A program made the translations under genes and the position numbers. A stretch of DNA of 64,000 nucleotides from Herbidospora cretacea (lineage in GTDB: Bacteria > Actinomycetota > Actinomycetes > Streptosporangiales > Streptosporangiaceae): NCBI RefSeq assembly GCF_001570605.1, contig NZ_BBXG01000007.1:180042-244041 (forward strand). Direction: 5' to 3'. Below, piece by piece: positions 1 through 64,000 of the stretch (position 1 is its first letter; every line of letters begins with the position of its first letter). A model generated the notes under the pieces. It worked only from the letters and a program-made list of their open reading frames with translations, did not search any database and had not been told where the DNA came from.

Positions 1-744
1 GTCCGGATGGTCGTGCTCAGCCGGGGGCTGCCGGGGCCGAGCCCGTGCGTCCTCTACGGCTACGGCGGGTTCGGGGTGCCGCTCACCCCCTCCTACTCCT
101 CCTACGTCCTGCCCTGGCTGGAGGCGGGTGGCGTCTTCGCGTTCGCCCAGGTCAGAGGGGGCGGAGAAGAGGGTGAGGGGTGGCACCGGGCCGGGATGCG
201 GGGGCGCAAGCAGAACTCGTTCGACGACTTCGCCGCCGCCGCCGAGACCCTGATCGCGGCGGGCTGGACCCGGCCCGACCTGCTCGGGGTCACCGGCGAG
301 TCGGGCGGCGGGCTGCTCGTCGGGGCGCTCGTCACCCAGCGGCCGGAACTGGTGGCCGCCGCCGTCTGCTCCGCGCCGGTGCTCGACATGATCAGGTTCG
401 AACGGTCGGGGCTCGGGGCCTCGTGGGTGCCGGAATACGGCTCCGCCGACGACCCCGAGCAGTTCGCCTGGCTGCTGGCCTACTCGCCCTACCACCACGT
501 CAAGGAGGGGGTCGACTACCCGGCCACCCTGTTCACCGTCTTCGACGGCGACAGCCGGGTCGACCCGCTCCACGCCCGCAAGATGTGCGCCGCCCTCCAG
601 GGGGCGACCTCCGGCGTGCGGCCGATCCTGTTCCGCCACGAGGCCGGCGTCGGCCACGCGGGCCGATCGGCCGACCGCGCGGCCGGGCTGGCCGCCGACA
701 TGCTGGCGTTCCTGGCCCGTGAGCTGGGCCTCGACCAGGGTTAG
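1..744 (+). CDS. Prolyl oligopeptidase family (S9) serine peptidase, 3' part only
   Basis: The reading frame is open from the first base, so the gene begins upstream of the window; the ATG at 7 is internal. What is visible is the C-terminal alpha/beta-hydrolase domain, about 247 residues. The pre-catalytic YGYGGF segment, the nucleophile elbow GESGGG (Ser, near base 300), the acid residue in SRVDPLHARK and the His in GVGHAG are all present in the order typical of S9A peptidases, which cleave short peptides after proline. The beta-propeller half expected upstream lies outside the window. It converges with the following minus-strand ATPase gene, seven bases apart. Confidence 0.85.
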   Translation, partial: VRMVVLSRGLPGPSPCVLYGYGGFGVPLTPSYSSYVLPWLEAGGVFAFAQVRGGGEEGEGWHRAGMRGRKQNSFDDFAAAAETLIAAGWTRPDLLGVTGESGGGLLVGALVTQRPELVAAAVCSAPVLDMIRFERSGLGASWVPEYGSADDPEQFAWLLAYSPYHHVKEGVDYPATLFTVFDGDSRVDPLHARKMCAALQGATSGVRPILFRHEAGVGHAGRSADRAAGLAADMLAFLARELGLDQG

Positions 745-751
745 GGAGCCG

Positions 752-1240
752 TCAGGCCGACCGCTGCAGGAGCAGGGCCATCGCGGCGGGCGGGGCGGTG
801 GTCAGGGACATCTCGAACCAGACCTTGTTGCGGCCGCCCTCGCGGACGATGCCCCACCGGTCGGCCAGGGCGTCGAGCAGCGGCAGGCCCCGGCCGTTGG
901 TGGCGGTCGCGGTCGAGTGGCCGGCACACGGCGGTTCGGCCGAGCCGTCGTCCTGGACGCAGACCCGCACCTCGTCGGAGGAGAACCAGACCGTCACGGT
1001 GAACACGCCGCCGTCGCCGGATCTGGAGTGGACGACCGCGTTCGTGGCGATCTCACTCGTGAGCAGCACGCAGTCGTCGTGGAGCGGGTGGTCCCTGCCG
1101 ATCGTGGCCGAGACGAGCCGCCGGGCCAGGACGATCTGGTCGCGGCCCCCCGCGAGCCGGGCGACCCTGGCGGCCCGGAGATCGGTGGTGATAGTCGTGT
1201 CGATGGAGTCGAGTGTGGTGACGTTCCCCGAACCGTTCAT
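752..1240 (-). CDS. HATPase_c anti-sigma/regulatory kinase (RsbW/SpoIIAB-like)
   Basis: A 162-residue single-domain GHKL ATPase. The N box (LTSEIATNAVVHS) has the Glu and Asn used for ATP/Mg binding, the VQDDG segment supplies the G1 Asp, and NGRGLPLLDALADRW matches the G2/lid region. Proteins like this bind and inhibit sigma factors and phosphorylate STAS antagonists in actinomycete partner-switch networks; no sigma factor or STAS gene is adjacent, so the partner is unknown. The ATG at 1240 is chosen over the one at 1264 because an AGGAGGA ribosome site sits six bases upstream of it. Confidence 0.8.
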   Translation of the reverse strand: MNGSGNVTTLDSIDTTITTDLRAARVARLAGGRDQIVLARRLVSATIGRDHPLHDDCVLLTSEIATNAVVHSRSGDGGVFTVTVWFSSDEVRVCVQDDGSAEPPCAGHSTATATNGRGLPLLDALADRWGIVREGGRNKVWFEMSLTTAPPAAMALLLQRSA

Positions 1241-1354
1241 GCGTCCTCCTCGATGACTGCGCAATGAAGACGCGCCACCACGGCGTCCGAGATGTCACGC
1301 GAAGGTGCGACTGTGCTTCCCTGAGGGAACCGGCGCTGCCGTAGTGTCGGGACC

Positions 1355-2158
1355 ATGCTGACGCTGATGGCGGTGCACGCCCACCCCGACGACGAGGTCA
1401 TGGGCACCGGGGGCATCTTCGCGAAATACGCCGCCGAAGGGGTGCGTACCGTCCTGGTGACCTGCACCAACGGCGACCAGGGCGACGGGCCGGGCGGGGT
1501 GAAGCCGGGGCAGCCGGGCCACTCCGAGGCCGACGTGGTCAAACAGCGGCTGGCCGAGCTGGCCGAGTCGGTGGGCCACCTGAACATCGGCCACGTCGAG
1601 CTGCTCGGATACCGCGACTCGGGCATGGACGGCTGGGACGGCAACGCCAGCCCCGACGCGTTCGCCAACGTCGACTTCGACCAGGCGGTGGCCAAGGTGG
1701 CGGCGCTGATGGCCGAATATCGGCCGGAGGTCGTCGTGACGTATGACGAGAACGGCAACTACGGCCATCCGGATCACATCCAGGCCCACCGGGTGGCGGT
1801 GGCGGCGAGCGACGCGACCGGGATTCCGGTGAAGTTCTACTACACGGCGGTGCCCCGGGGGGTCATCCAGGCGTCGGTCGCGGCGATGAAGGAGCAGGGC
1901 ATGGACCCGGGGTGGGAGGTGCCCGACGACTTCGGCACCCCCGACGAACTGATCACCACGGTGGTCGACACCCACGAGCAGGCCGAGGCGAAGGTCGCCG
2001 CCCTGCGGGCCCACGCCAGCCAGGGCGACAGCATCGCCCTGCTGTCGATGCCGCCGGAGATGCAGCGGATGGCCATGTCGACCGAACACTTCGTCCGGGT
2101 CTTCACCAAGGTCCCCGCCCCCGACCGCGAGGACGACCTCTTCGCCGGCCTGCGCTGA
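1355..2158 (+). CDS. PIG-L family zinc deacetylase (mycothiol-biosynthesis/Mca-like)
   Basis: A 267-residue LmbE/PIG-L enzyme. The metal site is visible as AHPDDE near the N terminus and as GHPDH further on, followed by a His in IQAH. These zinc hydrolases remove acetyl groups from N-acetylglucosaminyl compounds; in actinomycetes the family includes MshB and the mycothiol conjugate amidase Mca. The VHAHPDDE start and the VTYDENG..YGHPDHI segment fit that group, but sequence alone does not say whether the substrate is GlcNAc-inositol, a mycothiol conjugate or something else. The gene stands alone and has no strong ribosome site. Confidence 0.75.
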   Translation: MLTLMAVHAHPDDEVMGTGGIFAKYAAEGVRTVLVTCTNGDQGDGPGGVKPGQPGHSEADVVKQRLAELAESVGHLNIGHVELLGYRDSGMDGWDGNASPDAFANVDFDQAVAKVAALMAEYRPEVVVTYDENGNYGHPDHIQAHRVAVAASDATGIPVKFYYTAVPRGVIQASVAAMKEQGMDPGWEVPDDFGTPDELITTVVDTHEQAEAKVAALRAHASQGDSIALLSMPPEMQRMAMSTEHFVRVFTKVPAPDREDDLFAGLR

Positions 2159-2239
2159 CGCCGTCACGGCGCTCGGACGAGCGGCCGGTGAGCGCCGGGC
2201 CGACCGGCCGTCGCCGGGGCGGCGGGCGGGGTGGGGGTA

Positions 2240-2258
2240 GGCGGAGCCGTAACGGAAG
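2240..2258 (+). repeat. Intergenic repeat copy A (GGCGGAGCCGTAACGGAAG)
   Basis: This 19-base word recurs exactly at 12275-12293. Both copies lie between genes, are preceded by G-rich sequence and are followed by GC-rich text with inverted or direct repeats. It is not part of any recognisable gene. The rest of 2159-2291 shows nothing else definable apart from GGGCCCGGCGCTT-like GC-rich sequence. Confidence 0.6.
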
Positions 2259-2291
2259 CGAGCGGTTCTCCAGCAGCGGGCCCGGCGCTTC

Positions 2292-3476
2292 TCAGCGGGC
2301 CCGGCGTTCGTAGAGGGCCTTCTCCTGGGCGTTGCGGGTGAGGTCGGCCGCCTGCCGGAAGGCCGCTCTGGCCTCCTCGGCGCGGCCGCTGCGTTCGAGG
2401 AGGTCGCCGCGCACTGCGGCCAGGTGGGGGTTGCCTTCGAGTTTCAGGTTGTCGACGATCTTGAGGCCTGCCTCCGGACCCTCGGCCAGGCCGACCGCCA
2501 CGGCGCGGTTGAGTTCGACGATCGGCGACGGCGCGACGTGGGCGAGCAGCTGGTAGAGGGCGGCCATCCGGGCCCAGTCGGTGTCGGCGAAGGTCAGGGC
2601 CCTGGCGTGGACGGCCGCGATGGCGGCCTGGAGGCCGTAGGGGCCGAGGGTGCCGGTCGACTCGGCGCGGGCCAGCGCCGAAAGGCCCCGGCGGATCAGC
2701 AGGCGGTCCCAGGTGGTGCGGTCCTGGTCGGGGAGCAGGACCGGCTCACCGCCGGGGCCGACGCGGGCGGCCAGCCGGGACGACTGGATCTCCAGCAGCG
2801 CCTGAAGACCCAGCGCCTCGGAGGAGGAGGGCATCAGCGCGGCCAGCACGCGGGACAGCCGCAGCGCCTCGAAGCACAGGTCGTTGCGGGTCCACGAGTC
2901 GCCGGCCGTCGCCGCGTAGCCCTCGTTGAAGATCAGGTAGATGACCTCCAGGACCGAGGCCAGCCGCGCGGGCAGCTCCTCGGCGGGCGGGAGCTCGATC
3001 GGGACCTTCCGCAGCGCCGTCTTGGCCCGGTAGATCCGCTGGCCGACGGTCGGCTCCGGCACCAGGAACGCCCGCGCGATCTCCGCCGTCGTCAGGCCGC
3101 CCAGCAGCCGCAGCGTCAGCGCCAGCCGCCCTTCGACGGCCACGTCGGGATGGCAGGCCGTGAAGATCAGCGTGAGCAGCTCGGGTTCCGGGGACGGCTC
3201 GGGCAGCAGGGCGAGTTCGCGGAGTTTCTCCTCGTAGACGCCCTGCCGCCGGAGCTGGTCGATCGCTTTGCGCTTGGCCGTGGTGGTCAGCCAGCCGCCC
3301 GGGTTGTCCGGGACGCCGTCACGGGGCCAGGCCTCCAGGGCCAGCACGAACGCGTCCTGGGCCGACTCCTCGGCCAGGCCGATGTCCCCGGTCATCCTGG
3401 CCACGGTCGCGATGACCTTGGCCGATTCGATGCGCCAGACGGCTTCTATCGTGCGGATCGGATCGGCAGGCCCCAT
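2292..3476 (-). CDS. ECF-type RNA polymerase sigma factor with C-terminal TPR-like region (ECF42-like)
   Basis: A 394-residue protein. Residues 1-75 match sigma region 2 (ESAQDAFVLALEAWP, then a TTAKRKAIDQLRR stretch), residues about 110-160 match region 4 (LTLRLLGGLTTAEIARAFLVPEPTVGQRIYRAK), and the remaining 230 residues form an alpha-helical, TPR-like extension. That long tail and the adjacent YciI/DGPF gene are the signature of the ECF42 group, which lacks a conventional anti-sigma factor. The start lies four bases after the YciI stop, with GAGGAC of the ribosome site overlapping that stop, so the two genes are one operon. Confidence 0.88.
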   Translation of the reverse strand: MGPADPIRTIEAVWRIESAKVIATVARMTGDIGLAEESAQDAFVLALEAWPRDGVPDNPGGWLTTTAKRKAIDQLRRQGVYEEKLRELALLPEPSPEPELLTLIFTACHPDVAVEGRLALTLRLLGGLTTAEIARAFLVPEPTVGQRIYRAKTALRKVPIELPPAEELPARLASVLEVIYLIFNEGYAATAGDSWTRNDLCFEALRLSRVLAALMPSSSEALGLQALLEIQSSRLAARVGPGGEPVLLPDQDRTTWDRLLIRRGLSALARAESTGTLGPYGLQAAIAAVHARALTFADTDWARMAALYQLLAHVAPSPIVELNRAVAVGLAEGPEAGLKIVDNLKLEGNPHLAAVRGDLLERSGRAEEARAAFRQAADLTRNAQEKALYERRAR

Positions 3477-3480
3477 GTCC

Positions 3481-3828
3481 TCAGAATGTCATCAGCGGGT
3501 AGACGTGGGACACGCCCTCCCAGCCCGGCCACATGTCGCGGTGGAGCTTCATGAAGCGGTTGGCCCACTCGACCGCCTCGGCCGCGTCGCGGACCTCGTA
3601 GATCGCGTAGCTGATCAGTTCCTTGGCCTCGGCGAACGGGCCGTCGGTCACGGTCAGTTTGCCGCCGACGACCTCGACCTGACCGGCCATGGCCGAAAGG
3701 CCGCTCTGGTCGACGAGGACGCCCGACTCGGTGGCCTCCCGGCCGAGCTGCATGATCGCCGCCATCAGTTCGGCGGGCGGCGGGGTCTCGGGCTGGGCGG
3801 TGCGGGTCAGCGTGATCAGGTAGCGCAT
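3481..3828 (-). CDS. YciI/DGPF family protein, partner of the ECF sigma factor
   Basis: A 115-residue ferredoxin-like-fold protein with the family's VTDGPFAEAKE motif at its centre and an acidic, Trp-containing C terminus. It is the first gene of a two-gene operon with the ECF42-like sigma factor. In this sigma-factor group DGPF proteins are the usual neighbours and probable target or modulator, although the reaction they carry out is not established. The divergent neighbour is the STAND/WD40 gene; the 110 bases between them must hold both promoters. Confidence 0.85.
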   Translation of the reverse strand: MRYLITLTRTAQPETPPPAELMAAIMQLGREATESGVLVDQSGLSAMAGQVEVVGGKLTVTDGPFAEAKELISYAIYEVRDAAEAVEWANRFMKLHRDMWPGWEGVSHVYPLMTF

Positions 3829-3938
3829 GGGTGTTCTCCGTTCGTTCTCCTGTGAACCTACGACCCCTCCACGAACGGCCGGCCGGAGTTTCGACGGCCA
3901 CCGGTTACTTTTTTTGGATTTCCGGCCATGCTGGTGAG

Positions 3939-6900
3939 GTGAGCAGCAGGCCTCCCTATCCGGGGCTGGCAGCGTTCGGGGCCCAGGACGCCGCCGTGTT
4001 CTTCGGCCGTGACGACCTCCTGTCCCACCTGCGGCGGCGTGCCGGGAGCGAGCGGCTGCTCGTGGTCACGGGAGCCTCCGGGGCGGGGAAGACCTCGCTC
4101 GTCGACGTCGGCCTCGCGGGCGGGCTGAGGCTGCGGCCGGGCGCCGATCCGGTCGGCGCGCTGCTGGCCGCGTTCGGGGCCGGGATGGACCACGAACGGC
4201 TGGCCGCCGCGCCCCACCACCTCGACGAGCTCGGCGATCCGGGGCTGATCGTGGTCGACCGGTTCGAGGAGGTCTTCGCGGCCTGCCGCGATCTCACCGC
4301 CCGGCAGACCTTCGTCGGCGCGCTCACCGCCACCCGCACCCCCGTGGTGCTGGTGCTGCGGGCCGACTTCACCGGCGACGCCGCCGCGTTCCCCGAGCTG
4401 GTCGCGGCCCTTTCCCGGCCGCTGCTCGTCTCGCCCCTGTCTCCGGACGACCTGCGCGCCGCCGTCGAGCAGCCCGCCCTGGCCCATGGGGTGACCTTCG
4501 CCGACGGCCTGGTGGAGGAGATCCTCGCCGACCACAACGGCGACCTGCCGCTGCTGGCCCACACGCTGCGGGTGATGTGGGACCGGCGCGAGGGCGACGT
4601 CCTGACGTTGGACACCTACCGGGCCACCGGCCGGGTGACCGGCGCGATCCCCCGCAGCGCCGAACGCGCGCTGGTCCGGGGCGACGCCAGGGCTGCGCTG
4701 TCGGCGCTCGCCGGGCCCCACGGCACCCTCCGGCCCGGCCCGATGGTCCCGGAGCTCGAACCTTTCGTGGCCGCCGGGCTGGTCAGCCGCGACGGGGAGA
4801 CGGCCGAACTGGCGCACGAGGCGGTGATCCGGGCCTGGCCCCGGTTCACCGCGTGGACCGAGGCCGATCGGGCGGCCGGTCAGGTGCGCAGGGAGTTCCA
4901 GGCCGACGCGAACCGCTGGGTGCTGAGCGGGTTCGCCGCGCCCCACCTCTACCAGGGCTCCCGGCTCGCGGCGGCCCGCGCCGCGGTGCGGCGGATCAGG
5001 CGGGAGCTGTCCCCGGCCGAGGTGGCGTTCCTCGAGGCGAGCGCGGCCCAGGCGATGGAGGGGCGGCGGGCGGCGGAGAGACGTACCTTCCTGCGGGGTC
5101 TGTCGCTGGTCGCCCTGATCGCGCTGCTCGTCGTGAGCTTCGGCGCGACCGGCGCGCTGGCGCTGCTGATCACCGGGGCCACCCGCGACCGGGACGCCGC
5201 GGTCGACCGGAGCACCACCGCCGTGGCCCGCCACCTGCTCGCCCAGGGCGACGCGCTCGCCGCCGACCAGCCGGTCCTCGCCCGGCTGCTGCGGCTCGCG
5301 GGGGCCGAGATCGCGCCCGAGCTGCCCGAGGCGGCGGCCGGGCTGCGCGCCTCGGCGGTGCATCCCGCGCTCGACGTGCTGCGCCCGCCCGGCGTGGAGA
5401 CGATGGTCATGAGCGCCACCGGGCTGCTGGCCACCGCCTCCGGCGGCGAGGTCAGGCTCTGGCAGGGCGGCGAGGGGATCGCCGTCGTGGCCGCCCACGA
5501 CGCGCCGATCAGCGCGCTCGCCTTCACCCGCGACGGCCGCAGGCTGGCCACCGCCGCCTCCGACGGTTCCGTCCGGATCTGGGACACCGCCTCCCGCACC
5601 CGCCTGGCCGAGATCCGCGACGGAGGCCTCGGCCGCAAGGCTTTGGCGTTCGGCGCCGACGGCCGGACCGTCGCCGTCGCGGCGGCCGGCCGCCCGATCA
5701 CGATCTTCAACACCACCACCGCCCAGCCGATGAGCGAGTTCCCGGCGGCGGGCGAGCGCCCGCTGGTGCTCCTCGGCAACGACGGCGACACCCTCTACGC
5801 CCGCACCGCCGACGGCTTGGAGATCTTCGACGTGCCGTCGCGGAAACGGCTGCGCCTGCTGCCGCGGGTCACCACGGCCGCGCTCACCCCCAACACGCGC
5901 ACTCTCGCGGTCGGCCGGGCCGACGGCGGGGTCGAGATCTGGGGGGTGGGCGAGCGCGAGTTCGTCAAGCGGGCCGACTTCGCCGCCCACGACCGCGCGG
6001 TGGAGGCCATCGCGTTCAGCCCGGCGGGGACCACGTTCACCACCGGCGGGGCCGACGAGGCGGTGCGGGTCTGGGAGACCGTCGGGCAGCGGCGCGTGGG
6101 CGCCACGATCACCGGGCACACCGGGGCCGTCGTCGGCGTCGCCTACACGCCCGACGGCGACCTGCTGCTCACCGCCGCCACCGACCGGACCGTGCGGGTC
6201 TGGAACATGGAGGCGTACGACGCGGTGCTCGATCTGACCACCCGGGTCGCCGACCCCGGCAGCGGCCGGTTCGCCACGGTCAACGCGATCACCTTCAACC
6301 AGGACGGCTCACTCTTCGCCACCGGCGACGCGGACGGCACCGTGCGCCTCTGGCGGACCGCCTCCCGGACCCCGCTCGGGGCGCCGATCGAGACGGGCGA
6401 CTCCGGGGTGCACTCGATGGTGTTCGAGCCGCAGACCGGCGGGCTGGTCGTGCTGAGCAGCGACAACGTGATCAGCCTCCTCGACGTCGACAGCCGGACC
6501 AGCCGGACGCTGTGGGCCAACCCGCCGCAGGAGGCGACCAGCCACGGCGTCCTCGGGCCCGACGGGCGGACGCTCGCGCTGGTCTACGGCCCGGAGGTGG
6601 AGCTGTGGGACAACCAGGCCCGCCGGCGCACCGGCCGGTTGGGCGGTCACGACGGCGACGTGCGGGCGGTGGCGTTCAGCCCCGACGGCCGGCTGCTGGC
6701 CACCGGGGGAGCCGACCGGGTGATCCGGCTGTGGGATCCGGTCAAGGCCGTCCCCGCCGGGCCCGTGCTGCTCGGGCACACCGGTGACGTGCTGTCGGTG
6801 GCGTTCAGCCCTGATGGCAGCGTGCTGGCCAGCGGTGACGCCAGTGGGGTGGTCCGGTTCTGGGACGTCGCCACCGGCCGCCCGCTGGGCACTTTCCACG

Positions 6901-7145
6901 GCCGGGCCCCCGCCGCCGGAGCCCCGGCGTTCGCGGCCGGCGCGCTCGCCTTCAGCCCCGACGGGGGCACGCTGGTGGGCGGCGGCAGGTTCACCGCCCC
7001 GGGCCAACCGGCCCTGGAGATCTGGGATTCCACTTTGTACGGAGCCGACGCCCACGACCTCGTCTGCGCCCAGGCCGGGCGGTCCCTCACCGCCGAGGAG
7101 TGGCGAGCTCACGCACCCGGCCAGCCCTATCGGACGGTGTGCTGA
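3939..7145 (+). CDS. Membrane-anchored STAND NTPase (nSTAND1) with WD40 propeller
   Basis: About 1068 residues. The N-terminal NTPase has PYPGLAAF..FFGRD, the Walker A GASGAGKT (residues about 45-52) and Walker B LIVVDRFEE (about 103-111). A winged-helix-like region follows, then one hydrophobic segment (about 383-410, GLSLVALIALLVVSFGATGALA) and from about residue 480 a run of WD40 repeats with GH..AVAFSPDG..LATG..D..IRLWD units. The likely start is GTG 3939 (VSSRPPYPGLAAF); the frame is open further up but that part has no family similarity, and the GGTGAG before 3939 is very close, so the start is uncertain. Such proteins are signal-sensing scaffolds; the ligand is unknown. Its 3' end overlaps the convergent FUSC gene by 59 bases. 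Confidence 0.8.
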   Translation: MSSRPPYPGLAAFGAQDAAVFFGRDDLLSHLRRRAGSERLLVVTGASGAGKTSLVDVGLAGGLRLRPGADPVGALLAAFGAGMDHERLAAAPHHLDELGDPGLIVVDRFEEVFAACRDLTARQTFVGALTATRTPVVLVLRADFTGDAAAFPELVAALSRPLLVSPLSPDDLRAAVEQPALAHGVTFADGLVEEILADHNGDLPLLAHTLRVMWDRREGDVLTLDTYRATGRVTGAIPRSAERALVRGDARAALSALAGPHGTLRPGPMVPELEPFVAAGLVSRDGETAELAHEAVIRAWPRFTAWTEADRAAGQVRREFQADANRWVLSGFAAPHLYQGSRLAAARAAVRRIRRELSPAEVAFLEASAAQAMEGRRAAERRTFLRGLSLVALIALLVVSFGATGALALLITGATRDRDAAVDRSTTAVARHLLAQGDALAADQPVLARLLRLAGAEIAPELPEAAAGLRASAVHPALDVLRPPGVETMVMSATGLLATASGGEVRLWQGGEGIAVVAAHDAPISALAFTRDGRRLATAASDGSVRIWDTASRTRLAEIRDGGLGRKALAFGADGRTVAVAAAGRPITIFNTTTAQPMSEFPAAGERPLVLLGNDGDTLYARTADGLEIFDVPSRKRLRLLPRVTTAALTPNTRTLAVGRADGGVEIWGVGEREFVKRADFAAHDRAVEAIAFSPAGTTFTTGGADEAVRVWETVGQRRVGATITGHTGAVVGVAYTPDGDLLLTAATDRTVRVWNMEAYDAVLDLTTRVADPGSGRFATVNAITFNQDGSLFATGDADGTVRLWRTASRTPLGAPIETGDSGVHSMVFEPQTGGLVVLSSDNVISLLDVDSRTSRTLWANPPQEATSHGVLGPDGRTLALVYGPEVELWDNQARRRTGRLGGHDGDVRAVAFSPDGRLLATGGADRVIRLWDPVKAVPAGPVLLGHTGDVLSVAFSPDGSVLASGDASGVVRFWDVATGRPLGTFHGRAPAAGAPAFAAGALAFSPDGGTLVGGGRFTAPGQPALEIWDSTLYGADAHDLVCAQAGRSLTAEEWRAHAPGQPYRTVC

Positions 7146-8196
7146 TCACCCGGCGCGGCGGCGGGGCGTCGCGGAGGCCGTCGAGCAGCCGGTCGATGTG
7201 GACGAGCAGCTCGCCGTGCAGCGGCCAGTGGCCGGGGTCCTCGCGGAGCGCGTCGCCGAGCTCACCGCGCACGTGGCGGCCCTCGGCCAGCGAGCGCTCC
7301 AGCTCGGCGGTGAGGCGGGCGGCCTCCTCGGCGTCGCAGGTGGTGGCCGCCTCGGTGTAGTTGCGGGTGGTCCCGGCCAGGTCGCGGAGCACGCTCGCGA
7401 GCCGGTCGCGCACGCCGGCCTCCCACATCGGCGCGTCGCCGGTCAGGTGCAGGCCGGTGCGGTCGCTGACGCTCCTGGTCAGGCCGCGTACGGTCGGGAC
7501 CGCGCGTTCCAGGGTGTCGAGGGTCTCCCGCAGGGCCCGGCTGTGGCCCGAACCGGTGCGGCCGCGCAGGCGGGCGGTCTCGTCGGCGGTGTCCACCTCG
7601 GCCTCGGCCCGGCGGATGTCCGTGGTGAGCCTCCTGGCCCGGGTGGTCCAGTCGCCGACGGCCTCCCGGCCGGGCGGGGCGGCCAGGCCCTCGGCCATGT
7701 CGTCGAGGAGGCTCGCCATCCGGCGGCCGAGATCGGCGACGGCCTGCTCGGCCGGGCGCAGCTTCGCGGGCGCGGCCACGACGACCGTGATCAGCCCGAC
7801 GGCCGCGCCGATCAGGGTCTCCACGATCCGGTCGGCGGCGGCCGGGCCGGTGCCGAACTGGAGGATCAGCATCGCGCTGATCGGCACCTCCATCAGGTGC
7901 TCACGGAGTTTCAGCAGGTGACCCAGGCCCAGGGAGACCGCCACGGCCAGCCCGAGGCTCCACCAGCTCAGCCCGAACATCCCACCCAGCAGCACCGACA
8001 CCAGCACCCCGGCGCCGACGCTGACGATCCGACCCCCGGCGTGCCGGAGCGTGCGGTAGAGCGACACCTGGACGACGAGAAGGGCGGTCAGCGCCGCCAG
8101 CACCGGCGCCTTCACGTCGAGCAGGGCCATCGCGCTCACATAGGCGCCCACCGCCGTGATGACCAGGCGGGCGATCGATGTCAGACGTTCCGGCAT
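7087..8196 (-). CDS. FUSC/ArAE family membrane protein
   Basis: A 369-residue protein. The first 150 residues hold six hydrophobic segments (for example LVITAVGAYVSAMALL, ALTALLVVQVSLY, IVSVGAGVLVSVLLGG) of the FUSC/aromatic acid exporter type; the rest is a soluble, heptad-rich helical domain with many Arg and Glu. Family members form the membrane part of efflux systems, but the substrate cannot be read here. The start at 8196 is preferred over upstream in-frame codons because GAGGTGG lies nine bases before it and the hydrophobic domain begins at once. Confidence 0.78.
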   Translation of the reverse strand: MPERLTSIARLVITAVGAYVSAMALLDVKAPVLAALTALLVVQVSLYRTLRHAGGRIVSVGAGVLVSVLLGGMFGLSWWSLGLAVAVSLGLGHLLKLREHLMEVPISAMLILQFGTGPAAADRIVETLIGAAVGLITVVVAAPAKLRPAEQAVADLGRRMASLLDDMAEGLAAPPGREAVGDWTTRARRLTTDIRRAEAEVDTADETARLRGRTGSGHSRALRETLDTLERAVPTVRGLTRSVSDRTGLHLTGDAPMWEAGVRDRLASVLRDLAGTTRNYTEAATTCDAEEAARLTAELERSLAEGRHVRGELGDALREDPGHWPLHGELLVHIDRLLDGLRDAPPPRRVISTPSDRAGRVRELATPRR

Positions 8197-8280
8197 TGCG
8201 CTTATCCACCTCATCGAACAGGACATTTCATGACAAACAGCATGCCCTGGGGTGGATATTTCCTGGTGACGGCAAAACCG

Positions 8281-8307
8281 AAGGGCCGGGTGGATCACCC
8301 GGCCCTT
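8281..8307 (-). terminator. Intrinsic terminator of clpC
   Basis: A perfect 12-base stem (AAGGGCCGGGTG / CACCCGGCCCTT) with a three-base loop lies 14 bases after the clpC stop. On the minus strand it is followed by CGGTTTTGCC, a short U run. Confidence 0.75.
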
Positions 8308-8320
8308 GGTGTGCGCGCGC

Positions 8321-10822
<2,502 letters not shown>

Positions 10823-10898
10823 CTCTCGCCGCTCCATGGAGTCCGGGGGGCCCTGTTACTCCATAGAACGCGCTATTCCGAGTGATGGATACCAAATA

Positions 10899-10909
10899 CG
10901 CGATTGGCG
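10899..10909 (-). promoter_or_regulatory. Candidate ClgR-type operator upstream of clpC
   Basis: The minus strand reads CGC-CAATC-GCG. This fits the CGC-N5-GCG core described for ClgR, the actinobacterial activator of clp genes, with one deviation from the C. glutamicum CGCYNANRGCG form. It lies 77 bases upstream of the clpC start and close to the 3' end of the upstream esterase gene. Confidence 0.4.
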
Positions 10910-10913
10910 AAGT

Positions 10914-12098
10914 TCACTCTGGGCGTACGGTCAGCCAGGTTAGAGCCGGCGGAAGGTGCTGTGCCCACCAGTAGCCGTCGTGGCCGCCGACCCAGTCGAC
11001 GGACCGGACCTCGGCCCCCGCGGCGGTCAACTTCGTCGCCCATTCTCCCGCAGCCAGCCGGAAACCGCCCTCCAGGGTGCCCCCGCCGACATACGTCCTG
11101 GTCAAGGCGTGCAGCTCGGTCACCGGAGGGATGCCAGGGCTCAGCCCGACCGCCCCGGAGAAGACGTCGGGCCGCCGCTGGCCCGCGTTCAGCGCCCAGA
11201 CCGCCCCGCTCGACACCCCGGCGGTCAGCCAGCGGCCCGAGGCGGGGAAGCGCTCGTCGGCCCACGGGATGACGTCGTCGATCACGAAGGCCAGGTGGTC
11301 GCTGTAGCGCTGCGGGTCCTGGCCGGGGAGGTATTCGCGCGACCGCAGGTCGTCGGCGGTGTGCGGAGGGCTGGCGACCCCCACGACCGCGACCGGCGGG
11401 CAGGTTCCGTTCACGACGGCCGCGTCGAGCGTGCGGGCGAACGTCGGCAGCATCTGGCCGTCGGCCAGGCAGACCGCCGGGATGAGCCCCTCGATCTTGG
11501 GCGGCACGTAGAGGAAGATCCGGCGGGGTTCGCCGAGGAAGGTCAGTTCGTGCTGCTCAAGAAGGCCTTCGAGTTCGGTGGCCTCGGGCAGGGCCGGGGG
11601 CGCCTTGGGCCCGTGCCAGACCTGCTCGACGAACGATTCGAGGTTCCCCAGGGTGACGGTGATCACGGCCTCGTCGAGCCGCCGGATCCGGATCGACACC
11701 TCCCAGAGGTCGTCGGCCCCCTCCACCTGCCACAACACGAACTGGACACCGCTCCCCAGCCGTGGCGCCTCCCCAATGCCCCGCCAGACGACGTGGAGGA
11801 CGTCGCCTTCCGACCAGACGGCCATGTCGTCGTCACCGAGACGGGCCCGCAGGTCGGCGGGGTCGCGGGGGGCCCAGACACGTCTCAGCTCGGCTCCGGG
11901 CGGCAGTTCGGCGGTCCACATCCTTTCGGCCCGTGCCTTGTTGAGGGCGACGAGTTTCCGCTGGTGTTCGGCGACGGTCTCGCGGCCGGCAGCGGCGCGT
12001 TCTTCGTCGGTGACATCGAAGTGGTAGTTGGTCTCTAACTCGCCATCGAGCTCATATGTCCATACATCAAGACGATCTGACACGAAACGAACGTACAC
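10914..12098 (-). CDS. Enterochelin-esterase-like alpha/beta hydrolase
   Basis: A 394-residue protein read from a GTG. The N-terminal half (about 1-195) is beta-rich and resembles the accessory domain of Fes-type esterases; the C-terminal half is an Esterase_D-type hydrolase with RIFLYVPP, VIPWADERFP, the nucleophile motif GVSSGA and a terminal catalytic His in GGHDGYWW. Family members hydrolyse siderophore esters or other bulky esters in the cytoplasm. No siderophore genes lie nearby and no signal peptide is present, so the substrate is open. It is transcribed in the same direction as clpC but the 91-base gap with a likely clpC control region suggests separate units. Confidence 0.75.
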   Translation of the reverse strand: MYVRFVSDRLDVWTYELDGELETNYHFDVTDEERAAAGRETVAEHQRKLVALNKARAERMWTAELPPGAELRRVWAPRDPADLRARLGDDDMAVWSEGDVLHVVWRGIGEAPRLGSGVQFVLWQVEGADDLWEVSIRIRRLDEAVITVTLGNLESFVEQVWHGPKAPPALPEATELEGLLEQHELTFLGEPRRIFLYVPPKIEGLIPAVCLADGQMLPTFARTLDAAVVNGTCPPVAVVGVASPPHTADDLRSREYLPGQDPQRYSDHLAFVIDDVIPWADERFPASGRWLTAGVSSGAVWALNAGQRRPDVFSGAVGLSPGIPPVTELHALTRTYVGGGTLEGGFRLAAGEWATKLTAAGAEVRSVDWVGGHDGYWWAQHLPPALTWLTVRPE

Positions 12099-12184
12099 AA
12101 TCCGGTTCGCGGACGCCCAGGATCGATTTCACGACCGGAGTGCCGCTGGTCAAGTCGCAGGCCAGGCGGCCGGCCCCTCCTTCG

Positions 12185-12213
12185 TTGGGAACCAACCGAC
12201 AGCCCGCTACGAT
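12185..12213 (+). promoter_or_regulatory. Sigma-70-like promoter with long leader
   Basis: TTGGGA at 12185-12190 and TACGAT at 12208-12213 are separated by 17 bases. Transcription from here would give a leader of roughly 285 bases before the methyltransferase, passing through the repeat-rich region. Confidence 0.45.
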
Positions 12214-12274
12214 TCAGCGAATCCAGGCCGATCATGGGCGATCGGGTGGCCGGAGTGAGTCGGGTGGCGGGCCG

Positions 12275-12293
12275 GGCGGAGCCGTAACGGAAG
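12275..12293 (+). repeat. Intergenic repeat copy B (GGCGGAGCCGTAACGGAAG)
   Basis: An exact match to 2240-2258. It is followed here by short direct repeats and by hairpins GGGGC-GGAA-GCCCC and CGGGGGG-TCGT-CCCCCCG, so it looks like part of a dispersed GC-rich intergenic element rather than of a gene. Confidence 0.6.
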
Positions 12294-12502
12294 AAGGGCT
12301 TTCGCGAGCGGAGCGAGGGCTTTCCGAGCGGAGCGAGGCCTTGCCTGGGAGTGCGAGGGGCGGAGCGCCTTCGCCAGGGAGCGGAGCGACCCCGGAGCGG
12401 CAGCGACGTCGGGGCGCGACAGCGACCGGGGGAGCGCGAGGGGGCGGAAGCCCCTTCGCGGCGGGGGGTTCGGGGGGTCGTCCCCCCGTGTCTAATGGAG
12501 TG

Positions 12503-13324
12503 ATGGACCGCGAGAAGATCACACTCGCCGGCGCCCAGGAGACGATGCTCGCCACCCTGTGGAGCCGAGCTCTCGACAGTCGCTCCGCCCGCTCGATTCT
12601 TAAGGACGGGGCCGCGGAGCGGGCTGTCGAGCGGATCGACTACGACTTCGCCAAGACCGGCATCACGCCCACGACTGCCGCCGGGGTGGCGTTGCGGGGG
12701 CTGCGCATCGACGAATGGACGCGGGATTTCCTGCGCGCGCATCCTGTCGCCACGGTGCTCCATCTGGCCTGCGGGCTCGACACGCGGGTGCAGCGGATCG
12801 CGCCGGGGCCCCGGGTGCGGTGGATCGACCTCGACTATCCGGAGGTGCTGGAGCTGCGCGACCGGGTGATCGACCGGCCCGACGGCGACTACCACTCCAT
12901 CGCGTCGTCGGTGACGAGCGAGCGGTGGCTGGCCTCGGTCCCGGACGACCGGCCGACGGCGGTGGTGTTCGAAGGGCTGTCGATGTACCTGCGGGAGGAC
13001 GACGGCCGCCGCCTGATCGAGCGGCTGACCGGGCGGTTCCCCAGCGGGGTGCTGATCTTCGACTGTCAGAACTCGACGGGGATCCGGCTGCAGAAGCTCA
13101 ACCGGCCGGTCCGGCAGGCCGGGGCCACTCTCCACTGGGCCGTCGACGACCCCCGGGAACTGGAGGCCTGGCATCCGGGGCTGACGCTGGAGGAGGCGCA
13201 GCGCGTGGTCGACATGCCGGGGGTGGAGGACTATCCGACGGCGGGCCGGGTCGCGATGTGGATCATGGCGCGCTTACCGGGGTTCCGGGACATCGGCCAG
13301 ATCCTGCGCTACTCGTGGGGCTGA
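12503..13324 (+). CDS. SAM-dependent methyltransferase, leucine carboxyl methyltransferase (PPM1) family
   Basis: A 273-residue protein starting MDREKITLAGAQETML. The class I SAM site is VLHLACGLDTRVQRI, followed by the WIDLDYPEV acidic segment that binds the ribose, and VFEGLSMYL, all typical of the LCM/PPM1 family that in actinomycetes acts on small O-methylation substrates. The frame is open for 450 bases upstream but that text is intergenic repeat sequence without protein character. The start codon follows a stable GC hairpin closely, and only GGAG three bases upstream could serve as ribosome site. The 3' end overlaps the convergent membrane-protein gene by 16 bases. Confidence 0.78.
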   Translation: MDREKITLAGAQETMLATLWSRALDSRSARSILKDGAAERAVERIDYDFAKTGITPTTAAGVALRGLRIDEWTRDFLRAHPVATVLHLACGLDTRVQRIAPGPRVRWIDLDYPEVLELRDRVIDRPDGDYHSIASSVTSERWLASVPDDRPTAVVFEGLSMYLREDDGRRLIERLTGRFPSGVLIFDCQNSTGIRLQKLNRPVRQAGATLHWAVDDPRELEAWHPGLTLEEAQRVVDMPGVEDYPTAGRVAMWIMARLPGFRDIGQILRYSWG

Positions 13325-13710
13325 TCCCCGAACCGCGTCGTCAGCCAGGCCGCTGCGGCGAAGCAGGCGGCGGAGAGCGGGAGCAGGTGCCAGAGCCCGA
13401 TCGCGGCGAACCGCAGGCTCAGCCCGGCCAGGAGCAGGGTCAGGAACGCGCCGGCCAGGGCCACCAGCCAGGCCGGCCGGACCGCGAGCAGCGCCAGGGC
13501 GATCCAGCCGAGCACGACGGCGACGCCGAACGAGGTGAGGATGTCCGTGGCGATGCACTCCAGGCCGCCCGAGGGGCACAGGAGGTCGTGGACTCCGGCG
13601 GCGGTCAGGACCTGGGCGACGCCCACGGCGACCAGGGGGACGGCCGCGCCGACGAGCCCGGCCGCGATCTCGGGACGGATGCGCTTCGTTTTCACCAGAT
13701 CAGCACTCAT
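13309..13710 (-). CDS. Small polytopic membrane protein of unknown function
   Basis: A 133-residue protein with four hydrophobic stretches (roughly 15-38, 55-78, 82-98 and 103-123), a basic N terminus (MSADLVKTKRIRP) and two Cys in the first outside loop (CPSGGLEC). No family was recognised. It stands alone between the methyltransferase (convergent, 16-base overlap) and the divergent esterase. The upstream ribosome site is weak. Confidence 0.65.
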   Translation of the reverse strand: MSADLVKTKRIRPEIAAGLVGAAVPLVAVGVAQVLTAAGVHDLLCPSGGLECIATDILTSFGVAVVLGWIALALLAVRPAWLVALAGAFLTLLLAGLSLRFAAIGLWHLLPLSAACFAAAAWLTTRFGDQPHE

Positions 13711-13844
13711 ATCGCCAATATCCGGCTATTCGGGGTCGGTGGATTGAGTACGCCTACTCAACCTGGCCGATTCCCGCCACTCGTCGGGAAACGCCCGCCG
13801 CCTGGCGCTTGGGACGCACGTGACACCTCACCAGGATGTGAGAC

Positions 13845-14780
13845 ATGGAAGCCGTACCGTTCGACCCCGAACTCGCCGCCGCCCTCGCCGTCATCTCGCA
13901 GAACATGCCGCCGTCGCTCACCGCCGACATGATCCCGCTGCTCCGCACGGGGGTCGCCCCCGCCGAGGATCTCACGCTCGGCGGCATCGTCGACCTCACC
14001 GACGTCGATCTGGGCGACGGCGTCTCGCTCCTGGTCTGCCGTCCGGTCGCCGCCCCTGAGACGGCGTCCGTCGTGTACTGGATCCACGGCGGCGGCATGA
14101 TCCTCGGCGACAACCGGGTCGGCCTGGCCGATCCGCTGGCCTGGGCGGTGGAACTGGGCCTCGTGGTCGTCTCCGTCGACTACCGGCTGGCCCCCGAACA
14201 CCCCGACCCCACGCCCGTCGAGGACTGCTACCGGGGTCTCGTCCACGTCGCCGAGCACGCCGCCGACCTGGGGATCGACCCTGCCCGGATCATCGTGGGA
14301 GGCGGCAGCGCCGGAGGCGGCCTGGCGGCCGGCACCGTGCTGCTGGCCCGTGACCGGGGCGGGCCCGAGGTCCTCGGCCAGCTGCTCGTCTGCCCGATGC
14401 TCGACGACCGCAACGAGACCGTCTCCAGCCACCAGATGTCCGGGCGCGGCATATGGGACCGCACGTCCAACGAGACCGGCTGGACCGCCCTGCTCGGCGA
14501 CCGCCGGGGTGGGCCCGACGTGTCGATCTACGCCTCCCCGTCGCGGGCCACCGACCTGTCCGGGCTGCCGCCGGCCTTCATCGACGTCGGCTCGGCCGAG
14601 ACGTTCCGCGACGAGGACGTGGCCTACGCGACCGCCATCTGGCAGTCGGGCGGCCAGGCCGAACTCCACGTGTGGCCCGGCGGGTTCCACGGCTTCGACC
14701 TGATGGTGCCGCAGGCGGCGCTGTCGCAGCGCGCCAAGCAGGCCCGCGTCGACTGGCTGAGGCGGCTGCTCGGCCGCTGA
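13845..14780 (+). CDS. Hormone-sensitive-lipase family alpha/beta hydrolase
   Basis: A 311-residue esterase. It has the HSL oxyanion motif HGGGM, the DYRLAPEHPDP segment, the nucleophile motif GGGSAGGG, the acid residue near FIDVGSAE and the His in GGFHGFDLM. Enzymes of this family hydrolyse short-chain esters in the cytoplasm. The following PucR-type gene starts only 27 bases after the stop, so the two may be co-transcribed, with the regulator perhaps controlling the esterase. Confidence 0.85.
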   Translation: MEAVPFDPELAAALAVISQNMPPSLTADMIPLLRTGVAPAEDLTLGGIVDLTDVDLGDGVSLLVCRPVAAPETASVVYWIHGGGMILGDNRVGLADPLAWAVELGLVVVSVDYRLAPEHPDPTPVEDCYRGLVHVAEHAADLGIDPARIIVGGGSAGGGLAAGTVLLARDRGGPEVLGQLLVCPMLDDRNETVSSHQMSGRGIWDRTSNETGWTALLGDRRGGPDVSIYASPSRATDLSGLPPAFIDVGSAETFRDEDVAYATAIWQSGGQAELHVWPGGFHGFDLMVPQAALSQRAKQARVDWLRRLLGR

Positions 14781-14807
14781 CCGGCGCGCGTGGGGGAGAC
14801 TGGGCAG

Positions 14808-15761
14808 ATGCGGGAGCTCGTCGGACGGTTGGCCGCGCTCGATCCGGACGCCAGCACCGCCGTGCAGGTCATCGCCTATTTCGATCGGCTCGCCGAAGGG
14901 CGGGCGGGGGTCGAGGCGACCGTGCGCGGGGTGGCGGTGCTGGCCGGGTGCGCGGCGAGGCTGGCCGACGAGGAGCGGGGCGTCTTCCTGCGGGTGCGGC
15001 CCGACGGGCACCGCGACGACCACGCCGGACCGGCCTCCGACGACTGGCCGCGCCGCCGGGCGGGAGACGTCGAGCTGGTGCTGGAGAAGCCCGGCCCGCC
15101 CACGCCTGTCGATCTGATGGCGCTGGAGCGCGGGGTGGCGCTGGCCCGGGACGTCCTCGACCGCACCCGCGGCCGGGCGCCCGACCCCGCGCTGGTGGAG
15201 CTGGTCGTCGACGCCTCCGCCGGGGAGACCGCCCGGCTGCGCGCCGCCCGGCGGCTCCGGCTGGGGGAACAGGCACGGGCCATCGCCCTGCCCGACGGCG
15301 GCGTGCTGGTCGAGCCCCACCCGGAGGGCCGTCACGTCCTCGGGGATTCCCGGGCCGGGGTCGGTCCGGTCGTGCCGGTCGCCCGGCTGCCGAGGTCGTA
15401 CGCCGACGCGAAGGTCGCGCTGCGGTTCGCCGACGACGTGCTCGGGCCACGGGTCGTGCGCTTCGACGAGCTGGGCGGGCTGGCGGAGGTGGCCGCCGCG
15501 ATCGGGTCAGGGGCGGTGCCCTCACCTGACGTGGTCGTGCTCAACGGGCTGCCCATGTGGGCGCTGGAGACGCTGCACGCCTTCGTCCACTCGGCCAGCC
15601 TGCGGACCGCCGCCACGCGGCTCACCCTGCACCACTCGACGCTGGTCGACCGGCTCGGGCGGGCCGAGCAGCTCCTCGGCTGGGAGGTGCGCGAGCCCGA
15701 CGGGCGCTTCCGGCTGCGGCTGGCGTTCGCGCTGCGGCGGCTGCACGCCCACCCGGAATAG
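14808..15761 (+). CDS. PucR/CdaR-type helix-turn-helix regulator
   Basis: A 317-residue protein. The C terminus (LHAFVHSASLRTAATRLTLHHSTLVDRLGRAEQLLG) is the PucR-family HTH that typifies GAF- or CdaR-linked purine and polyketide regulators. The upstream 230 residues are poorly conserved and rich in Ala, Arg and Gly; no classic ligand domain was recognised. The start at ATG 14808 is preferred to GTG 14790 because GGGGGAG lies about ten bases upstream. The next gene begins eleven bases downstream. Confidence 0.78.
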   Translation: MRELVGRLAALDPDASTAVQVIAYFDRLAEGRAGVEATVRGVAVLAGCAARLADEERGVFLRVRPDGHRDDHAGPASDDWPRRRAGDVELVLEKPGPPTPVDLMALERGVALARDVLDRTRGRAPDPALVELVVDASAGETARLRAARRLRLGEQARAIALPDGGVLVEPHPEGRHVLGDSRAGVGPVVPVARLPRSYADAKVALRFADDVLGPRVVRFDELGGLAEVAAAIGSGAVPSPDVVVLNGLPMWALETLHAFVHSASLRTAATRLTLHHSTLVDRLGRAEQLLGWEVREPDGRFRLRLAFALRRLHAHPE

Positions 15762-15771
15762 GCTGTGGCGC

Positions 15772-16158
15772 GTGGCCACGTTCAGGATCAGTGAGGCCGC
15801 GGCCATCCTCGGCGTGAGCGCCGACACCGTCCGCCGCTGGGTCGACTCGGGGCGGCTCGCCGCCAGCCGCGACGAGAACGGGCGGCGGCTGATCGACGGG
15901 CCCGACCTCGCGGCCTTCGCCCGCACGCAGATCGCCGGGGAGACCGGCGGGGCCACCTCGTCGGCCCGCAACCGGTTCCGGGGGATCGTCACCGAGGTCG
16001 TCCGCGACACCGTGATGGCCCGGGTGGAGATCGCCGCCGGGCCGTTCCGGGTGGTGTCGCTGATGAGCCGTCAGGCCGCCGACGAGCTCGGGCTGGAGCC
16101 GGGGGCGGTCGCGGTGGCCGTGATCAAGTCGACCAACGTCGTGGTCGAGGTCTCCTAG
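15772..16158 (+). CDS. Molybdate-binding regulator: excisionase-type HTH plus TOBE (Mop) domain
   Basis: A 128-residue protein with two parts. Residues 1-50 are a MerR/excisionase-like HTH (FRISEAAAILGVSADTVRRWVDSGRL), residues about 65-127 a single Mop/TOBE domain (RNRFRGIVTEVVRDTVMARVEI..GPFRVVSLMSRQAADELGLEPG). This is the short form of molybdate-responsive DNA-binding protein common in actinomycetes. No molybdate transporter lies alongside. It follows the PucR gene by ten bases from a GTG start. Its TAG stop interlocks with the stop of the convergent STAS gene through a CTAG. Confidence 0.8.
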   Translation: MATFRISEAAAILGVSADTVRRWVDSGRLAASRDENGRRLIDGPDLAAFARTQIAGETGGATSSARNRFRGIVTEVVRDTVMARVEIAAGPFRVVSLMSRQAADELGLEPGAVAVAVIKSTNVVVEVS

Positions 16159-16529
16159 CTCCGGTGGTGGGTGCGGTGGGGGCGGCGCGCGAGTCGTACA
16201 CCCAGGGCTTCTGAGACCGAGCGGCAGACCGGGAGCCCTTCGGCGGCGAGCAGGCCGTTGACGCGGAGGACCTGGCGCGCCGGGGCGGCCAGGGTGAGCC
16301 CGCCGCCGCGGCGGCGGAGTTCGGTGTCGGCGCGGCAGAGGGTGAGCATCCCGCTGAGGTCGCTGAAGGCCAGGCCGGCCGCGGCGACCACGACGCGGGT
16401 CACACCCCGGGCGTGCAGGCCGATCAGGGTGGCTTCGACGACCGGTTGGGTGAACATGTCGAGCTCCCCCACCAACGTCATGATCACGATTTCTGGACCG
16501 ATGTCGGTGATGTCGACCGTCAGGTGCAT
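16155..16529 (-). CDS. STAS domain anti-sigma factor antagonist
   Basis: A 124-residue STAS protein (RsbV/SpoIIAA fold). MTLVGELDMFT is the beta-1 to beta-2 start and VVAAAGLAFSDLSGMLTL holds the phosphorylatable Ser (DLSG; the family usually has DSSG). Dephosphorylated STAS proteins release sigma factors from HATPase anti-sigma factors. The ATG at 16529 has AAGGGA about eight bases upstream and is preferred to that at 16556. No kinase or sigma factor is adjacent. The stop overlaps the convergent TOBE gene by four bases. Confidence 0.8.
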   Translation of the reverse strand: MHLTVDITDIGPEIVIMTLVGELDMFTQPVVEATLIGLHARGVTRVVVAAAGLAFSDLSGMLTLCRADTELRRRGGGLTLAAPARQVLRVNGLLAAEGLPVCRSVSEALGVRLARRPHRTHHRS

Positions 16530-16613
16530 GCACGTTCCCTTTCGCTCGGTAGTCACCGTCTCAGCCCATAGTCACCTTTGCGCAGATCTCTGACCAGTAA
16601 GGTGGGATCCCAG

Positions 16614-17468
16614 TCAGCCGAAGAGGACTCCCGCCAGCTCCCGCCACTGCGTCAGCGGCAGCTCGCCCGCCGGGGTCCCCAGCACCTGCAGGCACACGTG
16701 GTCGGCCCCGGCGTCGCGGTGCTGGTTGAGGCGGACCGCACACTGCTCGGGGGTGCCCCAGACGAACAGCGCGTCGATCAGCCGGTCGCTGCCCCGGCCC
16801 GACACGTCGTCGTCGGTGAAGCCGCCGCGCAGCCAGTTGTTCACGTAGTTGGGCATGGCCAGATAGGGGTGCAGCGCCTCGCGGCCGAGCTGGCGGGCGC
16901 GGGCCGTGTCGGTCTCCAGGATCACGCCCTGCTCCGAGGCGACCAGGCGGCCGGGGCCGATCGCCGAGCGGATCGCGGCGGTCTGCTCCGGGATCACCAG
17001 GTAGGGGTGGGCGCCCGCCGCCCGGTTCTTCGCCAGTTCCACCATCTTGGGACCGAGGGCGGCCAGCACCCGGCGGTCGGCGGTGACGCCTTCCCGGTCG
17101 AGCTCGTCGAGGTAGGACGCCATCGCCGTGAGCGGCTTCTGGTAGGCCCCCGGGCGGAACCGGTCGACCATGCTCTCGTGGCTGACCCCCAGGCCCAGCA
17201 GGAAGCGGCCGGTGTGGGCGGCGCCGAGGGCGCGGGCGCGCTCGGCGGTCTCGCGGGCTGGCGAGGACCAGATGTTGGTGATGCCGGTGGCGACGGTGAC
17301 ATCGGACGTGGCGGCCAGGATCTTCTCGGCGGTGTCGAGCCCGCTGTCCGTCCCGCCGGGGACCCAGAGAGCGCCGTAGCCGAGTTTCTCCAGCTCGGCC
17401 GCGGCCTGGCCGACCTCGGCCGGGTTGTCGGTCCGGAACTCCCTTGCCCAAACGCCGTAGGGTTTCAT
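16614..17468 (-). CDS. LLM class F420-dependent oxidoreductase
   Basis: A 284-residue luciferase-like (beta/alpha)8 flavin/F420 oxidoreductase. The N-terminal MKPYGVWAREF, the GYGALWVPGG segment, TGITNIWSSPARETAERARAL and FLLGLGVSHE match the actinobacterial subfamily annotated as TIGR03620-like. These enzymes use reduced F420 to reduce unsaturated substrates; the substrate is not visible. It is divergent from the TetR gene at 17760, and GTTA/TAAC-containing palindromes lie between them, so this gene is a plausible target of that regulator. Confidence 0.83.
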   Translation of the reverse strand: MKPYGVWAREFRTDNPAEVGQAAAELEKLGYGALWVPGGTDSGLDTAEKILAATSDVTVATGITNIWSSPARETAERARALGAAHTGRFLLGLGVSHESMVDRFRPGAYQKPLTAMASYLDELDREGVTADRRVLAALGPKMVELAKNRAAGAHPYLVIPEQTAAIRSAIGPGRLVASEQGVILETDTARARQLGREALHPYLAMPNYVNNWLRGGFTDDDVSGRGSDRLIDALFVWGTPEQCAVRLNQHRDAGADHVCLQVLGTPAGELPLTQWRELAGVLFG

Positions 17469-17702
17469 GTCGCCTCTTTTCCTGTGTTCGCGCCGGGGTG
17501 AACGGCGTTACCTGGTGACGTACCGTGATCATCAGCTGCTTAACCCCGTTACGCGCGGCCGGTGTTATGGATATCGTTAAATCCGGCCCTGTCGCTTACC
17601 GAACGTGGCGATCCGAGCCGTATCCGCAGGTGGCAGCAGGTGGGAATGCGTTTCTACGCCCTTCTGCAAATGGGTCTGCCGAAAAAGTGACTGGCCATTG
17701 TC

Positions 17703-17720
17703 TAACGCCGTTGGGCGTTA
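17703..17720. promoter_or_regulatory. Palindromic operator TAACGCC-N4-GGCGTTA
   Basis: A perfect 7-4-7 inverted repeat lies 39 bases upstream of the TetR-family gene. Related half sites occur closer to the divergent LLM gene: GGCGTTA within 17504-17510 and TAACCCCGTTA at 17541-17551. The arrangement suggests TetR autoregulation and control of the LLM oxidoreductase. Confidence 0.6.
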
Positions 17721-17759
17721 CCCTCTTAGGCAATAAGTACACAGAGCAGAAGAGGTGCC

Positions 17760-18410
17760 ATGGCCCGGCCCAAGGTCCCGCTGATCTCCCGGAGAAAGGT
17801 CCTGGAAACGGCGCTGGCGATCGTCGACGACGAGGGGCTCGACGCGCTCAGCATCCGTCGGCTGGGCGAGGCCCTGAACGTCAACGGGGCATCCCTCTAC
17901 CACCACTTCCGCAACAAGGACGAGATCCTCGACGGGGTCACCCAGCTGGCCCTGGAGAGCGTCGACTTCCCGTTGCCCGACGAGTCGAGCTGGCGCGTGT
18001 GGCTGCCGCTGACCGCCTATCGGACCCGGGCCGCGCTGGTGGCCCATCCGGGGCTGATCCCGGTGATGTTACGCCGGGCCTCCCGGGGGATCGGGACCCC
18101 GGAGGCCGAACAGTGCGTGGCGCGGCTGCAGCGCGAGGGCGTGTCGCCCGGCGTGATCGCGCCGCTGATCGAGAGCCTTGAGCTGCTCGCGGTGACGAGC
18201 GCCCTGCAGGAGGTGGGGGCCAAGGCGATGGGCGAGACCGACGCCGCGAAGTCGGGTCTGGCGGCGGCCCGGGGAGCCCGCGGGGTGTCGCCCGGCGAGC
18301 TGTTCGAGGTGATGGTGTCGTCGACGATCTCGCTGGTGGAGAGCGCCATCACGCTGAAGGAGTCGCGCGAGGCGCTGGAGCGGGCGCCGTCGGGCCGCAT
18401 TCGACGTTGA
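17760..18410 (+). CDS. TetR family regulator with TetR_C (tetracycline-repressor type) domain
   Basis: A 216-residue regulator. The HTH is in residues about 20-50 (LSIRRLGEALNVNGASLYHHFRNKDEIL) and the ligand domain follows the TetR_C type, with an aromatic LPLTAYRTRAALVAHPG segment. The start has AGAAGAGG upstream. A perfect inverted repeat sits just before the gene, and the divergent LLM oxidoreductase shares half sites, so both probably belong to its regulon. The E1-like gene begins 26 bases after this stop. Confidence 0.85.
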   Translation: MARPKVPLISRRKVLETALAIVDDEGLDALSIRRLGEALNVNGASLYHHFRNKDEILDGVTQLALESVDFPLPDESSWRVWLPLTAYRTRAALVAHPGLIPVMLRRASRGIGTPEAEQCVARLQREGVSPGVIAPLIESLELLAVTSALQEVGAKAMGETDAAKSGLAAARGARGVSPGELFEVMVSSTISLVESAITLKESREALERAPSGRIRR

Positions 18411-18425
18411 CGCAGCTTGATGCCA

Positions 18426-18431
18426 TAGTTT
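18426..18431 (+). promoter_or_regulatory. Leaderless -10 box TAGTTT
   Basis: A TANNNT box ends five bases before the GTG at 18437. This spacing is the one seen at actinobacterial leaderless transcripts and supports that GTG as the start, which otherwise has no ribosome site. Confidence 0.45.
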
Positions 18432-18436
18432 CGCCC

Positions 18437-20740
18437 GTGCAGCGAGAAGTGGGGCCGAACGACACCGATGTCCTGAAAGCCATCGAACGCCGGATTCTCT
18501 GGCTCTCCATGGCGATCGTCCACCATGCCAACCGGGTCCGCCCGAACCCTTCGGGTCTCAAGGTGGGCGGCCATCAGGCGTCGTCGGCGTCGATGGTCTC
18601 GATCATGACCGAGCTCTGGTTCCGGCACCTGCGCCCGGAGGACCGCGTCTCGGTCAAACCGCACGCCTCGCCCGTCCTCCACGCCATCAACTACCTGCTC
18701 GGCGACCTGGACCGGCGCTACCTCACGACGCTGCGCGAGTTCGGCGGCCTGCAGTCCTATCCCAGCCGCGCCAAGGACCCCGACCAGGTCGACTACTCGA
18801 CCGGCTCGGTCGGCATCGGCGCGACGGCCCCGATCTGGGGCGCGCTGGCCCGCCGCTACGTCGACTCGATGACCTCGGGCGTCACCGTCGGCCGGCAGTA
18901 TTCGCTGGTCGGCGACGCCGAACTCGACGAGGGCGCGGTCTGGGAGGCGATCGGCGACCCCATGGTGTCGGGCCTGGGGGAGATCGTCTGGATCGTCGAC
19001 CTCAACCGCCAGTCGCTCGACCGGGTGGTCCCGGCGCTGGGCACCCCGCGCCTCCAGGGCATGTTCGCCGCGGCGGGCTGGCAGGTCATCACGGTCAAAT
19101 ACGGCGACCTGCTGGAGTCGCTGTTCCGCGAGCCGGGCGGCGCGGCGCTGCGCGGCCGCATCGACGCCATGCCCAACCCCGAATACCAGCGGCTGCTGCG
19201 CTGCACCCCCGGGCAGCTCCGCGAGCGCCTCCCGGCCGGCGACCCGGAGATCGAGGAACTGCTCGGTTCCCTGGACGACCCCACCCTCCTCCGCGCGATC
19301 AGGAACCTCGGCGGCCACGACTTCACGGCCCTCAACCAGGCCTTCGCCGAGATCGACGACACCCGCCCGACGGTCATCTTCGCCTACACCGTCAAGGGCC
19401 ACGGCCTGGCGGTCGAGGGCCACCCGCAGAACCACAGCTCCCTGCTGACCGTGGAGCAGCTCGGCGAACTGGCCCGGCAGGTCGGCGCCGACCCGGCCGA
19501 CCCCTGGGCGGTCTTCCCCGGCGACACGCCCGAGGCGAAATTCATCGCCAAGGTCGGTTCCGGCCTGAAGCGCCCGCCGGTCGCCACGATGCTGCCGCCC
19601 CAGGTCCCGACCGACTTCGGCCGCACCCCCACGGGCACCGCGACCACCCAGGCGGCGCTGGGCCGGACCCTGCTCGACCTGACCCGGTCGGCTCCCGAGG
19701 CGGCCCGCAGGGTCGTCACGCTCAGCCCCGACGTCAGTTCGTCGACCAACCTCGGCGGCTGGGTCAACAAGGTCGGCGTCTGGTCGGCGACCGAGCAGGT
19801 CGACTGGTTCGCCGACGACCCCGAGACGATCCTGCACTGGCGCGAGCGCCCCACCGGCCAGCACATCGAGCTCGGCATCGCCGAGACCAACCTCGTCGGG
19901 CTGCTGGGCGAGCTCGGCGCGACGTGGTCGCGGTGGGGGCAGCCGCTGCTGCCGATCGGCGTCCTGTACGACCCGTTCGTCCAGCGGGCCCACGAGCCGT
20001 GGTCGTTCGGCATCTACGCCGGTGGCCAGTCGATCCTGGTCGGCACCCCGTCAGGGGTCTCGCTGGCGCCGGAGGGCGGCGCGCACCAGTCGATCACCAC
20101 GCCGTCGCTCGGCCTGGAACAGCCGGGGTGCGTCACGTACGAGCCCGCGTTCGCCGTCGACGTCGAGTGGACCCTGCTCGCCTCGCTCGGCAGGCTCGGC
20201 CGGCCGGAGGGCGGCTCGGCCTACCTGCGGCTGTCGACCCGGCCGGTCGACCAGTCGCTGGCCGGGGTGCCGGCCGATCCGGCGGCCAGGGAGCGGCGGC
20301 GGCGGCAGACGGTCGCGGGCGCCTACCTGCTCCGCAAGGCCGAGGGCGATCCGGCGGTGACGATCGTGGCGATGGGCGCGACGGTCCCCGAGGTGCTCGC
20401 CGCGGCCGACCGGCTGCAGCGGCTCGGCATCCGCGCGGACGTCGTCTGCGTCACCAGCCCCGGGCTGCTGTTCACCGCCACGCAGGCCAAGGCCGGTCGT
20501 CAGGACGGCGCGACCTGGGTCCTCGACGTGGCCTTCCCGGCGAAGCGCGCCGCGCCGATGGTGACCGTGCTCGACGGACATCCTCACACGCTCGCTTTCC
20601 TCGCAGGAATCAACAATGTGAAGGCGTCGCACCTCGGAGTGACGAGATTCGGGCAGTCGGGCGATCTAGAATCGGTCTACCGTTACCACGGGATCGATGC
20701 CGACGCCATCGTCGGCGCTGTCCTTGATGTGTCAGGTTGA
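18437..20740 (+). CDS. ThDP-dependent transketolase / pyruvate dehydrogenase E1-like enzyme
   Basis: A 767-residue protein. The ThDP motif is VGDAELDEGAVWEAI..WIVDLNRQS, followed by FAYTVKGHGLAVEGHP; the central Pyr domain begins near TATTQAALGRTLLDL and has the catalytic Glu in ELGIAETNL; the C-terminal transketolase domain has AMGATVPEVL. It resembles homodimeric E1 (AceE), but it is about 120 residues shorter than AceE. It may act on a 2-oxo acid other than pyruvate, or as a transketolase. The frame continues up to a TTG at 18407, but GTG 18437 fits the leaderless -10. No E2/E3 genes are nearby. Confidence 0.78.
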   Translation: MQREVGPNDTDVLKAIERRILWLSMAIVHHANRVRPNPSGLKVGGHQASSASMVSIMTELWFRHLRPEDRVSVKPHASPVLHAINYLLGDLDRRYLTTLREFGGLQSYPSRAKDPDQVDYSTGSVGIGATAPIWGALARRYVDSMTSGVTVGRQYSLVGDAELDEGAVWEAIGDPMVSGLGEIVWIVDLNRQSLDRVVPALGTPRLQGMFAAAGWQVITVKYGDLLESLFREPGGAALRGRIDAMPNPEYQRLLRCTPGQLRERLPAGDPEIEELLGSLDDPTLLRAIRNLGGHDFTALNQAFAEIDDTRPTVIFAYTVKGHGLAVEGHPQNHSSLLTVEQLGELARQVGADPADPWAVFPGDTPEAKFIAKVGSGLKRPPVATMLPPQVPTDFGRTPTGTATTQAALGRTLLDLTRSAPEAARRVVTLSPDVSSSTNLGGWVNKVGVWSATEQVDWFADDPETILHWRERPTGQHIELGIAETNLVGLLGELGATWSRWGQPLLPIGVLYDPFVQRAHEPWSFGIYAGGQSILVGTPSGVSLAPEGGAHQSITTPSLGLEQPGCVTYEPAFAVDVEWTLLASLGRLGRPEGGSAYLRLSTRPVDQSLAGVPADPAARERRRRQTVAGAYLLRKAEGDPAVTIVAMGATVPEVLAAADRLQRLGIRADVVCVTSPGLLFTATQAKAGRQDGATWVLDVAFPAKRAAPMVTVLDGHPHTLAFLAGINNVKASHLGVTRFGQSGDLESVYRYHGIDADAIVGAVLDVSG

Positions 20741-20751
20741 GGCATTCCCGT

Positions 20752-20779
20752 TTGTGATCATTGTTGTAAGCCCTACCAT
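20752..20779 (+). promoter_or_regulatory. Promoter of the zinc peptidase gene (leaderless type)
   Basis: TTGTGA (20752-20757) and TACCAT (20774-20779) are 16 bases apart. The -10 box ends nine bases before the GTG start and there is no ribosome site, so the message probably starts at or near the start codon. Confidence 0.5.
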
Positions 20780-20788
20780 TTCGGACTC

Positions 20789-21571
20789 GTGACGAGAATT
20801 ACTCGCTATTTCGTTGTCGCCGCCACGCTGATCATGGCGGGGGCGGTGCTGGTGTCCCCGGCGCAGGCTTCCGCCGAGAAGGCCGCGGCGATGGTGCCCA
20901 AGTCGGTGGCGACGGCGAACCCGCTGTACAAGACGAGGTTCGGCACGGTGAACTGCGGCGCGGGGGCGCCGCGAGCCGGCAGCCTGGCCTCCTACCGGAC
21001 CTTCCTCACCAAGGTGAACACCTGCCTGGCCACGGCCTGGCGCAAGTCGTTCGCCCAGGCGGGGAAGAAGTTCCGGGCGCCGAAAATGGTTTTGGTGAAC
21101 AAGCGCGGCAACACCTCCTGCGGCAAGTTCCCGTCCCGGTTCGTGGGCTACTACTGCTACAACTCCGAGACGCTCTACATCTACATGTGGAACACCCCCG
21201 TCAGGAACGGCTACGGCCTGTGGGGCGCGGAGCTGCTCGCGCACGAATACGGTCACCACATCCAGGGGCTGGCCGGGATCCGGGCCTACTCCCTGCAGGT
21301 GCCGGGCCACGAGACCTCGCGCCGCCTCGAACTCCAGGCGCAGTGCTTCTCCGGGGCGTTCCTGCGGAGCATCAGCGGCTCGGTGCCGGGGATCGCGCAG
21401 AACTGGGCGTACGAGCTCGACTGGTACAAGAAGAACGGCGGCGACCAGGCGGGCGCGCCGCCGGACCACGGCAACGGGCCGAACAACTCCTACTGGCTGA
21501 ACCGGGGCTTCAGGTCGGCCAGCCCCGGCTCGTGCAACACGTGGATCGCCCCCCGGTCGCGGGTGGCCTGA
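20789..21571 (+). CDS. Secreted neutral zinc metallopeptidase (YpfJ-like)
   Basis: A 260-residue exported protein. Residues 1-28 are a signal peptide (basic TRITRY, hydrophobic VVAATLIMAGAVLV, cleavage near AQASA). The active site is AHEYGHHIQG, an HEXXH zinc motif, followed 20-40 residues later by RLELQAQCFSGAF, where the Glu is the probable third ligand. Several Cys (for example NCGAG, NTCLATA, TSCGKF, YYCYN) suggest disulfides. It is probably leaderless. A strong hairpin terminator follows. Confidence 0.85.
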   Translation: MTRITRYFVVAATLIMAGAVLVSPAQASAEKAAAMVPKSVATANPLYKTRFGTVNCGAGAPRAGSLASYRTFLTKVNTCLATAWRKSFAQAGKKFRAPKMVLVNKRGNTSCGKFPSRFVGYYCYNSETLYIYMWNTPVRNGYGLWGAELLAHEYGHHIQGLAGIRAYSLQVPGHETSRRLELQAQCFSGAFLRSISGSVPGIAQNWAYELDWYKKNGGDQAGAPPDHGNGPNNSYWLNRGFRSASPGSCNTWIAPRSRVA

Positions 21572-21580
21572 CGTCAGGTG

Positions 21581-21609
21581 GCCCCTGCCCGGACCTGCCG
21601 GGCAGGGGC
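21581..21609. terminator. Bidirectional terminator hairpin
   Basis: A perfect 12-base stem GCCCCTGCCCGG / CCGGGCAGGGGC with a five-base loop, extended by complementary GGTG/CACC. It lies between the convergent zinc peptidase gene and the small secreted-protein remnant. There is no long T run. Confidence 0.6.
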
Positions 21610-21615
21610 TTCACC

Positions 21616-21830
21616 TCAGTAGCCGGACGGGCGGGCGACGCTCCACTCGACCTGCTTGGAGATGCTCCAGGTCTTCGTCGTCCAGACCCCGTTGCACTCG
21701 GAGAAGACCGTCGACCCCTGGCGGGTGCCGCTGTTGAGGTGGGCGCTGACGCTCACCCGGCCGCACGAGCCGTCGCCCGGTCGCCGGCGAGCGTTCCCAC
21801 GACCGCGATCGTGCCCAGCAGCTTCTGCAC
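21616..21830 (-). pseudogene. Small secreted protein with signal peptide and mature part in different frames
   Basis: From GTG 21830 (GGGGG seven bases upstream) the frame reads a signal-peptide-like VQKLLGTIAVVGTLAGD and stops at 21753. The mature-like part, running from GSCGRVSVSAHLN to VEWSVARPSGY and the stop at 21616, lies in the frame shifted by one base. The second part has Cys pairs and Trp/Ser/Thr-rich secreted-protein composition. Joining them needs a -1 shift near 21765-21790, as after a one-base deletion. It could be a decayed gene or a sequencing error; slippage is possible but no slippery heptamer is evident. Confidence 0.45.
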
Positions 21831-21905
21831 AGTGGTGCCCCCATTCGTTTCCGCTGTCGGGGCGGAGCCTGGCGCACCGCTGTATACAGGCCGTATACGA
21901 CCATG

Positions 21906-22622
21906 TCAGCAGGTGCGCAGGGCGTCCTCGACGAAGGCCGTCGCGTCGGGGTGGTCGCGGAGCAGGGCCAGGCTGTGGTCCTCCACCGGGAGGATCTTGA
22001 GGCGGCCCTTCGTGGTCTGCGGGATCTTCTCGAAGAGGGTGGTGGCGTTGCCGGCGAAGGCCGTCTCGGCGACCGTCCACAGGCTGGGGACCGGCCTGTT
22101 CTCGGCCAGCGGGGCGACGCCGCCCTCGATGCCGGTGAGCGGGGAGACCGCGATCGTCAGGCACATCGGCAGGTCGGTGGCCCGCTGGGTGGCCAGGACG
22201 GCGATCGGGCCGCCGTAGGAGCTGCCCAGGGCGGCCACTTCGGCCGCGCCGTTGTCGCGCAGCCAGGTCAGGGCCGTGTGGAGGTCCTGGGCCAGCGGGG
22301 CGACCTCCTCGTCGCCCTCGCTGGAGCCGACGCCCCGGCGGTCGGGGACGATCATCCGCACGTCCAGCCTCTCCGCGACGGCCGACATCCAGGGCAGCCA
22401 GTCGCAGAGCGTCTGCCTGGCCCCGTGGGCGACGGCCACCCCCACCTTCGCGTCGGCCGGGCCGACCACCGCCGCGCCCAGCCGGGTCGCGTGATCACCC
22501 TGCAGGACGACCCGTTCCGCGCCGGGCGGGACGGTGTCGCACTGGTCGGCGAGCGGGCTGTCCGGAGCGACGGCGCAGCCGGTCAGGAGGGTGAGCGCGA
22601 TCAGGAGAGTGAGACGGGGCAT
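21906..22622 (-). CDS. Lipoprotein alpha/beta hydrolase
   Basis: A 238-residue protein. It begins MPRLTLLIALTLLTGC, a lipoprotein signal with lipobox LTGC, so it is anchored outside the membrane. The hydrolase core has VAHGARQTLCDWLPWM, VPDRRGVGSSEG, the nucleophile motif GSSYGG and a probable catalytic His in VEDHSLALL. Substrate unknown. The in-frame ATG at 22658 is rejected because it would put extra residues before the signal. It is divergent from furA, and the putative Fur operator repeats lie between the two starts, so it might be co-regulated with the peroxide-response pair. Confidence 0.78.
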   Translation of the reverse strand: MPRLTLLIALTLLTGCAVAPDSPLADQCDTVPPGAERVVLQGDHATRLGAAVVGPADAKVGVAVAHGARQTLCDWLPWMSAVAERLDVRMIVPDRRGVGSSEGDEEVAPLAQDLHTALTWLRDNGAAEVAALGSSYGGPIAVLATQRATDLPMCLTIAVSPLTGIEGGVAPLAENRPVPSLWTVAETAFAGNATTLFEKIPQTTKGRLKILPVEDHSLALLRDHPDATAFVEDALRTC

Positions 22623-22646
22623 GAGCCGCGATCGTAACGGATCCTC

Positions 22647-22680
22647 AAACTTGGACAATTCGTAAACTTGTATCGTTCGT
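22647..22680. promoter_or_regulatory. Tandem 17-base direct repeats, putative FurA operator
   Basis: Two adjacent 17-base units, both beginning AAACTTG and ending TTCGT, occupy 22647-22663 and 22664-22680. They match at 13 of 17 positions. They are AT-rich for this genome, sit between furA and the lipoprotein gene, and overlap the predicted furA -35 region. Confidence 0.6.
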
Positions 22681-22697
22681 GTTTAGGGCGGTAAGTT
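22668..22697 (+). promoter_or_regulatory. furA promoter, leaderless type
   Basis: TTGTAT (22668-22673) and TAAGTT (22692-22697) are 18 bases apart. The -10 box ends seven bases before the ATG at 22705, and there is no ribosome site. Its -35 lies inside the second direct repeat, so a bound repressor would block it. Confidence 0.55.
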
Positions 22698-22704
22698 GGA
22701 CCGC

Positions 22705-23139
22705 ATGACGGCACCCACTGGTCAGACCATCGCGGAGGAGTTGCGCGGGGCGGGGCTGCGGGTGACGGCGGCCCGGGTCGCGCTGCTGGAGACCGTCCGG
22801 GGTGGCAACCACCTCGGCGTCGAAGACATCGCCTCGGGCATCCGTGACCGGGTCGGTCACGTCTCCCTCCAAGCTGTGTACGAGGCCCTGCACGCGCTGA
22901 CCGCCGCGGGGCTCGTCCGCCGGATCGAACCTGCCGGGAGCCCGGCCCGGTTCGAGGGGCGCGTCGGGGACAACCACCACCACGTGGTCTGCCGGTCGTG
23001 CGGCGTCGTCGCCGACGTCGACTGCGCGGTGGGCGAGGTGCCCTGCCTGACCGCGTCCGATGCCCACGGCTTCCAGATCGACGAGGCCGAGGTCATCTAT
23101 TGGGGCCGCTGCCCCAGCTGTTCCGCCACTGCGAGCTGA
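22705..23139 (+). CDS. furA: Fur family redox/metal regulator FurA (CatR-like)
   Basis: A 144-residue Fur protein. The N-terminal winged helix has LRVTAARVALLETV and VYEALHALTAAGLVRRIE; the metal/dimerisation part has DNHHHVVCRSCGVVADVDC and a C-terminal CPSC. In actinomycetes FurA/CatR sits directly before katG, represses both genes, and is inactivated by peroxide. That arrangement is exact here, with katG 20 bases downstream. The ATG at 22705 is preferred to TTG 22696 because the TAAGTT -10 box overlaps the TTG. Confidence 0.92.
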   Translation: MTAPTGQTIAEELRGAGLRVTAARVALLETVRGGNHLGVEDIASGIRDRVGHVSLQAVYEALHALTAAGLVRRIEPAGSPARFEGRVGDNHHHVVCRSCGVVADVDCAVGEVPCLTASDAHGFQIDEAEVIYWGRCPSCSATAS

Positions 23140-23144
23140 CATAG

Positions 23145-25367
<2,223 letters not shown>

Positions 25368-25383
25368 CCTGAAGTAGTTCGCC

Positions 25384-25414
25384 AGGGCCGGCCCGCGTCA
25401 CGCGGGCCGGCCCT
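25384..25414 (+). terminator. katG terminator
   Basis: A perfect 14-base stem AGGGCCGGCCCGCG / CGCGGGCCGGCCCT with loop TCA starts 16 bases after the katG stop. It is followed by TCGGCTTCTC, so there is only a weak U run. Confidence 0.7.
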
Positions 25415-25451
25415 TCGGCTTCTCAAGCGGGTGTACGCCATGTCGCCGCGG

Positions 25452-25706
25452 TCAGTAGTGATACCGCGCCTGAAGAATGATCAACTCGTCGTTGAGCGGG
25501 AGATAGACGAGCCGGTGTTCGTCGGTGATCCTCCGGGACCATGCGCCCTGCAGGGCGTGCTTGAGCGGTTCGGGCTTGCCGATGCCCGTGTACGGGTCGT
25601 GCAAGGTGTCTTCGATGAGCTTGTTGATCCGTTTCAGGATCTGCCGGTCGGTTGTCAGCCAGGAGGCGTAGTCCTCCCACCCCTCCGGCGTGAACGAGAG
25701 CTTCAT
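25452..25706 (-). CDS. Txe/YoeB family mRNA-interferase toxin
   Basis: An 84-residue RelE-fold toxin, exactly YoeB size. MKLSFTPEGWEDYASWL, KLIEDTLHDPYTGIGKPEPLK and the C-terminal RRITDEHRLVY..ARYHY segment carry the family's catalytic Glu, Arg, His and Tyr residues. YoeB cleaves mRNA at the ribosomal A site. The ATG at 25706 overlaps the antitoxin stop by four bases (ATGA), so translation is coupled. The longer frame that extends upstream through the antitoxin gene is a shadow. Confidence 0.92.
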   Translation of the reverse strand: MKLSFTPEGWEDYASWLTTDRQILKRINKLIEDTLHDPYTGIGKPEPLKHALQGAWSRRITDEHRLVYLPLNDELIILQARYHY

Positions 25707-25963
25707 GCCTGATCGTCGGGGTCGATCAGCTCGTGGATCTCGTGACGACCTTCCAGGGCTTTCTGGTAGGAGGAGATGAGTCGGCGCATGTTGGCGGGTG
25801 AGCGCAGGAGGTAGGCCGTCTCCTTCAACGCCTCGTATTCGGCAGCCGGTACCAGATAGGCGCGGTTGTGCTTGGAGACGATCTCCACGGCTGCGCTGTC
25901 TTCGTTCACCTCGTCGATGAGGGGAAACAGTCGGCGCCGGGCTTCGCTCGCGGTAATCGACAC
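25703..25963 (-). CDS. YefM/Phd family antitoxin
   Basis: An 86-residue antitoxin. The N-terminal DNA-binding fold is SITASEARRRLFPLIDEVNEDSAAVEI, followed by NRAYLVPAAEYEAL, and the acidic C terminus (EIHELIDPDDQA) would wrap the toxin. The start is GTG 25963: a GGGAGGA ribosome site lies just upstream, whereas the ATG at 25978 has none. It precedes and overlaps the toxin gene. Two TGGTAC palindromes upstream are the likely autoregulation sites. Confidence 0.9.
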   Translation of the reverse strand: MSITASEARRRLFPLIDEVNEDSAAVEIVSKHNRAYLVPAAEYEALKETAYLLRSPANMRRLISSYQKALEGRHEIHELIDPDDQA

Positions 25964-25982
25964 AGAATCCTCCCGCATAGAG

Positions 25983-26002
25983 TGGTACTACAAATGGTAC
26001 CA
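25983..26002. promoter_or_regulatory. Twin palindromes, putative antitoxin operator
   Basis: TGGTACTA (25983-25990) and TGGTACCA (25995-26002) have centres 12 bases apart, 20-40 bases upstream of the antitoxin start. The layout resembles the long/short palindrome pair at E. coli yefM-yoeB, with a GGTACC-type core instead of TGTACA. Confidence 0.5.
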
Positions 26003-26239
26003 GTCTGCTGTGGCGCTTCTCAGCCGGTGTTCGTCGGCGCCACTCGGTCGCCCGCATATCGCCGGCCCATGATCGGGCCCGCTGCCGGGCCTGCCGTGAA
26101 GACGTAGTCGTCGCGGCAGGCGGAGACCCCGATGGGTCGATGACACCACGCTCACCTGCCGGGGCGGGGGCAGCTTTCCCGGGAGCTCGTTCGGGCTCTG
26201 CGCCTCGGGGTGGATCTCACGGCGGGAGATCGGCCGCCG

Positions 26240-26977
26240 TCAGACCGTGCCCCACACGATCGGGGCCGCCAGTACCTCGGGGAATTTGCGTTCGGCGTAT
26301 TTCACGTACTCGTCGATGTGGGCGGCCATGGCCGCCGCCGACGCTTCCGGGGAACGGTCGCGGATGGCCTCGTAAATCTTCAGGTGGGCCTTGTGCACGG
26401 CCGAACGGCGCACTTCCGGATAGTCGATTCCGATGGCCGAACCGTCGAGGATTCCCAGTAGCGCGTCGATCAGGTAGCCGAACATGGTGTTGCCCGAGCT
26501 GCGGGCGATGATGTCGTGGAATCGTTTGTTCTCGGCCAGGAAGACGCTCTGGTCGTCGAGATTGGCGCGCATGTCGTCGACGCTCGACTTGAGCGCGGCG
26601 AGTTGTCCGTCGTCGATTCTCTCGGCGGCGAGGCTCGCCATCATGGGTTCCAGGGCGCCGCGCGCCTCGGCGACCGTGCGGAACGGGGCGTTCTCGAACT
26701 GCAAAAGCAGGGTCAGCGTGGTGACGAGGCTGGTGGCGTCGGGTTGCTGGACGACCGGGCCGCCGCCGGGGCCGGGCTTGAGGGCGAGCACGCCCTGGAG
26801 TTCGAGAAAGCGCAGCGATTCGCGGAGGGTGCCGCGGCCGACTTCATAGGTGTCGAGCATGGCGCGTTCGGGCGGGAGCCGGTCGCCGACGGTGTTGCCC
26901 CGGCGGTTGATGTCCGCGACGATGCGCTGCGCGACCAGCATGGCGGTCTTCTGCGGACGCAGTGACACCTGTGCCAT
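26240..26977 (-). CDS. GntR/FadR family regulator (FCD domain)
   Basis: A 245-residue regulator. The N-terminal winged helix is VGDRLPPERAMLDTYEVGRGTLRESLRFLELQGVL, and the C-terminal FCD domain begins near FRTVAEARGALEPM with the metal/ligand His in FHDIIARSSGN and KAHLKIYEAI. FCD regulators respond to organic or sugar acids or fatty acyl ligands. No metabolic partner is adjacent. The ATG has GGAGGT nine bases upstream. The 276 bases before it, up to the antitoxin, hold no convincing gene. Confidence 0.85.
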   Translation of the reverse strand: MAQVSLRPQKTAMLVAQRIVADINRRGNTVGDRLPPERAMLDTYEVGRGTLRESLRFLELQGVLALKPGPGGGPVVQQPDATSLVTTLTLLLQFENAPFRTVAEARGALEPMMASLAAERIDDGQLAALKSSVDDMRANLDDQSVFLAENKRFHDIIARSSGNTMFGYLIDALLGILDGSAIGIDYPEVRRSAVHKAHLKIYEAIRDRSPEASAAAMAAHIDEYVKYAERKFPEVLAAPIVWGTV

Positions 26978-27123
26978 TTTCTCATGACCTCCGAGAGCGA
27001 AACGCGATGACGCCCTCGCTCGAGGACGGCTTTGGGTTTTCCACCCATGAGGGAGACGTCCGTTAGTTTCTCACATACGGGATGAGGCGGAGCATCAACG
27101 TTTTATTTCCCGCAATTGAGAAT

Positions 27124-28659
27124 TCAGCCGGTGTGCTGCCAGCGCGGGACCGGGCGGAGCCTCGTCAGGACCAGCGCGACGGCCATGGCCAGCACCGGGA
27201 CGCACAGGGCGGTGAGCCAGCTCGTCATCGCCATGTGCCGGACGGTCTCGACCCGGCCGTGCACGAGGACGACCACGGCGAACTGGGCCGTCGCGGCCAG
27301 CGGGAGGAAGACGGCCAGGCGTCCCACGGTCTTCTCCGCTGGGGTCAGCGAGCGGCGGCGGACCACCAGGCGCCCCGCCCCGGCCGTGGCGGCCCAGAGC
27401 ACCAGGATCAGCAGCGGGCCGCCGCGGAAGACCTCCCAGAGCGCCGAGTAGACGGCGATCCGGTGCTCCCGCTCGCCCTCGGTCCGGCCCGCGCCCGCCG
27501 GGTAGGAGCCCAGGTGGTCGGGGCTGAACGCGGCGACCCCCTGGAAACCCCATCCGAGGGTGCGGATGGCGTGCCACGGGCGGGCCGCGTAGAAACCGGC
27601 CACCTGGAGCGGGGTGGGGTGGGCGGTGAAGTGGTACTCGTCCGCGAAGGGCGCCCAGTCCTCGTCGTGGCGCGACAGGCCGGCGGCCGGGGCCAGCTGC
27701 GGATCCAGGCCCAGCGAGGTGAGGTCGGCGGCGGCCGTGGGGTCGTCGTACAGGATGGTCCGGAAGACGACCTTGTGGTCGTCGAACCGCGCCTCGGTGA
27801 CGGCGTGGAAGATTCCGAGCCCGGCCAGCCACGTCGCGGCCATCAGCGCCACGACCCGGCGGCCGCGCACCCAGAGCAGCGCGAAGACGATCACCGGCAC
27901 GAACGTCACGTACTCGGGCCGGGCCCCGACCACCAGCAGCGCCGGGACCACGGCCCCCAGGATCCGCGGCACCGTCGGCCGCTCCCACAGCAGCAGCAGC
28001 GCGACGACGAGGAACCCGGCGGCGACCAGCGCGACCGGTTCGGCGTGGGGCGAGACGAGATACCCGGCGAACGCGGCGTCGGCGTAGACCAGCCCGACCG
28101 CCGACGCGAAGGCCGCCCTGACCGCAGCCCGGCCCGGGACCACCGCCACCAGCAGCCCGCAGACCACCCCCACGAGCAGGCCGAACGCGACGCCGAGCGC
28201 GCGCAGGTCGAGCGCGCCCGGATAGCCGAGCAGCGGCGTCAGCCACTTCCCGGCCGCCTGCGCGAGCAGGGCCGTCGACAGCTCCGGCGGGCAGTTCTCA
28301 CCCGTCCACGTGTGCGAGGTCCAGGTCGGCTGGACGAACTCCCACCCCGCCAGCCCCGCCTGCCGGAAGTTGGCCAAGCCGAGCTGACACGGCATGTTCT
28401 CGCTGGACCCGGCGAGCCCGACATGCCCGCCCGCGAACAGCCGGACCTGCATGATCGCCGCCCACACGACCCCGACGAACACCGCCACCAGCGGATGGCG
28501 GCGAACGGCCGCTCTCCTGCGCGGCCGAGGCTCCCGATGACCAGAAGCGGCCTTCCCGTCGAGCGCCGGCCGCCGCGAAAGGCGCGGCGGCCCGGGCCGA
28601 TCCGGCTCACGGGATCCGTCTTCCCGCGCCGCCGGGCTGTCGTGCTGGTCGACGGTCAT
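27124..28659 (-). CDS. Polytopic membrane protein, putative lipid-linked glycosyltransferase type
   Basis: A 511-residue protein. After a basic, Pro-rich cytoplasmic stretch of about 55 residues come some ten hydrophobic segments (for example PLVAVFVGVVWAAIMQV, ALGVAFGLLVGVVCGLLVAVV, ILGAVVPALLVVGA, VPVLAMAVALVL) and a large loop with WGFQGVAAFSPDHLG. Size and topology recall GT-C glycosyltransferases, but no diagnostic DE/DD motif was seen in the first loop, so the function is not assigned. The ATG overlaps the stop of the septum-formation-domain gene (ATGA), so the two are coupled. Confidence 0.6.
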   Translation of the reverse strand: MTVDQHDSPAAREDGSREPDRPGPPRLSRRPALDGKAASGHREPRPRRRAAVRRHPLVAVFVGVVWAAIMQVRLFAGGHVGLAGSSENMPCQLGLANFRQAGLAGWEFVQPTWTSHTWTGENCPPELSTALLAQAAGKWLTPLLGYPGALDLRALGVAFGLLVGVVCGLLVAVVPGRAAVRAAFASAVGLVYADAAFAGYLVSPHAEPVALVAAGFLVVALLLLWERPTVPRILGAVVPALLVVGARPEYVTFVPVIVFALLWVRGRRVVALMAATWLAGLGIFHAVTEARFDDHKVVFRTILYDDPTAAADLTSLGLDPQLAPAAGLSRHDEDWAPFADEYHFTAHPTPLQVAGFYAARPWHAIRTLGWGFQGVAAFSPDHLGSYPAGAGRTEGEREHRIAVYSALWEVFRGGPLLILVLWAATAGAGRLVVRRRSLTPAEKTVGRLAVFLPLAATAQFAVVVLVHGRVETVRHMAMTSWLTALCVPVLAMAVALVLTRLRPVPRWQHTG

Positions 28660-29372
28660 GCCGTCATCCCGCCCCGCAGGGTGCCGACCGAGATCCGGTG
28701 GCGGTCCTGGCCGACCCAGCACGAGCGGTCCCGGCCCAGGTGGACGCGCAGGCCGCGGAGGCCTCCGGCGAACATCGCCGCGTTGGCCCGGCAGCGGTTC
28801 AGGGTGAGGCCCTGGGGTTCGACCCACTCCCACTCGTGGGGCAGCGCGCACTGGACGTCGCGGCCCTCCAGGTTGCAGCGCCGGATCGACGCCGACTCCG
28901 GGCGGGCCATGATGCCGCGCAGCGGGGCGGTCAGCAGCGGGCCGCCGTGCGGGTGGGTGGTCGGGACCAGCAGGTCGCAGCGGAGCGTCCGGTCGCCGGC
29001 GGCCCACTCGTCGGGGGTCGGGACCTTGCCCCACACCGACACGCCCCACTGGGCGTCGTGCGGGCCGGCCGCCAGATACGGGCGGATCGGGCGGTAGTCG
29101 CAGCCCGCCGTCACCATCGGGACCAGCAGTTCGTGCGGAGGCCTGATCGGGGCCTCGGACAGCGGCCCGGTGAGCTGGGTGACCAGGTAGGTCTCGGTCT
29201 GGTGCGGCTGGTTGCACGGGACGGGGGGCCGCACGTCGCTCAGGGCGTACAGCTCCTCGGGCTGGGACATCACGTGGCAGCTGCCGACGGGCATCGAAGC
29301 ACTCGGGTGCGTGGTCGCGGGGGCGGCGCACGCCGCCGCGCAGAGCAGCACAAGCGCCAGGGTCTTGCCCAC
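28656..29372 (-). CDS. Septum-formation-domain exported protein
   Basis: A 238-residue protein starting VGKTLALVLLCAAACAAP, a signal peptide with a possible but weak lipobox (AAAC). It contains two copies of the septum formation domain signature, VPCNQPHQTETYLV and VQCALPHEWEWV, and eight Cys in total that could pair outside the cell. The GTG at 29372 has GAGGAGG just upstream and is chosen over the frame extending to 29438. It is coupled to the downstream polytopic membrane protein and divergent from the exosortase operon; its exact role is not established for the family. Confidence 0.7.
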   Translation of the reverse strand: MGKTLALVLLCAAACAAPATTHPSASMPVGSCHVMSQPEELYALSDVRPPVPCNQPHQTETYLVTQLTGPLSEAPIRPPHELLVPMVTAGCDYRPIRPYLAAGPHDAQWGVSVWGKVPTPDEWAAGDRTLRCDLLVPTTHPHGGPLLTAPLRGIMARPESASIRRCNLEGRDVQCALPHEWEWVEPQGLTLNRCRANAAMFAGGLRGLRVHLGRDRSCWVGQDRHRISVGTLRGGMTA

Positions 29373-29514
29373 GGGACCTCCTCGGGGGCGATAGCGAGAA
29401 AACTCGCGGCACGGTAACAAGCGGGCACCTCCGAACACCCGCAGGGCGCGCGGGCTCTACCTCTGCGGAGGGAGGGGGCGGGCGCGGTTGGGGGGCGGAA
29501 AGCCCGCGCGCGGC

Positions 29515-29520
29515 TAGGTT
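29515..29520 (+). promoter_or_regulatory. Candidate -10 box of the exosortase operon
   Basis: TAGGTT lies 24 bases upstream of the exosortase ATG, ahead of a strong GGAGGGGGG ribosome site. No clear -35 was seen; GGAAAG at 29497-29502 would fit an ECF-type -35 better than a vegetative one. Confidence 0.3.
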
Positions 29521-29544
29521 GCAGGTCGTTCTGGAGGGGGGAAC

Positions 29545-30048
29545 ATGGCCGTTCGGGTGGCCCTTTCGGGGGTGCTCAGCCTGCTGCTGGGGGTCGTGCT
29601 GCTGGTCGACGACCGGGTGCGGGGCTGGGAGGCGGTGCTGGCCTCCCACGTGGTCGCGCTGGTCGCGCGGACCGAGACGGCGGTCAACTCCGTCATGGCG
29701 ATCATGTCGTTCAACGAGGAGACCGGCGACGCCGTCGGGCTGCGGATCTCGCCCGAGTGCACGTCGGGCTTCCTGATCGTGCCGCTGCTGGCGGTCACCA
29801 TCCTGATCCTCTGGCTGTCGAGGACGGTGACGTTCTGGCCGCTGGCCGCGCTGGCCGTCGCGGTCGCCGTCCTGTTCGCGAGCAACCAGGTGCGGATCCT
29901 CGCCGTGGTCGTGCTGATCAAGGGGCTGGGGTTCGACCCCGGCTACTACTGGGGGCACACCATGGTCGGCTCGGTGATCAGCGTGTTCGGGATCGGGGTG
30001 GCGCTGGTGGCGTACACGCTGCTGACCATGCGGGGGGTGCGGCGCTGA
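29545..30048 (+). CDS. Exosortase/archaeosortase family transpeptidase homologue
   Basis: A 167-residue integral membrane protein with about five hydrophobic segments. The family's three invariant active-site residues are present in order: Cys72 in ISPECTSGF, Arg117 in NQVRILA and His138 in WGHTMVGS. Exosortases and archaeosortases cleave C-terminal sorting signals of secreted proteins and transfer them to a surface acceptor. This one is short, lacking the extra N- or C-terminal domains of PEP-CTERM exosortases. GGAGGGGGG precedes the ATG. The TGATG junction with the GT2 gene couples them. Candidate substrates lie at 31438-31593 and 33530-34246. Confidence 0.82.
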   Translation: MAVRVALSGVLSLLLGVVLLVDDRVRGWEAVLASHVVALVARTETAVNSVMAIMSFNEETGDAVGLRISPECTSGFLIVPLLAVTILILWLSRTVTFWPLAALAVAVAVLFASNQVRILAVVVLIKGLGFDPGYYWGHTMVGSVISVFGIGVALVAYTLLTMRGVRR

Positions 30049-31415
30049 TGGGCTATCTCCTCGGGCTGACCCAGGCGTTCGCGCTGTTCCTGAGCGTCAC
30101 CTTCCTCACGTACGTGCTCACCATCGTCCGGCCCTACCTGCGGCAGCGGCCCGACCCGGCCGGGAACCCGGCCGCGTTCGAGTGGCACCTGTTCATCCCG
30201 TGCCGCGACGAGGCGGCGGTCATCGGGACCACCCTCCACTACCTGCGCGAACGGTTCTCCCACGTCAACATCTGGGTGGTCGACGACGCCTCCGACGACG
30301 ACACGGCCCGCATCGTCGAGGAGATCGCCCTCACCGACGCCCGGATCCACCTGGTCAGGCGCAAGAGCCCGGAGGCGCGCACCGGGAAGGGCGACGCGCT
30401 CAACGCGGCCTACCAGGCCCTCGACGACCACCTCGCGCCGGACGCCGACCGCGCCCGCCACGTGGTCTGCGTGCTGGACGCCGACGGGCGGCCCGCCCCC
30501 AACATGCTGAGCGTGTGCGCGGGCGAGAAGCTGTTCGGCGACCTCGCGATCGGGGCCGTGCAGGTCGACGTGTGGATGGTCAACCGCGACGACCGCAACC
30601 CGTGCCCGGAGCGGGGCCGGTTCAGGAACGCGTTCGGGCGGCTGCTGGTCCGGATGCAGGACCTGGAGTTCCGGGGACCGATCTCGGCGATCCAACTCGG
30701 CCGGCGGCGCAGCGGCACGGTCGCGATGGGCGGCAACGGCCAGCTCACCAGGCTGAGCGCGCTGGAGAAGATCGCGGGGCCCGAGCGGCGGCCGTGGGGC
30801 GGCTCGCTGCTGGAGGACTTCGAGCTCGGCGTCCAGTTGCTGCTCGCGGGGGAGCGCAACGAGTACACCCCCGACACCTGGGTCGAGCAGGAGGGCCTCT
30901 GGTCGTTCCGGCGGCTCATCACCCAGCGGACCCGCTGGGGGCAGGGGACCATGCAGTGCGCCAAGTACCTGCCGGAGATCTGGCGGTCGGCCAGGTTCAG
31001 CAGCCTCGGCGCGCTCGAAGTGCTCTACTACCTGTCGCAGCCGTGGATGCAGCTCCTCGGCACGCTCGTCTACCCGATCCCGATGCTCTATCTGGCCGGC
31101 CGGCTGGCCGCCGACCCGGCCGGGATGTCGTGGTGGCTGGTCGACGGCGGCTGGATCCTGTTCGCCATCTACGGCACCTTCGGCATCATGCCGTTCCTCA
31201 TCTGGGGGCCGCTCTACTGGTGGCGCTGCGAACCGGGGATCGGGCTCGGTAAAAGCCTGCTGTACGGGGTCGCCTACGCCTTTTACATCTACAACTTCTA
31301 CATCACGTCATGGCGCGCCTTCTGGCGGGTGATACACGGCAGAAGCGGCTGGGCGAAAACCCGGAGAAACGCGGAGACGCACGTGGCCGGAACGCCGGTG
31401 GCCCGGGAGATGTGA
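30048..31415 (+). CDS. Membrane glycosyltransferase, GT2 family (processive, QRTRW type)
   Basis: A 455-residue protein. After one N-terminal membrane segment comes a GT-A domain with WVVDDASDDDT, TGKGDALNAAY, the metal-binding VLDADGR, the acceptor-side LLEDFELGVQL and the product-gripping QRTRWGQG. Four C-terminal hydrophobic segments follow. This pattern is that of cellulose/chitin/hyaluronan-synthase-like enzymes that extend a polysaccharide or lipid-linked glycan and may export it. The start overlaps the exosortase stop by one base (TGATG). A 16-base-stem hairpin overlaps its stop codon. Confidence 0.87.
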   Translation: MGYLLGLTQAFALFLSVTFLTYVLTIVRPYLRQRPDPAGNPAAFEWHLFIPCRDEAAVIGTTLHYLRERFSHVNIWVVDDASDDDTARIVEEIALTDARIHLVRRKSPEARTGKGDALNAAYQALDDHLAPDADRARHVVCVLDADGRPAPNMLSVCAGEKLFGDLAIGAVQVDVWMVNRDDRNPCPERGRFRNAFGRLLVRMQDLEFRGPISAIQLGRRRSGTVAMGGNGQLTRLSALEKIAGPERRPWGGSLLEDFELGVQLLLAGERNEYTPDTWVEQEGLWSFRRLITQRTRWGQGTMQCAKYLPEIWRSARFSSLGALEVLYYLSQPWMQLLGTLVYPIPMLYLAGRLAADPAGMSWWLVDGGWILFAIYGTFGIMPFLIWGPLYWWRCEPGIGLGKSLLYGVAYAFYIYNFYITSWRAFWRVIHGRSGWAKTRRNAETHVAGTPVAREM

Positions 31416-31432
31416 ATCCCGGGCCACCGGCG
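31393..31432. terminator. Perfect 16-base hairpin at a convergent gene junction
   Basis: CGCCGGTGGCCCGGGA (31393-31408) pairs without mismatch with 31417-31432, leaving an eight-base loop that contains the GT2 stop codon. It lies between the GT2 gene and the LPFTG mini-gene and probably ends transcription from both sides. There is no T run. Confidence 0.6.
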
Positions 31433-31437
31433 CGGAA

Positions 31438-31593
31438 TCACCGAACCCGGTGCATCCGGAACAGCAATGCGCCCCCGATGATGAGAACGGCCGCCAATGC
31501 GATGATCACCAGGAGGGGAACTCCGGTGAAAGGCAGGACGGCGAGCGGGACTCCGGTCTGCCAGCGCGGCCCGTGTCCCCAGGATCCGTACAC
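31438..31593 (-). CDS. 51-residue LPFTG mini-protein, putative sorting-signal peptide
   Basis: Translation from GTG 31593 gives a short Trp/Gly-containing N terminus (VYGSWGHGPRWQTGVP), then LAVLPFTGVP, a hydrophobic run of about 22 residues (LLVIIALAAVLIIGGALLF) and the basic end RMHRVR. That is the tripartite layout of an LPXTG-type cell-wall sorting signal with almost nothing in front. The ribosome site GAGGTG overlaps the wecB stop, so this is the third gene of the regulator-wecB operon. There is no conventional signal peptide. It lies beside an exosortase homologue, and no sortase A-type gene is in the window. Confidence 0.65.
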   Translation of the reverse strand: MYGSWGHGPRWQTGVPLAVLPFTGVPLLVIIALAAVLIIGGALLFRMHRVR

Positions 31594-31602
31594 GAATACA
31601 CC

Positions 31603-32706
31603 TCAGTTCTCGTAGTGGAATTCTTCGGGAAGCTCGGCGAGGCCGAGAAGATGCGCGCACGCATCGGCCACCCGCCCGGCGGCGCGGCCGTCGCCGTAGT
31701 GACAGGTGGCGACGTGCCTGACCCGGCCGGCCACGGCCGACTGGAGGAACAGCCCGGCGGTCTTGGCGACGAGGTCCTCGTCGGTGCCGACCAGGTGGGC
31801 GCCGCCGCCGTCGAGGGCCTCGACCCGTTCGGTCGACTCGCGCATCACCAGCACGGGCAGGCCGAGCGCGGCGGCCTCCTCCTGGACGCCGCCCGAGTCG
31901 GTGATCGCCAGCGCGCTGACGGCCAGGAGCCGGGCGAACTCCCGGTAGGCCATCGGCGGCACGCACCGGATGTTGGCCCGAGGCCGGACGACCTGGTCGA
32001 ACACCGCGCGTACGGCGGGATTGAGATGGGTGGCGACGACGAAGTCGACGCCGGGATGGCCGGCGGCGAGCCGGTCGGCGACGCGGGCGATGCGCCGCAT
32101 GGGCTCACCCCACGACTCCCGCCGGTGCGCCGTGATCACCACCAGGGGCCGGGTCGGCGGCGAGGGCCGCTCCGACAGCACGGCGGCCAGCGCGTCGATC
32201 ACCGTGTTACCGGTGACCAGCACCCGGCCTGCGGGAATCCGCTCGGCGAGCAGATTCGCCCGCGCCCCGGGGGTCGGCGCCAGGTGGAGGTCGGCCAGCG
32301 GCGCGATCAGCCGCCGGTTGGCCTCCTCGGGGAACGGCGTGGCCTGGTGGCTGCGCAGCCCCGCCTCCACGTGGGCGACCGGGATCCGCCGCAGATACCC
32401 GGCCACCGCGCCCGCGAACGCCGAGGTCGTGTCCCCCTGCACGACCACCAGATCGGGCCCCCGCTGCGCGAACACCTCGTCGAGGCCCAGCACGGCCGAT
32501 GCGGTCAGCGCGGCCAGGGAGTCCCCCGACCGGTGCAGTTCCCGGTCGACGCGGACGCCGAACAGCGCCAGCACCTCGGCCACCACCGCGCCGTGCTGCC
32601 CGGTGGAGACCACCTCGACGTCGGCGAACGCCCGCAGCAGGGGGATCACCGGGCCGAGCTTGATCGCCTCGGGACGGGTGCCGGCCACCACGCAGACCCG
32701 CGTCAC
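31603..32706 (-). CDS. wecB: UDP-N-acetylglucosamine 2-epimerase (non-hydrolysing)
   Basis: A 367-residue enzyme that interconverts UDP-GlcNAc and UDP-ManNAc in the cytoplasm. Family landmarks are VVAGTRPEAIKLGPV, VVQGDTTSAFAGA, HVEAGLRSH..PFPEEANRRLI, ITAHRRESWG and the UDP-binding TDSGGVQEEAAALG..RESTERVE. The start GTG 32706 overlaps the response-regulator stop by four bases (GTGA). With the GT2 enzyme and the exosortase across the junction it points to synthesis of a ManNAc-containing surface glycan. Confidence 0.9.
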   Translation of the reverse strand: MTRVCVVAGTRPEAIKLGPVIPLLRAFADVEVVSTGQHGAVVAEVLALFGVRVDRELHRSGDSLAALTASAVLGLDEVFAQRGPDLVVVQGDTTSAFAGAVAGYLRRIPVAHVEAGLRSHQATPFPEEANRRLIAPLADLHLAPTPGARANLLAERIPAGRVLVTGNTVIDALAAVLSERPSPPTRPLVVITAHRRESWGEPMRRIARVADRLAAGHPGVDFVVATHLNPAVRAVFDQVVRPRANIRCVPPMAYREFARLLAVSALAITDSGGVQEEAAALGLPVLVMRESTERVEALDGGGAHLVGTDEDLVAKTAGLFLQSAVAGRVRHVATCHYGDGRAAGRVADACAHLLGLAELPEEFHYEN

Positions 32707-33362
32707 CAGCGGCTCCCGGTCCGGGCGTCGCCGAGCACGACCGCGATGGCGTGCGCCCGGTCGCGTGCGCCGATCTTGCGCAGGATCGACTTGACGTGGG
32801 TCTTCACGGTCTCGTGGGCGATGCACAACCGGCCGGCTATGGCCCGGTTGTCGAGGCCCAGGATGATCTCCTCCAGCACTTCCTGCTCACGCGGGCTCAG
32901 GTCGAACCGGGTGCGGTGGCCGCCGCGCCCGACGGCCGACCGGCCGAGCCGGTCGTCGACGATGATCTGGCCCTCGGCCACCCGCTCCAGGTGGAACAGC
33001 AGGTCTTCGAGCGGGGAGGACTTCAGCAGGTAGGCGTGCGCGCCCGCGTCGAGCGCCGCGCGCGCCAGGTTGACGTCGTCGACCGAGGTGAGCACCACCG
33101 GCATCACGCCGGGATGGGCCACGCCGATCCAGCGGCACAGGTCCAGACCGCAGTCGTCGCCGATCCGCGTCTCGCATATCACGATTTCCGGCGTAAGCCG
33201 GGAAATAAGCCGTCGCCCTTCCGAACTTGTCGTCGCGGAAGCGGCGACCGCGAATACGGGGGCCTGCCGGAAAAAGGCACGCAACGCGAGATGGGCGAGG
33301 GGCCCTTCGTCGACGATGACTATTTGGCACGTTTCCCGGCGGACAGCTCCGCGTGTCCCCAT
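32703..33362 (-). CDS. NarL/LuxR-type response regulator with Glu in place of the phospho-acceptor Asp
   Basis: A 219-residue protein with a receiver domain (about 12-130) and a LuxR HTH (LSPREQEVLEEIILGLDNRAIAGRLCIAHETVKTHVKSIL). In the receiver the acidic pair is D18-E19, the switch Thr is T92 and the Lys is K114, but the phospho-site reads VICETR with Glu64 where VLMDIR is usual. An Asp-to-Glu change commonly mimics phosphorylation, so the protein may be constitutively active or controlled without a kinase. No histidine kinase is adjacent. AGGAG lies five bases before the ATG. It leads the operon with wecB and the LPFTG gene. Confidence 0.87.
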   Translation of the reverse strand: MGTRGAVRRETCQIVIVDEGPLAHLALRAFFRQAPVFAVAASATTSSEGRRLISRLTPEIVICETRIGDDCGLDLCRWIGVAHPGVMPVVLTSVDDVNLARAALDAGAHAYLLKSSPLEDLLFHLERVAEGQIIVDDRLGRSAVGRGGHRTRFDLSPREQEVLEEIILGLDNRAIAGRLCIAHETVKTHVKSILRKIGARDRAHAIAVVLGDARTGSRW

Positions 33363-33529
33363 TTAGGCTCCTGTTCTTCGATGCTCAATGTAACGAGCGA
33401 ATCGAGCCACACAGGGCCCACGAGACTGACTCTCTGGAGTGAACTGACAGGTCCCTTACCGATTCCCATCCGGCGCGCCCATAACTTGGAGCGGCATCGA
33501 CTTATAGGAAGCTCGCGGAGGGTGTGCAC

Positions 33530-34246
33530 ATGTTTCTCGGACGTACTTTCACCGTCTCCATAGCGGCGGCGGCCACGCTGCTGGTGGGGATGACGAGCAC
33601 CACCCACGCGCGGAGCCCCACTGTCAACGCCTTCGGCGCGCGGATCAGCCTGCCGCTCGACATCACCTTCGGCCCGGCGCCGGAGGCCGACCTCGGCGAG
33701 CAGACCGCGACGCTCGCCTCGATCAACGTCGGCACCGTGTCGACGGGCGCCCTCAGCGCCGAGGTCGAGCAGAACACCACCGTCGGCACCGAGGCGGCGC
33801 GCGCGTCGGTCGACGGCCTGAACGCGACCCTGCTCGGCGTCGGCTTCAGCGCCGGCACCATCCAGTCGGAGTGCACCGCGACCACCGGCCTGCCCACGAC
33901 GGGCTCGACGACGCTGGCCAACGCGCAGGTCCTCGGCACCAGCCTGCCCTCCAACCCGGCGCCGAACACCGTGCTGCAGTTCCCGCCGGTGCTGCCGCTC
34001 ATCGAGGTCCGGCTGAACGAGCAGATCACCAACCCGAACGGCAGCCTGACCGTCAACGGCATGCACGTCCGCGCCCTGTCGGGCGTCGGCGACATCGTCC
34101 TGAGCTCGTCGACCTGCGGCCCGGCCACCCTCGACCCGCCGAACGAGGTGCCGCTCGCCTCGGGCGCCGGCCTCTACCTGGCCCTCGGCCTCGCCGCCGC
34201 CGGTGGCGGCACCCTGCTGATGCGCCGCCGCCGCCAGTTCGGCTGA
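33530..34246 (+). CDS. Secreted surface protein with C-terminal sorting-type anchor (choice-of-anchor P-like)
   Basis: A 238-residue protein. The N terminus is a signal peptide (GRTFTVSIAAAATLLVGM, cleavage near THARS). The middle, from VNAFGARISLPLDITFGP on, is beta-rich, Thr/Ser-rich and has two Cys. The C terminus is NEVPLASGAGLYLALGLAAAGGG followed by RRRRQFG: a short motif, one membrane span and a basic tail, as in proteins processed by sortases or exosortases. It resembles families annotated as choice-of-anchor P. GGAGGG precedes the ATG at 33530; the GTG at 33524 is less likely. Its position beside the exosortase operon makes it the main candidate substrate. Confidence 0.72.
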   Translation: MFLGRTFTVSIAAAATLLVGMTSTTHARSPTVNAFGARISLPLDITFGPAPEADLGEQTATLASINVGTVSTGALSAEVEQNTTVGTEAARASVDGLNATLLGVGFSAGTIQSECTATTGLPTTGSTTLANAQVLGTSLPSNPAPNTVLQFPPVLPLIEVRLNEQITNPNGSLTVNGMHVRALSGVGDIVLSSSTCGPATLDPPNEVPLASGAGLYLALGLAAAGGGTLLMRRRRQFG

Positions 34247-34258
34247 TCCTCGTAAAAA

Positions 34259-34285
34259 GGGCGCCTCGGTCCGAGGCGCCCTTTT
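34259..34285. terminator. Bidirectional intrinsic terminator
   Basis: GGGCGCCTCGG-T-CCGAGGCGCCC is flanked by AAAAA on the left and TTTT on the right, giving a U run on either strand. It separates the convergent anchor-protein and GT39-type genes. Confidence 0.85.
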
Positions 34286-35604
34286 CATTTCTGGACGTAG
34301 AGCGCGAACCAGGAGTAACCGAAGTCCTTGTAGTAGCGGGCCTCATAGCTTTTCTGCAGCGCCAGATAGGCGCGGTCGGTCTCCACGAAGGCGCTGTTCT
34401 GGTGTTTCCGCCCGCCGGACACCACCCAGACCCGCTCATGCTCTCCGATGTCACCGGGCTGGAGTTCGATCAGTTTTCGGTACGGCTCCGCATAAACTCC
34501 GGCGAACCACTTATAGGTGGCGTCGACATACAGAACCGCGTCGCCCGGCCGCTGCCGTTCGAGCAGCGCGGCGGCCATCGACCGCAGGTCGTCGGGGCGG
34601 CTGTCGGGCGTCCGGAGCGACAGGTGCTTGGGCACCGTCAGCGCGGCGAGCAGCGCCAGCCCCGCCCAGGCCAGCGGCCGGGGCCGCAGCCGGTCGAGCC
34701 CGGCCCCGGCCAGCAGCGCGACCCCGGGCAGCGCGAACAACACGTAGCGGGGGCTGTAGATCGGATAGACCAGCGAGATCAGCATCGACAGCGGGATCAG
34801 CAGCGCCCACGGCCCGGCCACCCGGCCCAGCGCCCCCCGCGCCCCGAAGAGCGCCAGCCCCAGCAGCGGGACGATCCCCCACCTGCTCCCCATGACCTCC
34901 TGGGCGAACGCGGGCAGCGCCGCCCACGTGGGCGACCGCAACCACCCGAGCTGGACACCCCGCTGCCCGGCCGCCAGCACCGCGAGCGGCGCGAGCCCGG
35001 CGCCCGCGATCAGCAGGGCCTGCCCGAACCGCCGCCGGTCGGGCGCGACGAACGCGTGCGCCACCACCAGCAGCAGCCCGTAGACGTGGCACCACCCCAG
35101 CAGCACGATCACGGCCGCGTACCCGGCGTGGTGCCGCCGGGTCACCAGCAGCCAGGTCGCCAGCACCGCCAGCGCCGTCACGATCGCATACGACCTGACC
35201 TCCTGCGCGTAGCGCGTGACCATGGGCAGCGCCGCGAACACCAGCCCGGCCAGCAGCCCGGCGCGGGCGGAGGCCAGATGCCGCCCCAGCGCGGCGATCC
35301 CGTAGGCGGCGGCGGCCGTGGCCAGCACCGACGGCAGCCGCAGGGCCAGTTCCGAGGTGGAGATCCACGCCACCGGCCGGAGCATCAGGTAGTAGAGGGC
35401 GTGCACCCGGTCCATGTGGCCGAGCAGGTCCCACAGTTCGCCGATGGGCCGCGAGGCGGCGAGAGCGGAGACCGACTCGTCCCGCCAGAACGACGGCACC
35501 CCCACGCCCCACAGCCCGATGACCAGCGCGACGACGGCCGCCACCGGTTCAGCCCGCCTTTTCGTGGAGGGCTTAACCGACTTTTCGGACAGTGCCATCG
35601 TCAT
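34285..35604 (-). CDS. GT39/ArnT-like polyprenyl-phosphate-sugar membrane glycosyltransferase
   Basis: A 439-residue polytopic protein with roughly ten hydrophobic segments. The first outside loop holds FWRDESVSALA, the acidic catalytic-type motif of PMT_2/GT39 enzymes, followed by VHALYYLMLRP, RLPSVLATAAAAYG and RYAQEVRSYA. These enzymes move a sugar from a polyprenyl-phosphate carrier to a protein or glycolipid on the outer face. The C-terminal 110 residues form a soluble, probably extracytoplasmic domain. Converging on the anchor-protein gene, it could glycosylate surface proteins of this locus. Confidence 0.8.
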   Translation of the reverse strand: MTMALSEKSVKPSTKRRAEPVAAVVALVIGLWGVGVPSFWRDESVSALAASRPIGELWDLLGHMDRVHALYYLMLRPVAWISTSELALRLPSVLATAAAAYGIAALGRHLASARAGLLAGLVFAALPMVTRYAQEVRSYAIVTALAVLATWLLVTRRHHAGYAAVIVLLGWCHVYGLLLVVAHAFVAPDRRRFGQALLIAGAGLAPLAVLAAGQRGVQLGWLRSPTWAALPAFAQEVMGSRWGIVPLLGLALFGARGALGRVAGPWALLIPLSMLISLVYPIYSPRYVLFALPGVALLAGAGLDRLRPRPLAWAGLALLAALTVPKHLSLRTPDSRPDDLRSMAAALLERQRPGDAVLYVDATYKWFAGVYAEPYRKLIELQPGDIGEHERVWVVSGGRKHQNSAFVETDRAYLALQKSYEARYYKDFGYSWFALYVQK

Positions 35605-35622
35605 GGCGGTAGTTCACACCAC

Positions 35623-35652
35623 TTGACCGCTCCTTCGCTATGAACGTACGTT
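35623..35652 (+). promoter_or_regulatory. Promoter of the methyltransferase-tetR operon
   Basis: TTGACC (35623-35628) and TACGTT (35647-35652) are 18 bases apart. The -10 box lies inside the first operator palindrome, so repressor binding would exclude RNA polymerase. Confidence 0.5.
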
Positions 35653-35669
35653 CATGAACACACGTTCAT
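35640..35669. promoter_or_regulatory. Two overlapping palindromes, TetR-type operator
   Basis: ATGAACGTACGTTCAT (35640-35655) is a perfect palindrome. ATGAACACACGTTCAT (35654-35669) is an imperfect copy, overlapping by two bases with a 14-base period. The AAGGAGG ribosome site begins right after it, at 35670. This is the expected layout for autorepression by the TetR protein encoded second in the operon. Confidence 0.75.
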
Positions 35670-35680
35670 AAGGAGGCGAC

Positions 35681-36454
35681 GTGATCGTCAACACCCATCA
35701 GGCCGAGGCGTGGAACGGCTACGAGGGCACCCACTGGGCCAGCCACCCCGACCGCTACAACGCGGTGAACGACGCGTTCAACCCGTTCTTGCTGGAGGCG
35801 GTCAGGCCCGGCGACCGCGTCCTCGACATCGGCTGCGGCACCGGCCGGACCACCCGGCTGGCCGCGCTCACGGCGTCGTCGGCGGAAGGGGTCGACCTGT
35901 CGGAACCCATGCTCGCCACCGCCCGCGACCTCGCGAAGGACCTGGTCAACGTCACTTTCACCCGGGGCGACGCGCAGGTCTGCCCGTTCCCCGATTCGGC
36001 GTTCGACCTGGCGATCAGTAGATTCGGGATCATGTTCTTCGGCGATCCCGTCGCCGCCTTCGCCAACATCGGCCGGGCGCTGACCCCGGGCGGCCGGCTC
36101 GCCTTCCTGTCGATGCGCGGCTACGGCGACCTGGCCCACCCCGTCGCGGCGCTGGGCTTCCCCCCGCCGCCCCCGGGGGCCGGGCCGCTCGCGCTGGGCG
36201 AGCCGGAGACCGTCGGGCGCGTCCTCACGGAGGCCGGGTTCACCGAGGTGACCACCCGGCCGGTCGACGCGCCGCAGAACTGGGGCGCCGACGCCGCCGA
36301 CGCGGCCGCCTTCCTGGCCGCCTGGGGCCCCATTCGTCACGCCGCCGGCGACGGCGCGGCCGAGCGGCTGCTCCCGGCGCTGCGGGCCTTCGAGACCCCC
36401 GGCGGCGTGCTGCTCAACGGCGAGGCGCTCCTGGTCTGCGCGAGGAGACCCTGA
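35681..36454 (+). CDS. Class I SAM-dependent methyltransferase
   Basis: A 257-residue Methyltransf_11-type enzyme. Motif I is VLDIGCGTGRTTR, the acidic post-motif is AEGVDLSEPML, and FDLAISRFGIMFFGDP and LTPGGRLAFLSM complete the core. It is a small-molecule methyltransferase of unknown substrate. The start is GTG 35681, with AAGGAGG four bases before it. It is the first gene of an operon with the TetR regulator (TGATG junction), so the enzyme is probably induced when that regulator binds its ligand. Confidence 0.85.
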   Translation: MIVNTHQAEAWNGYEGTHWASHPDRYNAVNDAFNPFLLEAVRPGDRVLDIGCGTGRTTRLAALTASSAEGVDLSEPMLATARDLAKDLVNVTFTRGDAQVCPFPDSAFDLAISRFGIMFFGDPVAAFANIGRALTPGGRLAFLSMRGYGDLAHPVAALGFPPPPPGAGPLALGEPETVGRVLTEAGFTEVTTRPVDAPQNWGADAADAAAFLAAWGPIRHAAGDGAAERLLPALRAFETPGGVLLNGEALLVCARRP

Positions 36455-37047
36455 TGGCGCCGCGCCGGGCCGAGGGGGTGGGCGAGGGCCGGGAGTTGCG
36501 CGACCACCTGGTCGAGACGGCCACCCGGCTGATCGCCCGGCGCGGCACGGCCGGGCTGACCGTCCGGGAGATCGCCAGGGAGGCGCGGGTGGCGACGGGG
36601 GTGCTCTACAACCACTTCGCCGACAAGGAGGAGCTTCTCGCCCTCGGGCTGCACGGCCACGTCCAGGAGGTGGAACGAGGTTTGCCGCCGCTGCCCGGCG
36701 ACGACGAGGCGGTGGAGGTGGCGCTGGTGGCGTACACGAAAAGGGCTCTTGACCTGCACCGGGGGATCGTCCCGGCCTTCGTGAACCTGGCGCCCGAGGT
36801 GCTCGAACGGTTCGTCGGGCTCGGCAACCCCGCAGCGGGCGGGCAGGGCCTGCGCGACCAGTTGGCCGCCTACCTGCATAGACAGGTGGCGGCGGGGAAG
36901 GTGGCCCCGCACGCCCCGGTCGAAGCCGCCGCCACCATGATCATCGGAGCCTGCCATGAAGTCACCCTGCGATCGGCGCAGGCCGTGCCCGCCGGGTTCG
37001 CCGCTGACCTGGTCTCCATCGTCCTTGGCGGGATCCGGGTGCGGTAA
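36454..37047 (+). CDS. TetR family regulator
   Basis: A 197-residue regulator. The HTH is in residues about 33-60 (LTVREIAREARVATGVLYNHFADKEELL); the C-terminal ligand domain is not one of the named types. It shares a TGATG junction with the methyltransferase, and the double palindrome at 35640-35669 is its likely operator. No efflux gene accompanies it, so methylation may be the response to the ligand. Confidence 0.86.
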   Translation: MAPRRAEGVGEGRELRDHLVETATRLIARRGTAGLTVREIAREARVATGVLYNHFADKEELLALGLHGHVQEVERGLPPLPGDDEAVEVALVAYTKRALDLHRGIVPAFVNLAPEVLERFVGLGNPAAGGQGLRDQLAAYLHRQVAAGKVAPHAPVEAAATMIIGACHEVTLRSAQAVPAGFAADLVSIVLGGIRVR

Positions 37048-37079
37048 CGAACTGCGCGATACCCTCGAATAATGGTGCG

Positions 37080-37871
37080 ATGCTCGATGAGGTGCCCGTG
37101 AACCTGCCCGGAGCCTGGCCGATCACCGACGACGTCGGAGCGATGCGCGACCGCGTCGACGCCTTCGCGTCGGGTGCCGGGCTTGCCGGGCCCCGGCTTC
37201 ACGATCTCGTCTTCGCCGCGAACGAGGCGGTCGTCAACGTCCTCGAACACGGCGGCGGCCACGGCACCGTCCGGATCTGGCAGGAAGACGGCCAGATCGT
37301 CGTCGAGGTGACCGACCTGGCCGGCCGGCTCACCCCCGCCCACCTCAGCCCGTCCCGGCCCTCGCTCGACGGTCGTCGTGGCTTCGGCCTCTGGTTGATG
37401 AGCGAGGTCTGCGACCGGCTCACGATCGAGCAGGGCGAGGGCGGCTCCCGCGTGGAGATGCGCATGAACCTCAACGAAGGAGACGAGATCAAGCCCCGGG
37501 GCGACGCGCAGCAGCGTCTCGGCGTGGCGGTCACCCATCGAGCGGCCGGGCCGCTGGTGAGCGTGACCGGGGACCTCGACGCGACGACCTCGCCGCAGCT
37601 CCACGCGGTCGTCAACGATCTGCTGACCTCCGGCCGCCCCTTCATCGCCGCCGACCTCTCCGGCGTCGGGTTCTGCGACTCCAGCGGGCTGCGGGTGCTG
37701 CTCGTCTCCACGATCGCCGCCAGGGAGCTCGGCGGGCTGCTGGTGCTCTCGGGCGTGAGCGCCCCGATCGACCGGCTGCTGCGGCTGACCGGAAGCCTGA
37801 CCGTGCTCGCCGTCCGCGACAACGCTGAGGAGGCGTTGAACCTTCTGTCCGAGCATCGGGCGGGCTCATGA
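37080..37871 (+). CDS. Fused HATPase kinase and STAS domain (RsbW-RsbV fusion)
   Basis: A 263-residue two-domain protein. Residues about 15-135 are a GHKL kinase (N box LVFAANEAVVNVLEHG, G1 Asp in VEVTDLAG, G2 RRGFGLWLMSEVCDRL). Residues about 145-260 are a STAS domain (LVSVTGDLDATTSPQL, and the phospho-Ser motif GFCDSSGLRVLL). In partner switching these are normally separate proteins that act on one another, so the fusion puts kinase and its own substrate in one chain. The stop overlaps the PP2C gene start (ATGA), giving kinase, antagonist and phosphatase in one operon. Confidence 0.85.
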   Translation: MLDEVPVNLPGAWPITDDVGAMRDRVDAFASGAGLAGPRLHDLVFAANEAVVNVLEHGGGHGTVRIWQEDGQIVVEVTDLAGRLTPAHLSPSRPSLDGRRGFGLWLMSEVCDRLTIEQGEGGSRVEMRMNLNEGDEIKPRGDAQQRLGVAVTHRAAGPLVSVTGDLDATTSPQLHAVVNDLLTSGRPFIAADLSGVGFCDSSGLRVLLVSTIAARELGGLLVLSGVSAPIDRLLRLTGSLTVLAVRDNAEEALNLLSEHRAGS

Positions 37872-39133
37872 CCCATGAGCTCGACGACCTGATCACCCGC
37901 CTCCAGGAGGAGACCCGGCTGGTCGAGACGCTCCACGAGGTCGGCCGCGCGCTCGCCGCCGACCTCGACCTGCCGAGGATCGTGCAGACCGCCTGCGACG
38001 CCGCCACCTCGCTCACCGGGGCCGCGTTCGGCTCGTTCTTCTACAACACCTACGACCTCAACGGAGAGGTCTACTTCCTCTACGTCCTGTCGGGCGTCCC
38101 CCGCGAGGCCTTCGAGGGGTTCCCGATGCCCCGGAACACCAGGGTCTTCGACCCCACGTTCCAGGGCGAGGGCGTCATCCGGATGCACGACGTGCGCGCC
38201 GACCCCCGCTACGGCCAGAACCCGCCCTACCACGGCATGCCCAAGGGCCACCTCGACGTGCGCAGCTACCTGGCCCTGCCGGTGATCTCACCGTCGGGCG
38301 AGGTGCTGGGCGGCTTCTTCTTCGGCCACCCTGAGGTGGGCATGTTCACCGCCCGCCACGAGCAGCTCGCCGGCGGCGTGGCCGCGCAGGCCGCCGTCGC
38401 CATGGACAACGCCCGCCTCTACCAGCGCCACCGCGACGCCGCCGTGGAGCTCCAGCGCAGCCTGCTCTCCCCGCTGCCCCGGGTCGACGGCCTGCGGCAC
38501 GCCTGGCGCTACTACCCGGCGCGCGGCATCGACGTCGGCGGCGACTGGGTCGACCTCATCCCGATCGACGAGGGCCGGGTCGCGCTCGTCGTCGGCGACG
38601 TCATGGGCAAGGGCATCCAGGCCGCCGCCCTGATGGGCCAGATGCGCACGGCCGTCCGGGCCCTGGCGGTCAGCCACATGTCGCCGGGCGAGATCCTGCG
38701 CCAGTCGGCCGTGGTGCTCCGGACGGCCGACCGCGCCCGCCTGGTGACCTGCTGCCTGGCCGTCTACGACGCCCACGCCGCCACCCTGACCTGGGCGAAC
38801 GCCGGTCAGCTCCCGATGTTGCTCGACGTGCCCGACGGCCCCTACCGCTTCCTCGACGACGGCGCCGGGCCGCCGCTGGGCGTGGTCGACTACAACTACG
38901 TCGAGCACAAGGTGCCCTTCCCGGCGGGCAGCCATCTGCTCCTCTACACCGACGGCCTGGTGGAGCGCCGCGACCGGGCCATCGACGCCGGGATGGCCAC
39001 GCTGAAGGCGGTCTGGCAGGGCACCCGCCCCGTCGGCGACCTCGACGCGGTCGCCGACCGGCTGGTCGACGAACTGGTCGACGTCCGCGCCCACGAAGAC
39101 GACATCGCCCTGCTGGTCGTCACCACCGGCTGA
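37868..39133 (+). CDS. GAF domain SpoIIE/RsbU-type PP2C serine phosphatase
   Basis: A 421-residue phosphatase. Residues 1-30 are a coiled start, residues about 30-195 a GAF sensor (VQTACDAATSLTGAAFGSFF, YLALPVISPSGEVLGGFFFGHP) and residues about 200-420 a PP2C domain with GGDWVDLIPID, VGDVMGKGIQAA, YTDGLVERR and HEDDIALLV, which supply the metal-binding Asp residues. It should dephosphorylate the STAS partner encoded upstream, in response to whatever the GAF domain binds. The 3' end overlaps the convergent Gfo/Idh gene by 14 bases. Confidence 0.9.
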   Translation: MTHELDDLITRLQEETRLVETLHEVGRALAADLDLPRIVQTACDAATSLTGAAFGSFFYNTYDLNGEVYFLYVLSGVPREAFEGFPMPRNTRVFDPTFQGEGVIRMHDVRADPRYGQNPPYHGMPKGHLDVRSYLALPVISPSGEVLGGFFFGHPEVGMFTARHEQLAGGVAAQAAVAMDNARLYQRHRDAAVELQRSLLSPLPRVDGLRHAWRYYPARGIDVGGDWVDLIPIDEGRVALVVGDVMGKGIQAAALMGQMRTAVRALAVSHMSPGEILRQSAVVLRTADRARLVTCCLAVYDAHAATLTWANAGQLPMLLDVPDGPYRFLDDGAGPPLGVVDYNYVEHKVPFPAGSHLLLYTDGLVERRDRAIDAGMATLKAVWQGTRPVGDLDAVADRLVDELVDVRAHEDDIALLVVTTG

Positions 39134-40235
39134 AGGTGGTCGTCAGCTCCAGGGCCTGGCCGGTCCGGGCCGACTCGTGCGCCTTCAGCATGATCTCCAG
39201 GGCGTGCCGGGCGACGTCGCCGCCCATGACCTCCTCGGCCGTGCCGTTCACCACGTCGGCCAGGTGGTCGACGAGCAGCGCCCGGCGCAGTTTGTCGACC
39301 CGCTGCTGGGCGGGCTCCAGGTGGGCGAGGTCGAGGTCGACCCAGCCGCTCAGCCCGGCCGCGGCCTCCAGCAGGAACAGGTCGATGCCCCGGCCGCCGT
39401 TCACCGGCAGGTTGTTGGGCAGGTTCAGGGTGCCCTTGCGGCCGAAGACCTCCAGGCGGGGGCCCTTGGCGGCGTTCACGTTGAAGGTGCCGTCGACCAC
39501 GGCGAACGTGCCGCCGCCGAAGTCGAGCATGATCAGGGTGTTGTCGTCGGTCGTGACGGTGATCTCCTTGCCGGCGTACGGCCCCGAGCGCACCACCCGG
39601 GTCGGCTCGGTGATGCCGGAGAACGCCGACACCCGCCGGGCCGGGCCGAGCAGGCCGAGCATCTCGTGGATGCCGTAGACGCCGACGTCGAACAGCGGCC
39701 CCGACCCCTCCTGGTAGAACCACGACGGGTCGGTCGGCCAGTTCATCATCGAGGCGGGGCCGCCGTGGCTGGCCCGGACCTTGGCGAACGCGACCTTGCC
39801 GATGACGCCCTCGCGGATCAGCCGGGCGGCCTCGATGCGGCTCGGGTAGAGCATGTTGGGCGGCGAGCAGACGATCTTCAGGTCGTTCGCGGCGGCGAGG
39901 TCGATGAGGGCGTCGGCGTCCTCCATCGTGGTGGCCAGCGGCTTCTCGGTGGCCAGGTGCTTGCCCGCCTCCAGGATCTTCAGCGAGGTCGGGCCGTGGG
40001 CCGGGATGGGGGTCAGGTTGAGCACCAGGTCGACGTCCGACTCGTCGAGCATCTCGTCGAGCGTCGCGTAGACCTCGCGGGCGCCGTACTTCTTGGCCGC
40101 CGCGGCGGTGCGCTCCTCCACCGGGTCGCAGAGCGCGACCAGCTCCACCTTGTCGGCGATGTGGTGCAGGTTGGGCAGCACCCCGTAGTCGACCGTCGCG
40201 ATCGCGCCGACCCCGAGAACCCCGAGCTTCAACAT
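39120..40235 (-). CDS. Gfo/Idh/MocA family oxidoreductase
   Basis: A 371-residue NAD(P)-dependent sugar or inositol dehydrogenase. The Rossmann motif is LGVLGVGAIA, the catalytic Lys is in ATEKPLATT, and the C-terminal domain has DVGVYGIHEMLGLLG. It is the last gene of the importer operon, 16 bases after the second permease, with AAAGGG as ribosome site. The context suggests oxidation, epimerisation or hydrolysis of the imported sugar or of a derivative. Confidence 0.87.
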   Translation of the reverse strand: MLKLGVLGVGAIATVDYGVLPNLHHIADKVELVALCDPVEERTAAAAKKYGAREVYATLDEMLDESDVDLVLNLTPIPAHGPTSLKILEAGKHLATEKPLATTMEDADALIDLAAANDLKIVCSPPNMLYPSRIEAARLIREGVIGKVAFAKVRASHGGPASMMNWPTDPSWFYQEGSGPLFDVGVYGIHEMLGLLGPARRVSAFSGITEPTRVVRSGPYAGKEITVTTDDNTLIMLDFGGGTFAVVDGTFNVNAAKGPRLEVFGRKGTLNLPNNLPVNGGRGIDLFLLEAAAGLSGWVDLDLAHLEPAQQRVDKLRRALLVDHLADVVNGTAEEVMGGDVARHALEIMLKAHESARTGQALELTTTFSRW

Positions 40236-40251
40236 CAGACCAAACCCTTTC

Positions 40252-41067
40252 TCAACCCTTGACCGCGCCCGCGACCATGCCCTGCATGAGGCGCTTCTGG
40301 ACCAGCAGGAAGAACACGACGACCGGGATCGTGAAGATCACACTGGCCGCCATGACGCCGCCCCAGTCGGAGTAGTAGCTGGAGAAGAACTGCTGCAGCG
40401 CGACCGGGAGCGTCTCCCTGGACGACTGCTGCATGTACGTCGCCGAGAACATCAACTCGTTCCACGACGTGATGAACCCGTAGATCGAACTGGCCGCCAG
40501 CCCCGGCCAGACCAGCGGGAACACCACGAGCCGCACGGCCTTCATCCGCGAGGCGCCGTCGACCATCGCCGACTCCTCCAGGGAGACCGGGATGTCCATG
40601 AAGAAACTCCGCAGCATGTACGTCGCCAGCCCCACCGTCAGCGCGAGGTGCGACAGGACCAGCCCCTGGTAGGTGCCGAGCAGGTCGGTGGTGCGCAGCA
40701 CCGTGAACAGCGGGATGACCAGGACCGTCTGCGGCAGCATCTGGATCGAGAGGATCACGATCAGCAGATAGCGCTTCATCGGGATGTCGAACCGGGCCAG
40801 CGCGTAGCCCGCCAGCAGCGCGATCAGCCCGGTGACGACCGTGGTGGCCCCGGCGACCAGCAGCGAGTTGAGGAACTGGCGCGGGATCGCCCCGGAGAAC
40901 AGCTCCGTGTACCGCGACAGGATCGGCTCGTGCGGGATGAACTGCGGCGTCACCGTGAAGATCTCGGTGTCCGGCTTCAGCGAGGTGATGATCATCCAGA
41001 AGAACGGGAAGAGCGCCACCAGGCAGATGACCGCCATCGCCGGGTAGACGATCAGCTTTCGGGTCAC
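40252..41067 (-). CDS. Carbohydrate ABC transporter permease (MalG type)
   Basis: A 271-residue inner-membrane protein with six hydrophobic segments. The EAA loop that contacts the ATPase is ESAMVDGASRMKAVRLVVFPLVWPG. It pairs with the MalF-type permease just upstream, whose stop overlaps this ATG (ATGA). No ATPase gene is in the cluster, so a shared MsiK-type ATPase elsewhere probably energises it. Confidence 0.93.
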   Translation of the reverse strand: MTRKLIVYPAMAVICLVALFPFFWMIITSLKPDTEIFTVTPQFIPHEPILSRYTELFSGAIPRQFLNSLLVAGATTVVTGLIALLAGYALARFDIPMKRYLLIVILSIQMLPQTVLVIPLFTVLRTTDLLGTYQGLVLSHLALTVGLATYMLRSFFMDIPVSLEESAMVDGASRMKAVRLVVFPLVWPGLAASSIYGFITSWNELMFSATYMQQSSRETLPVALQQFFSSYYSDWGGVMAASVIFTIPVVVFFLLVQKRLMQGMVAGAVKG

Positions 41068-41996
41068 GCGCCCTCCTTCGACAGCTTCACGTAGATCGCG
41101 GTGATCGCGGCCAGCAGCACGAACGTGACGACCGCCATCGCCGCCGCGACCCCCTGGTCGAGCACGGTGAAGGCCTGGAGCCAGGTCAGCAGCGACAGCA
41201 CCTCGGTGCTGTGGCTCGGTCCGCCGGGCGGCGTGGTCATCACCAGGAAGTGGTCGAACGACTGGTAGGCGAAGATCGTCGACATCACGCCGAGGATGAC
41301 GAGCAGCGGCTTCATCATCGGCAGCCGGACCCGGAGGAGCTGCTGGTAGAAGCCGGCGCCGTCGACCCGCGCCGCCTCCAGCACCTCACCGCGCGTCGCG
41401 CGCAGCCCGGCCAGCATCGAGATCGCGATGAACGGCACCGAGTGCCAGACCACGGCGATCGTGATGGCGACGAGCGAGGCGAACCCGTCGTTGAACCAGG
41501 CGTAGCCCTTGAACTGCTCGAACCCCAGGGAGACCAGCAACCAGTTGGCGATGCCGTACTGGTCGTTGAACATCCACTTGAAGATGATTCCGCTGGCCAC
41601 CCGGGGCATCGCCCAGGGCAGCAGCACGACCACCGTCACGATCCGGGCCACCCACGAGCCCGCGTCCAGGACCAGGGCGATGGCCAGGCTGATCAGCAGC
41701 GTGGACACCACGCAGACGACCGCGAAGATCGTCGTCCGGAGGAGGGCGGCCAGGAAGTAGGGGTCGCCGAAGATCTCCGTGTAGTTGTCCACGCCGTTGA
41801 AGGCCCCGGTCATCAGGTACTCGCCCTCGTGGAAGGAGAGCCAGACCGTCCGGACGATGGGGTAGCCGACCACTCCGAGGACCACCGCGAGGAGCGGGGC
41901 GAGCAGCAGGCTGGGGAGCCCGAAGCGGTCCCACCTCAGGCCTGCCCGGGAGGGCGCGACCGTGTGCCGCGCCCGCCCGGTGGTGGTAGAGGTCAT
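41064..41996 (-). CDS. Carbohydrate ABC transporter permease (MalF/UgpA type)
   Basis: A 310-residue membrane protein with six hydrophobic segments and the EAA loop EAARVDGAGFYQQLLRVRLPMMKP. It sits between the binding protein and the second permease, overlapping each by four bases. The 30-residue basic N-terminal tail is typical of this subgroup. Confidence 0.93.
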   Translation of the reverse strand: MTSTTTGRARHTVAPSRAGLRWDRFGLPSLLLAPLLAVVLGVVGYPIVRTVWLSFHEGEYLMTGAFNGVDNYTEIFGDPYFLAALLRTTIFAVVCVVSTLLISLAIALVLDAGSWVARIVTVVVLLPWAMPRVASGIIFKWMFNDQYGIANWLLVSLGFEQFKGYAWFNDGFASLVAITIAVVWHSVPFIAISMLAGLRATRGEVLEAARVDGAGFYQQLLRVRLPMMKPLLVILGVMSTIFAYQSFDHFLVMTTPPGGPSHSTEVLSLLTWLQAFTVLDQGVAAAMAVVTFVLLAAITAIYVKLSKEGA

Positions 41997-43297
41997 CGCT
42001 GTCCGATCGCGGCGTCAATCTGCGAGGCCAGTTCCTTCATGGCCGCCTCGGGCGTCTGCTGCCCGTTCATGATCGCCTGCATCGCGTTGACGATGGCCCC
42101 GGTGCCCTCGACCTTGCCCCAGGTCGACACCGGCGGGATCGAGCGGGTGCTCGGAGCTTGCTCGGCGTAGGCCTTCAGCAGCGGGGTGGAGAACGAACCG
42201 CTGGTGCGCTCCTTCTCCAGGGCGTCGACGGTCGCCGGGAGGAGACCGATCTTGGTGGTGACCGGCACGAGGTTCTCGGTCTTCATCAGGAAGTCCACGA
42301 AGCTCTTGGCGGTCGCCTTGTTGTCACACCCCTTGAAGATGGCCAGGTTGCTGCCGCCCGCGAAGGTGTCGTTGTTGCCGCCGGGCCCGGCGGGCAGCGG
42401 CGCGGTGGCGAGCTGCTGCTCCATCTGCGGGCTCTGCGCGAGGATCGTCTTCAGGTCCCACGAACCGCCGACCATCATGCCGATCTGCCCGAGCGCGAAC
42501 GCCTTGGACGCGTCGGCGCCCTGCCAGGTGGCCGCCCCCGCGGGGGCCAGCTTGTGCTTGGTCAGCAGGTCGGAGTAGAAGGTGAAGGCCGCGATCGCCT
42601 CGGGCGAGTCGACCTTGGCCTTCCACGCGCCGCCCTCCTGGACCGCGATGTCGCCGCCCCAGTTCCAGATCATCGGCAGCCAGTACCACTGGTTGCCGCC
42701 GATGATGCCGAAGCCGTTGACGCCGGGGTTGTCCTTCTGGATGGTCGTGGCCGAGCTCAGCACCTCGTCCCAGGTCTTCGGGGCCGCAAGGCCGGCCTTG
42801 TCGAAGAGGTCCTTGCGGTAGATGAGGGCCCGGACGCCGGTGTCGTAGGGCACCGCGTAGGAGACGCCGTCGAGCACGGTCGAGTCGATCATGCTCTGGG
42901 TGTAGACGCCCTTCATCGTCGCGGGGTCCTGGGCGATCGGCTCCAGGGCCTGGAGACCGGCGAACTCCGGGCTCCACGTGTTGCCGATGAGGGCGACACA
43001 CGGCACGGTGCCACCGGCGATGCTGGTCAGATAGGTCTTGTGGGCGTCGGCGCCGAGGAACCTGAGGTTGACCTTGGTGCCGGGGTGGGCGGTCTCGTAG
43101 TCCTTGGCGAGCTGGACGATCGTCGGCTGCTGGGCGGCGCCGATCGGGTCGCCCATCCAGACGTCGATGGCGCCGGTGACCTCACCGGCCGCGGCGGGGG
43201 CCTCCTCGTCCCCGCCGCAGGCGGAGGCGAGCATGAGTGCGGCCGCCGCCGACGTGGCGGTGATGGCCTTCAGTGCGCTGTTCCACGGTCGTTGCAT
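41993..43297 (-). CDS. Sugar-binding lipoprotein of an ABC importer
   Basis: A 434-residue family 1 extracellular solute-binding protein. The signal ends in a lipobox (LASAC, Cys at about 27), so the protein is tethered outside the membrane. Features include VWMGDPIG, FLGADAHKTYLTSIAGG, a SYAVPYDTGVRALIYRKDLFDKAGL hinge segment and FAGGSNLAIFKGCDN. The family binds mono- and oligosaccharides and polyols; the ligand is not predictable. GGAGAAG precedes the ATG, and it heads the importer operon. Confidence 0.92.
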   Translation of the reverse strand: MQRPWNSALKAITATSAAAALMLASACGGDEEAPAAAGEVTGAIDVWMGDPIGAAQQPTIVQLAKDYETAHPGTKVNLRFLGADAHKTYLTSIAGGTVPCVALIGNTWSPEFAGLQALEPIAQDPATMKGVYTQSMIDSTVLDGVSYAVPYDTGVRALIYRKDLFDKAGLAAPKTWDEVLSSATTIQKDNPGVNGFGIIGGNQWYWLPMIWNWGGDIAVQEGGAWKAKVDSPEAIAAFTFYSDLLTKHKLAPAGAATWQGADASKAFALGQIGMMVGGSWDLKTILAQSPQMEQQLATAPLPAGPGGNNDTFAGGSNLAIFKGCDNKATAKSFVDFLMKTENLVPVTTKIGLLPATVDALEKERTSGSFSTPLLKAYAEQAPSTRSIPPVSTWGKVEGTGAIVNAMQAIMNGQQTPEAAMKELASQIDAAIGQR

Positions 43298-43378
43298 GTC
43301 TTCTCCTGGCCTGGCGGTCGCGGTAGCGATGTATGAGCGCCCCCCGTGCGCATGGATTTCGGTCGGGCAGCCGATGGG

Positions 43379-44698
43379 CTACCGGTGGCGTTCCTCCAGG
43401 TGGCGGAACTCCTCGAAGAGCGGGTCGTACACATTCGCCAGGTTCGGATCGGCGGGCACGGTCCTGGCGACCCGTGTCCACCGGTCAAGGAGGTCCTCGA
43501 TGGTCCGAGGACCGGTCGCCGCGCTGGCGATCATGGCCGTGCCGAGCAGCCCGGCCTCGGTCGTCTGCGGGACCGTCAGGTCCCGCTTCAGCACGGCCGC
43601 GAGGATCCGCAGCCACAGGCCGCTCCGCGCGCCGCCGCCGACCGCGACCAGCTCGCTGGGGTCGCGCTGGTCGAGCGCGGCTCCGGCGATGGTCCGGAGC
43701 CAGAAAGCGGTTCCTTCCATCACGGCTCTCGCCAGATCCGGAGCGCCATGGGCGAGGGTCAGACCGTGCACAGACCCCCGCGCTGAGGGGTCGTGGCCGA
43801 GTCCGCGTTCGCCCATCAGGTGCGGCAGGAAGAAGACGCCGCGCGCGCCCGGTGGGACGTGTTCCGCCGCCGCGACCGTTTCGGGGGCTCCTCTGCCGGT
43901 CAGCCCGCCGATCCAGTCGAGCGCCGACCCCGTCGAGGTCGCGGCGGCGAAACACAGGGGGTTGGTCAGGGTGGCGGCCGACTCGGCGGAGGCGAAGCCG
44001 CCGACCGCTCCGGCCGTGCCGAGATAGACGCACGCCTTCCGCGGGAGCACGGCGCCCGCGCCGAGAAGGGTCGCCATCCAGTCACCGGTGCCCATGACGA
44101 CCGGGGTTCCCGCGCGGAGCCCGGTCGCGGTCGCGGCCTCCTTGGTGACCGTCCCGCCGAGGTCGAGCGGTTCGCCGATGGGCGGGAGCTTCGCCACGGA
44201 GATGCCCGCCTGGCAGGCGATCGCGGGCGACCAGACGCCGTCGCGGACGAACCCGGTGCCGCCCGCCTCGTAGCGGTCGGTGGCGAACGCGCCGGTCAGC
44301 CGCATCCGCAGGAAGTCCTTGACCGGCAGGTACCACCGGGTCAGCAGGGCCAGCGGGTCGCGCCCGGCCCACCACGCCACCCGGTCGGCCGTCGTCGGCC
44401 CGGCCGGACGCTGGTCGGGCCAGAGCAGCGCGGGCCCGGTGACCTTGCCCTCGTCGGTGACCGGCACCACCGTGTGCATGAAGCCGGAGATCGCGACCGC
44501 TCCGACGTCGTCGAGCGGCAGCCGGGAGACGCAGGAGACCAGCGCCGCCCACCACGTCTCCGGGTCGGCCTGCGCCGCGGTCGTCTCGGGGTGGTCGACC
44601 GGCGTGCGCCGCGAGGTCATGGCGACGATGTGGCCCTCGCCGTCGACGACGGCGGCCTTCGCGCCGCTCGATCCCTGGTCGATCGCCAGGACGTGCAT
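43379..44698 (-). CDS. FGGY family carbohydrate kinase (xylulokinase-like)
   Basis: A 439-residue sugar kinase. The phosphate-1 motif is LAIDQGSSGAKAAVVD, followed by AISGFMHTVVPV, WPDQRP and the C-terminal adenosine motif LVAVGGGARSGLWLRILA. Xylulo-, glucono- or another ketose/polyol kinase is equally possible. The ATG at 44698 has AAGGGGGG eight bases upstream, whereas GTG 44707 does not. It sits between the importer and the dehydrogenase/aldolase genes, fitting phosphorylation of an oxidised sugar before aldol cleavage. Confidence 0.85.
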   Translation of the reverse strand: MHVLAIDQGSSGAKAAVVDGEGHIVAMTSRRTPVDHPETTAAQADPETWWAALVSCVSRLPLDDVGAVAISGFMHTVVPVTDEGKVTGPALLWPDQRPAGPTTADRVAWWAGRDPLALLTRWYLPVKDFLRMRLTGAFATDRYEAGGTGFVRDGVWSPAIACQAGISVAKLPPIGEPLDLGGTVTKEAATATGLRAGTPVVMGTGDWMATLLGAGAVLPRKACVYLGTAGAVGGFASAESAATLTNPLCFAAATSTGSALDWIGGLTGRGAPETVAAAEHVPPGARGVFFLPHLMGERGLGHDPSARGSVHGLTLAHGAPDLARAVMEGTAFWLRTIAGAALDQRDPSELVAVGGGARSGLWLRILAAVLKRDLTVPQTTEAGLLGTAMIASAATGPRTIEDLLDRWTRVARTVPADPNLANVYDPLFEEFRHLEERHR

Positions 44699-44714
44699 GC
44701 CGGTCACCCCCCTT

Positions 44715-45758
44715 CTAGGGCTCGATCAGGACCTTCATGGCCAGGGACCGCTCCTTCTCGTCGGCGGCGGTGAACGCCTCGACGATCCGGTCGAGCGGGA
44801 ACCGGTGGGTGATGAGCGGTTCGGCCTGGACCCGGCCGGAGGCGACGAGCCGCAGCGCCTCGGCGTAGGCGCCGGGGCCGTAGCTGTTGGACCAGTGGAC
44901 CGACACCTCCCGCACGTAGGCGACGTGCGGTTCGAGGCGCGGCGGGGCCGGATAGACGCCCAGCACGCAGACCGGGGAGCCTTCGGCGGCCGACTCGACC
45001 GCCTGCTGGAGCGTCACGTTCGGGATGGCGACGGCGTCGACGACCAGGTCGGCGCCCTTGCCGTCGGTGAAGGTCTCCACGGCCTGCCCGGCTTCGGCCG
45101 CGAAGGCGACCTCGTCGGCGGCGCCCGCTTCGAGCGCCAGGTCGAGGAACTCCTTCGCGGTGCCGGTGAGCAGCACCTTCACGCCGTGGGCGCGGAGCAC
45201 CTGGCCCATGGTCAGGCCCATCGTGCCGCTGCCCAGGACCACCGCCCTGCTCCCGGCGGGCGTCTTCACCAGGTTGTGGGTGTGCACGCCGCACGCGTAG
45301 CAGTCGAGGATGGCCCCCGCCGCGAGGGATACCGAGTCCGGCAGCACGTGGACCCGTTCGGCGGGGGCCAGGTCGTATTCGGCGAAGCCCTCGCTGGTCA
45401 CGTGGACGTCGCCGACGTAGCCCCGCCTGCGGCACAGGTGCGACCGGCCGTTGCGGCAGGGCGGGCACTGGCCGCAGGCGATGAGGTGCTTCGGCTCGAC
45501 GGCGACCCGCTTGCCCACGGCCAGACCGGTCACGCCGTCGCCGAGCGCGGCGATCTCGCCGGCCAGCTCGTGGCCGTCGCGGCCGGGCTTGCCGGGGCTG
45601 TGCTGCCACGGGCCCTGGCCCCGGAAGGCCAGCACGTCGCTGCCGCACACACCGGCCGCGCCGACCCGCACCAGCACCTCGCCGGGGCCGGGCAACGGGA
45701 TCGCCATCTCCTCGATCCGGATGTCCCGGCCGCCGTGGAAGACGGCGGCACGCATCAT
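44715..45758 (-). CDS. Zinc-dependent alcohol (polyol) dehydrogenase 1
   Basis: A 347-residue MDR enzyme. Catalytic zinc ligands are in AAGVCGSDVLAF and GHELAGEI; the structural-zinc lobe has CGQCPPCRNGRSHLC; the coenzyme site is VVLGSGTMGLTMG. The substrate lid segment is unusual in having a Tyr/Cys pair (LDCYACGVHTH). It resembles sorbitol or threonine dehydrogenases and would oxidise a polyol or sugar with NAD(P). A second, distinct dehydrogenase lies at 46544-47572. Confidence 0.87.
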   Translation of the reverse strand: MMRAAVFHGGRDIRIEEMAIPLPGPGEVLVRVGAAGVCGSDVLAFRGQGPWQHSPGKPGRDGHELAGEIAALGDGVTGLAVGKRVAVEPKHLIACGQCPPCRNGRSHLCRRRGYVGDVHVTSEGFAEYDLAPAERVHVLPDSVSLAAGAILDCYACGVHTHNLVKTPAGSRAVVLGSGTMGLTMGQVLRAHGVKVLLTGTAKEFLDLALEAGAADEVAFAAEAGQAVETFTDGKGADLVVDAVAIPNVTLQQAVESAAEGSPVCVLGVYPAPPRLEPHVAYVREVSVHWSNSYGPGAYAEALRLVASGRVQAEPLITHRFPLDRIVEAFTAADEKERSLAMKVLIEP

Positions 45759-45773
45759 CGTCGTCTCCTTCGC

Positions 45774-46547
45774 TTACAGAGGGATGTTGAGGTGCTTGGC
45801 GGCCACGTCGACGCTCGCGCCGCCGTGCACGATCTCGACCAGCGCCGCGACCATCCGGTCGGGCCGCTCGGCCTCGACGATGTTGCGGCCGTAGACGATG
45901 CCGCTCGCCCCGGCCTGGATCGCGTCGTGGGCCATCTGCAGCGCGTGCAGCGGGGTCGGCTTCATCGGGCCGCCGAGCGCGAGCACCGGGACCAGGCACC
46001 CCTCGACCACCTCGCGGTAGTCCTCAGGCGTGCCGGTGTACTGGGCCTTCACGAAGTCGGCGCCCGCCTCGGCGGACACCCGCGCGCCGTGGGCGATGTT
46101 GGGCAGCGTGTGGGCCTCCAGCGCCTTGAAGCCGATCGGGATCGGCTCGGCCATCACCGGCATGCCCCACCGGTCGGCCTCGGCGCAGAGCTCGCGCAGC
46201 TCGCCCATCTTGGTGACCTCGGGGTTGCCCGGGAACACCTTCAGCTCCAGCGCGTCGGCCCCCCAGCGGACGGCCTGCTCGACGCCGTACCGGGCCGACG
46301 GGATCTCGCTGTCGAGGGCCAGGATGAGGCCGGTGCCGCCCAGTTCGTCGGCGGCGGCGCGGGCCAGGCCGATGGTGGCCAGGATCGCGTCGACGCCGCC
46401 GTCGACGATCCGCCTGACCGCCTCGCGGCCCCGCTCCAGGCCGGGGGCGACGCCCTTGGTGATCCCGGCGTCCATGGCGGCGATCACGGCTCGCCCGTCG
46501 GGGGCGAAGACGTGGTGCATGCGACGGCGGGGCCAGTGGGTGCTCAT
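45774..46547 (-). CDS. Class I aldolase of the DeoC/FbaB/LacD type
   Basis: A 257-residue (beta/alpha)8 aldolase. GRAVIAAMDAGITKG resembles the N-terminal strand of DhnA-type enzymes, DALELKVFPGNP and DFVKAQYTGTPEDY carry lysines, the latter the likely Schiff-base residue, and ASGIVYGRNI is the phosphate-binding end. Such enzymes split ketose phosphates or make C-C bonds (FbaB, LsrF, LacD). The start overlaps the dehydrogenase stop (ATGA). With the FGGY kinase it suggests oxidise, phosphorylate, then cleave. Confidence 0.85.
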   Translation of the reverse strand: MSTHWPRRRMHHVFAPDGRAVIAAMDAGITKGVAPGLERGREAVRRIVDGGVDAILATIGLARAAADELGGTGLILALDSEIPSARYGVEQAVRWGADALELKVFPGNPEVTKMGELRELCAEADRWGMPVMAEPIPIGFKALEAHTLPNIAHGARVSAEAGADFVKAQYTGTPEDYREVVEGCLVPVLALGGPMKPTPLHALQMAHDAIQAGASGIVYGRNIVEAERPDRMVAALVEIVHGGASVDVAAKHLNIPL

Positions 46548-47572
46548 TTCTCTCCTTCTCGCGCGACTTCGGAAACGACCAGGGACTTCAGGCCGAGTTG
46601 CTGCTTGGTGGTCTCGAACGCCTCGGCCACCGCGTCGAGCGGGAACCGGTGGCTGATCAGCGGGGCGACGTCGACCTGGCCGAACCGCAGGAGGCGCAGG
46701 GCGGTCGCGAAGTCGTTGGGGATGAAGTCGTGGCTGCCGTTGATGGCGACCTGGTCGTAGTGGGGCACGTCGGGGTTGAGGGCGATGGCGCCCTTCGGGT
46801 GGGTGCCGGCGAAGAGGTTGACCGCGCCGTTCTTGGCGACCAGGCCGAACGCGGCCTCGATGACGGCCGGGATGCCGACGGTGACGATGACGACGTCGGC
46901 GCCGCGCCCGTCGGTGAGGTCGAGAACGGCCTCCTTCTGGTTCGCCGCCTCGACGACGTCGTGGGCGCCCAGTTCCGAGGCGACCTTCAGCCGGTCGGTC
47001 TTCATGTCGGTGACGATGACCCGGCCGCCGCGCGCCCCGGCGACCTGCGTGTGCAGCAGCCCGATCGGGCCCGCGCCCACGACCAGCACGTTCTCGGTGA
47101 GGGGCAGCGGCAGCGCGCGGTGGGCGTTGACCACGCAGGCCAGCGGCTCGGCGAACGACGCCGCCTCGAAGCCGACGCCGTCGGCCAGCTTGGTGAGCTG
47201 CCGGACCGGCATCACGGTCGCGTCGGCGAAGCCGGCGATCGGGTGTTTGACGAGGTTCTCGCAGAAGTTGGCCGCGCCCCGGGCGCACTGGTGGCAGCGC
47301 CCGCACACCCCGCGCCAGTCGACCGCGACCCGGTCGCCGACCTGGAGGTCGCCGGTGTCGCCGCTCCCGAGTGCGGTCACGACACCGGCGATCTCGTGGC
47401 CCGGCGTCCAGGGGTCGCGCTTGGCGGCGGTGGCGGCGGTGTAGCTGCGGATGTCGCTGGGACAGACGCCGGAGGCGTGAATCCTGATGACGGCCTGGCC
47501 CTCTCCCGCGACCGGGTCGGCGACCTCTTCGACTCGCAGGTCGTTGTGGCCGTACAGCAGAGCTGATCGCAC
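46544..47572 (-). CDS. Zinc-dependent alcohol (polyol) dehydrogenase 2
   Basis: A 342-residue MDR enzyme, distinct from the neighbouring one. Zinc ligands are in ASGVCPSDIRSY and GHEIAGVV; the structural-zinc lobe is CGRCHQCARGAANFC; FAEPLACVVNAHRA is the sorbitol-dehydrogenase-type segment and VVGAGPIGLLH the NAD site. It starts at GTG 47572 with AAAGGGG upstream and is probably the first gene of its transcript: a TGTCTGGCA operator-like site lies 39 bases before it. Confidence 0.87.
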   Translation of the reverse strand: MRSALLYGHNDLRVEEVADPVAGEGQAVIRIHASGVCPSDIRSYTAATAAKRDPWTPGHEIAGVVTALGSGDTGDLQVGDRVAVDWRGVCGRCHQCARGAANFCENLVKHPIAGFADATVMPVRQLTKLADGVGFEAASFAEPLACVVNAHRALPLPLTENVLVVGAGPIGLLHTQVAGARGGRVIVTDMKTDRLKVASELGAHDVVEAANQKEAVLDLTDGRGADVVIVTVGIPAVIEAAFGLVAKNGAVNLFAGTHPKGAIALNPDVPHYDQVAINGSHDFIPNDFATALRLLRFGQVDVAPLISHRFPLDAVAEAFETTKQQLGLKSLVVSEVAREGEK

Positions 47573-47610
47573 GCCGACCCCTTTCCCAGCAGCCCATCAG
47601 GCTGTCTGCT

Positions 47611-47619
47611 TGTCTGGCA
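47611..47619. promoter_or_regulatory. Operator-like TGTCTGGCA, copy 1
   Basis: This matches TGYCTGRCA sites at 53001 and 53101. The GT-CTG-RC core follows the GTNNNAC pattern of FadR-type regulators with one variation. It lies upstream of the dehydrogenase-aldolase-kinase-importer genes. Confidence 0.45.
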
Positions 47620-47680
47620 GGTTTGAAATGGTGCCTGGTGTTCCAGAGCCGAACAAGGCTCCGTTTGTCACGATTTGGTG

Positions 47681-48634
47681 TTATCGGAATAGTTCGCGAA
47701 GGACGCGGACGGTCCTGAGCTGGTCTTCCGGCCCGCCGCCCTCGTGGTTGTTGTAGGGCCAGACGGTGATGTCCTTGGGGCCCTGGTAGGCGTTGAAGGC
47801 GGCGTACACGGTCGAGGGCGGGCAGACGCCGTCCATCAGCGCGACGGAGAACGAGCCGCGGCAGGTGGCGCGGGCCGCGAAGGCGGTGGCGTCGAAGTAG
47901 GCGAGCGTGGCGAACGCCTGCTCCCACTTCGTGCGGTGGATCGAGCACCAGCGCACGATCTCGGCGAAGGGTTCCCGCTCGGTGATCGCGGTGGCCCTGC
48001 GGAAGGCCGACAGGAAGGGGACGTGCGGGACCGCGCCGGATATGTCGTCGCGGAGACCGGCCACGACCAGCGACAACGCACCGCCCTGGGACCGGCCGGT
48101 GACCGCGATCTCCGATACGTGGGGATGCCGCCTGGCCGCGTCGACGGCTCTCACCGCGTCGGTGTAGAGACGGCGGTAGTAGTAGTCGTCCTTGTCGAGG
48201 ATGCCGCGCGTCATGTAGCCGGGCACGGCCGGGCCCGTCGCCGACGGGTCGCCCGTGTCGCCGGCCCGCCATGAGCTGCCCTGACCCCGGGTGTCCATGA
48301 CGAAGTGGCCGAAACCTGACGAGACGTAGGCCAGGGACTCGATCGGGATGCCGCGCCCGGAGCCGTACCCGAGATATTCGACCGCCGTCGGCACGGGACC
48401 TGTCCGGTTCGCCGGGAGCAGCAGCCACGCCTTGATGGGGTCGCCGCCGTAGCCGGTGAACGTGACGTCCCAGGTGTCGACCGTGGTCAGGCCGGCGTCG
48501 TGGGGCTCGAAGGCGACCTCCAGCGCGGGTTGCCCGCTGAGGGTCCCGGCCCAGAAGGCGTCGAAGTCGGCCGGTTCCGGTTCCGGATAGCGGTATTCAC
48601 GCAGCTGGGGGAGTGGGAGGTCGAACTGCGGCAC
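47681..48634 (-). CDS. Acetyl xylan esterase / cephalosporin-C deacetylase (CE7, AXE1) family
   Basis: A 317-residue alpha/beta hydrolase of full family length. MPQFDLPLPQLREY and FVMDTRGQGSSW are diagnostic of CE7; the nucleophile motif is GRSQGG, the acid is near ALMDGVCPPST and the terminal His is in YNNHEGG. CE7 enzymes remove acetyl groups from xylo-oligosaccharides and other small acetylated molecules inside the cell, so the imported compound may arrive acetylated. The amidohydrolase gene ends four bases upstream of this one's start. Confidence 0.9.
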   Translation of the reverse strand: MPQFDLPLPQLREYRYPEPEPADFDAFWAGTLSGQPALEVAFEPHDAGLTTVDTWDVTFTGYGGDPIKAWLLLPANRTGPVPTAVEYLGYGSGRGIPIESLAYVSSGFGHFVMDTRGQGSSWRAGDTGDPSATGPAVPGYMTRGILDKDDYYYRRLYTDAVRAVDAARRHPHVSEIAVTGRSQGGALSLVVAGLRDDISGAVPHVPFLSAFRRATAITEREPFAEIVRWCSIHRTKWEQAFATLAYFDATAFAARATCRGSFSVALMDGVCPPSTVYAAFNAYQGPKDITVWPYNNHEGGGPEDQLRTVRVLRELFR

Positions 48635-48638
48635 GTTC

Positions 48639-49574
48639 TCACCCCTTCAGGGTCGGGAAGAGCCGGGCGGGGTTGGCGACGGCGACGGTGGTCAGGTCGT
48701 CGCCCAGGACCTCGGCGGCCTCCGCCAGGCAGGCGCGGAAGGTCTCGCCGTCGACGAACGGGAAGTCCGAGCCGACCAGGAAGCGCTCCGGACCGGCCAG
48801 CTTCAGCGCCGAACCGAGTGAGTAGGGCGTGGTGGCGAGGGCGAAGTCGTAGTGGAAGGCCCTCAGCGCCCGGTGGATCCCGCCTGCGCCGACCTGCTGC
48901 ATTTCGGGCAGCGGTTCGGCGATGGTGAGGCGTCCGGCCAGGTAGGGGGCGGTTCCGCCGCAGTGGGAGAAGATCCAGGTGATGCCGGGGTAGCGGTCGT
49001 GCGCGCCGTTGAGGAGCAGGTTGACGATGGCGCGGGTGGTGTCGAAGACGTACTCGATCAGGGAGGGCCGCAGGGTGATCTCGGCGGCCGGATAGTGGAC
49101 CGGGAGCTGCGGGTGGACGTGCACGACCGCCTCCCGCCGGTCCAGCTCGGCCAAGACCGGCTCGAACGCCGGGTCGCCCAGATACCGCCCCGCGTAGTTG
49201 GTCAGCAGGCCGACCCCCGCGAACGCGTCGTGATCGGCCCACCGCTCGATCGCGTGCAGCGCGTCGCCGACCGACGGCAGCGGCACCGCCACGAACGCCC
49301 GGAACCGGTCGCGGTGCGCGGCGACCGTCGCGGCCAGGTCGGCGTTGGTCTGCTCGCACAGCTCCCGCGCGAGCGCCTGGTCGCCGTCGAAGAAGAACCC
49401 CGGCGACCCGGCCGACAGGATCGCCAGGTCGATGTCCAGGTCGTTCATCATCGCCAGCGAGGCGGCGGCCGACCATTCCGGCAGGCCGACGCCCGGCTGG
49501 GCGCCGATCCCCAGGCCGCGGAGGACCTCCGCGTAGCCCGGGAAGATCGCGTGGTGGTGGACGTCGACGCGCAT
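48639..49574 (-). CDS. Amidohydrolase family 2 (ACMSD-like) enzyme
   Basis: A 311-residue metal-dependent hydrolase. Metal ligands are visible as VDVHHHAIFPG at the N terminus, VHVHPQLP, FSHCGG and the catalytic Asp in VGSDFPF. This group includes lactonases and decarboxylases such as ACMSD and fuconolactonase-like enzymes. The start is ATG 49574 (MRVDVHHH), two bases after the stop of the DJ-1/PfpI gene. In this cluster a sugar-lactone or related acid is a plausible substrate, but this is inference. Confidence 0.85.
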   Translation of the reverse strand: MRVDVHHHAIFPGYAEVLRGLGIGAQPGVGLPEWSAAASLAMMNDLDIDLAILSAGSPGFFFDGDQALARELCEQTNADLAATVAAHRDRFRAFVAVPLPSVGDALHAIERWADHDAFAGVGLLTNYAGRYLGDPAFEPVLAELDRREAVVHVHPQLPVHYPAAEITLRPSLIEYVFDTTRAIVNLLLNGAHDRYPGITWIFSHCGGTAPYLAGRLTIAEPLPEMQQVGAGGIHRALRAFHYDFALATTPYSLGSALKLAGPERFLVGSDFPFVDGETFRACLAEAAEVLGDDLTTVAVANPARLFPTLKG

Positions 49575-49576
49575 GT

Positions 49577-50242
49577 CTAGGAGTCGAGGACCGCGTAGGC
49601 CCGGTAGTTGGACGAGCCGGGGCCCGCCGCGCGGTTCTTCAGGATCGCGGTCGCCGTGTAGGCGGGCGAGGAGTTCGGCGGCTCGTTGAGAGCCGGGAGC
49701 GGGCCGCCCTTGGCGGGCTCCCGCGCTTCGAGCGCGTCCTTGATGGCCGCGCAGAACTCCGGCAGGTCGTTGGGCAGCCGTGAGGTGATCAGGTTGCCGT
49801 CGACCACGACCGGTTCGTCCCTGAAGTTGGCGCCGGCGTTGATGACGTCGTCCTTGATGGTCGCCACGCACGTCGCGTCGCGGCCCGCCACGATCCCGGC
49901 GGTGGCCAGCATCCAGCCCGCGTGGCAGATGGCCGCCACGACCAGGCCCCTGGCGTCGGCGTCCTTGACGAGCTTCACCATGTCGGGGTTGCGCCGCAGG
50001 TACTCGGGCGAGAACCCGCCCGGGATGATCACGGCGTCGACCGAGTCGAGATCGATGTCCGACGGGAGCAGGTCGGCGCGGGCGGGGTAGCCGATCTTGC
50101 TGGCGTACACCTCGTCCGTCGATGGACCGACGACCCGCACCTGCGCGCCGTCCTCGCGGAAGCGCAGGACCGGATACCAGAGCTCCAGCTCCTGGTAGAG
50201 GTTTTCGACCAGCACGACGATCCGTGCCTGTGAGAGTTCCAC
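49577..50242 (-). CDS. DJ-1/PfpI family protein with intact Cys, C-terminally extended
   Basis: A 221-residue class I amidotransferase-like protein. The core (about 1-180) begins ARIVVLVENLYQELELWYPVLRFREDGAQV; VVAAICHAGWML holds the nucleophile Cys-His pair and VIIPGG the Glu-side loop. DJ-1/PfpI proteins are reported as deglycases, glyoxalases, hydratases or peptidases. About 35 extra residues (EPPNSSPAYTATAILKN..) follow the usual end and are rich in Asn, Ser and Tyr. GTG 50242 has GAGGAA right after the phosphotriesterase-family stop. A divergent paralogue lacking Cys lies at 51297-51722. Confidence 0.82.
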   Translation of the reverse strand: MELSQARIVVLVENLYQELELWYPVLRFREDGAQVRVVGPSTDEVYASKIGYPARADLLPSDIDLDSVDAVIIPGGFSPEYLRRNPDMVKLVKDADARGLVVAAICHAGWMLATAGIVAGRDATCVATIKDDVINAGANFRDEPVVVDGNLITSRLPNDLPEFCAAIKDALEAREPAKGGPLPALNEPPNSSPAYTATAILKNRAAGPGSSNYRAYAVLDS

Positions 50243-50250
50243 GATGTTCC

Positions 50251-51291
50251 TCAGACCTTGATGGAGAAGATGCGGCTGGCGTTGTCGCGGGTGATCGCGT
50301 CGATCTGCTCGTCGGTCACGCCCTTGCTCTTCAGGCGCGGGATGAACGACGTCCACATGTAGCCGAGGTCGACGCGCTCGTTGGCGAGCTGCGGGTCCGA
50401 CTCCGTGACGTCGGAGCGCGGGTTGTAGAACCAGCGGTCGTAGGAGAGCACGAGCTGGCTGGTGTAGCCCTCCTTGATCAGGCCGACGAAGGCCTCGGCC
50501 ATCCGCTCGTCGAGCTCCTCGACGGTGTCGACCCGCCACGGGATGCCCATGTGGTCGAGCTGGAGGTTGGCGCCCCGGTCGAGGATCTCGTGGAGCTGGC
50601 CCTCGTCCGGCTCGACGAAGGCGTGCCCGATGATCACCTTCGCCGGGTCGGCGCCCTCCTCCTCCAGGATGTCGAGCTGCTCGATGCCGGGGTTGGTGAC
50701 GCGGTAGTCCATCGGGTCGGTGTGCGTGTTGATCGCGCAGCCGACGATGCGGGAGGCCCGGCCGGCGGCCCGGATGACCCGGTCCTCCACCTCGTGGATG
50801 CGGCGGCCGTTGGGCCCGATCGGGCTCGGCTGCGGCGTGACGCTCTCCTGCCCGGTGGCGATCTTGATGGCACCCGCCCGGTACGGCGTCTGCTGCCAGG
50901 CGAAGACCATGCCCTCGGTCAGGTCCTTCACGAAGAAGTCGGTCAGCTCCTCGATCGTCTGCCGCCGCCAGTAGTAGGGGACGCCCATCCGCTCGGGGAA
51001 GAAACCGGTGATCGCGATGACGTTCATGCCGGTCCGGCGGGCGACCTCGGCCATCAGCTCGGGGTGGCGGCCGACCTCCGGCGGGGTCATGTCGACCAGC
51101 GTGCCGAAGCCCCAGTCGCTCATGCCGTCGGCGACCTGCTTGGCGATGAACGCGACGTTGTTCTCGTAGTCGAGCACGGTCCGGTGGTCGAGCTCCGCGC
51201 CCGGGTAGCCGTAGAGGAGGTGCTCGTGGGTGAGGAACCTGCCGGACGTCTCGGGTGAGACGTCGCCCAGAACGGTCCTGAAGACTTCCAT
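50251..51291 (-). CDS. Phosphotriesterase-family metal-dependent hydrolase (lactonase-like)
   Basis: A 346-residue TIM-barrel enzyme. The HxH metal pair is in FLTHEHLLYG, further ligands in CAINTHTDP and IIGHAFVEPDEG, and the catalytic Asp in LSYDRWF. Most members of the family are lactonases rather than phosphotriesterases. It lies between the two DJ-1/PfpI genes, five bases after one and eight before the other, so the three are co-translated and probably act on the same metabolite. Confidence 0.85.
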   Translation of the reverse strand: MEVFRTVLGDVSPETSGRFLTHEHLLYGYPGAELDHRTVLDYENNVAFIAKQVADGMSDWGFGTLVDMTPPEVGRHPELMAEVARRTGMNVIAITGFFPERMGVPYYWRRQTIEELTDFFVKDLTEGMVFAWQQTPYRAGAIKIATGQESVTPQPSPIGPNGRRIHEVEDRVIRAAGRASRIVGCAINTHTDPMDYRVTNPGIEQLDILEEEGADPAKVIIGHAFVEPDEGQLHEILDRGANLQLDHMGIPWRVDTVEELDERMAEAFVGLIKEGYTSQLVLSYDRWFYNPRSDVTESDPQLANERVDLGYMWTSFIPRLKSKGVTDEQIDAITRDNASRIFSIKV

Positions 51292-51296
51292 CGGAT

Positions 51297-51722
51297 TCAG
51301 ACTCCTCTGCGAAGGGTGGCGAAGAACTCGGCGAGGTCGTTGGTGCCGTCGACGGACAGGACCCCGTCGGTCCGGTCGCCCAGCGCCTGGGCGACGACGG
51401 ATGCGCCGTTGCCCACGGAGGCGATGCGGCCACCTGCCGCGTGCACGGCCGTGACCAGCGCGACCTGCGCGCCGGTCGGCTGGGGCAGGTCCCAGGGGGC
51501 CACGCCCGGGGCGATGACCACGCTGACGGAGGCGGGGTCGAGATCGGCGGCGTCGGTGTCGGGGATCACGGGGTAGCCGAGGATGCTCTCCGCCCCCTCG
51601 GCGGCGGCCACGATGTGGACGGTCGCGCCCTCCTCGCGGCTGCGCAGCACCGGGTACCAGAAGTCGAGCTCCTGGTAGCCGGGGTACGCCAGGACCACGA
51701 CCTTCTGCTGGGCCAGCGACAT
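51297..51722 (-). CDS. Short DJ-1/PfpI-like protein lacking the nucleophile Cys
   Basis: A 141-residue relative of the protein at 49577-50242, sharing VVVLAYPGYQELDFWYPVLRSREEGA. At the nucleophile elbow it reads ASVGNGASVV, with Asn where its paralogue has Cys. It is shorter than usual, missing about 40 residues after the elbow. It is therefore unlikely to have the family's Cys chemistry and may be a binding or regulatory partner of its paralogue. The start is one base after the HbpS-like gene. Confidence 0.75.
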   Translation of the reverse strand: MSLAQQKVVVLAYPGYQELDFWYPVLRSREEGATVHIVAAAEGAESILGYPVIPDTDAADLDPASVSVVIAPGVAPWDLPQPTGAQVALVTAVHAAGGRIASVGNGASVVAQALGDRTDGVLSVDGTNDLAEFFATLRRGV

Positions 51723-52181
51723 TTACGCTCCAAGTTGTTCGGCGGGATGGGAGTCGGCGAAGGAGTCGACGACGTTCGCGCAAGCCCTCAGCGCGGCGAG
51801 CGCCACCGCGTTGTCGACGTGGGGGGCGGCGCCGCTGACCCCGATCGCGCCGATCAGCTCGCCGTCGCTGCGCAGCGGGAAGCCGCCGGCCAGGATGACG
51901 ATGCGCCCGGCCAGCGCCGAGGTCAGGCCCCAGTCGGCCGCGCCGGGCTTGGTGACCTCGCCCCACGCGTCGGTCGGCGCGTTGAACGCGGCGGCGGTGA
52001 ACGCCTTGTCGACGGCGAGGGCGAGCGCGACCCGGGACGCGCCGTCCATGCGGGTGGCCAGGACCAGCTCGCCGTGGCGGTCGGTGACCGCGACGGCCAT
52101 GGGCTTCTCGGCGCTGTCCTGGGCGGCCTTGACGAGGCGTTCGGCCAGTTCGAGAGCGACGACGGATTCGGTGCGGATCAT
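51723..52181 (-). CDS. GlcG/HbpS family heme-binding-like protein
   Basis: A 152-residue protein with the family fold signature PMAVAVTDRHGELVLATRMDGAS near the start and GELIGAIGVSGAAPHVD toward the end. Streptomyces HbpS binds haem outside the cell, while GlcG-type proteins without a signal peptide occur in metabolic operons such as glycolate or propanediol use. This one has no signal peptide and is in a catabolic cluster. It directly precedes the Cys-less DJ-1 gene. Confidence 0.85.
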   Translation of the reverse strand: MIRTESVVALELAERLVKAAQDSAEKPMAVAVTDRHGELVLATRMDGASRVALALAVDKAFTAAAFNAPTDAWGEVTKPGAADWGLTSALAGRIVILAGGFPLRSDGELIGAIGVSGAAPHVDNAVALAALRACANVVDSFADSHPAEQLGA

Positions 52182-52226
52182 GTGTGCGGCCTCACGGAGT
52201 GAGCGGGCGTTCGGAGGTGGCGGCCT

Positions 52227-52982
52227 TCATGAGGCGAGGAGGCCGCCGTCGACGACGACGGCCTGGCCGGTCAGGTAGCGGGAGCCGGGGGAGACGAGGA
52301 ACTCGATGACGGCGGCGACGTCGTCCGGAACCCCCTGGCCGCCGAGGGGGATGCGCGACTCCAGGGCCGCGACGGTCCCGCCGTCCTTGCCGCCCACCCT
52401 GGTCCAGTAGGGGTCGTTGAACGGGGTGTCGATCCAGCCGGGGCAGACGCAGGTGACGGCGATGCCGTCGGGGCCCATCGCGACCGCGAGTGACCTGGTC
52501 AGCGCGACGAGCCCGCCCTTGGAGGCCGCGTAGGCGAAGCTCCCGCCGCCGCCCCGGAAGGCCGCCGTGGAGCCGGTGAGCACCACCCGGCCGTTCGGGG
52601 AGGCGGCGAGGTACGGGGCCGCCGCCTGGGTCGTCAGGAAGGGCGCCCGGAGGTTGAGCGCCATCGTCCGGTCCCATTCGGACACGGAGAAATTTGCCAA
52701 TTCGGTCTCGACGAGAAGCCCGGCGCAGAAGACGATGGCATCCAGGCGGCCGTGCGCGTCCACCGCGTCGGCGACCGCCTGGGCGGGTCCGTCGACCGTG
52801 GCCAGGTCGACATGGCTCGCCGTCCCCGAACCGGGGTGGGTGTCCAGGGCCTTGACGACCTCGGCGGCGCCCGCCGCGTCGATGTCGGCCACGTGCACGT
52901 CGGCGCCGGCCGCGCGCAGCCGGGCCGCGGAGGCGGCCCCGATGCCGCTCGCGCCTCCGGCTATCAGCACAGATGTCACCAC
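52227..52982 (-). CDS. Short-chain dehydrogenase/reductase (SDR)
   Basis: A 251-residue classical SDR. The coenzyme motif is IAGGASGIGAAS, followed by VADID (favouring NAD), FCAGLL, the catalytic Ser in VLTGSTAAF, YAASK as YxxxK, and CPGWIDTPF. It oxidises or reduces a hydroxyl/keto group in a substrate that is not identifiable. It is the first gene of the minus-strand catabolic series and faces the C45 gene across a 179-base control region. Confidence 0.9.
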   Translation of the reverse strand: MVTSVLIAGGASGIGAASAARLRAAGADVHVADIDAAGAAEVVKALDTHPGSGTASHVDLATVDGPAQAVADAVDAHGRLDAIVFCAGLLVETELANFSVSEWDRTMALNLRAPFLTTQAAAPYLAASPNGRVVLTGSTAAFRGGGGSFAYAASKGGLVALTRSLAVAMGPDGIAVTCVCPGWIDTPFNDPYWTRVGGKDGGTVAALESRIPLGGQGVPDDVAAVIEFLVSPGSRYLTGQAVVVDGGLLAS

Positions 52983-53000
52983 AACTCCAACCTGTAGGGC

Positions 53001-53009
53001 TGCCTGACA
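53001..53009. promoter_or_regulatory. Operator-like TGCCTGACA, copy 2
   Basis: It lies 19 bases upstream of the SDR start and matches the TGYCTGRCA pattern. A further partly palindromic CATGAACCTGTGATTCATG follows at 53011-53029. Confidence 0.45.
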
Positions 53010-53100
53010 TCATGAACCTGTGATTCATGTCATGGCAAGGGCGTTATGACCGAAAAATACGCCAGTTGACACTTTTGGATATCCGCTCTCACAATCAACA

Positions 53101-53109
53101 TGTCTGACA
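53101..53109. promoter_or_regulatory. Operator-like TGTCTGACA, copy 3
   Basis: This is the best palindrome of the three (TGT-CTG-ACA), 53 bases upstream of the C45 start. It fits the GTNNNAC core of FadR/FCD regulators, one of which is encoded immediately after the C45 gene. Confidence 0.5.
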
Positions 53110-53161
53110 GCCAGGCACCCTGGACGGTTGTCCAGCCTCACGTGAGGGAGCGGCCTGTTCC

Positions 53162-54277
53162 ATGCACCACACGAGCGGCCCCGTGTTTCCCGTGGTGTTT
53201 CCCGTGGTCCGCACAGCCGGCCCGCCCGCCGAGCGCGGCAGGCAGTACGGCACGCTGGCCCGCGCCCGGATCCACCGTTCGATCTCCGCCTACCAGCGGG
53301 TCTTCGAGCACTACGCCGGTTGGGAGTGGGCCACCGTGCGCGCGCACGCGGCCGGCTACCGCGACGTCGTCGGCGACTTCTCGCCGTCGTCCCTGGCCGA
53401 GATGCGCGGCATCGCCGAGGGCGCGGGCGTCGACGTGGAGGAGATCCTCGCGCTCAACACGCGCAGCGAGATCATGTTCCACGCCGGCAACAAGGACATC
53501 CCCCACGAGTGCACCTCGCTGACGCTGCTGCCCGACCGCTCGGCCACCGGCACCACGCTCCTCGCCCAGAACTGGGACTGGCTGCTCCACTCGATGGACA
53601 CCGCGATGCTCCTGGAGGTCACCCGCGACGACGGCCCCTCGTTCGTCACGCTGGTCGAGGCCGGCCTGCTCGCCAAGGTCGGCATGAACGCCGCCGGGGT
53701 CGGGCTCTGCACGAACACGCTGGTCAGCGACGGTGACGAGGGCCGGATCGGGGTGCCCTACCACGTGCTGCTGAGAGCGGTCCTCGACAGCGGCTCCGGC
53801 CGGGAGGCGGCCGAGACGATCACCGGGGCCGAGCGCGCCCTGTCGGCCAACTACCTGATCGCCGACGACACGGGCTTCGCCGCCGACCTCGAGACGGCCC
53901 CCCGTGCCGACGGGGTGAGGGTTCTCACCCCCGTGGACGGCCAGATCACCCATGCCAACCACTTCCGGTCCACCGACCTGACAGGCGAGGATCTGTACGC
54001 GCGCCGCAAGCCCCACACCCTCACGCGGCTGCGCAACGTCACCGAGAGCCTGAGCGAACGGCCCAGCCTGTCGGTGGACGACCTCAAGAAGGTGCTCGCC
54101 GACCACCAGGACAGCCCGTCGAGCGTCTGCCAGCACCCCAACGAGGCCGTGCACGAACGCGAGCGGACCGCGACGATCGCGGGTGTGATCATGGACGTGT
54201 CCGACCGTACGATGCATGTCGCCGCCGGGCGGCCCTGCGTGGCACGGTGGGAGACGAGAACACTGGCGCCCAGATGA
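53162..54277 (+). CDS. C45 family peptidase / acyl-CoA:6-APA acyltransferase-like Ntn hydrolase
   Basis: A 371-residue Ntn-hydrolase precursor. It should self-cleave before Cys117 (HECTSLTL), which then is the N-terminal nucleophile of the mature chain. LAQNWDWLLHS, the GLLAKVGMNAAGVGLCTNTL strand pair and SANYLIAD match the family. Members hydrolyse or form amides: penicillin acyltransferase, carcinine or related hydrolases. It is divergent from the SDR-led cluster, shares the operator region, and its stop overlaps the regulator start (ATGA). Confidence 0.85.
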   Translation: MHHTSGPVFPVVFPVVRTAGPPAERGRQYGTLARARIHRSISAYQRVFEHYAGWEWATVRAHAAGYRDVVGDFSPSSLAEMRGIAEGAGVDVEEILALNTRSEIMFHAGNKDIPHECTSLTLLPDRSATGTTLLAQNWDWLLHSMDTAMLLEVTRDDGPSFVTLVEAGLLAKVGMNAAGVGLCTNTLVSDGDEGRIGVPYHVLLRAVLDSGSGREAAETITGAERALSANYLIADDTGFAADLETAPRADGVRVLTPVDGQITHANHFRSTDLTGEDLYARRKPHTLTRLRNVTESLSERPSLSVDDLKKVLADHQDSPSSVCQHPNEAVHERERTATIAGVIMDVSDRTMHVAAGRPCVARWETRTLAPR

Positions 54278-54969
54278 AGAAGGACCTGCCTGTAATGAAG
54301 GTCGTCCCTGTCGAGCAGAAGAGCGCGGCGGAACACGTCCGCACGCAGCTCATCGAACTGATCGAGTCGCGCCACTTCGCGGTCGACGACCGCCTCCCGT
54401 CGGAGGCCGAGCTCGCGTCGTCGTTCGGGGTCAGCCGCTCGGTCATCAGGGAGGCCCTGCACAGCCTCAACGCCCTGGGCCTGACCAAGTCGTACGCCGG
54501 GAAGGGCACCTTCGTCGCCGCGACCCGCGTGCAGTCCCACCTGCTCAGCGGGCAGTACCTCCCCTCGCAGCTCAACGAGGTCCGCCACTACCTGGAGGTG
54601 CCGGCGGCCCGGCTGGCGGCCGAGCGCCGCAGCCAGGAGGACCTCGACGGCCTCGCCGAACTGGTCGCCGCCTTCGAGGTGAACGACGACCCGGCCGAGC
54701 GCAACAAGATCGACGCGCTGTTCCACATCGCCATCGCCCAGGCGACCGGCAACCCGCTGTTCTCCCGCCTGGTCGAAGACCTGCGCGCCGTCCTCCAGGA
54801 CCAGGCGCTGGCGGTGAGCGCCTCTCCCGGCCGCGCCGCCCAGGCCCGCGCCGAGCACCGCGCCATCTTCGAGGCCATCAAGGAGGGCGACGCCGAGATG
54901 GCCGCGCTCGCGATGCGCCGCCACCTCCAGGCCGTCGTCAACACCTCGGCCGCGCTCAGCGACTCCTGA
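54274..54969 (+). CDS. GntR/FadR family regulator (FCD), probable regulator of the catabolic island
   Basis: A 231-residue regulator. The winged helix is VDDRLPSEAELASSFGVSRSVIREALHSLNALGL; the FCD domain starts near LNEVRHYLEVPAARLAAERR, with the metal His residues in LFHIAIAQATGN and AEHRAIFEAI. It overlaps the C45 gene by four bases; an alternative ATG at 54295 has an AGGA site. TGYCTGRCA motifs flank its operon and recur before the dehydrogenase operon, supporting control of the whole island. The 3' end overlaps the convergent kinase gene by 14 bases. Confidence 0.87.
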   Translation: MKKDLPVMKVVPVEQKSAAEHVRTQLIELIESRHFAVDDRLPSEAELASSFGVSRSVIREALHSLNALGLTKSYAGKGTFVAATRVQSHLLSGQYLPSQLNEVRHYLEVPAARLAAERRSQEDLDGLAELVAAFEVNDDPAERNKIDALFHIAIAQATGNPLFSRLVEDLRAVLQDQALAVSASPGRAAQARAEHRAIFEAIKEGDAEMAALAMRRHLQAVVNTSAALSDS

Positions 54970-56467
54970 AGTCGGTGTACGTCGACCGGAACGTCGTCGT
55001 GAACAGCCCCGCGTCGCCGAGCGGCCGGCCTATGTCGAGCACGAAGGAGACCGGCCGGTTCCGCTCGTCGATGGTCAGCGTGTAGGTGACCAGCGACCGG
55101 TCGACGGCGTCCCCGGCGTACTCGACGAGCAGCAGCTTCAGCATGTCGCCGGTCAGGTTCCCCGGCACGATCCCCCGGTAGACCCGGCCGGTCCGCTCGA
55201 AGGTCACGTTGCCCTGGACGACGAGCGACCGGATCACGGTGAGCCCGGCCGTCGCCGCGACCAGGATCGGCGGCTCGTTGCTCCCGTCGCCGAACTCGCC
55301 GAGCGACGCGCCCGACTCGACCACCATCCGGTCCCTGATCGTGTACCGCCGGGGCTTCTCGCTCCCGTACGTGATGTCGGCGACGAAGTCGTCGTGCGGC
55401 AGCTCGGCCGGCCCGGCCACGGTCACGGTGCCCTTGGCCTTGGCGAGATTGTCGCCCTGCCCCATGCCGCCCTCGCTGGTGAAGGTGGCGGTCGGGGTAA
55501 CCCGGTAGACCTCCGACAGCACCGCCGCCAGTTCGGCCTGCGTTTGCGGGACGGCCGACTCGTCGTACGGCCAGAAGACGAACCCGAGCAGCAGCGCGGC
55601 GGCCAGCAGTCCCGCCCAGATCCACGGGGAGCGCCGCCTCGGGACCGGCCGGGTGGCCTCGATCCGGCCCGACTCCAGCGCCGCCAGGTCGTCTTCAGTG
55701 CCGTCTTCGGTGTCGTGGCCGAGCAGGGTGAGCAGCACCTCCTTCGAGGTGGGCCGCTCGGTGGGCGACTTGGCCAGGCAGCGGCGGACCAGCGGCAGCA
55801 GCGCCGCGGGCACCCCGGTCAGGTCGGGCTCGGCGTGCAGGACGCGGTAGGCCACCGACGCGATGTTGTCCCCGCCGAAAGGCACCCGCCCGGTCGCCGC
55901 GAACACGATGGTCGCGCCCCAGGCGAACACGTCGGCGGCGGCGGTGACGCGCTGCCCGGAGTACTGCTCCGGCGCCATGTAGGGCGGGCTGCCGATGGCC
56001 CGCCCGGTCGTCTCGCTGTGCGCGAGCCGGGAGATCCCGAAGTCGATGACCCGGGGCCCGTCGGCCGCCAGCAGCACGTTGCCCGGCTTGAAGTCCCGGT
56101 GGACGACCCCCGCCCGGTGGATCGCGACCAGCGCGGTGGCGGTCCCGATCGCGATGCGCTGGAGTTCGGCGCCCCTGCGGGGCGGGACCCGGTCGAGCGG
56201 GGTGCCCGCGACGTACTCGCTGACGATGTAGGGCGGGTCGTGGTCGAGCGCCACGTCGATGATCCGCGCCGTGCAGAACCCGGCGACCTGCCGGGTGGAG
56301 TTCACCTCGCGGATCGCGGCGTCGTCCCCGCCGTTGCGCAGCACCTTGACCGCGACCGGCTCCCCGCCCCATTCGGCCAGGTAAACAACGCCTTGTCCCC
56401 CTTCGCCGAGCCGGGAGACCACCAGGTAGGGCCCGATCGACCGGGGATCCCCGGCCCGCAGCGGCAT
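54956..56467 (-). CDS. Membrane serine/threonine protein kinase
   Basis: A 503-residue Hanks-type kinase. The Gly loop is LGEGGQGVVYLA, the Lys is in VAVKVL, the catalytic loop is HRDFKPGN, and IDFGIS and GSPPYMAPEQ follow. One membrane span lies at about residues 292-312 (WIWAGLLAAALLLGFVFW). The outside domain of roughly 190 residues is beta-rich, with AKGTVTVAG and YTLTIDERNRPVSFVLDIG; no PASTA repeats are present, and it vaguely recalls LprG/LolA-like lipid-binding folds. The ATG at 56467 (MPLRAGDPRSIGPY) fits the family start better than codons up to 56515. Confidence 0.88.
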   Translation of the reverse strand: MPLRAGDPRSIGPYLVVSRLGEGGQGVVYLAEWGGEPVAVKVLRNGGDDAAIREVNSTRQVAGFCTARIIDVALDHDPPYIVSEYVAGTPLDRVPPRRGAELQRIAIGTATALVAIHRAGVVHRDFKPGNVLLAADGPRVIDFGISRLAHSETTGRAIGSPPYMAPEQYSGQRVTAAADVFAWGATIVFAATGRVPFGGDNIASVAYRVLHAEPDLTGVPAALLPLVRRCLAKSPTERPTSKEVLLTLLGHDTEDGTEDDLAALESGRIEATRPVPRRRSPWIWAGLLAAALLLGFVFWPYDESAVPQTQAELAAVLSEVYRVTPTATFTSEGGMGQGDNLAKAKGTVTVAGPAELPHDDFVADITYGSEKPRRYTIRDRMVVESGASLGEFGDGSNEPPILVAATAGLTVIRSLVVQGNVTFERTGRVYRGIVPGNLTGDMLKLLLVEYAGDAVDRSLVTYTLTIDERNRPVSFVLDIGRPLGDAGLFTTTFRSTYTDFRSR

Positions 56468-56518
56468 AGTCACAATCCCATTGGACGCCACCGGGCCCGC
56501 CGAGGTTGGGCGCACGCG

Positions 56519-57211
56519 CTACTTCGCCGTCAACCCCTTGAGGAAGGCGACCACCGACTCCTCGAAGCGTTCCTTGGTCACCCCGAGCCGTTCCAGCACC
56601 GGGTTGCCGGTCCCCAGCAGGGCCAGCACCATGTGCTCGGTGCCGATGTAGTTGTGGCCGAGCCGCAGCGCCTCGGCGAAGGTGAGCTCCAGGAGGCGCT
56701 TGTTGTCCTCGCCGAGCTCGCTGTTGCCCGGCAGCGCCTCGCCCGTCTCGGGCAGCGCGTCGCGGGCGATCTGCCGGGCCGTGTCGAGGTCGCCCCCGAT
56801 GTTCACCAGCGCGCGGGTGGCGAGCCCGTCGGGGTCGGCGAGGATCGCGACCAGCAGGTGGTCCTGACCGGCGGTGGCGTGGCCCGACTCCTTGGCGATC
56901 TGCTGCGCCTCGTGGATCGCCTGCTTCGCGCGCGGGGTGAACCGGGAGAACTGCTGGTCGTCGGGCTTGGGCACGAACCGCTTCTGGGCCGCCTGCTTGG
57001 TGACGCCCATGCTGCGGCCGATGTCCGTCCACGACGCCCCCGACCTGCGGGCCTGGTCGACGAAGTGGCCGATGAGGCTGTCGGCGACGTCACCCATGTG
57101 CTCGGCCATGAGCACGGCGCCGGAGAGCTGCTCGAGAACGTTGGGGTTGGCTGACTTGATGCCCGCGATGAGATCGTCCAGCCGGACCACGGGAGAGGAG
57201 GATTCGCTCAT
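56519..57211 (-). CDS. Clp-N-domain protein with HTH-like N-terminal region
   Basis: A 230-residue protein with no AAA module. Residues about 85-228 are a double Clp-N repeat (FTPRAKQAIHEAQQIAKESGHATAGQDHLL, then [25 protein letters not shown]), closely resembling the adaptor- and substrate-binding domain of ClpC. Residues about 55-75 (GASWTDIGRSMGVTKQAAQKRF) look like a helix-turn-helix. It may compete with ClpC for adaptors or link Clp signals to DNA. Its start overlaps the AraC stop (ATGA), so the regulator gene upstream is co-translated. Confidence 0.82.
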   Translation of the reverse strand: MSESSSPVVRLDDLIAGIKSANPNVLEQLSGAVLMAEHMGDVADSLIGHFVDQARRSGASWTDIGRSMGVTKQAAQKRFVPKPDDQQFSRFTPRAKQAIHEAQQIAKESGHATAGQDHLLVAILADPDGLATRALVNIGGDLDTARQIARDALPETGEALPGNSELGEDNKRLLELTFAEALRLGHNYIGTEHMVLALLGTGNPVLERLGVTKERFEESVVAFLKGLTAK

Positions 57212-58191
57212 GCGTCAACAGTAGGTTGACGATGATGGATCGTCAACCCTCCGTTGACGGTGACGCCGGTGCGGTGCTGGCTGGGGGACACGCCCCGGAC
57301 CCGTTTGAAGGCGACGCTCAGCGCGAAGGCGTTGGCGTAGCCGACCTGGCGGGCCACCGAGTCGATCGTGAGGTCGGAGCGGCGGAGCAGGTCGGCGGCC
57401 AGGGCGATGCGCCAGCCGGTCAGGTAGGTCAGCGGCGGCTCGCCCACCAGGTCGGCGAAGCGGCGGGCGAAGGTGGCCCGGGAGGCGCCCACCTTCCCGG
57501 CCATCGAGGCGACCGTCCACGGATGGGCCGGGGCGTCGTGGATCAGCCGCAGCGCCGGGCCGATCAGCGGGTCGCCCTGCGCCAGGTACCAGCCCGGCGC
57601 GTGCGCCTCGGGGCGGGCGAACCAGGCGCGCAGGGTCGCGATCAGCGCCAGGTCCAGGAGCCGGTCGAGGACGATCTGCTGCCCCGGACCCTCCCCGCCG
57701 ACCTCCTGCGCGAGCAGGTCCATGACCGGCGCGGGCCCGTCGGACCGGCGCACCACCACGATGTCCGGCAGGACGTTCAGCAGCCGGTCGCTGACCTCGC
57801 CGTCGACCTGGTAGGTGCCGCTCGCCACGGTCGTCGACCCGTCGGGGGAGTGGCCGCTGGTGCGCGGCGCCAGGCGCAGCGCCTCGGTGACGTCGGTCCC
57901 GTCGAGGGTCGTCAGCCGGTTGCCGGGACGGACGATGACGTCGGGCGCCGTGGCCGGGTCGTCGCCGACGGTGTAGTGGTCGGGGCCCTTGACGATGGCG
58001 ATGTCGCCGGTGTCCAGCAGGACCGGTTCGCCGTGGTCGGGCACGATCCAGGCGTGTCCGCGCAGGGCCGAGGCCAGCGCCAGCCGCGCGCCGTCGGCGA
58101 TGCGCAGCGCCCAGGGCGGCTGCAGGATCGCGTGGCAGAAGGCCGCGCTGTGGGCGCGGACGCCCTGGAGAAGGTCGGCGAGCGGGTCCAT
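57208..58191 (-). CDS. AraC family regulator (cupin type)
   Basis: A 327-residue regulator. The N-terminal 190 residues form a cupin-like sensor (LASALRGHAWIVPD..VLLDTGDIAIVKGPDHYTV), and the C terminus has two HTH motifs (WTVASMAGKVGASRATFARRFADLVGEPP; LTIDSVARQVGYANAFALSVAFKRVRG). It is divergent from the NmrA gene, with direct repeats between them, and is coupled to the Clp-N-domain gene downstream. Members of this subgroup often control adjacent reductases in response to small hydrophobic compounds. Confidence 0.88.
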   Translation of the reverse strand: MDPLADLLQGVRAHSAAFCHAILQPPWALRIADGARLALASALRGHAWIVPDHGEPVLLDTGDIAIVKGPDHYTVGDDPATAPDVIVRPGNRLTTLDGTDVTEALRLAPRTSGHSPDGSTTVASGTYQVDGEVSDRLLNVLPDIVVVRRSDGPAPVMDLLAQEVGGEGPGQQIVLDRLLDLALIATLRAWFARPEAHAPGWYLAQGDPLIGPALRLIHDAPAHPWTVASMAGKVGASRATFARRFADLVGEPPLTYLTGWRIALAADLLRRSDLTIDSVARQVGYANAFALSVAFKRVRGVSPSQHRTGVTVNGGLTIHHRQPTVDA

Positions 58192-58212
58192 GCCCTCAGG
58201 TTAGACGCTCAG

Positions 58213-58242
58213 ACATGGATCCAAGCGTGACGAACATGGATC
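58213..58242. promoter_or_regulatory. ACATGGATC direct repeats, putative AraC operator
   Basis: ACATGGATC occurs at 58213-58221 and 58234-58242, a 21-base offset equal to two helical turns. That is the spacing of AraC-family half sites. They lie between the AraC and NmrA genes. Confidence 0.6.
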
Positions 58243-58292
58243 GTCTCATCTCTTCCGCGTGTACTTGGTCGTACCGAAACGAGGAGGTTCTG

Positions 58293-59150
58293 ATGTACGC
58301 GATCCTGGGAGTCACCGGCCACGTGGGCGGAGCGGCGGCGCGTGAGCTGCTGCGCCGGGGCGAGCCGGTGCGGGCGGTGGTCCGCGACCCGGCCAAGGGC
58401 GCCGAATGGGCGGACGCCGGGGCGGAGGTGGCCGTGGCCGACCTCAACGACCGGGCGTCGCTGGCCGAGGCGCTGCGCGGCTGCGCGGGGGCGTTCGTCC
58501 TGCTGCCGACCGACGCCGCCGCGGCCGACCCCGACGCCGCCCACCGCGCGACGGCCGACACGATCGCCGAGGCGGTGCGGGAGAGCGGGGTGCCCCACGT
58601 CGTGGCGCTGTCGTCGGTCGGCGCCGACCTGCCCGAGGGCACCGGCCCCATCCGCTGGCTGCACCACCTGGAGAACGCGCTGCGCGCGACGGGGGCGCGG
58701 GTCACCGCGGTCCGTTCGGGCCACTTCCAGGAGAAGGTCGAGCTGCTCCTCGACGCGATCCTCGGACCGGGGATCTATCCGGTCTTCGCCGAGTCGGCCG
58801 ACGTGCCGACGCCGATGATCGCCACCCGGGACATCGGCGAGGTGGTCGCCGATCTCCTCGTCACCCCCGCCGCCGCCTCGGAGGTCGTCGACCTCGACGG
58901 CCCGGTCACCACCGAGCGCCAAGTGGCCGAGGAACTGTCGGCCGTCCTCGGCCGGCCGATCCAAGTGGTCACCGTCCCGAAGCCGGGCTGGGCCGCCGCG
59001 ATGGTGGACGGCGGCCTCCCGCCGCAGCTCGCCGCCGAGCTGGTGGGCCTTTACGAGGCCGAGGAGCGCGGGATCCTCCAGCTCAGGGGCGACCGCCACC
59101 TGACCGGCACGACCGACTTGGCGAAGACGCTCCAGCACGTCTTGAGCTGA
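58293..59150 (+). CDS. NmrA-type NAD(P)-binding oxidoreductase
   Basis: A 285-residue atypical SDR. The Rossmann motif is ILGVTGHVGGAA, followed by VVRDPAKG, VADLNDRASL, LSSVGADLPEGTGP and VRSGHFQEKV. It resembles quinone/azoreductase-like NmrA proteins and lacks the Tyr-Lys dyad, so it may reduce a quinone or sense NADP. ATG 58293 has GAGGAGG upstream; the frame extends to 58215 but that stretch overlaps the operator. It is divergent from the AraC regulator and is its probable target. Confidence 0.85.
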   Translation: MYAILGVTGHVGGAAARELLRRGEPVRAVVRDPAKGAEWADAGAEVAVADLNDRASLAEALRGCAGAFVLLPTDAAAADPDAAHRATADTIAEAVRESGVPHVVALSSVGADLPEGTGPIRWLHHLENALRATGARVTAVRSGHFQEKVELLLDAILGPGIYPVFAESADVPTPMIATRDIGEVVADLLVTPAAASEVVDLDGPVTTERQVAEELSAVLGRPIQVVTVPKPGWAAAMVDGGLPPQLAAELVGLYEAEERGILQLRGDRHLTGTTDLAKTLQHVLS

Positions 59151-59225
59151 CGCCAAGTCGGGTCCAACCGCGGACCAAGGGGCGCTTGGCATCGTCCGGG
59201 TGATCGCCGATCGAAGGAGATTCCC

Positions 59226-62200
59226 GTGCGAAAGACCTTTCGTACTCTGCCGCTGCTCGTCATGGCGCTGGTGTTCAGCATCGTGGCCCAGCTCGGGATG
59301 GCGCCGCAGGCCGCCCGAGCGGCCACGCCCGCCGACCCGCTGCCGAGGGCCTACCGGGTCGACAGCGTGACCGAGGTGCCCGGCCACCCAGGCATGCTGG
59401 CGCTGTCGGCCGACGGCGCCACCGCCTTACACCTGTCCCCGCGAGGGGACGATCCGCCAGTGCTGGTCGCCGCCGACCTGCGCGGCGGCGGCGAGGAGGT
59501 CGTCGGCCTCGACCTCGAAGGCCTGGCCGTGCCGCAGGTGATCGACGCCGCGATCAGCGCCGACGGCCGGACCGTCGCCGTCCTGGCGGGCGGCGCGAAC
59601 GCGGCCGACCTGCGGCTGCCGGCCGGCGCCGACCCCTTCATCAAAGAGGCCATCTTCGTCCGCGACCGGCTCACCGACGCCACCGCGTGGGTGCAGGTCC
59701 CCGACCTCGGGATCCCCGCCTCGCACCACCGGCTCCGCACCCCGGCCCTCAGCGCCGACGGCCGGAGGCTGGCCGTCGGCCTCTCGCTGCCGCTGCCCGA
59801 GTACGACGACCTCACCTCGCCCGAGGGCGTGCTGCTGGCCGCCCTGTCGCCCGACGCCGCGCCGGTGACGCACGTCGTCCGCCCCGAGGACCTGGTGGGC
59901 GACGAGCCCGACGTGCGGAACTTCGCCCTGTCGGGTGACGGGAAGGTGCTCGCGGTCAACGCCGCCGACGGCGACGAGCGCGCCCTCCTGCGCTTCGACG
60001 CCGCCACCGGTGACCGGCTGGCCGGGGAGCGCGAGCTGACCCAGGCCCAGCACACCGCCTGGGTCCCCAACCTCGACCAGGCCGGACGCCGGACCGCCTT
60101 CGGTGGCACGGGCGCGGGAGTGGTCGTGGCCGACCTCGTCACCGGCCCCTCGGCCGACGTGACGCTGGCCGCCTCGGCCCAGGCCCCCCACGTCTCCGGT
60201 GACGCCGGCTTCGCCTCCGACGACCCGCCCGCCGCCGCGCGGCTGAGCGCGGACGGCGGCACCGTCGCCTTCCGGCGCGCGGGCGCGGTGTGGGCGCAGC
60301 CGGCCCAGACCGGCCGGGCCCCCGTGCTGGCCACCCCCGGTCTGGACGGCCGGATCGCCGACCCCGTCCCCGGCGAGCAGGTGATCTATCCCGACTACGT
60401 GACCGCGTTCGCGCTCAGCGGCGACGGTGGCACCCTTGCTTTCCTGTCCGCGAGCACCGCGTTCACCGCGCCCCGCACCGACGAACCGCAGCCCTCGCAC
60501 CTCTACCGCGCGGTCCCCGCCGACGCGCCCCCGCCCGCCTGGCCGGAGAACGCCGCGCTGACCGCCGAACCCGGCACGACCAGCGTCGCCCTCTCCTGGC
60601 CCGCCGCGAGCGCCACGGCGAAGACCTATGACGTCAGCGTGGACGGCGCCAAGGTCGCCACTGTGACCGCCCCCGACACCCAGGCGGCCCCCTCCGGGCT
60701 CACCCCCGGCTCGACCGTCGAGCTCGCGGTCGTCGCCAGGGACGCGGACGGCCGCCCCTCGGCCCCGCTGACCAGGAGCGTCACCCTGCTCGGCGACGTG
60801 CCGCCCGGTGAGGCCCCGCTGTCGGCGGTGGCCGGGCCCGGCGCACGCGTGCGTCTCCAGTGGGAGGCCGCTACCGGGATGACCGGCTACCGGGTGCTGC
60901 GCGACGGCGTCAAGCTGGCCGACCTGGCTCCCGGCACGACCACCTACGACGACGCGATGGTCGCCGCCGACACCGCCTACACCTACGCGGTCGCGGGGCT
61001 GCGCGGAGCCGAGGAGATCCGGCTGACCAGGGACGCCCAGGTCCGCGTCGACGCGATGACCGTCACCGAGACGGCCGCCAACCTGCCCAGGGTGGCCGGG
61101 TCGACGGTGCTGGCCCTCGGCCGCGAGGCCACCTTCGCGCTGGTCGGCGCGGCGGGCTTCACCGCCACCGCCGACCTGGTCGTGCGCACCGCCGACGACC
61201 CGGCCAAGGCGGTGTCGGTGCCGCTCACGGAGGAACCGGCCGGGCGTTACCGAGGCTCGTGGCCGCTGCCCGTGGGCGTGACCGAGATCGCCTCCGGCGT
61301 GGTCCGGCTCGCCGACGGCGCGGGACACTCACTCACCCGGCCGGTCACCGGCCTGCCCGCCACGACCGGCGGTCTGGTCAGGATCGGCGTCACCGTCCCC
61401 GGCGGGGACGCCGACGGCGTCCGCCTCCAGGTGTGGAGCGACACCACCCGCACGGGACACCTCACCCAGGTGAAGGCCGACGGCACCCTCGCCGTGCCGG
61501 TCGTGCCGGGCGACGACCACAAGGTCACCACCCGCCGGTCCGACGGCCTCGACGGCACCCCGCCGAAGACCGTCGCGGTCGCCTCCGGGCAGGCGGTCGA
61601 CGTGACCGTCGCGCCGCACGCCCCGGCCTCCCTCACCCTGACGCTGCGCCGGCCGGGCAACGAGGTGCTGACCGAGGTCCCGGTCGTGCTCACCACCCGG
61701 AACGGGGCGCGGTCGGGCCGTACCGACGGGGCCGGGCGGGTGACCTTCGGCACCCTCGACGCGGCCACCGACGTGACCGCGAAGATCACCCTGCCCGCGC
61801 AGACGCGGGCGACCTATGGCCTGGCCGTCGTGCCCGACCGGACCCTCACCCTGGCTGCCGGTGACAACGCGGTCGCGGTGACCGCGGAAGCGCTGCCCAA
61901 GGTGACCGTGAGCGGCACCGTCAAGGACGACGACGGCCGTCCGCTTCAGGCGGCGGTCTCGCTGCGGCAGGTGATCGGCGGGGTCGGGGTGCCCGCGCGG
62001 GCCGAGTCGGCCGCCGACGGCACCTGGTCGGCCCGGGTGTTCGGCGGCGGCACGCGGACCGTCGTGTCGGCCGCCCTCGCCGGGCAGACGACGCCCGAGG
62101 TCGTGGCCGAGGCGGGCACGCCGGTGGAGCTGGTCTTCCCCGAGGTGTCCGGCTACGTCGTGCGGCCCAAGGTGATCCTGGTGTCGATGGACGGCGACCG

Positions 62201-64000
62201 CACCGAGCTGGAGATCGGCGTCGAGATGGCCGGCACCTACGGGCTGGAGGTCCTGGCCGGTGGCCGGCGCGTCGTCGCCTGGAACGGCGAGGTCCCGGTC
62301 GACGTGCCCCCGGGCACGACGGTGACCTTCTGCGCGGACGGCGGCTACCGGGGCCTGAGCAAGGCGTGCGCCGAGGCCGTCGCCGGGGAGTCGTCCACCA
62401 TCCCGCTGACCGTGGAGATCCACGAGACGTCCCGGATCACCGGGCGCATCCTCGAACCGGACGGCACCCCCCGGGCCGGCCGCACCTGCACGACGATCGA
62501 CGGCATGGGCACCTCGGCGGTCGCCACCCTGACCGGTCCGGGGCTGCGGATCTCCGCGCCCGCCGCCGGCACCTATGTGCTCACCGTGGTCGCCTGCCGC
62601 GACGAGCAGAGCGGCTCGGTCCAGCGGCTCGTGACGATCGGGGCTGGCCAGCGGCTCGACCTCGGCGACCTGCGGCTCGGCGCGGCGTCCACGCTCCTGC
62701 GCGGGGAGCGCAGCGGCTTCGACGCCGTCACCGACGCCGTGCTGCCCGGCGGGCTGGCCCACCTGCGCGCCGACGTCGAGTTCCAGGACACCACGCGGAC
62801 CGGCAGCGCCAGGCTGGCGCTTCCCCCGGGCGTCACGGTCCCCGACGACGCCGTGCTGCGGGACGGCAAGCCGGTGGCGTTCACCCGCGAGGCGAACGCC
62901 GTCGTGATCCCGCTCCCGGCCACGCGGACGCGCACGGTCGACGTGTACGTCCGCACGCCGGCGGCGGCCGGGGGAGAGCTGCCGTTCTCCCTGTCAATCT
63001 CCTCGGGCGACCTCACCGAGGTCCTGGGATCGGCCGGGGTCCGGGTGGGCACGGTCACGCTGCGGGCGCCCGCGTCGACCCCGACCGGGCGGTTCACCGC
63101 CTCGGGGCTGGCGCCGGCCGGTGCGCGCGTCGTCGTCCGCGACGGCGGCACCGTGATCGCGGAGGCCGACGCCGGTGAGGGCGGCCGGTGGCACGCCGTG
63201 GTCGACCTCGGCGCCGGGGACGAGGCGGTGCGGCACGTGCTGCGCGCCTCCGCCGCCGTGGGCACGGCAGACCTCGCGTCCGCGCCGGTGACCGTGGTCG
63301 TCGACCCCTACGCCAGCGTGCTGGAGTCGGTCACGATGTCCCAGGCGGGGACGTCCGCGACCTTCCGCCCGGCCGACGGCGTGGCGCGGTTCCCCTGGGT
63401 GTGGAACCCGGCTCTGGACGTCACCGTCCGGGCCCGGTTCAGCGGCCCGGTCGGCGGTCCCCGGGCGCTGCTCGGCACCCTCGACCTGCCCCTCACGCCC
63501 GTGGAGGGTCAGCGACACGTCTACACCGTCACCACCAGGCCCAAGGCCCACGAGGTCGGCGACCTGACGATCAGCTACGCGGCGGAGCACGACCGGCCCC
63601 TGCTGCCGATTCCCCCCGCGCCCGACCCGGCCGGCGGCCTCTTCGACCCGGCGGCGGCGGTGCTCGCCGACCCCGTGACCGAAGGCGACGCCGTCAGCCA
63701 GGAGTTCACCGTCCCCGTGCCGAAGCTGGGCCCGTCAGCGCAGGGGCGCGTCACGCTGGTCGTCGAACCGCTGCCGGGCTACGAGCCGGACGCCGCCGCC
63801 GTCAGGGCGGCCCGCGCCTCGGGGGTGCCCGTCTACGAGCCCGTCCTTTCGGGCAGCGATCCGGCGACGATCGCCACCACCGGGCGGCACACGATGGAGG
63901 CGGCGGCGATCGTCGACATCGGCGTGCTGGCGAGCCAATTCCCGGACTCGCCGCTGGTCAGGTCGCTGAACGCCGGCGGGTTCGTGGCCGGACCGGCGCG
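59226..64000 (+). CDS. Very large secreted multi-domain protein, 3' end beyond the window
   Basis: The frame is open from GTG 59226 (AAGGAG seven bases upstream) to the window end, at least 1591 residues without a stop. Residues 1-38 are a signal peptide (basic RKTFRT, hydrophobic LPLLVMALVFSIV, cleavage near ARA/AT). Residues about 40-430 contain TolB/PD40-like propeller repeats (ALSADGRRLAV, ALSGDGKVLAV, RLSADGGTVAF). Two fibronectin type III-like domains follow (about 440-620), then carboxypeptidase-regulatory-like and other beta-sandwich repeats (SGTVKDDDGRPL, TGRILEPDGTPRAG). No catalytic site was seen. It is probably a surface or matrix protein. Confidence 0.8.
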   Translation, partial: MRKTFRTLPLLVMALVFSIVAQLGMAPQAARAATPADPLPRAYRVDSVTEVPGHPGMLALSADGATALHLSPRGDDPPVLVAADLRGGGEEVVGLDLEGLAVPQVIDAAISADGRTVAVLAGGANAADLRLPAGADPFIKEAIFVRDRLTDATAWVQVPDLGIPASHHRLRTPALSADGRRLAVGLSLPLPEYDDLTSPEGVLLAALSPDAAPVTHVVRPEDLVGDEPDVRNFALSGDGKVLAVNAADGDERALLRFDAATGDRLAGERELTQAQHTAWVPNLDQAGRRTAFGGTGAGVVVADLVTGPSADVTLAASAQAPHVSGDAGFASDDPPAAARLSADGGTVAFRRAGAVWAQPAQTGRAPVLATPGLDGRIADPVPGEQVIYPDYVTAFALSGDGGTLAFLSASTAFTAPRTDEPQPSHLYRAVPADAPPPAWPENAALTAEPGTTSVALSWPAASATAKTYDVSVDGAKVATVTAPDTQAAPSGLTPGSTVELAVVARDADGRPSAPLTRSVTLLGDVPPGEAPLSAVAGPGARVRLQWEAATGMTGYRVLRDGVKLADLAPGTTTYDDAMVAADTAYTYAVAGLRGAEEIRLTRDAQVRVDAMTVTETAANLPRVAGSTVLALGREATFALVGAAGFTATADLVVRTADDPAKAVSVPLTEEPAGRYRGSWPLPVGVTEIASGVVRLADGAGHSLTRPVTGLPATTGGLVRIGVTVPGGDADGVRLQVWSDTTRTGHLTQVKADGTLAVPVVPGDDHKVTTRRSDGLDGTPPKTVAVASGQAVDVTVAPHAPASLTLTLRRPGNEVLTEVPVVLTTRNGARSGRTDGAGRVTFGTLDAATDVTAKITLPAQTRATYGLAVVPDRTLTLAAGDNAVAVTAEALPKVTVSGTVKDDDGRPLQAAVSLRQVIGGVGVPARAESAADGTWSARVFGGGTRTVVSAALAGQTTPEVVAEAGTPVELVFPEVSGYVVRPKVILVSMDGDRTELEIGVEMAGTYGLEVLAGGRRVVAWNGEVPVDVPPGTTVTFCADGGYRGLSKACAEAVAGESSTIPLTVEIHETSRITGRILEPDGTPRAGRTCTTIDGMGTSAVATLTGPGLRISAPAAGTYVLTVVACRDEQSGSVQRLVTIGAGQRLDLGDLRLGAASTLLRGERSGFDAVTDAVLPGGLAHLRADVEFQDTTRTGSARLALPPGVTVPDDAVLRDGKPVAFTREANAVVIPLPATRTRTVDVYVRTPAAAGGELPFSLSISSGDLTEVLGSAGVRVGTVTLRAPASTPTGRFTASGLAPAGARVVVRDGGTVIAEADAGEGGRWHAVVDLGAGDEAVRHVLRASAAVGTADLASAPVTVVVDPYASVLESVTMSQAGTSATFRPADGVARFPWVWNPALDVTVRARFSGPVGGPRALLGTLDLPLTPVEGQRHVYTVTTRPKAHEVGDLTISYAAEHDRPLLPIPPAPDPAGGLFDPAAAVLADPVTEGDAVSQEFTVPVPKLGPSAQGRVTLVVEPLPGYEPDAAAVRAARASGVPVYEPVLSGSDPATIATTGRHTMEAAAIVDIGVLASQFPDSPLVRSLNAGGFVAGPA

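Follow-up and report, generated by a model that had tools for sequence, protein, structure and literature searches.

An exosortase P (XrtP)/CoaP locus of Herbidospora: a divergent member with a glycosyltransferase and an LxxTG microprotein

Described systems and the Herbidospora locus

In the general PEP-CTERM picture the exosortase EpsH occurs together with exopolysaccharide genes, and the best-known exosortase systems serve many targets; the acceptors of those targets are, to our knowledge, still an open question. Class E sortases have a preference for LAXTG. The PEP-CTERM/EpsH system combines an exosortase, a C-terminal tail made up of motif, span and basic end, and exopolysaccharide genes nearby (PMC7468200), and class E sortases with LAXTG substrates are known from actinomycetes (PMC13251363; see also PMC5148588). 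A third system already has NCBIfam names for its separate parts: XrtP, an XrtP-associated glycosyltransferase, a CoaP tail and a small LAXTG protein known from relatives. A literature search of a collection with few subscription journals found no paper combining 'choice-of-anchor' with 'exosortase', or 'exosortase' with 'class E sortase', and 'XrtP' only in an unrelated use; wider searches gave no title on the XrtP/CoaP system among the matches listed.

The window (the whole stretch of 64,000 nucleotides of Herbidospora cretacea DNA that was analysed) carries a divergent member of this exosortase P (XrtP)/CoaP system. The XrtP-type exosortase, of 167 amino acids (29545..30048, plus strand), ends in a TGA (30046-30048) that shares one base with the ATG (30048-30050) of a GT2 glycosyltransferase with a QRTRW motif (30048..31415, plus strand). 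On the minus strand run a receiver and LuxR-type regulator (32703..33362; PF00072, PF00196), WecB, a non-hydrolysing UDP-GlcNAc 2-epimerase for UDP-ManNAc supply (31603..32706), and an LPFTG microprotein of 51 amino acids (31438..31593); the GTG start of WecB overlaps the regulator stop by four bases (GTGA), and the microprotein begins with a GTG 9 bases downstream of WecB. CoaP, a secreted beta-rich protein, is encoded on the plus strand (33530..34246) and ends in VPLASG-AGLY...-RRRR. A first, sequence-only reading of this DNA had listed these genes, the coupling of the exosortase to the GT2, the minus-strand run and the motif-span-RRRR end of the secreted protein (here PLASG-span-RRRR), and checking against the sequence found each of them in place.

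The exosortase call made in that reading agrees with a match of XrtP to the exosortase/archaeosortase family model TIGR04178 (28.9 bits, curated cut-off 23). Against the exosortase P model NF012139 it scores 117 bits, under the curated cut-off of 200, and this is still its top-scoring exosortase subfamily model; judged by sequence, we regard it as a divergent relative of XrtP, assigned to XrtP through its partners. The GT2 exceeds the cut-off of the XrtP-associated glycosyltransferase model NF053846 (688 against 520 bits), as do CoaP those of choice-of-anchor P (NF040603, 90 against 27) and of the CoaP tail (NF053845, 40 against 35) and WecB that of TIGR00236 (320 against 210). Compared with the NCBIfam XrtP set (NF012139, NF053846, NF053845/NF040603, NF058583), the gene set of the window equals that of Pseudonocardiaceae loci, from which it differs in its low-scoring XrtP and in a microprotein that reads LPFTG and gives no match to NF058583 (cut-off 65 bits) at E up to 1. 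Streptosporangiaceae loci further carry a LuxR-type regulator and, in most cases, a WsfD/Septum_form pair. The 'undescribed system' of the sequence-only reading was therefore too strong a description, models being in existence for the exosortase, the glycosyltransferase, the CoaP tail and, for Pseudonocardiaceae, the mini-protein.

Like PEP-CTERM/EpsH, the window locus has an exosortase, a motif-span-basic tail and nearby glycan genes; unlike it, the system has a single target over the tail cut-off in its genome, no PEP motif, a Gram-positive host, a GT2 fixed beside the exosortase and an LxxTG microprotein. The microprotein in turn resembles the class E substrates in its LxxTG, span and basic tail, and class E genes occur in some loci, but it has next to no mature domain and its tie is to a single glycosyltransferase.

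Conservation of the locus and its proposed working

Two sets of related loci were compared: the best 80 of 110 GTDB matches, and 134 GT2 loci that were left from 168 after removal of 34 with identical GT sequences. The second set is a non-random sample with many close relatives, and since its 78 added stretches were chosen with second copies and low scorers first, odd loci are over-represented in it. Among the best 80 of 110 relatives, the same-strand gene directly upstream of the GT2 is XrtP in 80/80, WecB is near the GT2 in 79 and CoaP is present in 78. Order and strand change, but the gene content is kept in Streptosporangiaceae, Pseudonocardiaceae, a Frankia and a Kitasatospora. This conserved neighbourhood supports the earlier proposal that glycan genes are coupled to a sorting locus of the exosortase family. 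The sugar suggested with it, ManNAc, is plausible from WecB, but for 10 of the 134 loci a search reaching 6 kb from the GT2 found no WecB; some of these loci lie on truncated stretches and one (L227) has WecB further off.

We hold it moderately probable that the locus joins two modules, and we infer their cleavage and anchoring chemistry, topology, sugar and acceptor as follows. Module A would consist of a membrane GT2 glycan synthase and the one-span LxxTG microprotein, usually with WecB making UDP-ManNAc; module B would consist of the exosortase XrtP and one dedicated substrate, CoaP. CoaP would be exported and retained through its C-terminal span, XrtP would cleave it near PLASG by means of Cys72, Arg117 and His138, and the cleaved protein would be transferred to a surface acceptor, probably the glycan or glycolipid that the GT2 produces. 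The microprotein would be inserted so that the short N-terminus faces outwards and the basic end stays in the cell, and a class E-type sortase would cleave the LxxTG and join a peptide of roughly 20 residues to the wall, where it could serve the GT2 product, for example as a wall anchor. Should a sortase act in this way on a microprotein that is bound to a glycan synthase, the microprotein would represent a new tie between glycan and Gram-positive wall.

The LxxTG microprotein and nearby sortases

The microprotein begins with the start residue and Tyr, followed by LPFTG, one hydrophobic span and a basic end, and no N-terminal signal peptide was seen in its 51 residues by eye. On sequence evidence we take it as a real gene, because six comparisons among Herbidospora copies give a dN/dS of about 0.09-0.13 and a counterpart was found in 80/80 related loci (best 80 of 110) by a rule that includes LxxTG. 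In the 134-locus set, where detection required LxxTG and [MVLI]Tyr (LxxTG only in the 80-locus set), it was found near the GT2 in 132 loci, including 12/14 without XrtP and 3/3 in which the XrtP triad is lost; the background was two chance-type matches in 0.74 Mb of flank. Across these sequences L and TG are kept and the third position varies, a conservation of LxxTG and Tyr that is partly by construction, both being part of the detection rule. The two loci without it, L236 and L039, both lack XrtP and both sit on long branches. It was lost along with XrtP in two of four tree pairs, so the independent-pair test does not support its independence of XrtP. The cut-off of the microprotein model was exceeded in 126 of 390 Pseudonocardiaceae genomes, 124 of them within the 135 GT genomes. 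Four loci lack both GT2 and XrtP, and in three of them, two of the four having been chosen for a weak microprotein score, the microprotein is eroded, with loss of the start-Tyr in three and of LxxTG in two of those.

Of the 134 loci, 12 have a sortase gene no more than 6 kb from the GT2; all 12 belong to the 22 without CoaP (12/22, against 0/112 CoaP loci), and the other 10 CoaP-less loci have none at that distance. The four locus sortases tested were all over the class E cut-off, and in L222, L224, L225, L226 and L228 the order GT, microprotein, WecB, sortase is kept on one strand. The window genome encodes seven sortases, of which the one tested is class E; a search of it for LPXTG anchors gave 14 weak matches and no clear LPXTG protein.

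These observations also bear on the somewhat unlikely reading that the microprotein serves the GT2 as a small structural subunit which no sortase ever cuts, its likeness to LxxTG being incidental. Small subunits of this kind are PgaD and IcaD, which accompany PgaC and IcaA. That the microprotein keeps closer company with the GT2 than with XrtP, WecB or CoaP would suit such a role, as would the missing signal peptide, the near lack of a mature domain and the ten CoaP-less loci with no sortase nearby. The window copy reaches no cut-off of the sortase-signal or LAXTG_small_WW models, and three of the seven relatives' microproteins tested fall under the sortase-signal cut-offs too; the other four, however, pass both TIGR01167 and NF058582 (NF058583 is passed by three of the seven, all Pseudonocardiaceae). 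The sortase genes that share a same-strand run with the microprotein in several loci, and the kept L and TG around a variable third position, with the caveat that LxxTG was also a search rule, argue against the subunit reading.

XrtP, its target and the remaining alternatives

The Cys72/Arg117/His138 triad, residues whose conserved counterparts in the exosortase/archaeosortase family are presumably catalytic, is intact in the window XrtP and, in the alignment, in 79/80 relatives (best 80 of 110). The AlphaFold2 model of XrtP has a pLDDT of 89; solved structures searched by sequence with an XrtP alignment gave a single match (E 0.33), and neither the XrtP model nor that of CoaP, which has strands between residues 33 and 196 and a helix at 212-237, matched the PDB in Foldseek at E up to 0.001. 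Among the 134 loci, CoaP lies near the GT2 in 112 of the 117 with an intact XrtP triad and in none of the 17 others (0/3 with the triad lost, 0/14 without XrtP). The lost triads fall at two separate positions on the GT tree. In a tree test of XrtP and CoaP with four independent pairs, CoaP changed in the same direction in three to four and never in the opposite one (sign test, p 0.125 at best). In the window genome TIGR04178 is matched once at E up to 0.1 and a single CoaP tail exceeds its cut-off, in keeping with the dedicated system that the sequence-only reading had envisaged, and CoaP is likely the single local exosortase target. A second choice-of-anchor P protein of the window genome, and an extra one beside WecB in Lentzea-type loci, were considered as targets and set aside, their ends having no C-terminal anchor. 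The main counter-example to the pairing of XrtP with CoaP lies in three of the four loci without GT2 and XrtP, which keep CoaP with a recognisable tail; loci were collected via the GT2, so those with CoaP and no XrtP are under-counted. Intact triads without CoaP also tell against it: Sinosporangium album has one, with no choice-of-anchor P protein found in its genome, and so do four further loci, L237-L240.

It is unlikely, in our judgement, that XrtP works chiefly with the GT2, for instance in exporting or assembling the glycan, with CoaP cleavage secondary. The fixed position of XrtP directly upstream of the GT2 and the overlapping codons in the window would be expected of such a partner, and three loci keep an XrtP open frame beside the GT2 despite lost triad residues. 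The XrtP of Sinosporangium album, kept in the absence of CoaP, would fit as well. Against this reading stand the 14 GT2 loci that do without XrtP, and the intact triad of every one of the 112 CoaP loci.

Quite unlikely, too, is a joint scheme in which the microprotein, fixed to the wall, accepts or primes the GT2 glycan, perhaps via its conserved second-residue Tyr. The sortase would fix the sugar chain to the wall and the exosortase would then load CoaP on the chain, the exosortase module having been lost or replaced by a locus sortase in some lineages. If true, two unrelated transpeptidases would serve one surface glycan.

The sequence-only reading had taken both tailed proteins as targets of one exosortase. 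For the microprotein we find this very improbable. It shares a locus with CoaP and a similar tail layout of motif, span and basic end, and the two GT loci that lack it also lack XrtP; but it is kept in most XrtP-less loci and in all triad-lost ones, its pentad is unlike the PLASG-type tail of CoaP, and the sortase-signal matches and sortase-bearing runs described above speak against such a target too. Hardly credible, finally, is mere adjacency through shared regulation or inheritance with no joint product. Thin tree-corrected support for correlated loss would fit it, but the content of the locus is kept through rearrangement in the hosts named above, and locus genes are lost jointly.

Under the two-module reading a single exosortase would have one local target and a fixed partner glycosyltransferase, in actinomycetes that can be cultured. 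Natural comparisons exist in the triad-less exosortases, the class E sortase loci and the loci without either, and a few gene deletions would directly test the link between exosortase and glycan.

Optional neighbours and the regulator

A WsfD-like membrane hexosyltransferase (27124..28659, minus strand; NF051875, 266 bits, cut-off 80) and a Septum_form-domain protein (28656..29372, minus strand; PF13845, 48 bits) are optional neighbours, the pair being found near 17 of the 134 GT2 loci. The 'GT39-like' gene that the earlier reading counted in is a weak call (PF13231, 20.6 bits, under the cut-off of 26.1), and we do not regard it as part of the system, as it was matched in 6/80 loci (best 80 of 110), all Herbidospora. 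Nor is the LuxR-type regulator a general component: among the best 80 of 110 relatives it is found no more than 4 kb from the GT2 in 11/11 Streptosporangiaceae loci but in only 1/69 others (L073, Amycolatopsis), and is mainly a Streptosporangiaceae addition. In the regulator of the window and in six of seven other locus copies Glu replaces the usual phospho-acceptor Asp, which is present in L068.

Gene content and a modular reading of the locus

Six genes span positions 29545-34246 of the window, as read from the sequence. An XrtP-type exosortase (triad Cys72/Arg117/His138) is followed by the XrtP-associated glycosyltransferase GT2, whose start codon overlaps the XrtP stop by one base. On the opposite strand lie a regulator, the UDP-GlcNAc 2-epimerase WecB, whose start overlaps the regulator stop by four bases, and a 51-residue LPFTG protein (with its LxxTG counterparts, the microprotein); the last of the six is CoaP, a secreted choice-of-anchor P protein with a C-terminal tail. 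The best-supported reading is of a GT2-microprotein module, usually with WecB, on which an XrtP-CoaP module rides, and this modular arrangement makes the exosortase-glycan question testable.

GT2 (688 bits, cut-off 520), the CoaP domain (90, cut-off 27), the CoaP tail (40, cut-off 35) and WecB (320, cut-off 210) all exceed their NCBIfam cut-offs, and are thus components already known to curators. The sequence-only reading had put the locus forward as its strongest candidate for an undescribed system, which is not supported for parts that NCBIfam has already named (GT2 and the CoaP domain and tail have models); no paper on the XrtP/CoaP system was among those listed in the literature searches. 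The proposed exosortase-family membership was borne out by the general family model (28.9 bits, cut-off 23), but the protein scores 117 bits against the XrtP model cut-off of 200, and is therefore a divergent relative. Its predicted structure is mainly helical (pLDDT 89), and CoaP is predicted as a beta-rich domain with a single helix after it (pLDDT 86). With E up to 0.001 allowed, neither model had a match in the PDB.

In the receiver domain of the regulator (32703-33362, minus strand), a Glu (CETRIGDD) occupies the position expected for the phospho-acceptor Asp, as it does in six of seven other locus copies, the exception being L068 (L-numbers denote the GT2 loci compared), which has Asp. 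Judged from these residues, the substitution suggests phosphorylation-independent control.

Conservation and co-occurrence of XrtP with CoaP

Among the best 80 of 110 related GT2 loci in named genomes, the closest to the window, itself part of a Herbidospora genome, belong to six Herbidospora species; eleven of the 80 are from Streptosporangiaceae and most others from Pseudonocardiaceae, plus a Frankia and a Kitasatospora. XrtP lies directly upstream of GT2 on the same strand in all 80, with WecB in 79 and CoaP in 78, in agreement with the neighbourhood conservation that the sequence-only reading called for. In a phylum sample of 396 genomes, the XrtP model matched two, one of them the window's own; hits to the GT2 model came from 135 of the 390 Pseudonocardiaceae genomes searched. 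Sinosporangium album (L069) keeps GT2, the microprotein and an XrtP with intact triad, WecB being a C-terminal fragment; no choice-of-anchor P match was found in its genome despite the intact triad.

The window, these 80 loci, nine loci from an order sample and 78 chosen Pseudonocardiaceae stretches gave 168 loci, or 134 once identical GT sequences were removed. The triad is intact in 117 of the 134, and CoaP is near in 112 of these. CoaP was found in none of the 14 loci where XrtP is absent and beside none of the three XrtPs that have lost triad residues (L125, VHH; L219, NRA; L235, HRA). On the GT tree the lost triads occupy two positions. The L219/L235 pair has six loci lacking XrtP as its sister group (SH-aLRT 90), a pattern resembling decay of XrtP and then its loss. 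The tree-corrected comparison comprises four independent pairs only, so that the locus counts are suggestive, short of proof: CoaP goes with XrtP in three to four of the pairs and never against it (p 0.125 at best), and the microprotein goes with XrtP in two (L236 and L039, both long branches) and stays the same in the other two.

The window's genome holds a single match to the exosortase-family model (E up to 0.1) and a single CoaP tail over cut-off, with five more below it, consistent with the dedicated system that had been proposed; no C-terminal anchor was found on a second choice-of-anchor P protein elsewhere in this genome. Both local tailed proteins had been put forward as exosortase targets. 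CoaP is likely the target; the LPFTG protein fares worse, since microproteins are present in 12 of the 14 loci without XrtP (and in all three with a lost triad).

Of 390 Pseudonocardiaceae genomes, 126 score above the cut-off of the microprotein model, 124 of them among the 135 with GT2; the other 11 genomes with GT2 do not exceed it. We examined four stretches, from the two exceptions and from two genomes with weaker matches, and found neither GT2 nor XrtP in any. The start-Tyr of the microprotein is lost in three, two of which have also lost LxxTG; the fourth retains both. A CoaP with a recognisable tail persists in three of these stretches. Unless the decay is recent or another exosortase serves, this argues against CoaP depending strictly on an XrtP nearby.

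Three loci of this kind occur in Amycolatopsis anabasis: L125 (at the place also labelled L220), L219 and L298. The last has another exosortase near a choice-of-anchor P protein of differing tail motif (VPVAAPEAVG), and a distant GT2.

The microprotein and sortases near GT2

Rather than an exosortase target, the microprotein is more probably a substrate of sortase type or a small subunit of GT2. A search rule for C-termini that combine LxxTG with a hydrophobic span plus basic residues located it beside the XrtP/GT2 pair in all of the best 80 of 110 loci. A start codon and Tyr precede the motif in 79 (Ile-Tyr in L069), and 77 of these 79 encode 49 to 64 residues. The motif reads LPFTG in Herbidospora, the Frankia and four further loci from Streptosporangiaceae, LPGTG in Acrocarpospora and LAxTG in all remaining loci. 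The NCBIfam LAXTG small protein model NF058583 recognises the three Pseudonocardiaceae microproteins tested (90 to 95 bits, cut-off 65) and does not recognise that of the window. Comparisons within Herbidospora give a dN/dS of about 0.09 to 0.13. With Tyr added, the rule hit 132 of 134 near regions (all but L236 and L039), against two hits in 0.74 Mb of flank and one unconvincing hit among twelve GT loci without XrtP (L039-L050).

Twelve of the 134 loci, none of them among the 112 with CoaP, have a sortase gene no further than 6 kb from GT2. The twelve are L219 and L235, six without XrtP (L222, L224-L228), and L237-L240, which have an intact triad and no CoaP; in the remaining ten CoaP-less loci no sortase was found near GT2. 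The four locus sortases tested score 188 to 217 bits, all above the class E threshold of 160. GT2, microprotein, WecB and sortase follow one another on one strand in L222, L224, L225, L226 and L228. Sortases occur in all 12 genomes searched; the window's genome has seven, and the one tested is of class E.

In L237, WecB, a DUF11-type protein ending in a span and RRR, the microprotein, XrtP, GT2, a Septum_form protein, WsfD and the sortase run in one direction. The DUF11-type protein (4622-5656 of L237) and another in or near the locus (11499-13226) share the span-RRR end, and may be alternative exosortase cargo, the triad being intact and CoaP absent. In the window, the gene for a WsfD-like hexosyltransferase is paired with that for a Septum_form-domain protein (27124-29372, minus strand). 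The pair recurs near 17 of the 134 GT2 loci, and is also present in distant Pseudonocardiaceae loci.
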